Notes under the pieces: generated by a model
The model's database searches: none
What the model was told of the DNA's origin: nothing
What the model saw: only the letters and a program-made list of their open reading frames with translations
Position numbers and translations under genes: made by a program
Source: Arctopsyche grandis
Taxonomy: Eukaryota > Arthropoda > Insecta > Trichoptera > Hydropsychidae
Length of the DNA stretch: 64,000 nt
Assembly: GCF_051622035.1 (NCBI RefSeq)
Contig: NC_135360.1
Coordinates: forward strand, 3,841,501-3,905,500
Reading direction: 5' to 3'
Part shown: piece by piece, positions 1 to 64,000 of the stretch
How the letters are laid out: every line of letters begins with the position of its first letter
Numbering within the stretch: the first letter of the stretch is position 1

Positions 1-235
1 AATTTTCTTGATGTATATTTATAATACATATGTATATATGTATAGTGATGTTAAGTAATAAAAAAATTTAGAACAAAATCAGACAACCTGAAATAGAACT
101 TTTATCTTGTTTGAGTTTCCCTACATTAGCGCTTAAACATCAAAAATGCTCTTAAAGCCGATATGTGTGAATGTTTTTGTGTGCCTCATTATCGAGTTTA
201 GTTTTTTATACAACTAAACTGCATAATGAAAGTCA
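1..235. repeat. Fragment of a dispersed AT-rich repeat
   Basis: This stretch matches the 3' part of the repeat at 4795-5670 and at 50575-51390, in the same orientation. Shared landmarks are a run ending in 'gacaaccggaagtagaac'-like sequence, then a 'gtttccctacattt' stretch and an 'atgctc..ccg.atgtgtgaatg' stretch. The match is cut by the window edge. No coding potential is visible. The family is not recognised. Confidence 0.7.
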
Positions 236-484
236 TAAAGTTATTTTTATAATAAAATAAGTTATCTTTATAATACATTTATAATTTTGTTATATTAAAT
301 ATCTACATATGTACATATGTACCTAGGTAGGTGCATTCAGTTTTATTCATGAATTGTTGATATTTGACAATCAACTTCCTGCGTTCCTTGTAAATTATCA
401 TATTATATTGTTAGTATTGTTATTTCATTTAGAAAAATTAAGTTGAATATAAAATGTTTTATAAATTCAAAGAGAATCAAAGGG

Positions 485-930
485 TTTTTATTCATTTATT
501 TATTTATTTTAAAGTTCAGACCATTTTGGCATTACAGGAATTCCTAATGCGCCACAATGGTCAAAAAATATAACACAAAAAAAAAACAAAATAGCAATTA
601 AACATAAATTAATACATAACGAAAATAATATACTAATCAATTAATACATAAAAAAATACATCCATTAATAAACATAAAAAAACAATAGCATTTAAAAATA
701 ACAAATAACGTAAAAATATCAAATATAAAATATAACATAAGGAATGTCTTACACCTACAGCCAATAAATAAGAACCAACTGCAAATACAAAACATCCCTG
801 TGAGGCCCAAATGGAAGAGAGTAAATCAAAATTCCACTCATAAATCAAAATCAATCATGAAAACAATGATGAGCGCAGACTACCAGATAAATGGGTTAGA
901 GTAATATCCGACAATTTACGCTCAATAGAA
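485..930 (-). mobile_element. 3' end of a non-LTR retrotransposon (LINE), minus strand
   Basis: Read on the minus strand, this begins in the last codons and 3' UTR of a LINE and ends in an ATAAATAAATAA-type tail (485-512 on the + strand). Positions 800-930 match the reverse complement of the LINE fragment at 8000-8110. Positions 521-560 form the 3' hairpin shared by several elements in this window. The 5' part is missing, as expected for a 5'-truncated insertion. Confidence 0.75.
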
Positions 931-1079
931 CTGAAGAATTTTATAGTTTAATTTTATAAAAGAAAAAAAAACTGCCCATATCTATAGAATAACATTCTAT
1001 ATCTATGGTATAACATTCTATATCGTGTTATTCTATATCTGTGGTGCTGCCCCTTAAGCCCGACCCTGTGACTATAGAG

Positions 1080-1967
1080 CAGTGGTTCTCAAGTGCGGCC
1101 ACGGTGGCCGCATGCGGCCACTAGTGGATTTTACTGCGGCCACCAGCGACTTAATAGTAAATAATACTAATATTTAAAAAAAAAAATAAATATATTTTAA
1201 AAACTACAAAAAAGTAACAACACTAATATTATAGAAACCATGCTCATCATGACAAACTAAAATTATAGCGAAAAGCAAACAACTTCAAAATTAAAATTAA
1301 AACTTAAAATAATAGAGTGTCTTAAATCTGGAACTTGATAAAAAGTTCGAAGAATTGAATATTTTTAAAACCGTTTCTTTTGTATCTTCCCCTTTTATTA
1401 TGATGACAAATGAAAATTTCATAGTACTACAAAATAGTTTAAAATCATTTTCAGTATTGAGATTAATTAACTGGGCTAACGTAAAATATGCATTATTAGA
1501 AAGTAGTCATGATCAAGTACTTAATAACCATTTTAATAATATTTCGGTTCAAAAATTTTGGTCGGAAATATACGTTGACAATGAAACAAACCAATATAAA
1601 GATTTGGCAACAATAAATCGCTTTATTAATATTGTCTATTTTTCCCACTACCGTATATTGCGAAAGATCATTCAGTGTAATGCACTTTATTAAAAACAAA
1701 TTTAGAAACCAGCTGACAGATGCAAACTTAGAAGCAGCAATGCGGCTTGCATTGGAAGAAAGGAGTATTGAGCAATTTCCATTTGCATTATTATTAAATA
1801 AATAGATACCAAAATGTTAAAATTTCTTTTATTTTATGAATAAATATCATCCACTTTTTATGTAACTTTAATTTATTTGATAAAATTTGGTGCGGCCACC
1901 AGACATTTCCATGGGACCACTATTATCACCTGTGCGGCCACGGTAAAATTTCGCCTGAGAACCACTG
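1080..1967 (+). mobile_element. hAT-family DNA transposon, internally deleted, with 8-bp target duplication
   Basis: The ends are inverted repeats starting CAGTGGTTCTCA and finishing TGAGAACCACTG. The element is flanked on both sides by the identical octamer CTATAGAG (1072-1079 and 1968-1975), the target duplication size typical of hAT elements. Just inside each end are GCGGCCAC motifs. It carries the remains of a transposase (separate entry), so it is a degraded copy of a once coding element. Confidence 0.9.
1355..1805 (+). pseudogene. hAT transposase C-terminal fragment, frameshifted
   Basis: The first part (1355 to about 1650) reads as a hAT-type segment with 'FWSEIYVDN' and 'YKDLATINRFINIV'. 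The frame then shifts, and the rest reads 'CERSFSVMHFIKNKFRNQLT' and so on to a TAG at 1803-1805. The 'ERSFS...IKNK.R..L' block is the hAT C-terminal dimerisation region seen in ZBED/GTF2IRD2-like proteins. The N-terminal zinc finger and most of the catalytic core are absent, so it cannot encode an active transposase. Confidence 0.75.
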
Positions 1968-1975
1968 CTATAGAG

Positions 1976-2910
1976 CAATGCTATCTTTTTATTACTTATT
2001 ATTATTATAACTTACCTCCTTTACGTTTCATTACTTACCTCCTTTACGTTTCACATGGCTTTCGTGTCAGTGGTCATTTTTATCTCTTATCTGATCGTTT
2101 TCATACTTTGCCATATTGCTCATTTTGGTCATCAATACACGTTAATGTATCGTCTGCCATTACGTTGGAGATAAAATATCGTATACAACGCGTTTTAAAA
2201 ACAGTGCACGTAGACCTTATTGACGTTTAACAAGCGTTGTTTAACAAGGCATAAACTGTTCACCATGACACGGCCTTATCAATTTTAATTGTTTAAACGC
2301 CTATAATTCACTCTATATTTTATGAAATTTGCTCTATTGGTTCTCGTTATCTATAATATATAAATATTTATAGTTTCAACTCATAATAATTTATAATTTC
2401 AAATTTGGCGTGTAGCTTCTTGTAGGGTAATACACGATATATGTATATTGTTTTATGGCCAAATATGTCAAATCTGACATTTCACGGCTAAAAGTATATC
2501 TCTTCACGGAGTTTTATCTGCGAGATAAGTATTCAATAAGAAGTTATGTTGTATCTAATTGTTAATATGATTTATAATAAGCTTACATACATACAATTAG
2601 TTCAACAGCTACCCATAACCTCAAATTTCATTGTTTATTTCTCTAAAACAAACTTTCTAACCAATAAAAGCTACATATGCACACAGATCAAACAGTGATA
2701 GTTTTATTTTTAGTTATCAGCTGATTTAATTTATCTGATGATTGAAAAGTTCATTTCTGTAAATACATAAACTCATTTATGGACAATCATACATTGATAA
2801 ACTATTCTTAACTGTATGGATTACATTACAATTTCATTGTTAATATGATTACAACTTCAATTTTATCATTAAAGCAATCTTAGTATTAATAAACTATTCT
2901 AAACTGTAAG
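1976..2910. other. Non-genic stretch
   Basis: I see no credible coding exon here. A 24-bp unit containing 'cctcctttacgtttcat' is repeated in tandem near 2010-2060. The rest is simple AT-rich sequence. Confidence 0.5.
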
Positions 2911-3028
2911 ATTCCCGGCATAAATGAGTATACATAATTCCATAAATTCCCGGCATAAATGAGTATACATAATTCCATAAATTCCCGGCATAAATGAGTA
3001 TACATAATACATAAATGAGTATACATAA
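2911..3028. repeat. 35-bp tandem repeat, about 3.3 copies
   Basis: The unit starting 'attcccggcataaatgagta' recurs at 2911, 2946 and 2981, exactly 35 bp apart. A partial fourth copy ('ataaatgagtatacataa') follows. Copies are nearly identical, which suggests recent slippage or unequal exchange. There are no spacers of the CRISPR kind. Confidence 0.9.
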
Positions 3029-3289
3029 CTCTCGTTCCGTAGATGCATATATACAATTTTAAGATTCAAACATCTTTGACTATGATTTATAGAAATACTA
3101 CATATTGAGATTTTAAAGTGCCTTTAAAGTCATTTAAATGCGATATTACTCAACAATGCAAATAATTATAAATAATAATTAAATTAATTTGTAAATAATT
3201 ATAATTCAGTATTATAGTAATTTCTGTAACACAAAAAAGTAGAAAATAAAAAAAACGCTTGGTAAAAAAAGGTTTTTTAATTACTTACC

Positions 3290-3760
3290 TCTTATGTATA
3301 TAATATTAAGATATATAAAAAACTCAAGTAAAAAAAAAGGTATATAAATAACTTTAGTAAAAAAACTCAAGTAACAAAATAAGAGGTATGGGCTGCCTTG
3401 GTATGTATGTGATGATCTAAAAGCGGCCCATACCTCTTAGTAATATATTTAATTACATTAGTTTAAGCCGGGATCATAATTTTGATTAAAACCCCAATCA
3501 TTGAAATCTTTTTGATTGAAATATCATTGATTAAATTGCCTTTTTATTTTAATAATTTTATTATTTGTTTATATACATTTATTTTACTTGAGTTTTTTTT
3601 AATATCGTTTTTTTACTAAAGTTTTTATATACATTTATTTTTTATATTTTAGTACATTATTTTTTATATATGTACATTTATTTTGTTACTTGAGTTTTTT
3701 TACTAAAGTTTTTTAAATACATTTATTTTTTTTTACTTGAGTTTTTTACACAATCGACCC
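3290..3760. repeat. Fold-back (inverted repeat) element
   Basis: The left arm (about 3318-3386) contains 'aactttagtaaaaaaactca' and ends in 'aagaggtatgggctgcc'. The complement of that end, 'ggcccatacctctta', lies at 3424-3440, and 'acttgagtttttttactaaa' lies at 3690-3710. The motifs TACTTGAG and TACTAAAG recur several times. It looks like a small non-autonomous inverted-repeat element; the family is not recognised. Confidence 0.55.
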
Positions 3761-4794
3761 ACCAAACATCAGCTACAAATTATCTTACCTCCATTATCAG
3801 ATATATGAATGTACCTACCGCGATATTATCGCTGAGATTCTCACCAATAAAAAAACAACTAGTCGATCGTCGTACTCGAGAGCAACAGGTTGTTTCCCAG
3901 TGTTATTTTACATTTTACCTTAACGAAGGATTATAAATATGTGAGAGTTCTAATAATTAATATACATACTATTACATACACATATGTATGTTATAAAATA
4001 TTATCACAGTCATATTTAACCTACCGCACTAATATTGCATGAAAATTAATAATTAAACGACACGAAACTTCGCTAGTGTATATAATAATATGAATAATGA
4101 TACACATAATATAATATTCATGATAATAAATAAATAATAATAATAAAAATGAGTAATTATTATCAAGTTTTAGACACGTTTGAATTATTTATATACATAG
4201 AAAAAGTTGTATTTGTTGTGCTAATAATACATATTTAACCAATTTCTGATTTGATCGTTTTGTTTGTGCCGAATAAGTACTGAGCATTGACCTTGGTCAA
4301 AATTGAGGTGATGAAGGTCAAACTCGCAAATGATCATTATGGCGATTATTTAAGAATGGAAAAATCACACAAAAGCTACAAAATTCAGTGACAATAGTTT
4401 TATACGTACATAAATTATTTATACAATCGTTCATAAGGAAGAATATCTGAACTTGAAAAGTTCAATGATACATTAACGTTTTTTTGTACACATCTTTTAT
4501 AATAGATTGTTAAAATTTTATTCAATATTTCTACAAATTATATCTTCAATCTCAAAGTGTGATATTAATCTTTTTTACTTTATCTTTAATATGTGGGTAG
4601 AAACATTAAATGAGTGTAACAATATTTTTGTGACCATGAGAAAATTTGATTGCATTAAGCTCGTGGTAAATAGAAACTATGGAACCATGGAAACCGAACA
4701 CGTTTCCATATTTTTTTATAAAAAATAATATAATCGACACGATGAAAGTTTTTTCAAATTTTTAACTTGACTGGAAATGGTACCTTATACGTAG
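3761..4794. other. Non-genic stretch
   Basis: AT-rich sequence. The short open frame at 4507-4728 has no recognisable motif and low-complexity composition, so I do not call a gene. Confidence 0.4.
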
Positions 4795-5670
4795 ATGTCC
4801 TCTTTTTTTTAGTTTTTAAATTCAATTATCTCCTAAGCCGCTAACTGAATCGGACTGAAAGTTTTTTACATGTAATAGAAATAATAATCTTTATAGCCTT
4901 ATATTTTTAAATATTTTTATCTGTACCTTTTTGAACGATTGAACGATTTTCTGTACATAGTACTTTTACTCCAGAAAATCGAGGTTTTTTTATGTTTTTC
5001 TCAGAAACGTTTTAGTTTTTTGAACTGAAATTTCATATCTAGAAGTTTAAGCTTAATATAAAGTTTTGTATAAAATTTGGTTACCATCCGTGAACCGGAA
5101 GTGGCAGTTTACTCTTGTTCGATTTTTCTTCCAATATTTTTTTCGACCCCTTCAACATATGTGCTCTTCACGAAAAAAATCAAGTATAATTATTGTATCA
5201 ATGTAATGAAAATAAAAAAAAAATCACTAAATTTAATAAACCGGAAGTTGAATTTTTTCCTCTTAGAAAGGTCACAAATTTTATGGCCACTATTATGTCC
5301 ACAACCCTGAACGTATCAAGCTGAAAATTTATATTTGTATTATTTATGTATTAACTTAGAGCTGATAAGGTTTTGGTCAGAATTCGTAAAGCGGAAGTAG
5401 TTTTTTTTTTAAAACAATATTTCATTATTTTATTTTGACCTTTTAAATTATTTTAATTTTCTTGATATTTAATGTGTATAATACTGATAGTGATTTTAAG
5501 TAATAAAAAAAAATTGAACAAAATCTGACAACCGGAAGTAGAACTTTTTGTCTCGTGCAAGTTTCCATACATTTGCGTTCAATTTGTATCGAAAATGCTG
5601 CCGGTATGTGTGAATGTTTCTGTACGGTTCAATATCGAATTTTGTTTTGCGACCTTCTTATATTCCTCAA
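4795..5670. repeat. Dispersed AT-rich repeat, long copy
   Basis: About 870 bp aligned by eye with 50575-51390, with many small indels. Landmarks are 'gatgtcctcttttttt' at the start, 'aatcggactgaaa', 'acatgtaatagaaat', 'gcagtttactcttgttcgat', 'aaaccggaagt' and 'gacaaccggaagtagaac'. A third, partial copy opens the window. The motif 'accggaagt' recurs inside each copy, so the element may itself have arisen from an internal repeat. No open reading frame is kept between the copies. Confidence 0.8.
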
Positions 5671-6608
5671 ATGCATAGATAAAGTATTAATTTTTTAAAA
5701 TATTTTTTTAAATAATGTGCGAAAATAAAAATTAATTTTTATTTTCAAAAAAAACATGTATTATAAAAAAAAAAATATGTATTTTCTTTTCGATTTTTGT
5801 TTTTATTGTATAATGTAAGAAAAATAAGGTAAAAAAATAGTAATATATGTTTTTCAAGTTAATATGTAAATTTATCAGTTTTTGAATTTTGAGGATTCAA
5901 ACAACGTCAGGAATTAATATATTTTTTTGGACATTGATAACTATGTATGTACATATCATATGTAGGTTCAAAAAGATATAAAAAAACATATAAAGAAAAC
6001 GTCGAATTGGTGCTGAAGTTTAATGTCGAAAGATTTAAAAACAAATCTAAAAAACTTTTCTTCTTTTTATTAGAATTACAAACTTTTCAAGCGAATAATC
6101 TGAAGTAGAGTTTCAGATTTCGAAAAAATAAATTAAATAAATTAATGACTTGCTACGGCACTGAATAGGTATGATGAATTTCATACACTATTGTTTTTAA
6201 ACAGTTTTTTTTAACTGAACTGAAAGTATGTACATACATAGTACTTTTACTAGCAGTATGATCCTTATCAATATCATGTAAATAAAAAAAATGCTGTTGC
6301 GATGATAAATGTTGACGTTTTTATCAGTACATGTACATACATATTCCATTTTCAGATTTTAATCGCGCTACATTATAGTAACTGGAATTAAACTCTTATC
6401 TGTTGCTTAAAATGGTCATACCATCAAAACCAACCTTTCATAATCTTTCAATACCTTTTCAAATGGTATTGTAAATCAGGTGAAAAAAAAAGCACATTAA
6501 GAATAGAATTTCCAGGGTTATTATTATTATAATAAAAGTAATTTGGATGTTTGATAAAAAGTACTCATTTACAAATGATGATTTAATTTTTTTATAGATT
6601 GATTCAAA
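5671..6608 (+). other. Upstream region of UGT gene A, no gene seen
   Basis: AT-rich DNA between a dispersed repeat and the first exon of UGT A. The promoter should lie here, but no convincing TATA or initiator element can be singled out in sequence this rich in A and T. Confidence 0.4.
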
Positions 6609-8761
6609 ATGGCATCGAAAGTATTCTTCGGAATACTTTTGCTGGTTTGCATATCTTCTAGCTACGTCGATGGCTCCAAAATCCTCATGCTGTGTCCAGC
6701 ACCTTCGAGGAGTCATCACATATTGTGCAAAGGTGTCACCGATACGCTAGTCGACAACGGACATGATGTAAATATACGTAATTAAGTATAAACAAATATA
6801 CGTATGTATGTACATGATTTTTGTATAAATATTTATGACGACTTTATGATTATTTAGGTTACACTTATCAGCGCTTTTGCAACAAATACTAAAAAGTATA
6901 CAGATATTAGCATTCCTGCGCTGATTGAATCACAAGGTAAATAAAAGTAATTCAAAATCTTACTCTATACACAAATGTTATAACTTTACATCAGATATTG
7001 ACAAATATCATAACACAATTACATATGTATACTTACACACAGGCAGTGGTGTCAACCCGTTGTTAAAAATCAAAATTTTCCGGAAACCCGTTATTTAATC
7101 TAAAAATTCATATAATTTTTGTCAAAAATTGTACTAAACTTGAAAATTTAATGAACTTTCATGTAATAGTGCTTTGGATGAAAAAAAATATATGTATATA
7201 TATATTTTATAGACACCACTGTGATAAAGGGGCGCGGCTCGTGACATTAAAAACAGGTAGTACATTTGTACTTAATATATTTTCAATAACATTTTATACA
7301 AGGAAGATGACTTTCTTTAACAAATTATCGACTTCGTTCGTTGTGTTTCTGAAAATGTTTAATAAAAAAAAATTATGATAAAATTGTCATATTGCGATTG
7401 ACAATTTTTTGAGTCTTCATCAACGAGTGTGCCGTAAGTTGAACCCCTTTTTTTTCAACTACAACTGCTGTTTACACTCTAACGCAGTGCTACTCGCAAC
7501 TACCAGGGTAGCAGGTAAACTGGAGCTGGCGACCACGGGATCACAGCAGATAAGCGACTGCCCCTAACTGAATTACGAATTGGTTCTGCTCATCGTGTGG
7601 TGAGCCGGATAAACAGACACTTGTTGTCTTTTGACGAAACACCAACAATATACAAAATTTATTTTATTTTTTGATTATGTGTCTAAATGTGTTTGGGGCA
7701 GTGCCCCGATTGCCCTTAAAACTAGCCGCCACTGATATATTAAGCTTAAAATATATATAACAAAGGATAAAACCACAACCAAACACACTTTCAATTGTTT
7801 TATATAAACATATTACATATATAGTTGGGACTTTATGTCCCTAATAATTATGTGCCTGGTAGACATCATCATTTAATGGTTGTACCTGCTGCTCGCACAG
7901 TTCTTTTTCGAATGGCTCCTATTCCAAGAGCTATTCGACTTCTCAATGAAATCGTTGCTGCTGTCCCTGAATGTGATATTTTCCACCTTGGGGAGCGTAG
8001 ATTGTCGGATATTATCTTAACATATTTATCTGGTAACCTGCGCTCATCATTACTTTCTTAATTTGAATGTGATGAATGAGTGGAATCTTAATCTACTCTC
8101 TTCCATTTGGGCCTCGCTGTGATTTTATTTTTTATTCATATTTTGTTTTATTTTATTTTATTTTTTCTTTCTCCTTTGTACATTTTTATATACTATTTTA
8201 ATTTTGCTCAGTGTAAACAAAGAATGGGATTTATGGATTTTATTTTTAATTTTTACACTTTTGTTATATTTTTTTTCTCTCTGAATGATGTATTATTTTC
8301 CTTTTGTTACTTTTTTTTATTATTTTATTTTACCATGTTTTCTGCATTTTTCTTTTATTTACAGTTTACTTGTTTTTATATCATGTTTTTATATCTTTTT
8401 CAAATGTAGGCCATTGTGGCGCATTAGGTTCTTCCTGTAATGCCACAATGGTCCAAAACTATTAAATAGATAAATAAATAAATATACAAACCATAACTTA
8501 ATCATAGATTAATATTTAAACAGAGAAGAACGGTCCTGGATTCCACACTGTTAACATGTCTCAAATAGAAATGATACAATTGATCAACCGATGGCAGCCG
8601 ATGATCATTGATATATTTTACAACAGTCCAGAAGTGAAGAATTTGTTGAATGACAAATCCCAAAAGTTCGACCTCGTCATATTCGAATATTTCATGAACG
8701 AAGTATTGATCGGGTAATAATCAACATAAAATTTAACTCATAACTGGTAAACACGTATTGA

Positions 8762-8845
<84 letters not shown>

Positions 8846-11800
8846 ATGTACATAACATATGAATTTTTCAGATTTGGCGTTCATTACAAATGCCCAGTCA
8901 TAGCTTTATCATCTGTAAGTTTAATGTCTTGGCTTGCTACAATGACTGGAAATCCGCTGACCATAGCAACAGTTCCCAACATATTTACAACTTACACCAC
9001 CAATATGAGTCTGATGGAGAGAGTTTACAATACTTTAATAGCCATCGTTCAAGAGGTTATGGGAAAGTGAGTTCACATTTTAATTTTAAAAAATTGTGTT
9101 GTTCCTATAAATAAATAAACCATCATGTATTATAATAAACCAGATTAGTTTTGGCACCTTTGCAAAAGGAAAAGTACGAAATGTATATGCCCGAGGAGTC
9201 AAAGATGGTGCCATACAAAGACTTGAAAAAGCAAATCTCCATGGTTGTTGTCAATAGTCATCCTTCGGTAGGAATTGCTCGTCCTCTGCTGCCAAACACA
9301 ATTGAAATTGGTGGATATCATATTGCAGAACCTGCACCATTACCCGAAGTATGTAACATATGAAGTACTCGTATCTTAAATTTTACTAGATTCCATCGTT
9401 TTATCTTGTGTAACTTCGTCAAATTGCAGGATCTGAAAAAGGTAATCGAGTCTGCAAAGCATGGAGTTATCTATTTTAGCATGGGTAGCAATTTAAAGAG
9501 CAGTGAAATGGATATCAACATGAGAAAGAGTATACTTAAAGCGTTGTCGACTTTCAAAGAAACTGTTTTGTGGAAGTTCGAAGAAGACTTGCCGGATAGA
9601 CCTAAGAATGTGATTATTAGAAAGTGGATGCCTCAATCAAGTATTTTAGGTAAGTAGTTTAAATCCGTTCATTGCTTATATGTATTCGTTATAAGTTTGT
9701 ATACAATATTGATCAACAAGCGGGCTTTTTACAAGGCTCTTCTTACTTTCACTTCGCCTTTTTTTCGGGTTGTAGTTCAATTTTTCAGTGTTAGGGCGAA
9801 AACACACAGCGGTGAACGGCACATCGTGCGCATGGCTTCTCGCTGTTGGTGGTCTCCTACATATCTTCAAATATGGTATACACCGTTATCGATCACTGTC
9901 AAAGCAAGGATATATATATGTACAAGCATACAATTTTAGCCAAAATGGTCCAGAGGGTCATTTTGGGGCGGGGTATGCTGGGTTTTCAATGAATCTGTGC
10001 ATGGCACGGCTCATTTTTTTCACATGTTTAAAAGTATCTAAAAAAAAAACCACGTGCCACATTCACCACTGTGTGTTTTTGCACTTATCTTATTGGCCTA
10101 TTTTTCTTTAGATGCAGTTGACAGGGGCTTTCAATATTATAAAATATAATATATTTTTTAATAAAGTAAATCACAATAAAATTTAATAAATAAACAAGTG
10201 TACACTTACATTTAACGACATCGGTCCGTCCGTCCGTAATACACATAATTTCCAGTTTTGAACTATTCGGCTCCTTTGAGAGTATTATTTTTAAATAAAA
10301 TGAATATCCCTGGTGGCAGCTAAAAATGTCTTAATTAGAGAAAAAAGTATTTGGTTAACAGTAATTGCATAATAAAACATGAACGGGCATTGCAGGTACT
10401 AATAAGTAGAGGTAGGATAGTCACAGTGCTATCAATTGTTCGGCAAACCTTTAACAATGCATTTACAACCTTTGAACAATACACGGCCCCCTCAGGCTTC
10501 GGTGACTACTAATAAGTATTCATTACTAAAAAGCGGACCAACTTTGCGCCGTTCTTTGTTCATTGTTCGCCGTGCAATGTTTATTTTTATGATGAACCTT
10601 TTTTTTATGCTCTCTAGCTTCGTAGTTTTCCCTGTTTCCTGGAAAAAGTACGCTTCCGGTCCTATCTCTATTCATTACAGTTATTTCTTTTCAAAAAATG
10701 CGAGAACAATATCAGTTTCTTGAATGGTATTCGTCCTTTATTAGTTTAAAAAAAAGGTTCGAACTACACCCGAAAAAAGCCCGCGTGTCAACCAATTTTG
10801 TACAGTGAGTTCCAAGAAACAGGCCAAGCGGACAGCCACACGTGCTAGAAAGCAAGAGTACATTTCCTTACCCATTTTTCGATGAACCATCCCCAAATAA
10901 TTATTGTCCTTATGCAGTAGCTAAAAGTAGCCTTATGCAGAAACACCAAAAGAGAAGCTTAGTTCACACGTAGTTTATGGATTGCGTCTCCGTCTAAATG
11001 AATCAGTTAACCTTCTTACCTTTAGGTACATACACTTATTTCTCAGGAATTCGAATAAAAGCCAAGTATGTCTCATATTTGAAGCTATATATAGCTGCAC
11101 CAGATGGATTTCGCGGTAGCTGTATAAATACAGAAAGCTGTATATATATACAGAAATTGCAACGAGGCGTGTAGCCGCTCGAGGACCGCCGTATAACGAA
11201 TTAATGCCATATGTCAAATTAGCGTTTTTCAATTTGATCAATTTGGTGTCACCCAGTGGAGACCGCACTCCCCGCACAGGCATAGCGACGCTATTACATT
11301 TCCTTGACCATTTTTCGATGAACCGTCCCCAAATAATTATTGTCCTGATGATATATTTTCAGCTCATCCGAACGTCAAACTCTTCATCTCACACGGTGGA
11401 CTGTTGAGTTGTTTAGAAGCGACATACTTCGGCGTACCACTACTGGCCATTCCAATTTTTGGGGATCAATATCACAATGCAAAGACAATGTATGAAAAAG
11501 AGCAAGGCATCATGTTGACATTCGACTCCATAACCGAAGCTTCTCTGACGTCATCCATCAAAGAGACCATCACCAATCCAAAGTATATCACAGTTTCCAC
11601 ATAGAAACAATTAAAAATATAAAATAGATCGATACATCGAAACGAATATTATTTCAGATATACTCAAAATGCGAAAAAGTACAAGGAAATATTCCACGAC
11701 AGGCCGATGAAACCGCGCGATTTGCTGGCTTATTACGTCAACCATGTCATACGCACCAATGGTGCCAAGTATTTATCTCCCCCGTCGCTGCCTCGCTGTT

Positions 11801-11937
11801 CTCAATTATTGCTAGATGTTGCAGTGGTTATTTTAACCCCTCTAGTGCTTGTGATGTTGTTGTTTGTATTTGTGTGTCGTAAATTATGTTGCAGATCAAA
11901 GAGCAAACAGGTGAATAAAGGAAAGAAGAACAAATAG
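6609..11937 (+). CDS. UDP-glycosyltransferase, gene A of the cluster (8 exons, 515 aa)
   Basis: Transfers a sugar from a UDP-sugar to small lipophilic acceptors in the ER lumen (family knowledge). Exons by splice sites and frame: 6609-6767, 6858-6936, 8524-8713, 8872-9066, 9144-9348, 9430-9649, 11363-11582, 11658-11937; phases close throughout. Residues 1-22 form a signal peptide. 'APSRSHHILC' carries the likely catalytic His. The UGT signature runs across exons 6 and 7: 'WMPQSSIL', 'HPNVKLFISHGG', 'EATYFGVPLLAIPIFGDQYH', including the donor-binding D-Q. The last exon has a membrane helix followed by a basic tail ending KKNK, a dilysine ER-retrieval signal. An AATAAA at 11980 fits the 3' end. 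Introns 2 and 6 are swollen by a LINE and small elements. The acceptor substrate cannot be told from sequence. Confidence 0.93.
7041..7225. repeat. Small repeat with CAGTGGTGTC end, in UGT A intron 2
   Basis: Starts CAGTGGTGTCAACCCG and has CACCACTG near 7213-7220. Its first 140 bp match, reversed, the stretch at about 41520-41672 ('ccggaaa', 'aattcatataatttttgtca', 'aatttaatgaactttcatgt'). The ends resemble hAT termini, but I find no matching 8-bp duplication, so the boundaries are uncertain. Confidence 0.5.
7810..8490 (+). mobile_element. 5'-truncated LINE in UGT A intron 2
   Basis: Codes on the + strand for the C-terminal end of a LINE protein ('VPAARTVLFRMAPIPRAIRL' and onward, about 7880-8055), followed by a T-rich 3' UTR, the conserved 3' hairpin (8411-8451) and a TAAATAAATAAATA tail. 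The same C-terminal pattern occurs in the fuller LINE ending near 17500 ('VPPVARTN...APISRAI.LLN'). The reverse transcriptase is missing. It lies inside an intron in the sense direction. Confidence 0.85.
8411..8451 (+). repeat. LINE 3' stem-loop
   Basis: CCATTGTGGC is followed after 21 nt by its exact complement GCCACAATGG. Inside, GCATTAGG pairs with CCTGTAATGC except for two bulged bases (TG), leaving a short loop. Versions of this structure occur at 521-560, 15546-15587, 17655-17696, 18013-18052, 29069-29106 and 32036-32076. Confidence 0.85.
8767..8842. repeat. (TA)n microsatellite
   Basis: Uninterrupted TA run just upstream of exon 4 of UGT A, in intron 3. Confidence 0.95.
10407..10508. 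mobile_element. 102-bp hAT-type MITE, copy 1
   Basis: Starts TAGAGGTAGGATAGTCAC and ends GGTGACTA. It is flanked by the octamer CTAATAAG on both sides (10399-10406 and 10509-10516), which fits the hAT target pattern nTnnnnAn. The same 102-bp element occurs at 12857-12958, and a longer reversed relative at 25676-25808. It lies in intron 6 of UGT A. Confidence 0.85.
10860..11350. repeat. Direct repeat of about 54 bp flanking 380 bp in UGT A intron 6
   Basis: The stretch at 10860-10913 ('acatttccttacccattttt' and onward to 'ttattgtccttatg') recurs at 11296-11350 with four or so differences, the second copy running straight into the exon 7 acceptor. Either a segment was inserted with partial duplication of the intron end, or a tandem duplication occurred. 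Confidence 0.75.
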
Positions 11938-11979
11938 TTTGTACGATTATTGTAAACGACAGTAAAATTGTAATATAAC

Positions 11980-11985
11980 AATAAA
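11980..11985 (+). terminator. Polyadenylation signal of UGT gene A
   Basis: AATAAA 43 nt after the stop codon at 11935-11937. Confidence 0.7.
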
Positions 11986-12800
11986 AATATAATTCGATAT
12001 TATACTGACTTTAGTTTCACAAATGAATAATTATTATTCAATAGTGTGGAGGAGATAGAGCTTTAAATATATTATTCAACAATATGGAGGAAATAGAGCT
12101 TTACATATATTATTCAATAATATGAAGGAGATAGAGCTTTAAAAGGTGATTAGGGCAGAAATTTCCTGATTTATGGCAAAAAATTTAATTTTCCCTGTAT
12201 GTAGTATATTTACAAGGAAAAAATATCAATGCTGGCAACACAGAGATTCTCTTCAGCCAGTTTATATACTTTAAGGGTTATTTGAAGAAAAATATTTCAG
12301 AATCAGATACCGAAATATCAAAGAAATCAAATATGCAAGACAAATGTCTGAATTTTTTTCAGATACCAAAGTTTGAGGATTTCTATACTTTTTTGGATTA
12401 TTATAAGAATAAACATTACCTACATACCAATGTTTTCAAGTTTTCACTTATGGCAACTCCACCTACTAATAAACCGCCCCACGCCACGCATAGAAGAAAT
12501 CTAAGGGTTTAAGTTCAAGATGAGGGATTTTGATCTTTCGGACTGGCCTTCAGTCTTCACAGTCACCAGACATTTAAATCCGACAGAGCATTTATAGTAA
12601 ATTTTGAAAAATAACATAAGTGAAAATAAATTCTCATCAAAAATTGATCTGTTATCAATTAATGAAGAATGGGTCAAAAACCCTTCATCAGTGTGACAAC
12701 GCTTTGTTAAAAGCATTTCCAAAGGGTTCCTTTGAATTTCGAAAGAGACTTTGTAAGGTTTGTTGGGAGCATCGAAAACTAATCAAAGGTTCTATGGAGA
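11986..12800. other. Spacer with a 38-bp tandem repeat
   Basis: Three copies of a unit containing 'ttattcaa..atatgga.gagatagagcttt' start at 12034, 12072 and 12110 (period 38). Open frames at 12282-12512 and 12620-12805 have no recognisable domain and are probably decayed repeat DNA. Confidence 0.5.
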
Positions 12801-13514
12801 TGTAGGAATATAGTACAACTTGTGCTATTACGAATCAAAATCAGTGATCTCATCATTAGAGGTAGGATAGTCACAGCGCTATCCATTGTTCGGCAAACCT
12901 TTAACAATACATTTACAACCTTTGAACAATACACGGCCCCCTCAGGCTCCGGTGACTACTCATCATCGATCCCGTATAAACATGCATAACACAAGGGCAA
13001 CGACCCCTTCGACCATTCCAGAAGAAAGAGTTCGATCGTAAAACAAACGATACCCCACAGTGATGTCATCAGGATACTGAACACACGTGTCGTAAAAAGA
13101 CATTTACTCGTGGCAAACGAACTTCATCCTAACGCTGACCCCACAGCTATAATGCACGCGCCTCGTAAATAGGTCAACGCATTGACCGAAACGACGCGCC
13201 CCATAAAACACACGTGTACCGAATGCACGTGCATCGAAAATAGGTCAACACGCATTTCTAACACATGTGTCCTGGAAACGAAGACAAAGAATATGCGTGC
13301 GGCACGCTCCAACCCAGAACGTATATAAAGCGATACAGCAGCCGCAAACACCAGAGTGAACCTCTGGAGTTCAACCAGATCACTTCTCCGAAGCTCAACC
13401 TCTTCGTACTAATAACCATTGTAACAATTGAACAACAATGATCCTCTTACAAACACAAACGGTGTTTTCTTAGACCGGGACACGGTCAACACACCTGTCC
13501 CGCGAACTAAAGCG
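12801..13514 (+). mobile_element. Solo LTR (plus orientation), carrying a nested MITE
   Basis: Starts TGTAGGAATATAG and matches, in reverse orientation, the LTR at 39905-40447: 'acaacttgtgctattacgaa', 'acatgcataac', a 'tatataaagcga' TATA-box region near 13322, and near the end 'ccgggacacggtcaacacac'. No gag or pol sequence follows, so this is a solo LTR. The MITE at 12857-12958 is inserted in its first 60 bp. A clear 4-bp target duplication was not found for this copy, so the 3' boundary is approximate. Confidence 0.7.
12857..12958. mobile_element. 102-bp hAT-type MITE, copy 2, inside the LTR
   Basis: Same ends and same length as the copy at 10407-10508. It is flanked by CTCATCAT at 12849-12856 and 12959-12966. 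The related LTR at 39905-40447 lacks the insertion at this place and so shows roughly the empty site. Confidence 0.88.
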
Positions 13515-13529
13515 ACAACATTGATATCG

Positions 13530-13660
13530 TTGAAAATGATTTTTTTTAGATTCAAATAAATTTAATAATAAAAAAAACAAATGAATATTTACTATTAGAT
13601 TAGCCATGTTTTAAGCTGTTTATATTACAAATACTGAGCGAAGCCGAGTAAAACCACTAG
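13530..13660 (+). mobile_element. Helitron-like 3' end, copy 1
   Basis: About 130 bp matching 18590-18713 and, reversed, 14946-15090. It ends 'actgagcgaagccgagtaaa' then 'accactag', followed by T. All three copies end in CTAG followed by T, as Helitrons do (CTRR end, inserted between A and T). The 5' end is not defined. Confidence 0.55.
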
Positions 13661-13790
13661 TGTAATTATATTATACAGATAAATTGTGGGTATAACGTCT
13701 ATAATATAAAATCAGTGTGACGAAGCTGATTATATAGACTGACCGCACAAGGTCAGACCGCACTGTCGCCTAGTGCGGTCATACCTTAAG

Positions 13791-14136
13791 GTCTTTCACA
13801 CACAGAGTGTTACGTGGTACGTGTTGTTTTTTTTAGATACTTTTAAACATTCGTAAGAACGCAGCACCGGTATTTTAAAACAATAAAAAATCACAATCCA
13901 TAGAAAAAACATCTGACTATTAATTCCAATACTCACTTTGAGCACAGCAATACTAGATTTTGAGTTAAAGACCGCAAAAGCCAAAAAACTGTAAAAATTG
14001 CGCATTTTTTTAAACGCTCATATCTCGTAAATGATCGCGAACCAAGAAAAATCATTATCATATTCGATACAGTGGGTCAAACTTAGTAAAGATTGATTAG
14101 TTTCCACTCTGGTAATTTTTTTTGTTGCTCAGTGTA
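13791..14136 (-). repeat. Dispersed repeat shared with 53724-54130
   Basis: On the minus strand it begins 'acactgagcaacaaaaaaaa', then 'caatctttactaagtttgac' and a stretch with 'gtttttggcttttgcggtct'. The same order occurs on the + strand at 53724-54130. A reading frame ('FAVFNSK...INSQ.FFL.IVIF.CFKI') stays open in both copies, but the copies are young and AT-rich, so I do not take it as a gene. Confidence 0.65.
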
Positions 14137-14137
14137 A

Positions 14138-14890
14138 TCAAAGGCGAGATTGAAACCTTAACTTCATTTCTTCCAATATAGTTGAGTTGCAAATATCACC
14201 TCTTAATAATTTGAAGAAATGATACACAAGAAGCATATTCCTCCGACAAGATAGATAACTATACCCAACAGATCCTTGTACAAAAGCACTGGGATACAGT
14301 TGCAGGTAGTATCCAAACTTTCTCATATATAGATAGCGGAGGAACTTCCTTTGAACTATTCCAATTTTTAGAGAGTGTGTTATTTCACTGGCACTCAATA
14401 TAATGGCACCAGATTCCAAGATGCTTCGGAACAATGTGTTATAAAGAATACGCAAAAATCTTAAGTTATTTAAATTATGAACATTGCGTATAACAAAACC
14501 CAGCATATTTGAAGCTTTATTGCACATATTGAAAATATGGATACCAAACTTCCATCTGCTCTTAAATGTAATGCCAAGGTCGTTTATGGATAATGTTCTA
14601 CACAGTGTAATTACACCAAGATCATTCTGATATAATATGGGATTAGAAGAACGAGAAAAATACATAATATGGCATTTACTAACACTAAAAGGCAAATAGT
14701 TATTAGTCGCCCAGCTCCATGAAGAGTTCAAATTACTCTGAAGGATCTCACAGTCAGAATTATTACCAATTTCCAATATTACTTTGAGGTCATCAACATA
14801 TAATAAGAAATTTGAATCTGAAATTACCGAGCCGATATCATTTATAAAGATTAAAAATAGCAGAGGTCCCAGGTTAGAGCCTTGAGGTAC
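14138..14890 (-). pseudogene. LINE reverse transcriptase fragment, minus strand
   Basis: Starting near 14890 and reading leftwards the frame gives 'PQGSNLGPLLFLIFINDI' and 'FLLYVDDLKVI'. These are the reverse transcriptase motifs PQGS..GPLLF and [YF]-x-D-D. Further on come 'SWATNNYLPFSVSKC' and 'RKFLRYLYMRKFGYY', the thumb and connection region typical of Jockey/CR1-like elements. The frame ends around 14138 without the endonuclease domain, so it is truncated at both ends. Confidence 0.85.
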
Positions 14891-14945
14891 TCATCAGAGA
14901 AGTGGTTATCAAAATAAAATAAATTAGTTGTGATTTTATTAGATA

Positions 14946-15170
14946 CTAGTTGTTTTACCCGACTTCGCTCAGTATTTGTAATATAAACAGCGTAAACATG
15001 GCAAATCTGATAGTAAATTATATTCATTTGTTTTTTTATTAAATTAATTTAAATCGAATAAAAAAATCGACTAGTCGTCATAGAAATTTTGACTTATTTA
15101 CGAAATTCTCAACCAAAGATATATACATACTTACAAACAAAGTCTCTTTCGAAATTATATATTATCAGAT
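14946..15170 (-). mobile_element. Helitron-like 3' part, minus strand
   Basis: Reverse complement of the family at 13530-13660 and 18460-18713. The terminal CTAG is at 14946-14949 on the + strand. Farther in it matches 18540-18600 ('ggttgggaacttcgtaaa', 'tttctatgacg'). Confidence 0.55.
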
Positions 15171-15300
15171 GGGAATTCTTACCCACCCAGTTTATTGATA
15201 TCAATGAATCAAGAATTTTTTCTTGTTAGAACAATCATAATAATGCCGCAGAGCATTGGTTAAGAACCACTGGCAAATCACTGAAATAATCTGATATGTA
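15170..15300. repeat. Repeat shared with 26620-26735
   Basis: Contains 'tttattgatatcaatg', 'ttcttgttagaacaatcata' and 'taatgccgcagagca', also found at 26630-26710. It directly follows the Helitron-like tail and may be the inner part of the same element. Confidence 0.6.
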
Positions 15301-16144
15301 CATATGTAATTGCCTAATGGTCCGTACGCACCAAACCAACGACGATTTTGGGCCAACTTTTAAAACCAGTAGCGTACAAAATATCGAAATAAAAATTAAA
15401 TAAAAAAATTGAAATTAAATATCAAAATTAAGCTAACGAGCGAGATTGAGCTAAAATTAGATCATCGTTGATGTTTTGAATTACAACAATGTTTTGAATT
15501 ACGACGATATTTTTTTTATTTTTTATTTATTTATTCAACATATTAGCCACAGTGACATTACAGAGATCTCCAACGCGTCGCTGTAGCCGGTCATTCAGTA
15601 ATAATAACATGATAACAGTAATAATAACTTATAATAATAACAATATTAACACAACATCATTAAAATCATAAAATCATAAAAAAAAGAAAAAACATAGATA
15701 AAGTAATAACAATTACAAAGACCAAAAAAATTTCGTTTGATAAACCGACAACGTACCGGGTTGGGACCATCGCTCGGTCACCCATACTAACACATGATAT
15801 ATTCTCAGTAACTGCGCATTACGGGGAAGTAAAAATAATAATTCTTTGATTTTTTTTCGATCTTAGTGCGTATCTTCGTAAGTCAAAACATCTTCGACAA
15901 ACAAAAGTCGAGGATTACCTGTATGTGATTGTTGATGATCTAATTTTAGGTCAATCTCGAAAATTTATTTAAATTGTGCATATTCTGTTTTAACTTTCAA
16001 TATTTATTTTTAATTTTAATATAATGATTATAATTTTATTTTGATACTTGAATTTAATTTTAATATAATAATAATAGTTTTAATTTTGATATTTAATTTC
16101 AATTTTTAAATTTAATTTTTAATTCGATATTTTGGAAATTTTTT

Positions 16145-16293
16145 TGTCTTCAATTGTTTCTCTCGTCGAAATAAATCAATTAATTAAATCATTTCAGAGG
16201 TAAATTTTATCGGATAATGTCTTCAATTGTTTCTCTCGTCGAAATAAATCAAATAATTAAATCCATCTCAGAGGTAAAATTTATCGGATAATG
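16145..16293. repeat. 73-bp tandem duplication
   Basis: The unit starting 'tgtcttcaattgtttctctc' occurs at 16145 and again at 16218 with a few substitutions, each time running to 'atcggataatg'. Confidence 0.9.
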
Positions 16294-16466
16294 TGTGATT
16301 ATTAATTTTATTTCGACGAAAGAAAAAAAAACCCTTTGACAAATCACCGACATTTTTTTTGTTAAATATTTCATCCACGGCGAAACACATTGGTGTATCG
16401 TGACGACTTATAAGAAACAATAACAAGGTTTTTTTCGCTCGTAATTATAATATTTCTCTGGTTGTA

Positions 16467-17735
16467 ATGCATAATATAAGCATTTTCTATCAAAATGTAC
16501 GAGGCCTTAAATCTAAACTGGATGAATTAGGTTCTAACTCGGCTATTCAATGTGCTGACATCCTGGTACTAACGGAAACCTGGCTTGACGACTCTGTGCA
16601 TGATTCTTTTTAATTTACATTAATGACATCTCAAAAATAATTAAGTATTCAGACTATCTTTTATTCGCCGATGACCTTAAGCTTTTTAAGACAGTTAAGT
16701 CTCATAGTGACGCAGCCCTTCTCCAATTGGACTTACATAGATGCGCTGTCAAGTTGGTCTGTCGATAATAAATTATTTTTTAGCATTCAAAAATGCTGTG
16801 TTCTCAATGTGACAAGATCTTCAAATCGCTTGATTTATCCATATCGCCTAAGTGGTGTTGAATTAAAGTTTGTAGATGAATATTGTGATTTGGGGGTCTT
16901 GTTCTCGAATAATTTTCAATTTAAACGACACATAGACAATATTTGTTTGCGTGCAACAAAAATGCTGGGATTCTTACTAAGAGTTAGCAAACCTTTCCAG
17001 AGTACGTTGGTGCTTAAAATTCTTTATGAATCTTTAGTACGTAGTATTCTAGAATTTTCTTCTATTATATGGAATCCTACCCATATAACTCATTCATTGA
17101 AGATTGAGAGAATCCAAAAACGGTTTCTCAGATATCTTTATTTGAAACAGTGTGGTTATTATCCTTGGCTATATCCTAGTGCATTCCTATTAGGGGCGTT
17201 AGGTTTCAACTCATTGGAGTCTCGTCGGAATATGTTACTGGGAAGACACTTTTTTAAGCTGTTGAATGGGATAATACACAATCGTCAGGTTCTAAAGGAA
17301 TTTAGGTTTAATGCACCTTGTAAATTCAGGGACTTGAGAAATCGTGATTTGTTTGTTCCTCCTGTGGCTCGCACAAATATGTTGTCAACGGCTCCTATAT
17401 CTAGAGCGATATATCTGCTTAACAGGATTTCTGGTGAAATTGACCTCTTCAATATAAAATATACTAATCTGGTTGAGTGGTTGTTGAGGAATGCCAGTGG
17501 TTGATTTTGCCTATTATAAATATTAATGATTGTTATTACTTTATCTATGTTTTTTCTTTTTTTTATGATTTTATGATTTTAATGATGTTGTGTTAATATT
17601 GTTATTATTATAAGTTATTATTACTGTTATCATGTTATTATTACTGAATGACCGGCTACAGCGACGCGTTGGAGATCTCTGTAATGTCACTGTGGCTAAT
17701 ATGTTGAATAAATAAATAAAAAATAAAAAAAATAT
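16467..17735 (+). pseudogene. Internally deleted LINE (endonuclease start joined to reverse transcriptase end)
   Basis: ATG at 16467 opens 'MHNISIFYQNVRGLKSKLDE' and 'VLTETWLDDSVHDSF', the start of the apurinic-like endonuclease domain, then stops. Sequence then resumes at about 16620 inside the reverse transcriptase, with 'DYLLFADDLKLF' (F-A-D-D motif). A frameshift near 16730 moves to the frame of 16671-17504, containing 'LSSWSVDNKLFFSIQKC', 'IERIQKRFLRYLYLKQCGYY' and 'ESRRNMLLGRHFFKLLN'. The C-terminal stop is at 17502-17504. Then come the 3' UTR, hairpin (17655-17696) and tail. The N and C ends flank a large internal deletion, so it is a non-autonomous copy. Confidence 0.85.
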
Positions 17736-18004
17736 CGTCGTAATTCAAAACATTGTTGTAATTCAAAACATCAACGATGATCTAATTTTAGCTCAATCTC
17801 GCTCGTTAGCTTAATTTTGATATTTAATTTCAATTTTTTTATTTAATTTTTATTTCGATATTTTGTACGCTACTGGTTTTAAAAGTTGGCCCAAAATCGT
17901 CGTTGGTTTGGTGCGTACGGACCATAACAGCATTTTTAATTTGGGCAGTATTAGCAATTAACTGTGAGATTTTGGTTTTTAGTCATTTTTTAGTATTTTT
18001 ATAG

Positions 18005-18200
18005 TTTTGGAACAATGTGGCATTACTGGAAGAACCTAATGCGCCACAATGGCCTACATTTGATATAGAAGAAAAAAAAACCAAAATACATAAAATAAAA
18101 AGAAAAAAGCAAAAGCAGAAAAACATGAAAATAATAAATAATACAATAATACAATGAACAAAGGTGTAAAAATCAAAAATAAAATGTTGTACTTATGTTG
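18005..18200 (-). mobile_element. LINE 3' end, minus strand
   Basis: Reading on the minus strand, this holds the LINE 3' UTR, then a decayed hairpin at 18013-18052 ('tgtggcatta' against 'taatgcgccaca'; the outer pairs are lost) and an adjacent T-rich stretch. It is related to 8400-8460 and 485-560. Confidence 0.6.
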
Positions 18201-18235
18201 CACTTCAAATGGACTGTAATATGTATATGTACGTA

Positions 18236-18330
18236 GAGGAAATATTATAGTCTTTGGCCATGCTTAGTGGTCGTTGTTCACTTGAATTTTAATTAAAAAT
18301 AATAATCTCATGCAGTGCCGATACGAGGCC
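18236..18330 (+). repeat. Remnant of a sequence also found upstream of UGT B
   Basis: 'gaaatattatagtctttggccatgctta' and 'aataataatctcatgcag' match 27236-27290, which lies just upstream of the first exon of UGT B. It probably marks an old duplication of the UGT flank between genes A and A'. Whether it ever worked as a promoter is unknown. Confidence 0.6.
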
Positions 18331-18459
18331 ATGGCAAATGGGTGATAGCCAAGGGAGCCTCTCTCCTATTTTTTTATTATATTTAGTTTACAATAACGAA
18401 AGAAATATGTCCGGAAAAAATCAATGAAATATAGATTATATGTAGATAAAGTTTCTTGT

Positions 18460-18713
18460 GTCTTTGGTATATCATCTTCATTATATTAATATAATTTCGA
18501 AAGTAAGTATATAAGTATGTATATATGTATGTAAGTATCTTTGGTTGGGAACTTCGTAAACAAAACAAAGTTTCTATGACGGCAATTCAATTGGTTGAAT
18601 ATAATATTTTTTTCGAATCAAATAAATTTAATAAAAAACAAATGAATATTTGATTCGCCATGTTTAAGCTGTTTATATTACAAATACTGAGCGAAGCCGG
18701 GTAAAACAACTAG
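18460..18713 (+). mobile_element. Helitron-like element 3' part, copy 3
   Basis: Ends 'actgagcgaagccgggtaaa' then 'acaactag' followed by T. It matches copies at 13530-13660 and 14946-15170. Confidence 0.55.
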
Positions 18714-19874
<1,161 letters not shown>

Positions 19875-20975
19875 AACAACAATCCGCTGACCATAGCAAC
19901 AGTTCCCAACATATGTATGTACATATTTACAACTTACACCACCAATATGAGTCTGATGGAGAGAGTTTACAATACTATAATAGCCATCGTTCAAGAGGTT
20001 ATGGGAAAGTGACTTCACATTTTAATTTTAAAAAATTGTGTTGTTCCTATAAATAAATAAACCATCATGTATTATAATAAACCAGATTAGTTTTGGCACC
20101 TTTGCAAAAGGAAAATTACGAAATGTATATGCCCGAGGAGTCAAAGAGGGTGCCATACAAAGACTTGAAAAAGCAAATCTCCATGGTTGTTGTCAATAGT
20201 CATCCTTCGGTAGGAATTGCTCGTCCTCTGCTGCCAAACACAATTGAAATTGGTGGATATCATATTGCAGAACCTGCACCATTACCCGAAGTATGTAACA
20301 TGAAGTACTCGTATCTTAAATTTTACTAGTTTCCATCGTTGTATCTTGTGTAACTTCGTCAAATTGCAGGATCTGAAAAAGGTAATCGAGTCTGCAAAGC
20401 ATGGAGTTATCTATTTTAGCATGGGTAGCAATTTAAAGAGTAGCGAAATGGATATCAACATGAGAAAGAGTATACTTAAAGTGTTGTCCACAGGGGCATC
20501 AAATTAGTGGCTGCCACCAATTTGAACGGGACTATTCACGTTATTATAATTATGAATTTGAATTAAAATACTAAACCAACAAAAACAGAATATTGAAATT
20601 CTTTAGAACACTTTCAGATATTAAGACTTCGATTTTTTCCGGAAAAAAATGTTAATTTTTAAATATATTTTTTTATTTTGTTTGTCTTGCTTTGAAAGAT
20701 ATTTGTAAAACTCATTTATTTAAAAAATAAAATGTTGAATATGATTGCCTTTATATTAGCGGAAAATGATTAAAAAAAGTAGGTAATTAAAATTCATTTC
20801 ATATTCATATTCATATACACTCATTTAATATATGTAATACACCCTCCCCTTCCCTAGTTATTCCTTACTGGTCAAAAGTTTTGCCCCCCTTGGGAAAAGC
20901 TCAAATGACGCCCCTGGTTGTCGACTTTTAAAGAAACCGCTCTACGGAAGCTCGAAGAAGATTTTCCGATCGTTG
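19875..20975 (+). pseudogene. UGT A', partial duplicate of gene A (exons 4-6), broken
   Basis: Begins in the middle of exon 4 (matching gene A from about 8950) and ends in the middle of exon 6. Exon 4 part 19878-20008, exon 5 20086-20290, exon 6 20370-20490 and 20925-20970. Introns 4 and 5 are kept and nearly identical to gene A. Exons 1-3, 7 and 8 are absent. Exon 4 has a 12-bp insertion ('atgtatgtacat', around 19911). The exon 4 donor has changed from GTGAGT to GTGACT. A hAT element interrupts exon 6. Divergence from gene A is only a few per cent, so the duplication is recent. Confidence 0.9.
20491..20916. mobile_element. Non-autonomous hAT element inside UGT A' exon 6
   Basis: Starts CAGGGGCATCA and ends TGACGCCCCTG, imperfect inverted repeats. 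It is flanked by GTTGTCCA (20483-20490) and GTTGTCGA (20917-20924). Gene A has the uninterrupted GTTGTCGA at the same place in exon 6, so the empty site is visible in the parent gene. There is no open frame inside. Confidence 0.9.
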
Positions 20976-21115
20976 TACGTGTATTTCATGGTACACAATC
21001 CCAAAAATCACCCCCTGGTGTGTTTTCGGTGATATTTTATCCTTGTATTTATCCTTGCTTGACAGTGATCGATATCGGTGAATCCCATATTTGCAGAAAT
21101 GTAGGAGAAACTTGG

Positions 21116-22172
21116 TAATGGTTCAGGATCTGTGATATGGTATCCACCAATTTCGATGGTATTCGGCAGCAAAGTCCGAGCTAATCCAACAGAAGGATGA
21201 CTGTTGACTATAATCAAGGAAATGTGCTTCTTTAACTCTTCGTACGGTACAATCTTAGCTTCTTCTGGCATGTATTGAATATACAATTTTTTTGCTATCG
21301 GTTCCATGACGAGTCTGATTTGTCGATAATATTACTTTATTAGTTTTTCTATTATTAAACACACATTTAAGACTACATACAAATATTTACTGACGTTCCC
21401 ATTGCTTCATTTCCTATCGTTATTAATGTATTAATGACCCTTTGCTTCCAATCCATATTCGTTGTGAATGATGTGAATATATTGGGTACTGTTTTCACCG
21501 ACAGTGGATTGCTGGTCATCGTAGCCAACCATGACATTATGCTTACTGACGATAGAACCATCACTGGACATTTATATCGAATGCCGAGTCTGGAAAGAAT
21601 GACATTTTTAATTTGTCTAGTGGTTTAACATCTTGCCAATTTGTTATTACTTGATGTATATAATAACAGAAAAACCAGTTTATATGTAGGCATGTATTTT
21701 GTGTTTAATTTTCATATATATAAATTAAAATTCTCAATATTGGAACCTGCACCCATTCGAATTCCAGTCTTTCATGGATTGAACCATTTACATATTATAT
21801 CGATGCGGTGCAAACGATCGACAAGCGCCAGACAGACTGAACCACAGATTAACGACACGTGTACCTTATGCGTGCGCACTGCTCGCACTTACACTAAGCG
21901 AAATCTACCCGAAGTCCCGACATACCTACCCTGTATACGTTCTGTGCTTCTGTTACTTTAGTTCCGAATTTTGCCTTATTAAACTCGCCAGAAAGATCCA
22001 ACTCAATTTTAATAATTACCATTTTAATAATTGCATCTGTGCACATCGAAAGGTTACTCGTCATCTGATGTGCAGTCTATCATTTGTGAAGTCGATAATT
22101 TCGTTTAACGCAGCCATCCAGTTAATCTGTGGTTCAGTCTGTCTGGCGCTTGTCGATCGTTTGCACCAAACC
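21116..22172 (-). pseudogene. UGT C', inverted partial duplicate of gene C (exons 4-5), broken
   Basis: Reading the minus strand from 22172 to 21116 reproduces gene C from 36088 to 37147: a 372-bp MITE, intron 3 sequence, exon 4 (about 21599-21405), intron 4, and exon 5 (about 21320-21116), which stops within its last codons. About 2-3% of exon positions differ, including a GGCC to GGAC change turning 'LARPLL' into 'LARTLL'. Exons 1-3 and 6-8 are missing, so no full enzyme can be made. It lies tail to tail with UGT A'. Confidence 0.9.
21801..22172. mobile_element. 372-bp inverted-repeat MITE, duplicated with UGT C'
   Basis: Same element as 36088-36459 in intron 3 of UGT C. Both ends carry GGTGCAAACGATCGACAAGC or its complement. 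One side keeps the flank CATATTATAT (21791-21800). The other side runs into unrelated DNA, because the duplication ends there. Confidence 0.85.
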
Positions 22173-23540
22173 CGGATATGAATACACGTGAGAGCTAACA
22201 AATAAATGCATTCTACTGTGAACCCCACGGCGGGGATGTCTATACGTCTATACATCTAGGTTCCGTCATTCCGGGAGATGTATGTAGGTAGTATGGCATT
22301 TTCAAAGCATTCATCAGTAATAGCTGAAGTGGTGGGAAAAGAGATTAGAACCTAGTTTATAATAATAAGATCGTACAAATTAACTTTGAACTGTGAACGC
22401 CCTTTCTTGGCTGGAAGCCACGGGGATATGCCGTGCCGTTCATCTCTGTGTGATTTCACCCTAACTGAGGCTGGTATTGAAGTTGGAGCTGCAGTTTGGT
22501 GAACCTGCATTATGGCTCATATGGAGCTAGACAATCATTGGCAAATCCACGGTGGTGGCGCGAGCACTCTACAGGACTACGTAATATTATACATAATAAT
22601 TAAAATTCACATTTGGCGTTTAAAAACGCAATTCAAACGTGCCTTTCTGGTTCAAAAAGTAACATTATTGAATCGGGGGTGTGAGCAGACCACTCTGTCC
22701 TTCAGGAATAAAATTTTATCATGTGCATCATCAATGCAGCTAATTTATCATCCTTCGCCTGAGTTGAGATTAATATATTTTATAATCTCAACTCAGGCGA
22801 TATCACACAGATAAGATATTAATTTGTAAAAATTTTGGTGAAAAATCAAAATCTAGTTTTGTTATCAAATTAGGAATATTTCGGACATCATTTTTAAATT
22901 GATTAGTATTTGAAATTCAATAATTATGCAATTAACATTTATTTTATATGATGACTATTGTAAGATTGTAAGATTTCTTATTTTACTTTAATTTATTATT
23001 GAAAATCAATTTTCCAATATAGGTACGTGTATTTTTCCGCCACTGTAGACAATACGGGTGATGCAGGTAATGAATCCAAAATTATGGGTGAAGCTATCGA
23101 CGGGATTGTAATTGGTACATGGTAATTGGATTATTGGTCACATTGCGGTGGTCACAAAGACAATTTTTGCCATGAAAAACGCGAATGTGGGATATTTGGC
23201 ACTCGAGTTAGAATTACCACAAATAATTACTTCGATATCATGTAAGGCTCCCTTGTCAATAATACAGGTCTGTGTAATTGTTTCAATAGTAGATAACATT
23301 TCATTAAACCTAGACAGTTGACATGATTTTTGCTCCCGCGATAGCAAATTTGTTTTAGAGATAAGAATTTTATTTAAGGATAAGGCCCCCTTCGGAAATT
23401 CGGAAATTCTTCAAATATATTGGTGCCATTTTAATATGCGGTCTACCTTCACATATCTACTTTAGTATGCGATCTACCTTCGCGTTTTTACTTTAATATG
23501 TGGTCTCACTGTCTCAGTTCTCTCGTGGGACAGTGAGACT
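22173..23540. other. Non-genic stretch with one perfect hairpin
   Basis: No exon of a known family was recognised. The stem-loop at 22756-22799 is listed separately. Around 22990-23340 the sequence is less AT-rich and may be an old element, but I cannot name it. Confidence 0.4.
22756..22799. repeat. Perfect 17-bp stem-loop
   Basis: CGCCTGAGTTGAGATTA and its exact complement TAATCTCAACTCAGGCG are separated by about 10 bp. Confidence 0.85.
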
Positions 23541-23791
23541 GAATAATACCGACCCTAACAATCTAATCTTAAATAAATAGGGCCAACCCTAACTTAGCCT
23601 AACCTAACCTGACCCGTAAATAAATAGGTGTTGGCTGCTAAGATATTTTGTTTTTTTTTGTGAAAATATTGATGAAATAAAACTTAAAAAAGAAAATATC
23701 TTAGCAGCCAACACCTATTTATTTAAGGTTCAGGTTAGGTTAGGTTAAGTTAGGGTTGGCCCTATTCTTTTAAGATTAGGTTATTAGGGTC
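23541..23791. repeat. Fold-back element with CCTAA/TTAGG motifs
   Basis: About 100-bp arms pair with each other: 'gaccctaacaatctaatctt' near the left end against 'aagattaggttattagggtc' at the right end, and 'ctgctaagatattttg' against 'aaaatatcttagcagcc' next to the loop. Each arm contains two or three CCTAA (or TTAGG) units. It has the form of a MITE. A flanking duplication is not evident. Confidence 0.8.
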
Positions 23792-24496
23792 AGTATTTTC
23801 TTCGACGCTTTCTTCGGCCACAGGAAAAAACAAAAAATATAATAAACAGGTCGTTGCTAAAAAGTTGCAAAAAAAATAGTTGACAGCGATTCAAAGGTAA
23901 ACCGCATGCTAAAGTAGCACCGATATATGTTTAATATACGAAAAATCTATCAGAACTATTAGAAAAATATACAAATAAATAGTCAATTAAAACAGCACAA
24001 TAACAAAGTTTTTATATTCACAAATCTGCCGTTACAATTAACTGATACGTCAGTTCAGGACCATGCTCATGTTCCGTAATATGCTAGTTACGTATCCGAA
24101 ATAGCAGTAACCGACACAGTCTAATCATATAATACAGCAGTACATAACGAAAGTGCTGCCATGTGCATATGAATATTTTCGGAAACGTCATATTGTAAAA
24201 ATACTAACTTAACGATACAACTCAAGCAATATTACGCCGTATTATGATCTCACCCTGTACTTGTCCAAAACAAACAACACGAACGTGTCGGAAACGGACG
24301 GTGCTGTATGAATAGTAGTAGTATTTTTCGTGCAGTGTTGTGCTGAGCTGTTGGCTTCCAGTGCTGGGAAATATAAACGGACCTTACGTGTATGTATGAC
24401 GAGCCAGAATGTTAAATTACAGAAAACGCAAATATCGGAAGGCAAAGATCGAAAATCGAAAGATCTTAAGTCGAAAGATCAAAATAAAGGTTGCAT
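23792..24496. other. Non-genic stretch
   Basis: No exon recognised. 24400-24480 ('acagaaaacgcaaatatcgg', 'gaaaatcgaaagatctta') matches the left terminal repeat of the element at 56716-57012, so it belongs to that family. Confidence 0.5.
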
Positions 24497-24693
24497 GGTA
24501 AACGGCACATACTCACGTACATACTCACTTAATTTGCGCGAGCAGGATATAACAGGAACAAGAGGAACGGGCTTTTCCTCCCGTATTAATGTGCGCGCGC
24601 AGAATACGGGAGGAAAAGCCTGTTCCTCTTGTTCTTGTTGTACCCTGCTCGCGGAAATTAAGTGAGTATGTACGTGAGTATGTACCGTTTACC
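24497..24693. repeat. 91-bp-arm palindrome, member of a fold-back family
   Basis: The left arm 24497-24587 and right arm 24603-24693 are imperfect complements ('ggtaaacggcacatactcac' against 'gagtatgtaccgtttacc') around a 15-bp GC-rich centre, 'gtgcgcgcgc'. The same left arm occurs at 56790-56880. Confidence 0.85.
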
Positions 24694-25609
24694 AGTTATT
24701 TTCCGAGAATGAAATTGAATGTTTAAAATGTGTTGGAATATGTACTGACGGTGCAGCAGCTATGACTGGGAAAATATCGGGATTTAAAGCTGAAGTAAAA
24801 AAGGTATACTCTGATGCGAAACATCTTCACTGCATAATACATAGAGAACATCTAGTTTTTCGACATATATGTATGTTGTGAACTCAGTAAAGTTTTAAAT
24901 GAAGTTGTGTCAATAGTAAATTTTGTGAAAAGTAATGCTTTAAATACAAGATTATTTAGCATTTTGTGCAAAGAGATGGATTCATTGCACGGAGTTTTAC
25001 TGTATCATACTGAAGTACGATGGCTATCTCGTGGGAAGGTTTTAAAACGAGTTGTAGAACTTATTGACGAACTTCCCCTCTTTCTTCACGATAAAAAACC
25101 AGATCTCGCTTCTTTATTTTTAGATGATAAGTGGGTGTGTTTTGCATCTTATTTGGCGGTTTTTTTCATAGAGTCAATGAATTAAATCTTTCGCTTCAGG
25201 GAAAAGAAAGCAACATTTTAATAATGAACATAAAACTTCAAACTTTCCAACAAAAGCTTTCTTTGTGGTCAAAAGGTATTAGTTAAGGATGCACGGAGAT
25301 ATTTTCGTATTTGAATGATTTTCTAACGAATAATGAAATATCACTGTCGACTTCAGTGAAAAATGTTATACTTGGTCACGTGGTCGAATCGATACTATTT
25401 TTCAAAAAATATTTCCCAAACTTGAATGAGGATGAAAGGAACAATTGGATAAGAACACCATTTGCCAAGTTCTTAAAATATGATCATATTACGACAGCCC
25501 AAGAAGAGTTGATTGATATCAGATCAGATAATTTGCTTGAAGTAGAATTTAATGAAAAAAGTATATACTCTTATTCCTTAAGTACTCTTATTCCTTTCGT
25601 GACTACGTA

Positions 25610-26243
25610 AAGTCTGTTCAAGGAACGAGCGACCTGGGTGACAGTATTAGTGTATATACATGCAGTGGTCATTTGTAGTCACCGGACCCAGAAGGTGCCG
25701 CGTATTGTTCAAAGGTTGTAAATGCATTGTTAAAGGTTTGCCGAACCTTTTTTACAAAGGATTTACAACAATGGAACAATGGATAGCACTGTGACTATCC
25801 GGTGTCTAGTCATTAGTTTCGCTTCGGCGTTTGACGTAGGAGGACGTATCTTCGCTTTTTCTTACACGGTGGTTACAAAGTTCCCCACACATAAGTAATA
25901 TAAAAAAAATTGTTAGCATTTTTTTCAACAATGTAAAAGTATAGGTATAATACAGTCGTGCATGATGTAGTTGTGCGGCATGTGCGCTCCGGTATTTCCC
26001 TCCGCCAAAACCAGATAATAATCCAAAAAAACCCGTCAATTCCAGAAATAAATAAATTAAAGAAATAAAAAAATAAAGAGATATAAATAAATTTAGATAA
26101 CAAAAAAGTTCCTTTTGTTTCATTTTTGAGATAAACTTTAAAAAATTTATATATGTATATACATATATGCGTAACGCATACTTTGCAATCAACCGGTAGT
26201 TACGAACACTGTCAACCAGGTCGCTCGTTTCTTGAACAGACTC
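25610..26243. mobile_element. TA-target DNA element (mariner-like) inside the hAT pseudogene
   Basis: Terminal inverted repeats AGTCTGTTCAAGGAACGAGC on the left and, read inwards from the right, AGTCTGTTCAAGAAACGAGC, continuing for about 35 bp. TA lies at 25608-25609 and 26244-26245. Removing the element with one TA joins the hAT frame correctly across the site, which supports these exact borders. No transposase is seen, so it is non-autonomous. Confidence 0.85.
25676..25808. mobile_element. hAT-type MITE, copy 3 (reversed), inside the TA element
   Basis: Related to the 102-bp elements at 10407 and 12857, reversed and with a small internal expansion (133 bp). It is flanked by GTCATTTG (25668-25675) and GTCATTAG (25809-25816), an 8-bp duplication with one change. 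Confidence 0.82.
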
Positions 26244-26619
26244 TACCTATGCGAAACAGCATTTTCGTCATTACTTATATTAAAAAATAAGCAAAGGTCA
26301 TGCCTTTCCACGGAGACTTTGGAAGATGCTTAGCGAGTTAGGATTTCTGACATTGAACCCGATATCGATTTGTTATGTAAAAACATGCGACCTCATCTAT
26401 CGCATTAAATTGTTTCATGTGTGTATATTTTTTATTTAAAAAAAAGGTTTTTAAGCAAGTTCCTATAATTTTGTGCTGAATATAAATATGTGTATTATAA
26501 TTGTAATAATTACTGCCAAATAAACCTTTTAACTAGAAAAAAATTTTTTAGGGGCCGGGAATTAATTCTTCAGATTTAGGGGGTCGTGACAAGAAAGTAA
26601 TTGGGAAGCACTGTTCTAA

Positions 26620-26735
26620 CCGACCCAATTTATTGATATCAATGCATCAAGAAACTAGTTTGATTTTTTCTTGTTAGAACAATCATAATAATGCCGCAGA
26701 ACATCGGTTAAGAACCACTGACAAACCACTGAGAT
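26620..26735. repeat. Repeat shared with 15170-15300
   Basis: Same order of 'tttattgatatcaatg', 'ttcttgttagaacaatcata' and 'ggttaagaaccactg' as at 15178-15290. The hAT pseudogene ends directly against it, so the hAT element probably inserted into this repeat. Confidence 0.6.
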
Positions 26736-27448
26736 ATGTATGTGATTCCCTCACAGCATTAACAGTCACTCCTAGATAGCTGGCGAACGTAGTAAGATTG
26801 TTGGTTATATTTATAACGTTCATATTATCGGTTGCTTTAAATTAGATTTATTATTTTTATGTATATGTATTTTAAACTAAGTTGTAATACAGTTTACTGT
26901 AAAATTAAATTAAACGACTACATAATATACTAAATGTATCTCATGAAATCATCAAATTAAAAAATAATCTACTCCATAATCTTAGAATATGATGCAGTTT
27001 ATTGTCTCAAGATAGAAGATTATAAACATATACATGTATATAGTATCTAGACCTATGAACTTTTGTACTTAAAGTCATTATTATACATGCAACGCTCCAT
27101 ATAAACAAACCGGTTATTATTGACAAGATTGGTCACTGTTTAATCAATTTTTAATCAAACCCAACGTATAACTAACCTAACCTTCCTCCATTCCTAATCA
27201 CATCAATCATAATACATAGTTGAATATATTAGTTGAAATATTATAGTCGTTGGCCATGCTTACTAAAATAATAATCTCATGCAATTGCGGAGTACCTGTC
27301 TTGTGTGCTTTGTTCACTATTAACTTGTTCAATTAGTGCTTATGTATTTTTTTTTAATACAAATGGCCAATGATTATCTCATGGATCACGACTGCAATAT
27401 TTCCATTACATACGTATTGTTGTTTCTAGTTCTACATTAAAAATAATA
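26736..27448 (+). other. Upstream region of UGT gene B
   Basis: No exon. It includes 27236-27290, which is shared with 18236-18330. A promoter must lie nearby but cannot be singled out. Confidence 0.4.
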
Positions 27449-30400
27449 ATGAAGCATTCGAGAATATTACTCGGAATACTATTTGTGTGTATTTCACTGG
27501 CTAATGGCTCCAAAATTCTCAAAGTATGCTTGGCGCCTTCAAAAAGTCATCATATCCTGTGCCAAGGTGTGGTTGACACATTAGCAGACAGTGGACATGA
27601 AGTTAGTACCTTAATTAAGTTTAAATAAAATGCATTAAATGACCAAAAACAGTCGAATTTGGTTTTTGCGAGCCGAAATTTTCTTATTTATAGCTGTTAC
27701 TAGAAATGTCAGTAATGCGTTAAATTTATCTACATTTTTTTTAGTTAATATCAACGTCAATATATGTACTTACAAAAACGATAAAGTATCAAATACTAAA
27801 TATAATATTTATTTTAAATTAAAAAAATTTTTGCAATTTCATTTTTCTTTTTTACACGTCTATCCAGATAATGAGTTCGTAATAAGCAATATTTTGATTG
27901 TACATACATATATGAATAATACGTATAAATTTTAGGTCACCTTCATCAATACTTTTGCTTCTAACGGTAAAAAATATAAGGAAATTACGATCAGCGAACT
28001 GTCGAACTCGTTACGTAATACACTTTTATTATTCTAGAATGTTGAGTTTCTCAAATTAGTAGTCAAAAGATGAACTAATTATATGTGTATTTATTTACAG
28101 AAAAACACCATGCCGGATTTAAGACAAACCATATGTCAAAAGTAGGACTAGTAAATGTATTACCTCTATGGCAGCAGGAAGTAACTAGCACATTTTTTAA
28201 TCATCCTAAAATCGTCGACTTCTTCGCTGATAAAAATCAAAAGTTTGATCTCGTCATCATCGAATACTTTATGAATGAAATGTTCATTGGGTGAGATATG
28301 TTTTAAATTAATATTAACATAATATGTAATTAACAGTCAAGTTTTGTATAATTTTTCAATTTCACAATGAAATCTGGACAAACAATATTAATATAAATTA
28401 CCTATAAGTATTATCCTCTTCGGGCATATGTATATATGTACATATATAATATTGAAAAAAAGTGCCGATTCAGATAAATAATGAAAAAGTTCAATTACCA
28501 AATTCAACTCTTTATGAACTTTTCCTTTATTGCCTAGGCAACCGACTACAAGAGACTATAAATAATTCAATAAATAATGAAAGAGTTCAATTACAAAATT
28601 CAACTCTCTATGAACTTTTCCTTTATTGCCTAGGCAACCAACTACAAGAGATTATAAAAAAAAGTATATAAACCTTTCTGTTTATGCCCAAAAAGAAAAG
28701 AGAAGGGTGGAGATATATGTATCTAAATCAACAGGCAATTTTTCTATGATTTCCAATTTTAAATTGAAATCTGGACAAACAATATTAATGTAAATTATCT
28801 ATGTATATATATTGTCCTCTTCGGGCATATGTAATATTGAAAAAAAGTGCCGACTCATCGAAAGAGTTAAATTACCAAATTAAAGTCTCATGAACTCTTC
28901 CTTTATTTCCTAGGCAACCAACGACACGAATAAATATAATATAAAACCAATTTGTTTTCAATTAAAAGCGAATGAATTTTTACTATACATTTTTATTATC
29001 TTTATCTTAATCTCCTAAATGTATTTTTATCTGGTTTTTTTTTCTCTTCTCTCTGTTATATTTTCGACAATTGGGGCGCATTAGGGATTCCTGTAATGCC
29101 ACAATTATATTAATGTATAATTATACAAATATATTAATATAAATACATTTAAGATATTTCAATATTCACGTAGTTAGAAATAGAGGTATGCATGATCATA
29201 AAACTAGCAATATGAATAGGAGTGGCGTAGCGTGAATTCCTGTTGCCCCCCCCCCCCCCGCAAAATATTTTAAGGCGCCCTCCCCCCATATATTCATATT
29301 ATTTACTTACAGCAAAATAACTTTCCATATTAATAATTTTACGTATCGGTATATGTACCTATGTATATATCGAAGTGCATTAATAGTTTAATCTGCACAA
29401 CCAACATGCAGTGCACAATCTGTTTATTTTATGTTTTTCCTTAAAAACTTCCCACCTGTTAATGATGACAGCGAAAAATGTATAAATTTATAAATTTAAT
29501 TGGTTTTAATCATATAATTTTGTTTTATTGTTTACACATTGAAAAAGTATATACAATAATAAGAAAGAATTCTCAGCAAATAGGTTGAAAAGTGGCACTG
29601 ACGTTCAAACGATGGAAAAAGACGGCAGTCTTCTAGCCCTATTGGCATAGATCAATTACACAATGAGGATGAATTCAAAATATGTATGATAATGTATGTA
29701 AATACATATAGTACTAATAGGTTGAAAAATAAGTGAAGTTCTCAAAAAAGTTACGGAACAAATTAAAAAATCAGTGAAAAAGGCGCGCTTAGTGACGACC
29801 CCCAGGTATCGCCCCCCCCCCCCCCCCCCCCCCCGCGTTGCGGGGTCTGCGGGCGCGGTAGCAACGCCACTGTTATAGGTAGAGTTAAATTAATTAGGGT
29901 TAAGAAAGCAAAAACACATGGGTTCTTAAATTTATAACACCCTTCCTGAGAACATTAGAAGTGCTAAAACATTAGTGACTTCTTGAAGGGAGATAATGGT
30001 TACCTTTGTGGAAGATGTAATAAAATTAAGATCGATAGTTAAAATACATATATATGTACTATGTGGGTTAATTCTAGTTATTAATTTAATTTTGTTATTT
30101 TTTTAATGTATGTTATTATAAGTAATTTGCTATTAAATAAGTAAATAAATAAATATGTCGGGAGCTCGTCTTTTCAGGCTCGGAATTCGATATAAATGTC
30201 CCGTGGTAATTCTGTCATCTGTGAGCTTAATGCCGTGGTTGGCCACGATGACCAGCAATCCGCTGTCCATAGAAACAGTTCCTAATATGTTCACGCCGTT
30301 TACAACCAATATGAGTTTAAAAGAAAGAGTCATCAATACGCTTGCAACAATAGGCGCAGAAATCTTGGGAAGGTGAGTCCTGGCTTTCCATTTTTGACTT

Positions 30401-32616
30401 ATCTTTATTTTGAACTTTCTGGGACTACGTAGTAGATCCATTATTTAATTTGATTAATATTAAAAAGTATCACATTTGTGTTCGATTACAATTTAGAAAA
30501 GTCGTTTTTCGTGTTAAATCAGATTTTTCTTGGATCCAACATCAAGGAAATTATATGCTGAATATATGCCCGAAGAAGCCAATTTGGTGCCATTTGAAGA
30601 TTTAAGGAAGCACATTTCCATAGTATTTGTAAACAGTCATCCTTCTATTGGATTAGCTCGTCCTCTGCTACCGAATACGATTGAAATTGGCGGATATCAC
30701 ATTGCAGATCCTAAACCATTACCCGAAGTAATAAAATGATTTATTGCATAGTTTCTTTTATTTAAATTTCACATTTGCGTCCATGTAGTTCAAATCTTGA
30801 AAAAAGAAAGTTATAAGCTTTAAAAAAAGGTTCTTGTCTCTTAATATGTACATTCCAATGCTACAGGATCTTCAAGAAGTGATAGACTCGGCCAAGCATG
30901 GTGTCATCTTTTTCAGCATGGGTAGTAATTTGAAAAGTAAAGATATGGACGTCGAATTGAGACAAAATATTCTCAAAGTGTTATCAGGCTTCAAAGAAAC
31001 CGTGCTATGGAAATTTGAAGAAGATCTACCGGACAAGCCAAAAAACGTCATCATCCGTAAATGGATGCCACAGTCGAGCATTTTGGGTAAACCAAATCCA
31101 TATTATTGATACACTAAATGATCCAACTTTATATGGTAACACTTACTAGTATATTTTCAGCACATAAAAATGTCAAGTTGTTCATTTCTCACGGTGGACT
31201 TTTGAGTGTAACCGAGGCGACTTACTTTGGTGTACCATTGCTCGCTATACCAGTATTTGGAGATCAGTTCCACAATGCCATGACTGTGTCAGAGAAAGGA
31301 CAGGGTGTCATGCTGTCTCTCAGCAATATAACTGAAGTTTCGTTGAAGTGGTCTATCAATGAGGTTATAAGCAATCCAAAGTAAGTTAAATATTGCATCA
31401 TGTATTCTTTCAGATACACCTAAATCTGACATATTATGTTTTCATCTTCCTTTTTGATAATCTGTTTAAGGAATCTCAATACTCTCTCATTTTCTTATCG
31501 AACGTATTGATTTGAACTCGTCTGTTAATTCTAAGCTTTCTGGATCGCCCCACATATCTTTTACTTACTAGAATAACCCGACTAATTTAATCGAGATCTT
31601 TCAATAGCGGTTAATGGATCAATTCCTATATCTGTGTTACATTTATTTTATAGCAGCATAGGTCGATCGTTAAGCTTCTGCTTAGCGTCGAGAGGCGCCG
31701 GGTTCGATCCTTGGGCCCGGCCTCGAATGAAAATGAATTTTATTATGAGTATGCTGTTGGTTAGACCAACGTTTGAGTATGCTGTCGGTTAGACCTGGAT
31801 TTGTGACTTCAGGTTGATCGTTTCCTATCAGAGTTTGCCAATTTTCTCTGATTTCACTGTTGAAACGGTTCCCGGAAAAAAATTGGCTAAAAAATCCCTC
31901 CTATACGATATGTCACCTATAATTTGTGTATAAATTGATGGATGTCTCATTGATTTGCGAGTTTTACAGTGTCTCGTAATTCAGTGATTTATATAAAAAA
32001 AAATGCTGAATTGTAATTTGTAAATTTGTAATTGGCCAGGAAGGCGCATTGGGGTTTACCTGTAAGGCCTTCCTGGTATATATGTAAAATAAAATAAAAT
32101 AAAATAAAATAAATAAAATACCACGTACCATCTCCTAGACTTGTAACTAGGATCAATGTAATAATCTCTGCTGGAATTGAAACCTCCATATCCTATTGAC
32201 ACACATTTTTGTTTTGATAACTAAGTATTAACAGGACAAATGTTGACACTATTGTTTTAAAGACTCCATTATTGAAGGTTTTTGATACAAACGTATTATT
32301 TTATTTTAGATACAACGAAATCGCTAAGATGAATCAGAAAATATTTCATGATAGACCAATGAAGCCACGGGAACTGCTAGCGTTTTATGTCGATCATATT
32401 ATAAGAACAAAAGGTGCCAACTATTTGTCACCTCCGTCACTGCCACGTGCCTCGCAGTTGCTGTTAGACGTTGCTGCAGTTATCCTTATTCCATTAGTGT
32501 CGATAGCATTCTTGTTCGCATTTATTTGCCGAAAATTATGTTGCAGAAAATCAGCAAAGGAAAACAAAAAATCATCAAGCAGAAAAGAAATCAGCAAAGG
32601 AAAGAAAAAAAATTAA
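27449..32616 (+). CDS. UDP-glycosyltransferase, gene B of the cluster (8 exons, 522 aa)
   Basis: Exons: 27449-27601, 27936-28014, 28101-28290, 30178-30372, 30523-30727, 30867-31086, 31161-31380, 32310-32616. Lengths of exons 2-7 equal those of genes A and C, and all phases join. The start is the ATG opening 'MKHSRILLGILFVCISLANG', a signal peptide. 'APSKSHHILC' holds the likely catalytic His; 'FDLVIIEYFMNE' has Glu where the family usually has a catalytic Asp. The donor-site signature runs from 'WMPQSSIL' through 'FISHGGLLSVTEATYFGVPL' to 'FGDQFHNA'. A C-terminal membrane helix is followed by a Lys/Ser-rich tail ending KKKN, a dilysine ER signal, longer than in A and C. AATAAA lies at 32634. 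Introns 3 and 7 hold LINE, hAT-like and SINE insertions. Confidence 0.93.
28365..28935. repeat. Nested tandem duplications in UGT B intron 3
   Basis: A segment with 'aaatctggacaaacaatatt', 'cctcttcgggcatatg' and 'aaaaaaagtgccgac' occurs near 28370-28470 and again near 28765-28860. Inside, a roughly 106-bp unit containing 'cttttcctttattgcctagg' is doubled (about 28478 and 28584), with a third, diverged copy near 28866-28930. The open frame across the unit is a by-product of the repeat. Confidence 0.8.
29040..29115 (+). mobile_element. LINE 3' tail, short fragment
   Basis: Hairpin at 29069-29106 ('aattggggcgcattagg' against 'cctgtaatgccacaatt'), preceded by a T-rich stretch. Only the last part of the element is present. 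Confidence 0.6.
29221..29871. mobile_element. hAT-like non-autonomous element with long C runs
   Basis: Left end AGTGGCGTAGCG, right end GCAACGCCACT. The flanks share ATAGG (TGAATAGG and GTTATAGG), an imperfect 8-bp duplication. Two runs of C (29247-29260 and about 29813-29834) lie near the ends. It lies in intron 3 of UGT B. Confidence 0.5.
31640..32118 (+). mobile_element. tRNA-derived SINE with a LINE-type 3' hairpin
   Basis: The head (about 31655-31720) contains GGGTTCGATCC, a good RNA polymerase III B box, after a tRNA-like stretch. The body has 'gttggttagacc' and 'gttgaaacggttcc'. The end is the hairpin CCAGGAAGGC...GCCTTCCTGG (32036-32076) and an AAAATAAAATAAAATA tail. A truncated reversed copy lies at 43636-43856. 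It sits in intron 7 of UGT B. Confidence 0.85.
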
Positions 32617-32633
32617 TATTAAATGACAATGAA

Positions 32634-32639
32634 AATAAA
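32634..32639 (+). terminator. Polyadenylation signal of UGT gene B
   Basis: AATAAA 18 nt after the end of the coding region. Confidence 0.65.
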
Positions 32640-32780
32640 ATGTATGTACATATATACATATAATATATGTATATTAAAATTTATTTGCTCTTGATGAAAA
32701 GTTAAAATATATTAAAAATGCCTATGAGCTATTTATATGACTGACTATTACTTATGTACATGTTCATATATCACCATAGA

Positions 32781-34440
32781 CAGTGGCGGACTGGCCATAC
32801 AAGCGAACATGCCCGATGGCATGTGGGCCCCACTATCTGTTAGAAAATATGGGCCCTCAGTAAAATTAAATAACTTTTTAATTATTTCACGTGTGTAAAA
32901 ATTTATAGGATATTGCACTTTGGGACCTAAAGTTTGGGCATTTCAACAAAACAAATTTTTTACGATATACACAAACAACTAATACCTGCTTTAACAGTCC
33001 AAGGATCGGTTAACTTTTTTTATTAGGCTCGAAATGTAAGTTTCAACATTTGCGTGGGCCCTTTTGCCGGGCCTATTTCCAACCTCAAGATTATGCATAC
33101 CTATGTAATAACTACCTAATGAAATAAAAATAGGAATAAACAAATTTCCGTGAATAATATAAACTGAATTGCTTAAAACAATTTTGATAGGACGATTCAT
33201 CATCAACCAGCGATTTAAATTTACTTCATACTTTCAAAATAACATTTGATTATGCTTCGACGATATAGTAAGATTTAAATACACAATTTTAAACAGTTTC
33301 CGAATATAAAATCTATTCCTAATCTAGACACATCCATGTATATAGAAATATAGGATAGGGGCTCCCTCCCCAAAATCCCGATTTTCGATTAACATTAATT
33401 GAAAATATTATGCATTTTTTTCAGGGACGTAATTTGGGGGGGAGGCATATGGGGGCACTCGCCCCCCTAAATTAAGGAAAAGTGTGAATATTATGAATTC
33501 AATTACTAATGAGATACTATGGATCTACATTTATTTCTTATGTATGTTACTTTTGGGTAACTAATAAAATAATCGCTGCTATGTGTTTTGAAAAAAAAAA
33601 AGATTTTATTATTTCGAAACAAGTATATTTTGGTTTTTAAGTGGTATGCCTTGGGTAAAATTCTTAGAAATTGTTCATCCTATAGAGCGAATCGTGAGAA
33701 AGGTCCCCTTTACTTTATTTTGTCTCAAAAACAGATGTGTAACGTTTATTTTTCCGAAAGTTCGTATATTAACGTGATCAGTGATCGATTCTGGTTCAAA
33801 TTTTCGCACGATCACAAAACTTTATCTATTGTTATTACGTACATATGTACATAGATAAAGTGAAAAGATATTCGGTAGAAATTAAGATAGTTTTTTAGTG
33901 ACTCAGTTAGATGGTCGATTTTTGTTGATCATGTGTAGATTATTGGAAAAAAATTTTCGCCTGCGGCGCTTTTTTCGCTTTCTACATAATATTTTTTTAT
34001 AATTATTTTTTTAAAAATAAGCTTATTTTTTTCATATTTTATAACTCAATAAGGTTTATGCAAAGAATATTTTCCATTTTTATTCCAATATAAAAAAGAT
34101 TTTTTGAAAAAAAATTCGATTTGACCAATCTTTGCCTGCCCCCCCAAGAAAAAGCTGAAATGACGTCCCTGAGTGTTTTCTACCGAAAGTAAAAGCCGCT
34201 TTTATGCCGCATTCTTTTATGATACATTTTATTTACCTAGGACAAGAGTTAGAACGAAATATACAATGTAATTTATGGATCTATTTTGCTTTTGCCATTT
34301 TTCTTGTACCTAAATTTGTTTATTCCCATTTTTGAAAAGAAAATTTTGTTATATGGGGGGGGGGGAGACAAATTTGTTTAACCTTGGGGGGCCCCCTTTG
34401 ACTCCTGGCATGCACTAATTTCAGTCCCAATCCACCACTG
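32781..34440. mobile_element. hAT-type element with perfect 8-bp duplication, hosting another element
   Basis: Left end CAGTGGCGGACTGG, right end CCAATCCACCACTG. The octamer ACCATAGA flanks it exactly at 32773-32780 and 34441-34448. A second element (33422-34171) is inserted within. No transposase is recognisable, so the outer element is non-autonomous. It lies between UGT B and UGT C. Confidence 0.9.
33422..34171. mobile_element. Nested hAT-like element
   Basis: Left end CAGGGACGTAATTTGGGGG, right end GAAATGACGTCCCTG. The flanking octamers ATTTTTTT and AGTGTTTT agree at 6 of 8 positions. Its ends resemble those of the element in UGT A' exon 6 (CAGGGGC...GCCCCTG). Confidence 0.7.
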
Positions 34441-34449
34441 ACCATAGAT

Positions 34450-34720
34450 CTAGAATAGACTAGATATGGCATAACAACAAATTTCGTTGGAGATCTTGTC
34501 GCCACTAACTGAGGGGTGCGGGGGGAAGTTGGGGGAAAAAAAGGTTTTCTTCCCTACGACGCAGCGGTCGGCGTTTTTTTTACTTCCCCCCGATAGTTAA
34601 ACCCCCCGCACCCCTCAGTTAGTGACGAAATGATTAAAAGATCTCCGCAATCGACCTTTCCTACTTAGAAGCTACTAACCTACTGAGAGAAAAGTGTGCA
34701 TGCGCCATGTATTTTGCATG
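34450..34720. repeat. Inverted-repeat fragment related to 58880-60420
   Basis: 'gccactaactgaggggtgcg' near 34501 pairs with 'cgcacccctcagttagtg' near 34608. Similar sequence is at 60345-60385, and 34640-34700 matches the reverse of 58890-58950 ('tctcagtag', 'cttctaagtagga'). It looks like a deleted relative of the larger element in the acyltransferase intron. Confidence 0.6.
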
Positions 34721-35375
34721 CGCCAAAAAGGAGACCAGTATAAACCGTGAGGGCGGATCTATGTATTATACATCTATGTATACCACACATTGTTGCTTGA
34801 TACAAATTATATCTATAAGTATGTACATATTCGCTTTTTGCCTCCTTTAACGCATGTCCACCTTTCAAAACTCAATTTTAAAAAGTCACCAACATCATGT
34901 ATTTTTATTTAACACCCTTTAGTCAGTTTTGACACTATCTGATAAGGGTGTAATCTATTTTAACTTTGGTCATGTTTTTGTAGCGATTTTTGATAAGTGA
35001 TATGAGATGTGTAACAACTCTTATTTCCAACACGGTTTGCCAGATAAGTTATCAGATTTATAATTACGATTCAGAACTCTGATCAGTTTAATCAGTCACA
35101 TTTCGTGAACGGTTGCTGCAGGTTATTATCAATATTAATTATTAGGATTAACGTCGTGCCGCTTATCTACTTACTTTATAATTTTATCCATTATGAATTG
35201 CATAAAATATAATGAAACGATTTAATTTTTCAATTAATTATACAAGTCATTCAATTCTCTGATCTTAAAATAGATTGTTTTGCTAACATAGTATTTGGTT
35301 TTGTTATCTCTGAAAAATATTTTATAGATAAATGTTAAACCACATATTAAAATATTTTAGGTACAATTATAAAAA
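34721..35375 (+). other. Upstream region of UGT gene C
   Basis: No exon recognised. AT-rich, with no promoter element that can be named with confidence. Confidence 0.4.
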
Positions 35376-38300
35376 ATGAAGCATAAAAGTGTTTTATTTG
35401 GAATTGTGTTTGGATGCATTTTTTTGAGCAATGTTGACTTTACCGATGGCTCAAAAATCCTCAAGGTGTGTTTGGCACCTTCCAGGAGTCATCACATACT
35501 GTGCCAAGGTGTGGTTGACACGCTAGTCAAAAGTGGTCATGAAGTTAGTATTTTGATAAGCTAAAATGTAACTAGACTAAAAGTTGTATAATTTAAATGA
35601 TCACTATGTGTAAAATTTAGGTAACTTTCTTGAATGCTTTTGCTACGAATAGTAAAAAATATAAAGAAATTACAATCAGCGAGCTATCTCACGCATTCGG
35701 TAATGAATTTTAATTCTTTAATATGTTATTAGTAACAAATATAAAATAAATGATTAATTAATTTTAATTGTTATATGTACATATATAGAAAAAAACGATG
35801 TTGGATTCGGAATAGCCAATGTATCACAAGTACAAATGATAAAAATGATAACTGAATGGCAACCGGAGGTAACAAAAATATTTTACAGTAATCCGGAAAT
35901 AGTTGAATTCTTCAATGACAAAAATCAAAAGTTCGATCTGGTCATATTTGAGTACTTCATGAATGAAATGTTTATAGGGTGAGTGTTTACAATCTTTTAA
36001 ATAGTAGTTCAATCATATTATACGAGTTATAGAAATGATCCACCCTACATTTTCGATACCTTGAAGGATTTTAAGATATATAATATGGGTTTGGTGCAAA
36101 CGATCGACAAGCGCCAGACAGACTGAACCACAGATTAACTGGATGGCTGCTTTAAACGCAATTCTCGACTTCACGAATGATAGATTGCAGCTCAGATGAC
36201 GAGTAACCTTTCGATGTGCACAGATGCAATTATTAAAATGGTAATTATTAAAATTGAGTTGGATCTTTCTGGCGAGTTTAATAAGTCAAAATTCGGAACT
36301 AAAGTATCAGAAGCACAGAAGGTATACAGGGTAGGTATGTCGGGACTTCGGGTAGATTTCGCTTAGTGTAAGTGCAAGCAGTGCGCACGCATAAGGTACA
36401 CGTGTCGTTAATCTGTGCTTCAGTCTGTCTGGCGCTTGTCGATCGTTTGCACCGCATCGATATAATATGTAAATGGTTCAATCCATGAAAGACTGGAATT
36501 CAATTGGGTGCAGGTTCCAATATTGAGAATTTTAATTTATGTATATGAAAATTAAACACAAAATACATGCCTACATATAAACTGGTTTTTCTGTTATTAT
36601 GTACATCAAGTAATAACAAATTGGCAAGATTTTAAACCACTAGACAAATTAAAAATGTCATTCTTTCCAGACTCGGCATTCGATATAAATGTCCAGTGAT
36701 GGTTCTATCGTCAGTAAGCATAATGTCATGGTTGGCTACGATGACCAGCAATCCACTGTCGGTGGAAACAGTACCCAATATATTCACATCATACACAACG
36801 AATATGGATTTGAAGCAAAGGGTCATTAATACATTAATAACGATAGGAAATGAAGCAATGGGAACGTCAGTAAATATTTGGATGTAGTCTTAAATGTGTG
36901 TTTAATAATAGAAAAACTAATAAAGTAATATTATCGACAAATCAGACTCGTCATGGAACCGATAGCAAAAAAATTGTATATTCAATACATGCCAGAAGAA
37001 GCTAAGATTGTACCGTACGAAGAGTTAAAGAAGCACATTTCCTTGATTATAGTCAACAGTCATCCTTCTGTTGGATTAGCTCGGCCTTTGCTGCCGAATA
37101 CCATCGAAATTGGTGGATACCATATCGCAGATCCTGAACCATTACCAAAAGTAAGACATTAATATAAACATATGTATGTTATTATTATATTATAGTATGA
37201 AATTTAACATTAATAATCAAGAAGTTTGATCAGGCATTTACAGTTTACAACAAAAATAGATTCATAGAGTTGCAAATATCAAAAAATATATAATGTGGCC
37301 ATGATTATTAAAGCATAATGTCGTTAATTATCATAAAATGATCTCTCAAGCTTCCACATATGATTATTTTATTTAAATATGTACTTATAGGACAGGAGGT
37401 TATGTTGTGACTGTAACCCGGCCTATGGAAACTCGTTGTAGATAACAGAGGAAATTTATTTTCTTCAGTATATAAGTTTATTGTCAGTACAGAAAATTCA
37501 CGGGGAAGTGGGCTAGTTGCCTGCTTCAGGGGAAAGCCTGACTGGACTGCCGTCTGTGGCTGCTGTACTGGTTTATATATGGGCACGGTGATGTCATCTT
37601 GTTCTCGAGGATTCCTCCGGGTTCAAGGGTTTCCTTTGTGTGGCTTCACAAGGTTGCTTGATGGGTATTCATCTGGAGTGAGTCGAATCGCCTTTATCGG
37701 TGGTCTGGATATGGGTGAGGTGATGTCATCTCGTTCTCGAAGATTCTTCCAGGCTCAAGGGTATCCGTGTGGTCGCGTGCCTTGTGTTTTATGGGGTAAT
37801 AGGATTTATGCTATTTCGGTTGTTCCCTTGAACTCAAGGTTTTGTTTATCCGGAGCGAATAGATGATTGCTTTGGCTTTGCTGAAAGCTCGTACAAGCTG
37901 TATTGTATTCTTATATACTTTTTAATTCTATCAAACAGGATCTTCAAAAAGTGATAGACTCGGCCGAGCACGGCGTCATCTTCTTCAGCATGGGTAGTAA
38001 TTTGAAAAGCAAAGATATGAGCGCCGAATTAAGACAGGGCATACTGAAAGTTTTTTCGACTTTCAAAGAAACTATATTGTGGAAATTTGAAGAAGATCTA
38101 CCAAATAAACCAAAAAACGTCATCATCCGTAAGTGGATGCCGCAATCTAGCATTTTAGGTAAATCAATTCCAAATTATTGATACAATAAATGATCCATCT
38201 TTATATGGTTACATACTAGTATATTTTTAGCACACAAAAACGTCAAGTTATTTATTTCTCATGGTGGACTCTTGAGTTTAACGGAGGCGACTTACTTTGG

Positions 38301-38807
38301 AGTGCCGTTGCTCGCTATACCGATATTCGGCGATCAGTACCACAACGCTATGACCTTGACAGAAAAAGGACAAGGACTCATGCTGTCTTTCGACAATATA
38401 ACTGAAGCTTCATTTAGGTGGTCTATTAATGAAGTCATAACAAATTTGACGTAAGCCTTTCTTCTTATCCAAAATTTGAGTCCCACAGAAGTTGGATTAT
38501 TGACATGAAAATATGAATATATTTCAGATACGCCGAAAACGCTAAGATTAGACAGGAAATATTCCACGACAGACCAATGAAACCAAGAGAACTGCTAGCA
38601 TTTTATGTCGACCATGTTATTAGAACCAAAGGAGCCAAATATTTGTCACCACCGTCGTTGCCACGTACTTCACAATTGCTGCTGGACGTTGCTGCTGTTA
38701 TTCTGATTCCATTGATGTCTGTGATGTTCTTATTTGTATACGTTTGCCGTAAATTATTGTGTAGATTTAAAAACAAAAAAATTACTGAAGAAAAGAAAAA
38801 CAACTAG
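35376..38807 (+). CDS. UDP-glycosyltransferase, gene C of the cluster (8 exons, 518 aa)
   Basis: Exons: 35376-35543, 35621-35699, 35789-35978, 36671-36865, 36946-37150, 37939-38158, 38231-38450, 38528-38807, with the same phases and the same exon 2-7 lengths as genes A and B. A signal peptide covers about the first 25 residues ('MKHKSVLFGIVFGCIFLSNV'). 'APSRSHHILC' holds the likely catalytic His; 'FDLVIFEYFMNE' has Glu at the usual Asp place. The signature includes 'WMPQSSIL', 'KLFISHGGLLSLTEATYFGV' and 'FGDQYHNA'. A C-terminal membrane helix is followed by a basic tail ending KKNN (ER retrieval). AATAAA is at 38872. Exon 4 uses the unusual donor GTCAGT. Intron 3 contains a MITE and intron 5 a solo LTR. 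It is the parent of the inverted pseudogene at 21116-22172. Confidence 0.93.
36088..36459. mobile_element. 372-bp MITE in UGT C intron 3
   Basis: Ends GGTTTGGTGCAAACGATCG and, from the other side, CGATGCGGTGCAAACGATCG, with inverted repeats extending about 45 bp. It is flanked by ATATAATATG at 36078-36087 and 36460-36469, a 9-10 bp duplication, which argues against hAT (8 bp) and would fit a Mutator-like origin. Confidence 0.85.
37386..37915 (-). mobile_element. Solo LTR in UGT C intron 5
   Basis: Flanked by TACT on both sides (37382-37385 and 37916-37919). On the minus strand it starts TATAAGAATACAATACAGCT, comparable to TGTAGGAATATAGCACAACT in the neighbouring LTRs, and near its end has 'ggccgggttacagtcacaac'. 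Internally 'gtgatgtcatct.gttctcg' is repeated. No gag or pol is present. Confidence 0.8.
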
Positions 38808-38917
38808 ATCGTTTATATGTCTATGTAATATGTACAATCATTTTTGAGTGACTTTAATCTGCAAGTTCAACAATAAATAATTCCATACTTAATTCGACTA
38901 TTTTTTATAATTTATAT

Positions 38918-39426
38918 TATAGGGCGGGTTAATGGTTTGGACCGTTTCCCGGCCTATGGAAATTCAGTTGAATTTTGAAGAAGATCTTTATAACTCGATT
39001 AATACATGTGTATTTATATGTACAGCGAAGTTGGTAGGTGATTCGCTGGAACGAGCCAGGTCGAGTTCCTAAAACTCACTGGCATCTGGGGACGATGCAC
39101 TGATTTATAAAGGTGTTGCTTGAGCAATGTGTAGCTGGGCTGGTGAGATCAGGTTCTGGAAGATTCCAGCGGGGTCAAGGTCTTCCTTTGTGTTCTATGT
39201 TTGATGCGTAGTTGCGTAGCTCCTTGGGATTTCCCGTGTACTCGTGATTGCATATTTGGAACGAGTCGAATCGCCTTTATGGGTAAGCTGGACGAAGTAT
39301 TTCGGCCACGGCTGACTTTCGTGTACGAGAACAGGACGCAATGATGTCATTTGTACAGATTAAGTTCGATGAGGGAAATATCATCGACCTGGTTTCGTAT
39401 GGTACAAGTCATGCTATATCCCTACA
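38918..39426 (-). mobile_element. Solo LTR, first of three adjacent
   Basis: Minus-strand start TGTAGGGATATAGC (ending at 39426), minus-strand end CCCTATA (at 38918). Flanked by ATAT (38914-38917 and 39427-39430). A second copy of the same LTR, truncated, is at 54227-54693. Confidence 0.8.
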
Positions 39427-39433
39427 ATATGTT

Positions 39434-39896
39434 TGTAGGCAGTGAAGGTGTGTTGACCAGTGTCCCAGCCTATAGAAAAACGTGTCCTGTTTGGAATATT
39501 GTTATTGTTCAGTTAATACAGGTGTTTGTATGTACGGCGAAGGAGGTAGTTCATCGACTTCCGAAAAGTGGGCAGACTGAAGCTCACTGGTATCTGGAGC
39601 TGATACGCCGGTTTATATTTGCAGTTCGATACGCGGCCCTGTGCAGAAGTCTTTGTCTAGAAGTTGCGTGATGTGGCTGTGTGATGACGTCAGCATCTAG
39701 ACGTTGTTAGATTACGTTCACGGGTTCCGGGTGATTTGAAGAGTACCCAGAAGGGTGCTTTGTAGCTGTGTGATGGGGTCAGCGTCTAGAGATCGTTCGA
39801 TGTGCGACTGCTGTTCGATGGGGAAATATATGGGTTCATCGACTTCGGTACGGGATAATTCAAAGGGGATAGTACGCGATGTGCTATATTCCTACA
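39434..39896 (-). mobile_element. Solo LTR, second of three adjacent
   Basis: The + strand reads TGTAGG at 39434 and CCTACA at 39891-39896, short inverted ends typical of these LTRs. TGTT lies on both sides (39430-39433 and 39897-39900). On the minus strand it carries 'ctgggacactggtcaacaca' near its end. Confidence 0.88.
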
Positions 39897-39904
39897 TGTT
39901 ATTA

Positions 39905-40447
39905 CTCTTTTAGTACGCGGGACAGGTGTGTTGGCCGTGTCCCGGTCTAAGAAAACACCGTTTGTATTTGTAAGAGGATCGTTTATTTTTGTTCAATTGT
40001 TACAATGGTTATTGTATGTACGAAGAGGTTGAGCTTCGGAGAAGTGAGCTGGTTGAGCTCCAGAGGTTCACTCTGGTGTTGGGAGCTGGTGCGTCGCTTT
40101 ATATACGTTCTGGCTTGAAGCGTGCCGTGTGCAGATGATTTTTCTTCGTTTCCAGGACACGTGTTTTATAGCTATGGGGTCAGCGCCAGGACGTCGTTCG
40201 TTTGAGAATGGAGTCGTGTACCACGCGTAAACGACTTTTTAGGACACGTATTACAGTTTTCTGATGACATCGCTGTTGGGTTTCGTTTGTTTTACGATCG
40301 AGCGATGAACTCTTTCTTCTGGAATGGTCGAAAGGGACGTTGCCCTTGAGTTATGCATGTTTGTACAGGAGCGCCGATGATTGGTGTGAAATGTATGAGA
40401 TCACAGGTTTTGATTCGTAATAGCACAAGTTGTGCTAGATTCCTACA
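39905..40447 (-). mobile_element. Solo LTR, third of three adjacent
   Basis: Minus-strand start TGTAGGAATCTAGC at 40447, end at about 39905. ATTA occurs at 39901-39904 and 40448-40451. Same family as the LTR at 12801-13514, with the TATA region 'tatataaagcga' near 40100 and 'accgggacacggccaacaca' near its end. Confidence 0.78.
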
Positions 40448-40451
40448 ATTA

Positions 40452-41918
40452 TATAAACAACGAGCCAGCTACGCCTTAAGGACCTAAGCCACGTGAATAT
40501 TTTTTTGCGTGTGGAAATAAGCGACCTTAAATTTAAAATACCTACTGTTGCGTTTGTTAAAAAATTACTGATTTGGGTTTCACCTTTTTGAAACTACATA
40601 TGTATATGTAGTATATTTAAAAAAAAAATCATTCATTGGTCGTGTTTTTCTTTCACAAATCATTAAATGAATAGGGTGTCGCATACCTACATATTTCTAT
40701 ACTTTGGTTATAAAACAAAACTGCCTTAACTTTTTGACTAACTGATTCATTAGTTAGCAATAATCTATATGAACAAATGATACTGAAATAACTTTAAAGA
40801 TTGACAATCGGATTATAAGATCAAATTTGATTGATTAAAAATAATTTAATAACAGTATTATCTGTTTCAATCAACAAATACTGAACTTGAACTGAACTTG
40901 CAGATTAAAGACATCGTTGATTGAAACAGATAATTGATTTAGACAGTTGATTGAAACGTAGAAATTAAGCTGAATCATACAAAAAATCTTGTAATACACA
41001 CCTTTGACAGTTCGAAACGCCACAAAACCGAAAATTTTTATAGTAAATTAAATTATGCACATCTTATGTGTACTCACAATGGTTAAACAGCAGTTTAACT
41101 TATGTACTACAATTACTATTAAAGTTGCAAACTCATGCTGCAAGCTATTATCGTTAAGTTTAATAATAATTATTATTTATTACTAGCTGATATACTAGGC
41201 GTTTATCAAAATCCCATCTACAAACTCCCAAGAGATATCTCAATTCCGCCATACAATTCCATAACTATTTCAACTGTGAAAATGTCAGAGAAAGAATTAA
41301 GCGACATGTTATCATTTATGTTAGTCTGTAACATGGCGCTACCAATTCGACATGTGCATTATTTTAATTTAATTTTAAATATAAATTTTCCGCAGAAATA
41401 TTGTTTGCTCTTTAATGTCGGCGAACTTTAGATAAAATGTGGTTGAACAGATGATAAACACTTACAAGATTCTAGAAACAATACTTACAATACAATATTA
41501 CTGCAGTGTTGTCACTCCGATTTTGCACTATACAAGGCACTATTACATGAAAGTTCATTAAATTTTCAAGATTTGTATAAGTTTTGACAAAAATTATATG
41601 AATTTTTAGATAAATAACGGGTTTCCGGAAAACCATGGAAACCATTAGGGTGAAACCACTGAATATCAGGCTCCATACTTAACCAATCTGAAGCTTATTG
41701 AATGTTGCTGAGTTATGCTATATATATATATATGTAGATAAATGTATTATAAAACCTGACAAATAGTTTGCATCATTAATATCTATGTTTTTAGTAATAC
41801 TATATATTTAATTTATGATGTTGATTCGAAAAATTGTTACGCGGAATAAAAATATATAAATATAAAAAATCTGAAGATCCAAAGAAATCAGACAATCGAG
41901 GACAATGATAAAAAATAA
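40452..41918. other. Spacer between the UGT cluster and the protease gene
   Basis: No gene is supported. 41505-41672 is a reversed copy of the repeat at 7041-7225. The frame at 41135-41431 (98 codons) has no recognisable domain. Confidence 0.45.
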
Positions 41919-42427
41919 GGTTGTGGCTATTTGCAGGTACTATATTTGCAAATTATTGGCTATTTGCAGGTACTATATCTACGAAAGGCGCAAAGCCTTC
42001 TGCGCATGCGCGTGAACTGTCACTGTCAGCGTGTTTACTGTTAAAATTTAGTTCGAACTCGTAAAGTGAAGTAGAGTAAAAAATATAATCCAAATTAGTT
42101 ATTATTATTAATTGTTAGAAAATTATTATCATATAGAACGTATAATACCTACATACAAGTACAAGCCGCGAAATAGCTAAATGATATAAATCTATTATAA
42201 TAACGTGCGAAATTTATTTGCCTCATGTATAATGAACGTTTGACTAAACAAGTCTAGCATACATTAAATGTAAGAAATTATAATCGGATTATAAGTTCAC
42301 GCGCATGCGCAGAAGGCTTTGCGCCTGTCGCAGATATAGTACCTGCAAATAGCCGAAAAATTCGCAGATATAGTACCTGCAAATAGCCTATAATTTGCAA
42401 ATATAGCACCTGCAAATAGCCACAACC
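41919..42427. mobile_element. Inverted-repeat element with repeated termini
   Basis: Roughly 110-bp terminal inverted repeats. The left arm starts GGTTGTGGCTATTTGCAGGT, the right arm ends with its complement. 'ggctatttgcaggtactata' occurs twice in the left arm and its complement three times in the right. The inner parts of the arms share 'ggcgcaaagccttctgcgca'. Flanks are AAAAAATAA and AAAAAAGAA (9 bp, one mismatch), which would fit a Mutator-like element, though both are low-complexity. Confidence 0.75.
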
Positions 42428-42790
42428 AAAAAAGAAAGAAAATAACGATTAAACATGAAATAAAACAAAGTCATTCCAAACAGCATATGTTTTAAATAAT
42501 TTATTCACTATATAAATGCGACAAATATTCATCCTAAATAAACATATAAATTAACAACGATCCACATTCTTATTTTTACCTTATAAAATCACAATGTATT
42601 TCAAGGTAGAAAGGGAAACAAAAAAAAAAAAAAAAGTCCATATATAAATAATAAAAAAAAAGAAAACTAGAAAAATCTAAACTTAAATGCCCGCATCTTA
42701 TTTATACTGTTATTATACAAATCGATAAAAATAATTGTACGCATATATGTATTTTTCATTCAGACATATCTACATTTCGCGTTGACTAAA

Positions 42791-52147
<9,357 letters not shown>

Positions 52148-52459
52148 CTTTCAACCGCTGACTGCTCTCTCTCTCTCTCAACACAAACAACGACACTTTC
52201 AGGTTATGGAGACATATGCCGTTGGCCGGAAGCCATCGTTCGACGTGCAGACTCGCACGACTCGATTGGAGAATTATTTTATGCGCCCCATCCCTACTAT
52301 TATCGTCCATGTTATCAGGACCGCGCCCAGGAGTCCGGCCGCCTGTGTGCAACAGAGAAATGTAATAATAATAGAGGGAATAAATAATTGTTGTCAATAT
52401 TACACGGTACGTCTCTATAAAGGTCTGTCTGTTTCAAATATGTCATTTTATTACATTTC
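52148..52459 (-). promoter_or_regulatory. Probable 5' UTR and promoter region of AFG3L2
   Basis: GC-richer than the surroundings, no TATA box, a CT-dinucleotide run at 52160-52180. The ATG at 52147 lies in an AAGATGG context. Open frames in several directions here reflect base composition rather than extra genes. Position is inferred only from the first exon. Confidence 0.4.
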
Positions 52460-53184
52460 TGTAGGAATCTCGTCGTCGTCATCGTCATCGAAACCTTCGA
52501 GAATATTCCGCAACAACAAAATACATCGAGCGGAACAGCGCCAAGCATTCCAGAAAATACTACGCCTCGACAAAAGTGCATTCCTCTTGTACGCATCAAC
52601 AACTAAATGCTCGCACGCATCAATAACCACTTCCATCAAGCGTTCCAGAAAATTCTACGCCTCGACAAAAGTGCATTCCTTTCTTACGCATCAACAAACC
52701 ACCACCATCGGTCAGGCGATTCCAGAAACACTATAAAAGGAGGTACAACCCAAACAACGCCAGTCGACCCACAGCAGCAAGCGTCGACACACAGCAACAG
52801 ACCAGTCGACCCACAGCAGCAAGCGTCGACACACAACAGCAGACCAGTCAACATACAGCTCCTGACCAGCCACCACTACACTACGCGGACTTGGAAGATC
52901 AACCAGCCGGACGAGCCAGCAACACACTGCCGTATCCAGAGACCTTCCGAACATAGCCGAACAACGAGCCAGCAACACACTGCCGCATCCAGAGACCTTC
53001 TGAACATAGCTGAATGCCGAGCCAGCGACACTCTACCATATCCAGAGACCGCTGAACGACATACTTTTGCCCACAAATACTATACCTTTGTACAACCATA
53101 GGCAAACAATAAAACTTTATAAAACTAGCACAACAGTGTTTCGTTAGGCCGGGATACGGTCAACACATCGCTACCCCGCCTACA
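52460..53184 (+). mobile_element. Solo LTR with internal tandem repeats
   Basis: TGTAGG at 52460 and CCTACA at 53179-53184; TTTC on both sides (52456-52459 and 53185-53188). A TATA box 'ctataaaagg' is at 52732. A unit with 'tacgcctcgacaaaagtgca' is doubled upstream of it (about 52560 and 52660), and 'cagtcgacccacagcagcaa' is doubled downstream. AATAAA is at about 53108, and 'gccgggatacggtcaacaca' is near the end. No gag or pol. Confidence 0.85.
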
Positions 53185-53387
53185 TTTCTATTCATATCTA
53201 CCTATACGTCGCGGTCACGTCACGTTCACAGCACTTTGGCTGAGTGCAAGGCAAAATCGGCTTACTTATACATTGCAGGCCATGACGATACGGCGCAATA
53301 TTGCTTACGTCGTATTTTCGAGTACTTACAATATGAATGCATACACGTGCATTCGTAGCTCCGCGTCAGAATACAAGTCAGCAAAAA

Positions 53388-53723
53388 TGTTTCGGCGTTT
53401 ATCGAACGAAAAATTATGTATAATCGCGTTGTTGTTGGAAGAAGAAGCTCAAGAAGGCAATAAAGAAGCACGGAGGCGTTTTGATGTGCATCCCATGTTA
53501 AAAAATAGAAAAACCGAAGGAGAGTTTTAGACACTGTATAAGGAGCTTGTGGATGATGGACAAATTTTTTTTAAATATTTCCGTACGAACCGATACCAAT
53601 TTGAAACAATACTGGATAAAATAAAAACACAAATCACCAAAAAATCTACAAAATTTAAGGAAGCATTGTCAGCGCCAAAACCGTGTCGAAAGATTGAACC
53701 GCTGTCAACTGTCACTATCGATA
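53388..53723 (+). pseudogene. PIF/Harbinger-like transposase N-terminal fragment
   Basis: 'MFRRLSNEKLCIIALLLEEE', 'RRRFDVHPMLKNRKTEGEF', a TAG stop at 53528-53530, then 'TLYKELVDDGQIFFKYFRTN' and 'RYQFETILDKIKTQITKKST'. The 'H-P...G-E-F..L...L..D...FF.YFR....F..L' pattern is the N-terminal part of PIF/Harbinger (HARBI1-like) transposases. The catalytic DDE region is missing, and the frame runs into another repeat at about 53724. Confidence 0.7.
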
Positions 53724-54130
53724 ACACTGAGCAACAAAAAAAATACCAGAGCGGAGACTAGCCAATCTTTACTAAGTTTGACCCACTGAATTCGAATATG
53801 ATATTGATTTTTGTTGGTGGGTGATCGTTTACGAGATATGAGCGTTTAAAAAAATCTACGATTTTTACAGTTTTTTGGCTTTTGCGGTCTTTAACTCAAA
53901 ATTTAGGATTGTTACGCTCAAACTGAGTATTGTAATCAATAGTCAGATATTTTTCCTATTAATTGTTATATTTCATTGCTTTAAAATACTTCTAATTAAT
54001 TGTCTAGGTAATTTTAAAAGTCAAAAATCTATTTTTTTTACGGATTTTTTTTCCGTGCTATTTTTCATTTATTTGGCAAATTTTTTATTTCACCACGTTT
54101 ATAAGGATTGGTTTTCTATCTCAATATTTT
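53724..54130 (+). repeat. Dispersed repeat shared with 13791-14136
   Basis: Starts 'acactgagcaacaaaaaaaa' and continues 'caatctttactaagtttgac', in the same order as the minus strand of the copy next to the LINE at 14138. Confidence 0.65.
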
Positions 54131-54226
54131 TTTTTATCTAAATGTACTAACTAAAGCGGTAATTGCAATTTAAATGTTTTCGTTGTATATATGGTTGTAT
54201 CGCGTAATATGTTAGGTGCAAGCGAG

Positions 54227-54693
54227 ATGGAAATTCAGTTGTATTTTGAAGAGGATCTTTATTACTCGATTGATACAGGTGTACTTATATGTACAGCGAA
54301 GTAGGTAGGGGATTCGCTGGAACGAGCCAGGTCGAGTTCCTGAAGCTCACTGGCATCTGGGGACGATTCGCTAGTTTATAAAGGTGTTACTTGAGCAATG
54401 TGTAGCTGGGCTGGTGAGATCACGTTCTGGAAGATTCCAACGGGGTCGAGGTCTTCCTTTGGGTTCTATGTTTGATGCGTAGTTGCGTAGCTCCTTGGGA
54501 TTTCCCGTGTACTCGTGATGGCGTATCTGGAGCGAGTCGAATCGCCTTTATGGGTAAGCTGGACGAAGTATTTCGGCCACGGCTGACTTTCGTGTACGAG
54601 AACAGGACGCGATGATGTCATTTGTACAGATTAAGTTCGATGAGGGAAATATCATCGACCTTCGTATGGTACAAGTAGTGCTATATCCCTACA
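54227..54693 (-). mobile_element. Truncated copy of the LTR at 38918-39426
   Basis: Long near-identity to 38950-39426 ('ggaacgagccaggtcgagtt', 'gggtaagctggacgaagtat'). It ends at 54693 with the minus-strand start TGTAGGGATATAGC. The other end is cut after 'atggaaattcag', so about 30 bp are missing. Confidence 0.8.
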
Positions 54694-55724
54694 ACTTCTA
54701 AAAATGTATCCCATTTTTATTGTGTGCTTTTGAATGCATTGTGCAATTTTTACCGATGATTGCCCATCTTGCGAGTACTATATAAACAAACATAGAAGTT
54801 TTTATTGGACATCAAATACGACTGATACTAAAATTATTTAGGATTGTCTGTGGACAATCGTCACCTGACAACAATATGACGCCTAAAGCCACTTCTATTA
54901 ATATAACGTCGCTCTAGATCGGTCACACGTGATCACCCGTCACAATTAAACTGGTCACACCCGAAAATTGGTCACGAAAAAACTAGTGACACCCAAAATT
55001 TAAAAAAATGGTCGAATTTTTGGATTAGACTTTCGGATTTTCATTTAAATATTTTAGTTTTCGTTAGATCCATCGCAGCAATTAAATTCAATAAATGAAC
55101 AAACTACATATAACAGTAAACGGTCGATCTGGATTTCATTACTATTCAGATTTTCCAAGCAATGATCGAAAAAATCGAAGTTTCTCGATTCCGACCCGCT
55201 GCTACTCTAGAACAGTATATATAATATGGTAAACGGAATATTTCGCACATTGCGATCGCGCACACGACAAACGTTGCCACGAAAGTCGTGAATACGGAAT
55301 ATTCGGCACTCGAGTACTCGTTAGTATGATAGTTCACGTGCGTAGCTCTCGATGGATGGAATTTTCGGGTGTCAGATGTTCCGTGATCGAGATTTTATTC
55401 ACGTGTGCGAGATCGCTTTTTGCGGAATAATCACCGAACTATATAATATGTATATATGTATATGAATTTATGTACTGTTAACTTTAAAATTCAGGTGCCA
55501 ATCTACTGTATGTACATAGATGTAATGAAATTCCCATTTTTTGAAAATTTGAACAAAAAATAAATGTTTATATCATTTAACATTCACATTTGTTGTATTG
55601 AATATTAATTTTTCATTCAAATATAGTAACAACGAAAATATACACAAAAGGCGTACCCACTGTGTTACTACAAGAATAATATAGTAAATAATTTTGTTAG
55701 AGGTTTGTAAATCCACACTGTTCA
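54694..55724 (+). other. Upstream region of the zinc-finger gene
   Basis: No exon recognised. 54905-55010 has short 'ggtcac' and 'gtcacac' repeats. Confidence 0.4.
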
Positions 55725-56490
55725 ATGGATGATACATCTGAATCAACTTCAAGCGATTCATTAAATTCAGAACCTCTAGATTTGTGTACAACGAAACTCG
55801 AAAACAACAATTTATCAACGGTTCAGTCCGAAAATGGCTCCACTTATGAAAAAGAAAACATACACACAAATTTACCAAGCACACTTGCGTTGTTGAATTC
55901 GGATAACGAAGACAGTCGAACCATAAGTCAGTATCGGTATCAAAGTATTAAGCGTAAGCACAGCATGATTTTAATTATTCTATATTGATTTTAGACGTAT
56001 TCACAGATGAACATCCCATAATCGATATTAATATAGACTTGAATCCAGACAATTATTTCACAAGCATTCCTTTTCCCGTTGAACTTACTATGCCGCCGAA
56101 AAATAATCAAAACTCAGTCCAGTGCGAAGTCTGCGGCAAAGAATACAAACAAAAAAGAAATTTAATTGTTCACAAACGAAATATTCACGGAGTTGAAGAT
56201 TACGCATCATTTTATCCATGCGAAATTTGTAACAAGGTAATTTTACATATTTTTCAAAAAAAAAATGTACATGAACTTTTATTTATTTATGTTTTAATCA
56301 GACATTTGTAGCGAAATATGAGATGTTATGGCATTTAAATGGGCATGTGAATATGAACGGTGAATTAAACTGTCCCGTCTGCTATTTACCTACATTCTCA
56401 CTATCCGAGCTAGTCTTGCACAAAATGGCCGCACATCCTTACATCGGTGTCCTCGGACGCAGTTGGTTTCAAACTTGGATGGATAGATAA
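55725..56490 (+). CDS. C2H2 zinc-finger protein, three fingers (3 exons, 219 aa)
   Basis: Exons 55725-55953, 55995-56236, 56302-56490; frames join through both introns. An in-frame TAG lies 24 bp upstream of the ATG, which supports the start. The N-terminal half is Ser/Asn/Asp-rich and without a known domain. Three C2H2 fingers follow: 'CEVCGKEYKQKRNLIVHKRN' (C-x2-C-x12-H-x4-H), 'CEICNK' continued across the intron by 'TFVAKYEMLWHLNGH' (x3 spacing), and 'CPVCYLPTFSLSELVLHKMA' (x4). The product is probably a nuclear DNA- or RNA-binding regulator. With only three fingers and no ZAD or BTB domain seen, I cannot name an ortholog. Confidence 0.85.
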
Positions 56491-56715
56491 TAATATATAG
56501 TTTTATGTAATGATTTATAATTTATTAATATGATTTTTTTTATAATTATCTTGTAAAAATGGCTTATGATTATTTTAATTGAAAAATTGGTCAATTCTTT
56601 GATAAATTAAAGTATTATTTTTAAATGTTTTGTCACTAAAATCCTATATTTGTATGAGCTATATATACATATGTAAACAAGCGGTCTCCGTGACGAGACA
56701 GAATGTTTAATTACA

Positions 56716-57012
56716 GAAAACGCAAATATCGGAAGGCAAAGATCGAAAATCGAAAGATCTTAAGTCGAAAGATCAAAAAAAATTGGTGCATGGTAAAAGG
56801 TACATACTCACTTAATTTGCGCGAGCAGGATACAACAGGAACAAGAGGAACAGGCTTTTCCTCCCGTATCCTGCGCGCGCACATTAAACAAGGCTGTATG
56901 ACAAAAAGAGATAATTTCACCGCATGCTACTCATATATATTATATATACATAGCACCGTTTACGATAAGATCTTTCGATTTTCGATCTTTGCCTTCCGAT
57001 ATTTGCGTTTTC
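56716..57012. mobile_element. Fold-back MITE with perfect 47-bp terminal repeats
   Basis: 56716-56762 is the exact reverse complement of 56966-57012 (starts 'gaaaacgcaaatatcggaag'). The interior includes 'cttaatttgcgcgagcagga' and 'aggcttttcctcccgtat', also found in the palindrome at 24497-24693. It lies just downstream of the zinc-finger gene. Confidence 0.88.
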
Positions 57013-57387
57013 GGGTGTTTCACTTTCGGTCCCGTAAGGGAGACCGATTAAATTTATATATAGCATATAATTCCTTTCCGAAACCACACGTTGAAATCAA
57101 CAGGCACAACTCTAGTTAGGATATAAAATTTATAATTTCTATTGTATAAAATTTGAAGAAAAAACAATGTATAGAAGGGAAAAACGAGCATGGAAAATTT
57201 TCAAATCAACTTTATTTACACTGGCAACAATAACATACTATGAGCTTTTATTTGAAATAAATAATGACATTATAAATACAATGCTAATAAAACTAAATAC
57301 ATTTTCATATTGTCTCCGTAGAGTGATTGAACTACACTTCTTTCCGAAAACAAAGAGGAAAAAAAGAAATAAAAATACCCGACAATC

Positions 57388-57693
57388 TTAAATTGTAGGA
57401 CTCGCGGTAAATTTAAGCCGCACTACTACAAACATACATGTAATAGCACAAAATAATATAGTACGGTAAGTTGATATTTCAGGACCAGCCCAAAATAACA
57501 TGCTGCACCTCGACGTGTTTGTATCGTTATGTACAAGCTGGACTAGTCCAATCGCAAATACAATACAAACAATCATAAAGAATTCGCACACTACATACAA
57601 TTCCCCCATATACAAGTTCTCCGGTGCAGTAGAAATCTTCATCATATACATATAAAAAAGCAACGATAGAAAAATATCAAATATTGTTATCAT
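57388..57693 (-). CDS. Possible small membrane protein (101 aa), unrecognised
   Basis: Single open frame from an ATG at 57693 to TAA at 57388-57390. It predicts hydrophobic stretches near residues 4-17 ('IFDIFLSLLFYMYM'), 34-52 ('VVCEFFMIVCIVFAIGLV') and 80-93 ('ILFCAITCMFVVV'), with polar linkers containing 'NDTNTSRCSM'. Composition looks coding rather than repeat-derived, and no repeat copy exists in the window. It could also be the last exon of a larger gene. No family was recognised. Confidence 0.4.
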   Translation of the reverse strand: MITIFDIFLSLLFYMYMMKISTAPENLYMGELYVVCEFFMIVCIVFAIGLVQLVHNDTNTSRCSMLFWAGPEISTYRTILFCAITCMFVVVRLKFTASPTI

Positions 57694-58077
57694 TTTTTTT
57701 CTCTTCTTCTTTTCGATAAAAAATATTACTACATTTAAAAAATTACAAACGATTAGTCTTTTTAATCACATCTTTCGTTCATAATCTCACTCGTGGTTCG
57801 CTACGTTAAGTTAAGTAATGCTTACAATTATAAAGTTCAGTCAAGGTCGAAGCAACGCGTCGACTCCTCGCCAAAAGGGTGCGGCGAAAATTGTATGCAG
57901 ACATCGACACATCTCCTCGATTTCGACAGAATTTAATTATCATACGAAAAATTCTTAAGAAATGTAGTTCGCGTTGACACGTATGATCGAAACATTTCAC
58001 AAAATTGTTTCATACATTTAACATGTACTTCATATTCACTGGTATAATAAGATATAAACGAAATATTATTATATAAT

Positions 58078-58142
<65 letters not shown>

Positions 58143-58338
58143 ATCGTTTACATTTATTTTTCTTCTACTTCTTAGTCTCACTATCAGTTCACAATTTATT
58201 ACCGGGTCCCACTTGATATATCAACCTTCATTGGATGTATTCATATGATAAATTATACTCGTTTCTTTAATGCATTATTATTATTAACATTAGGTTTTAA
58301 ACAGTTTATTAAATTCACTAAAGGACTATCAAATCAGT
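57694..58338. other. Non-genic stretch with a (TA)n tract
   Basis: (TA)n covers about 58081-58140. The remainder has no recognisable exon. AATAAA on the minus strand at 58305-58310 is the likely polyadenylation signal of the acyltransferase gene. Confidence 0.5.
58305..58310 (-). terminator. Polyadenylation signal of the acyltransferase gene
   Basis: TTTATT on the + strand, AATAAA on the minus strand, about 30 nt past the stop codon at 58339-58341. Confidence 0.6.
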
Positions 58339-61300
58339 TCACTCTCCTTTTAACCTCCGACTGAATTCCTCTTGTTGTAATTCTTTCCATTCCTTCTTCG
58401 CTTTCATCCTCTTTAACTGTCCGTCCCTGAAAAAAAAAATCAAAATTAATAACAACAATTTCATTTTATACTCCATTTCGAAGAATATCATCATCAGACA
58501 TACCACACCAAGTCGACTAGACCACCCTGTCGTGCAATGACAGACTTAACCCTGTTGGCGAACTCCACCGCAGTTTCGTTCGACCTCCGATACATCGGCG
58601 GCAAATACCACACATCGCAGACAATAGCCCACGACGTCATCATCATATACAAATACTGCATCATGGAATACCTCGAAGAGTTCCAAAACGCGTCGCCGAA
58701 TTTAGGATCATACCTGTAAATACAAATTATCTAATAAGAACACACCGAGATGCTTTTTTTACAAGCTTACAACATGCCATATCCCTTTAGGAAGTGAAAA
58801 ATAATAAATATGCATAGATATAGAATACCATAGATACGCCCTGACGCTCTAAGCCGATCACCCCGTTGGACCATGCACACACAAAAAAAAGTACAGATCA
58901 TGCACACTCTCTCTCAGTAGCTAGTTAGCCTCTAAGTAGGAAGGTCGATTGACATTTTTCGAAAATGCCAACGTGTTCAGTAAAATTGTGTTACAATTAC
59001 TCAAGAAAACATAAAAAGGCGGATGGCATCACATATCATAAGTAAGAATTAATATATAATGTCTTCAATTATAGTAGTATTTTAACATATAATGAAATAT
59101 CGGCGTGATGTATGTAGTCTTCTATGCACTGATGGAACAGCGGTCGACAACCTCGGGGACGCGACAATTGGTGCAAGTCCAAAAGGTTCAACGACAAAAT
59201 GTACCCGAAAATTAGTGCACTGACAAAATGTACCCGCGACAAAATGTTCATACGACAAAATGTCCACGGAAATAATGTTCAAGCGACAAAATGTTCAAAA
59301 ATCCTAAATTTTCCTATTTTAATGGAAAAAGTAACTTTTTATTGTATTATACATATTTATCGATGTATATGGTACTTTTTATCATATAGATCGCGGATGT
59401 TATTAAATTAATATAAATTACAGGTGTTCTCAACCGCACCAATATATTCTTATTTAAATTGAACAATTTCATTTTAAGCGAATGTCATTGTGACTCATTA
59501 AATATCATTTTAAAATGTCATTGAATTAGTTTAATTTTTGGGGGTTCTTATTTAAATTGAAAAAAAAAATACTTTCTAAGCGTATGAACTGCAGATTACA
59601 TTGAATCAGTTTATATGGCAGGGCTTCTCAACCGTCTCCAAAATTTTCTTTATTTAAAATGAATAATTTACTTTTTATCGTACACATCGCGGGCGTTATT
59701 TAATTAGTGTAAATGACAGGTGTTCTCAACCGTATCCAATATTTACTTATTTAAATTGAAAAATAATAATAATTTAAAATTAACTTTAAAAATTTAGGAT
59801 TTTTGAAAATTTTGTCGCTCGAACATTATTTCCTTGGACATTTTGTCGCGTGAACATTTTGTCGCGGGTACATTTTGTCAGTGCACTAATTTTCGGGTAC
59901 ATTTTGTCGTTGAACCTTTTGGACTTGCACCAATTGTCGTGTAACCGACAACCTCTGCCACAGGTATCACTAAATGCACGCGTATATCTTGTTGGCACTG
60001 AAGGAAATTCAGAAATCGACATTAAGTTTAAAACTACAAACAATGAACTAAATATTAAAGTGTCAGCTTTAAAATTGATCCTTGTGGAAGTTACTAATGT
60101 TTAAATATTGTAATAGTTAATGATGGTTTTATTATAGTAACATACATTTGTAGTTTAATATAGTGTGTATAGCTAAATATTTTTTTCTCAATATGGCTTT
60201 ATTAGTTTGGTTTACTGTCATGCGGAGTGTCCAATAAAATAAAATTATAAATAAAATAAAACTTCAGTGCATGTACATATGTATATAAACTGGTTGCTGA
60301 CCACTGCCGACCGCTGCGTTCTTTCCTTTTTTTCACCACTTCCCCGCTAGTTAAACCCCCCGCAACCCTCAGTTAGTGGCGACAAGATCTCCAAAGAAAT
60401 TTGTATGTAATGGCATATCTAGGTTATTCTACATCTATGTAAATATGTCAATAATTTGCATATTGAATTAGACCACTGCATATCTCTACAAGTATTTCAC
60501 ATCCCGCCAAAGATACGCGTATCAAAGCTTCAGAAATACTTAACTATAATGCTACAAAATCACACTCACTTAATGGCTACCGGATAAATGACTCCTCCAA
60601 CCTCGAAACTGCCCTTTTTAAATTGCATCACTGAAGTATTGTTAATGCATGTACCTTCGGGGAAGATTAAAATCGGCGGATTATTCGGATCCGATACATG
60701 CTCTTTCAATCTGAAAAAAAAAATACAATCAATTGACACCGTGTTGTTTTTTGGCGTATTTTTAATCAACGGCTAACGACACCAACCGATTGGTGACGGC
60801 ATGTCTGTCTTTGACTTCTGATCTTTCAAACCAAATATGCGGAGAGGCTCTGGCGAGAGCTCGTTGTAAAATACCTAAAAATCCTCCATGGCGCTGTCCG
60901 ATCTGATACATAAAACATTAAACATTAGAATATATCGATTAGTATAATAATATAAAAAATAACCAAATATCTTATTGTTTTTTTTTTAATTATTTTAGTA
61001 CAATTATTTTGACGATTACAATTTAATAACAAGACAGGACAGTTACAATTATGGTAATATAATGATGATTATCCCCTTTCTCTCACGAAAACATGCAGAC
61101 AAGCACATTATTATGTTATTAATGTTATCAATGAAAAATGATGCTGTATTCATACTTATAATATATATTAATTTACATTCTAAAGCGTAAATTGTATTGA
61201 AATTAATAATGAGTCGATACCATATATGTATGTAAATAAAAGTACTATATACACTAAGATCATATAAATTTAAAAAAAATGGTAAAAGCGATCCCTGTTT

Positions 61301-62617
61301 TATTGGAGGCAATATACATATGTATTATAAAGTAATTATTTAATTAATGCGTAGATGTCACTTTAAAAAAAGTACACTAAATAGTCAAAATAACAGGCAA
61401 ATACTTGACGATATGCATAACGTAGATAATAAATGTTTTAATTTATAGCTCCGTAGAGTATATGGTACAATTTTGAAAGACATCACTTTACTATTTGAAG
61501 CACTGAGATCGTTAAGTATCAGATTTTATTGAACTTTACCCATTCACAATATGGCCGATTACTTTTAAGGGAAAGAAAAATGCTGCAATTACTGGCCAGT
61601 GTACAGTTATTGACCATTCAAACTAAAACTTTCCAAACACTGGTGTCGGTAATTGTATCGTTATAAAAATAGATCTTTTGTATTTATATACAAAAAGAAA
61701 AAGTTTTGATACGTCAAGTATATAAGTCAAACTGCATTATTTTTTGTAAAAAGCTTTGAGTAAAAGCTACATTTTCATCAACAGCTTTTAGGCCGTTTAC
61801 GTCAATTGGAAGTTTCATAACAGATATATGGCATTTTTTACCAGCAAATATGCCCATTGAACTATTTAAACTAAAGACATCCACCAAGTACGGCAATTAA
61901 TAAGCCTTTTTTAGCATTTCAAATAACCTTCCGGTGAAAACTTATATTCACAAATCCAAGATAAGGCACTTTGCGAATATCTAATAAGTATAATATATGG
62001 ACACTCAAAACATTACGAGTACAATAAAATATAATAAATACTACTATTTGAAATGCTAGTATGGCTCACTGGCCGATTATTCTTCAAACGTGATCCTCGA
62101 TTGCTTCATATATTATATTATATATACTAGCGGTATTATCATTCGGCTAATTGAAACCATTGAATGCCGTGTCTACTTCCAAACAGATAATACAATAATT
62201 CACCATCGCTGGCATTAATATTAGACAGTGAATGTTTAATTATTAATATGGAGTATTAATAAATTGCTCGATAATCACATATACATATGTTTGAAATAGT
62301 CTTCAGAATAGTGTGGACACCTTGACGGGACATTAATTAATTGTGTAAGTAGAGAGCCGAAGTGTGTTGCTACACATTTGACAGACCAGCGAGTAGCAGT
62401 TGTCGCACATCAGCATCAGCGCATCGATAGGGCTAGTGTGATTGGCGACACAGATACCGGGTCCCCGCGGCGGCTCCCCATGGTATGTTACGACGGCGCT
62501 GATAGACCGACTCAGCAGTGCGAAGCATGCAGCCGATAATCGCCGGTTGGCACGACGCCTTGGTTCACCCTCCCGCAGACATCCAACTAGAGCCGTGCAA
62601 GCTGTGAGACTGGCCAC
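58339..62617 (-). CDS. Glycerol-3-phosphate acyltransferase 3/4-type enzyme, 3' part (5 exons, 261 codons)
   Basis: Acylates glycerol-3-phosphate to lysophosphatidate in the ER, the first step of triacylglycerol and phospholipid synthesis (family knowledge). Exons 5' to 3': 62617-62387, 60902-60787, 60710-60570, 58713-58504, 58426-58339; phases join. Motif I 'GICVANHTSPID' (His and Asp of the H-x4-D catalytic box), then 'GQRHGGFLGILQRALARASP', 'IWFERSEVKDRHAVT', motif III 'ILIFPEGTCINNTSVMQFKK', motif IV 'VIYPVAIKYDPKFGDAFWNS', and the C-terminal 'TSWAIVCDVWYLPPM' with a basic coiled tail. The first exon here begins within the second hydrophobic region; the N-terminal exons were not found. 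The donor of exon 62387 is the weak GTCTGT. Intron 3 contains the 59155-59945 element and a THAP fragment. Confidence 0.88.
58965..59041 (+). pseudogene. THAP zinc-finger exon fragment (antisense in the acyltransferase intron)
   Basis: ATG at 58965 gives 'MPTCSVKLCYNYSRKHKKAD' then 'GITYHK', with a splice donor GTAAGA straight after. C-x4-C, the Asn and 'GITYH' are the start of a THAP domain. The remaining THAP exons (W, C-x2-H) are not seen. Its surroundings are repeated at 34640-34700, so it probably belongs to a THAP-bearing (P-like) transposon rather than a host gene. Confidence 0.55.
59155..59945. mobile_element. Inverted-repeat element with CGACAAAATGT subterminal repeats
   Basis: Arms of about 150 bp. 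The left arm contains 'cgacaattggtgcaagtcca' and at least six 'gacaaaatgt' units; the right arm contains the complement 'acattttgtcg' in the same spacing. It is flanked by CGACAACCTC at 59145-59154 and 59946-59955, a 10-bp exact duplication. The centre (about 59320-59780) is AT-rich with its own short repeats ('ggtgttctcaaccg') and no coding sequence. Confidence 0.85.
59956..60430. repeat. Repeat DNA flanking the THAP fragment
   Basis: 60345-60385 ('agttaaaccccccgca', 'cctcagttagtggcgacaag') is shared with 34500-34625. The frame ending at 60104 has no known domain. Together with 58880-59144 this appears to be one larger decayed element that was later hit by the 59155-59945 element. Confidence 0.5.
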
Positions 62618-64000
62618 CTGCACAAAACACCAAATGCACCCACGCAAGACACATGTAATAAATATAAATGATATATAAGGCATGGCAAAAACCACCACAT
62701 GGTTCAATACACGTAATAGTCATAGCAAGTTATCCATCAAGACATGAAAAGCATCGATGCATCTTTATATATATATATATATATATATAGGTCTCATAGT
62801 TTCGCCGCAACCAATGATATACTGTATCTAAAATTTGAATTGTACCATTCATTCACCGAAGCACTATGGAGATACATATTAAATATGTTTTAGTTATTGG
62901 TTAATATAATTCAAATTTGATACACAGGGTAAAGCGGAAAAATTTAGACCATTAGTAATGTGAATGGTAAATATTCACTAGCTAAATAAAAGCAAACTAC
63001 ATAGGATAGCATTATAACACAAAGTTTTTTGGTTTGATAAGAAGTAAAATACTATGGCAACATCGACCAAAGGTAGAGAAACTCCATTCTGCTTTCGAAA
63101 ATGAATTCAATTTTAAGTTGCGGCAAACCTCGAAGACTTCACAACACATTAAAATATAAAATAAATGCAAAATGTGAACTAGGATCTGTTGTATGCACGA
63201 GTATCATTTCATTTAGAACCATCAATTATCAATTGGAAAGCAATTCATAAATTTTTTTTATATACGCGACACTGTCGCACATGCAGCACAAAATGGCGAT
63301 TTGACGTGAGCCAGTATATCAATGTTCGCCAAGTGAGCTGTTTTCGGGCGTGATCCTATTTTTTAGACTAATTAAGGACGAATATCAGTTAAGAAACTGT
63401 AATTGTTCTCGCATCTTTTGAAAAGAAATAACTGCAATGAAAACTTATGGAATGTTAGTACCTGCTATACTCATTCATTGAGACTATTTTTGTATGCAAT
63501 TAGCCTGCCTTTACACGTGCAGGATAGATTAGACCGGCAGCCGCGACTGCGCCGGGTACTAGTTGCTGTGTTACATGGGTGGGTATGCTATGTTTCACAC
63601 ATCCCGGATGAATCCACTGGTTTTAATTCATCCGAGACGTGTCAAACATTGCATACCCACCCATACAACACTGGAGCCTAGTAAAGTAAAGGCGGGCTTT
63701 CTGTTAACTTTTTTCTCTAAGCAAGACATTATTTAGCTACCAGCAGGGAGGTTCATTCTATTTATAAATAATACTTTCAAAGACTTACGCAGGGACAGAC
63801 CAATGTTAAATATAAGTGCAAGCCTAAATACAAAAGTAGGTATAAACCCCCCCCCCCCAACAAAATAAACAACAACGCATGAACACATAAAGCGCGCAAG
63901 CGTTAGGAAATAATACCTGAAATGTGCCGTGCGAATGCACGCACACCTCAAGTAAACATTACATTACATAGTATTTGCTTATTTATTTTATTAAAATACA
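62618..64000. other. Probable 5' intron of the acyltransferase gene; no secure exon
   Basis: A candidate minus-strand exon at about 63789-63823 reads 'LALIFNIGLSL', similar in character to the first hydrophobic segment of the family, with good AG and GTAAGT sites. Its phase does not join the exon at 62617, so I do not include it. A (TA)n run is at 62766-62791, a C run at 63848-63858, and a 21-bp hairpin ('gggtgggtatgc' against 'gcatacccaccc') at about 63578-63665. Confidence 0.4.

Follow-up and report, generated by a model that had tools for sequence, protein, structure and literature searches.

Here we show that two LINE families and one SINE-like family in a single 64-kb window (the whole stretch of DNA analysed) share a hairpin module at the 3' end, just ahead of an A/T-rich repeat tail. 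The module is about 52 nt long and consists of an outer stem of about 10-12 pairs, conserved segments flanking the apex, and a variable terminal loop of 4-5 nt. We consider it likely that these hairpins are the 3' recognition structure of stringent-type LINEs and that the SINE-like element carries the same module. Such hairpins are the handle by which the copying enzyme of an element grips its template. The use of a hairpin as a handle for reverse transcriptase (RT) is thus a known phenomenon, and what differs here is the position of the conserved letters. A sequence-only reading of this DNA had proposed a 3'-terminal module common to the LINEs and the SINE-like element, and the positions of the hairpins, their conserved segments and a held-out model test all bear this out. 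With these three families within 64 kb, the window offers a compact natural series in which fixed and variable parts of the hairpin can be distinguished.

The hairpin set in the window comprises seven distinct sequences in three groups, namely four copies from one LINE family (LINE-a), one from the other (LINE-b) and two from the SINE-like element; the second location of the LINE-b hairpin is a duplicate:

8411..8451, forward strand: LINE-a 3' hairpin, outer stem paired throughout
519..562, reverse strand: LINE-a 3' hairpin of a second subtype, one broken pair (found by simple scan)
18006..18058, reverse strand: LINE-a 3' hairpin, three broken pairs (found with a covariance model)
29069..29106, forward strand: LINE-a 3' hairpin with two pairs broken and a further one compensated, CG to AU (found by simple scan)
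17655..17696, forward strand: LINE-b 3' hairpin, outer stem with one G-U and one mismatch
15546..15587, reverse strand: copy of the 17655 hairpin in the opposite arm of an inverted repeat
32036..32076, forward strand: SINE-like element, 3' hairpin with outer stem CCAGGAAGGC/GCCTTCCTGG
43443..43495, reverse strand: hairpin of a decayed second SINE-like copy (found with a covariance model and BLAST)

The hairpins at 18006-18058(-) and 43443-43495(-) were found with a covariance model built from five hairpins (E 1.6e-10 and 5e-4, respectively; these E-values are rough). The coordinates and letters reported previously for 8411-8451, 32036-32076, 17655-17696 and the reversed 15546-15587 are correct. 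The last two had been described as a third version of the stem, with one G-U and one mismatch; the pairing is as described, but the two places hold one sequence, to be counted once. Segments 15317-15713 and 17529-17925 form a 397-nt inverted repeat with 100% identity that contains both LINE-b hairpins, so that these are not two witnesses. The outer ends of this inverted repeat read TGGTCCGTACGC.../...GCGTACGGACCA, with TAA flanking each side, and the entire region 15317-17925 looks like a terminal-inverted-repeat DNA element in which each arm carries a LINE 3' end with the hairpin and a deleted LINE ORF lies between the arms.

The distance from hairpin to tail, previously given as 15-60 nt, had to be revised. 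Intact repeat tails begin closer, 8-18 nt past the hairpin (8 nt at 32036, 11 at 17655, 13 at 519 and 18 at 8411); at 18006 and 29069 the tail has degenerated, and 43443 has a short (TGTA)n. The LINE stem-loops are located at the 3' end ahead of the repeat tail: LINE-b has its stop at 17504 and its hairpin at 17655-17696, and the LINE-a hairpins at 8411 and 519 are placed likewise. The coding parts of the LINEs are the following:

7861..8061, forward strand: C-terminal end of the LINE-a ORF, sharing 41% identity with LINE-b across 58 residues (E 6e-6)
16467..17504, forward strand: LINE-b ORF pieces, internally deleted and frame-broken, stop at 17504
16467-16610, forward strand: endonuclease-like start of LINE-b, recognized by eye, no Pfam match
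14138..14890, reverse strand: RT fragment of a related LINE (RVT_1, E 3.8e-10)

Downstream of its endonuclease-like start, LINE-b encodes an RT-like part and a C-terminal part up to 17504. The LINE-a and LINE-b pieces themselves yielded no Pfam match, and their link to reverse transcriptases runs through the RVT_1 fragment at 14138-14890, to which LINE-b is 46% identical over 185 residues, and then along the chain of identity from LINE-b to LINE-a. No hairpin was found 3' of the RT fragment 14138-14890(-). These LINE ORFs may resemble those of the Jockey/CR1 group.

The SINE-like element is represented by two copies, for which the following segments were delineated:

31640..32130, forward strand: SINE-like element, approximate limits, with a B-box-like GGTTCGATCC near 31701, a body, the hairpin and a (TAAAA)n tail
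43675-43758, reverse strand: body stretch of the second SINE-like copy (BLAST)

The second copy matches the first at 86% over 63 nt in the hairpin and at 74% over 89 nt in the body stretch. This central stretch (31799-31887 and 43675-43758(-)), which includes TGAAACGGTTCC, exceeds most of the body in conservation and is possibly a conserved SINE domain. No convincing A box accompanies the B-box-like motif in the first copy, as judged against the box consensus, and ARAGORN detected no tRNA; the case for a tRNA origin of the head is weak. No target-site duplication could be established for the copy with the hairpin at 32036, whose flanks (31541-31700 and 32086-32160) share only an 8-nt word and its two 7-nt sub-words. 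An exon of the UDPGT family adjoins this copy (Pfam UDPGT, E 2e-8), and two more copies of the UDPGT stretch are present in the window, 63-72% like the copy at 11650 that serves as reference. Compared at their 3' ends, the SINE-like element and the LINEs have the structure and the conserved segments in common and differ in the outer stem and the tail; no LINE bearing the SINE's own stem was found within the window.

The window contains several other repeats. Segments 21112-22173 and 36087-37148 constitute an inverted pair of 1,062 nt that is 98% complementary, which suggests a recent inverted duplication or conversion, and the pair overlaps stretches that recur several times across the window. 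Blocks 42-233, 4803-5676 and 50585-51393 are alike at 63-89% identity and belong to a repeat of about 870 nt. At 52911-53069, where the window is richest in G+C, a 53-nt unit is repeated three times head to tail, the second repeat being 91% and the third 62% like the first.

Four of the first five hairpins folded with RNAfold (8411, 519, 29069 and 32036) are predicted to form an outer stem, an internal loop, a short inner stem and a terminal loop; in LINE-a and the SINE, a symmetric internal loop and a four-pair inner stem are predicted to form from the conserved segments. For LINE-b, the same outer stem is predicted with a different inner pairing (-19.0 kcal/mol, against -16.6 kcal/mol for the common structure). 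The z-scores were -5.4 (8411), -4.8 (519), -1.4 (29069), -2.2 (LINE-b) and -3.8 (32036); 19 of 200 shuffles folded as well as 29069 and 9 of 200 as well as LINE-b, and none of 200 did so for 8411, 519 or 32036. The decayed copies at 18006 and 43443 have folding energies of -13.9 and -12.7 kcal/mol, respectively (no z-score computed). An alternative, slipped fold, in which GCAUUA pairs with UAAUGC and two bases are bulged, fits the five-row alignment about equally well (94.1% of cells paired, against 93.8%). It is less stable than the common fold in LINE-a (-21.1 vs -26.4 kcal/mol) and in the SINE (-18.7 vs -26.5 kcal/mol), whereas in LINE-b it reaches -18.3 kcal/mol, against -16.6 for the common fold and -19.0 for the lowest-energy fold, which is partly slipped. 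Because LINE-b shows a two-sided change at columns 15/39, the unslipped outer stem is favoured; the hairpin may switch between the two predicted folds.

The segments GC.UU.G and CUGUAA that flank the apex show no variation among the five aligned rows, and some of the flanking columns vary once both decayed copies are added (seven rows). The letters of the terminal loop vary among families and between the LINE-a subtypes. The proposal that loop and apex are read by sequence is therefore half right and needs correcting: the conserved letters flank the terminal loop, which itself varies.

Between families, the outer stem changes mostly in step on both arms. As noted previously, four central positions of the outer stem differ between 8411 and 32036 on both strands with pairing kept: all 4 changes in the 5' arm between LINE-a and the SINE are compensated (probability under a random model, 3.3e-4), and one further change, in the 3' arm at the innermost of the 12 pairs counted, is uncompensated. 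Between LINE-a and LINE-b, 3 of 5 changes are compensated (0.013), and between LINE-b and the SINE, 4 of 6 (0.026); these family-level probabilities are only a guide, as each family enters two of the three comparisons, which makes them dependent on one another. Across the five-row alignment, 93.8% of 80 cells are paired and 8 of 16 pairs show a both-sided change; shuffles had a mean of 2.6 such pairs, with none of 500 reaching 8, and slid versions gave at most 2. With seven rows, 90.2% of 112 cells are paired and both-sided change affects 7 of 16 pairs (equalled by 1 of 500 shuffles). The seven-row covariation score is 0.464, compared with a shuffled mean of 0.224 (none of 500 as high) and a maximum of 0.170 for slid versions; further pair types are not clearly in excess of shuffles (42 of 500). 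All these comparisons are based on three families from one 64-kb window.

Individual copies present a different picture. With broken pairs assigned by reading the alignments, the LINE-a copies other than 8411 contain six (one in 519, three in 18006 and two in 29069) against a single compensated pair (in 29069), which is the expectation for dead copies, and the second SINE copy (43443) contains three more. Uncompensated stem changes, which the sequence-only reading had named as evidence that would count against it, are thus present in decayed copies, while between families the stems are still mostly paired. Single copies are the wrong unit for a compensation test for this very reason.

The relationship between the families was assessed with a held-out model trained on the four LINE-a copies only and run with and without base pairs (E-values again rough). 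On the SINE, the model scored 37.7 bits (E 5e-7) with pairs and 14.3 bits (E 0.002) without; on LINE-b, 23.0 bits (E 0.003) with pairs and 6.2 bits (E 0.72) without. The second SINE copy was not detected by this model in either mode at E up to 10. For comparison, the apex pattern GCATTAGGN{2,8}CCTGTAATGC was searched in two large prokaryote/viral collections, which yielded 36 exact loci (11 viral and 25 prokaryote). Two of these outscore LINE-b (26.9 and 25.6 bits), as do two LINE-a hairpins read in antisense (28.7 and 25.5 bits), and the SINE score exceeds every control. Outer positions are paired at 10 of 10 in the SINE and 9 of 10 in LINE-b; among the 36 loci, counted in the better of two registers, the best reaches 7 of 10 and the next six 6 of 10. 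Hence, the claim that between families the stem is held by pairing more than by sequence is clearly upheld by the held-out test for the SINE and only weakly for LINE-b, the case for which also rests on its 3'-end position in a related LINE and its 9 paired outer positions. A scan of the window against Rfam, which also served as the check for 7SL and 5S likeness of the SINE head, produced no matches at the gathering score; in the viral_contigs collection, a 20-nt stem string had no matches, and two queries for related LINE proteins gave none that was confirmed.

That the SINE and LINE hairpins are unrelated and alike by chance is a very remote prospect. The apex motif by itself does recur, with 36 exact matches in the prokaryote/viral collections, some scoring above LINE-b, but none of these loci attains the 37.7 bits of the SINE or pairs more than 7 of the 10 outer positions, and the second SINE copy also has the hairpin; chance resemblance of the SINE to the LINE-a hairpin in particular is disfavoured by the contrast between 37.7 bits with pairs and 14.3 bits without. 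A mutational process that perfects the stem, one arm templating the other through quasi-palindrome correction or template switching during reverse transcription and with no selection for RT binding, also appears improbable to us. The four changes between LINE-a and the SINE are contiguous (TTGT/ACAA to GGAA/TTCC), as a single copying event would produce; the changes in LINE-b, however, are scattered (columns 8, 10, 11, 13 and 15) and include a wobble and a mismatch, and such correction leaves both the conservation flanking the apex and the location at the 3' end unexplained.

The hairpin could also act on LINE RNA in some other way, in 3'-end formation, stability, export or translation rather than in RT recognition. 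AATAAA strings occur 3' of the LINE hairpins at 8411, 519 and 17655, and position and covariation would suit any role at the RNA level. Yet the same module is found in the SINE-like element, which is presumably transcribed by another polymerase and untranslated, and this points to a step that the elements share, reverse transcription; we therefore regard such another role as rather unlikely. Recognition of the hairpin by reverse transcriptase, the reading that we prefer, is inferred from published work on other LINEs (PMC4176376).

Under RT recognition, the ORF2 protein of the LINE would bind this structure in the template RNA. It would recognize the sequence of the conserved segments, whereas the outer stem would be needed only as a duplex, and target-primed reverse transcription would then begin in the tail. 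Since it has this module as well, the SINE RNA would be a template for machinery of the same kind. A broader version, in which the RT of a whole LINE clade reads the segments flanking the apex and accepts any outer duplex, so that one SINE is moved by several LINE families, is conceivable and, in our estimate, doubtful. If it is true, the LINE families that share one SINE are only about 40-46% identical in protein, and the SINE is a promiscuous parasite, which would explain why its stem has drifted from that of any single partner.

Among the matches listed from the open-licence literature, searched by titles and the beginnings of abstracts, no paper on this hairpin was found; word searches of the main text of PMC8010984 for 'hairpin' and 'stem-loop', and of that of PMC1925062 for 'hairpin' and 'stem', gave no occurrences.

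Comparable structures are known from other LINEs and SINEs, among them site-specific insect LINEs such as SART1 and R2. In monocots, the L1-clade LINEs of maize and sorghum share about 50 nt with ZmSINE2, ZmSINE3 and sorghum SINEs, forming a hairpin in which, as in our window, stem changes are compensatory and some unpaired letters are conserved; there the host is a plant, the LINEs belong to the L1 clade, and the conserved letters lie within the loop and along the stem's 3' flank (PMC3747384). Retrotransposition likewise requires 3' UTR structure in further LINEs, including SART1 and R2 (PMC5135761 and PMC4176376). The stringent-type LINEs of fish, ZfL2-1 and ZfL2-2 of zebrafish and UnaL2 of eel, are L2-clade elements with a stem-loop at the 3' terminus, in the 3' tail; in the ZfL2 elements, stem swaps are tolerated (at about half the rate in ZfL2-1), loop swaps are not, and unpairing of the stem abolishes retrotransposition, so that the stem is exchangeable and the structure required (PMC4176376). 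Stems are not free in every LINE, as changes in the UnaL2 stem strongly lowered retrotransposition, a result reported in that paper. In contrast to ZfL2 and UnaL2, where the loop is specifically read, the terminal loop varies here and the flanking segments are conserved; this placement of the fixed letters departs from the zebrafish case and is directly testable.
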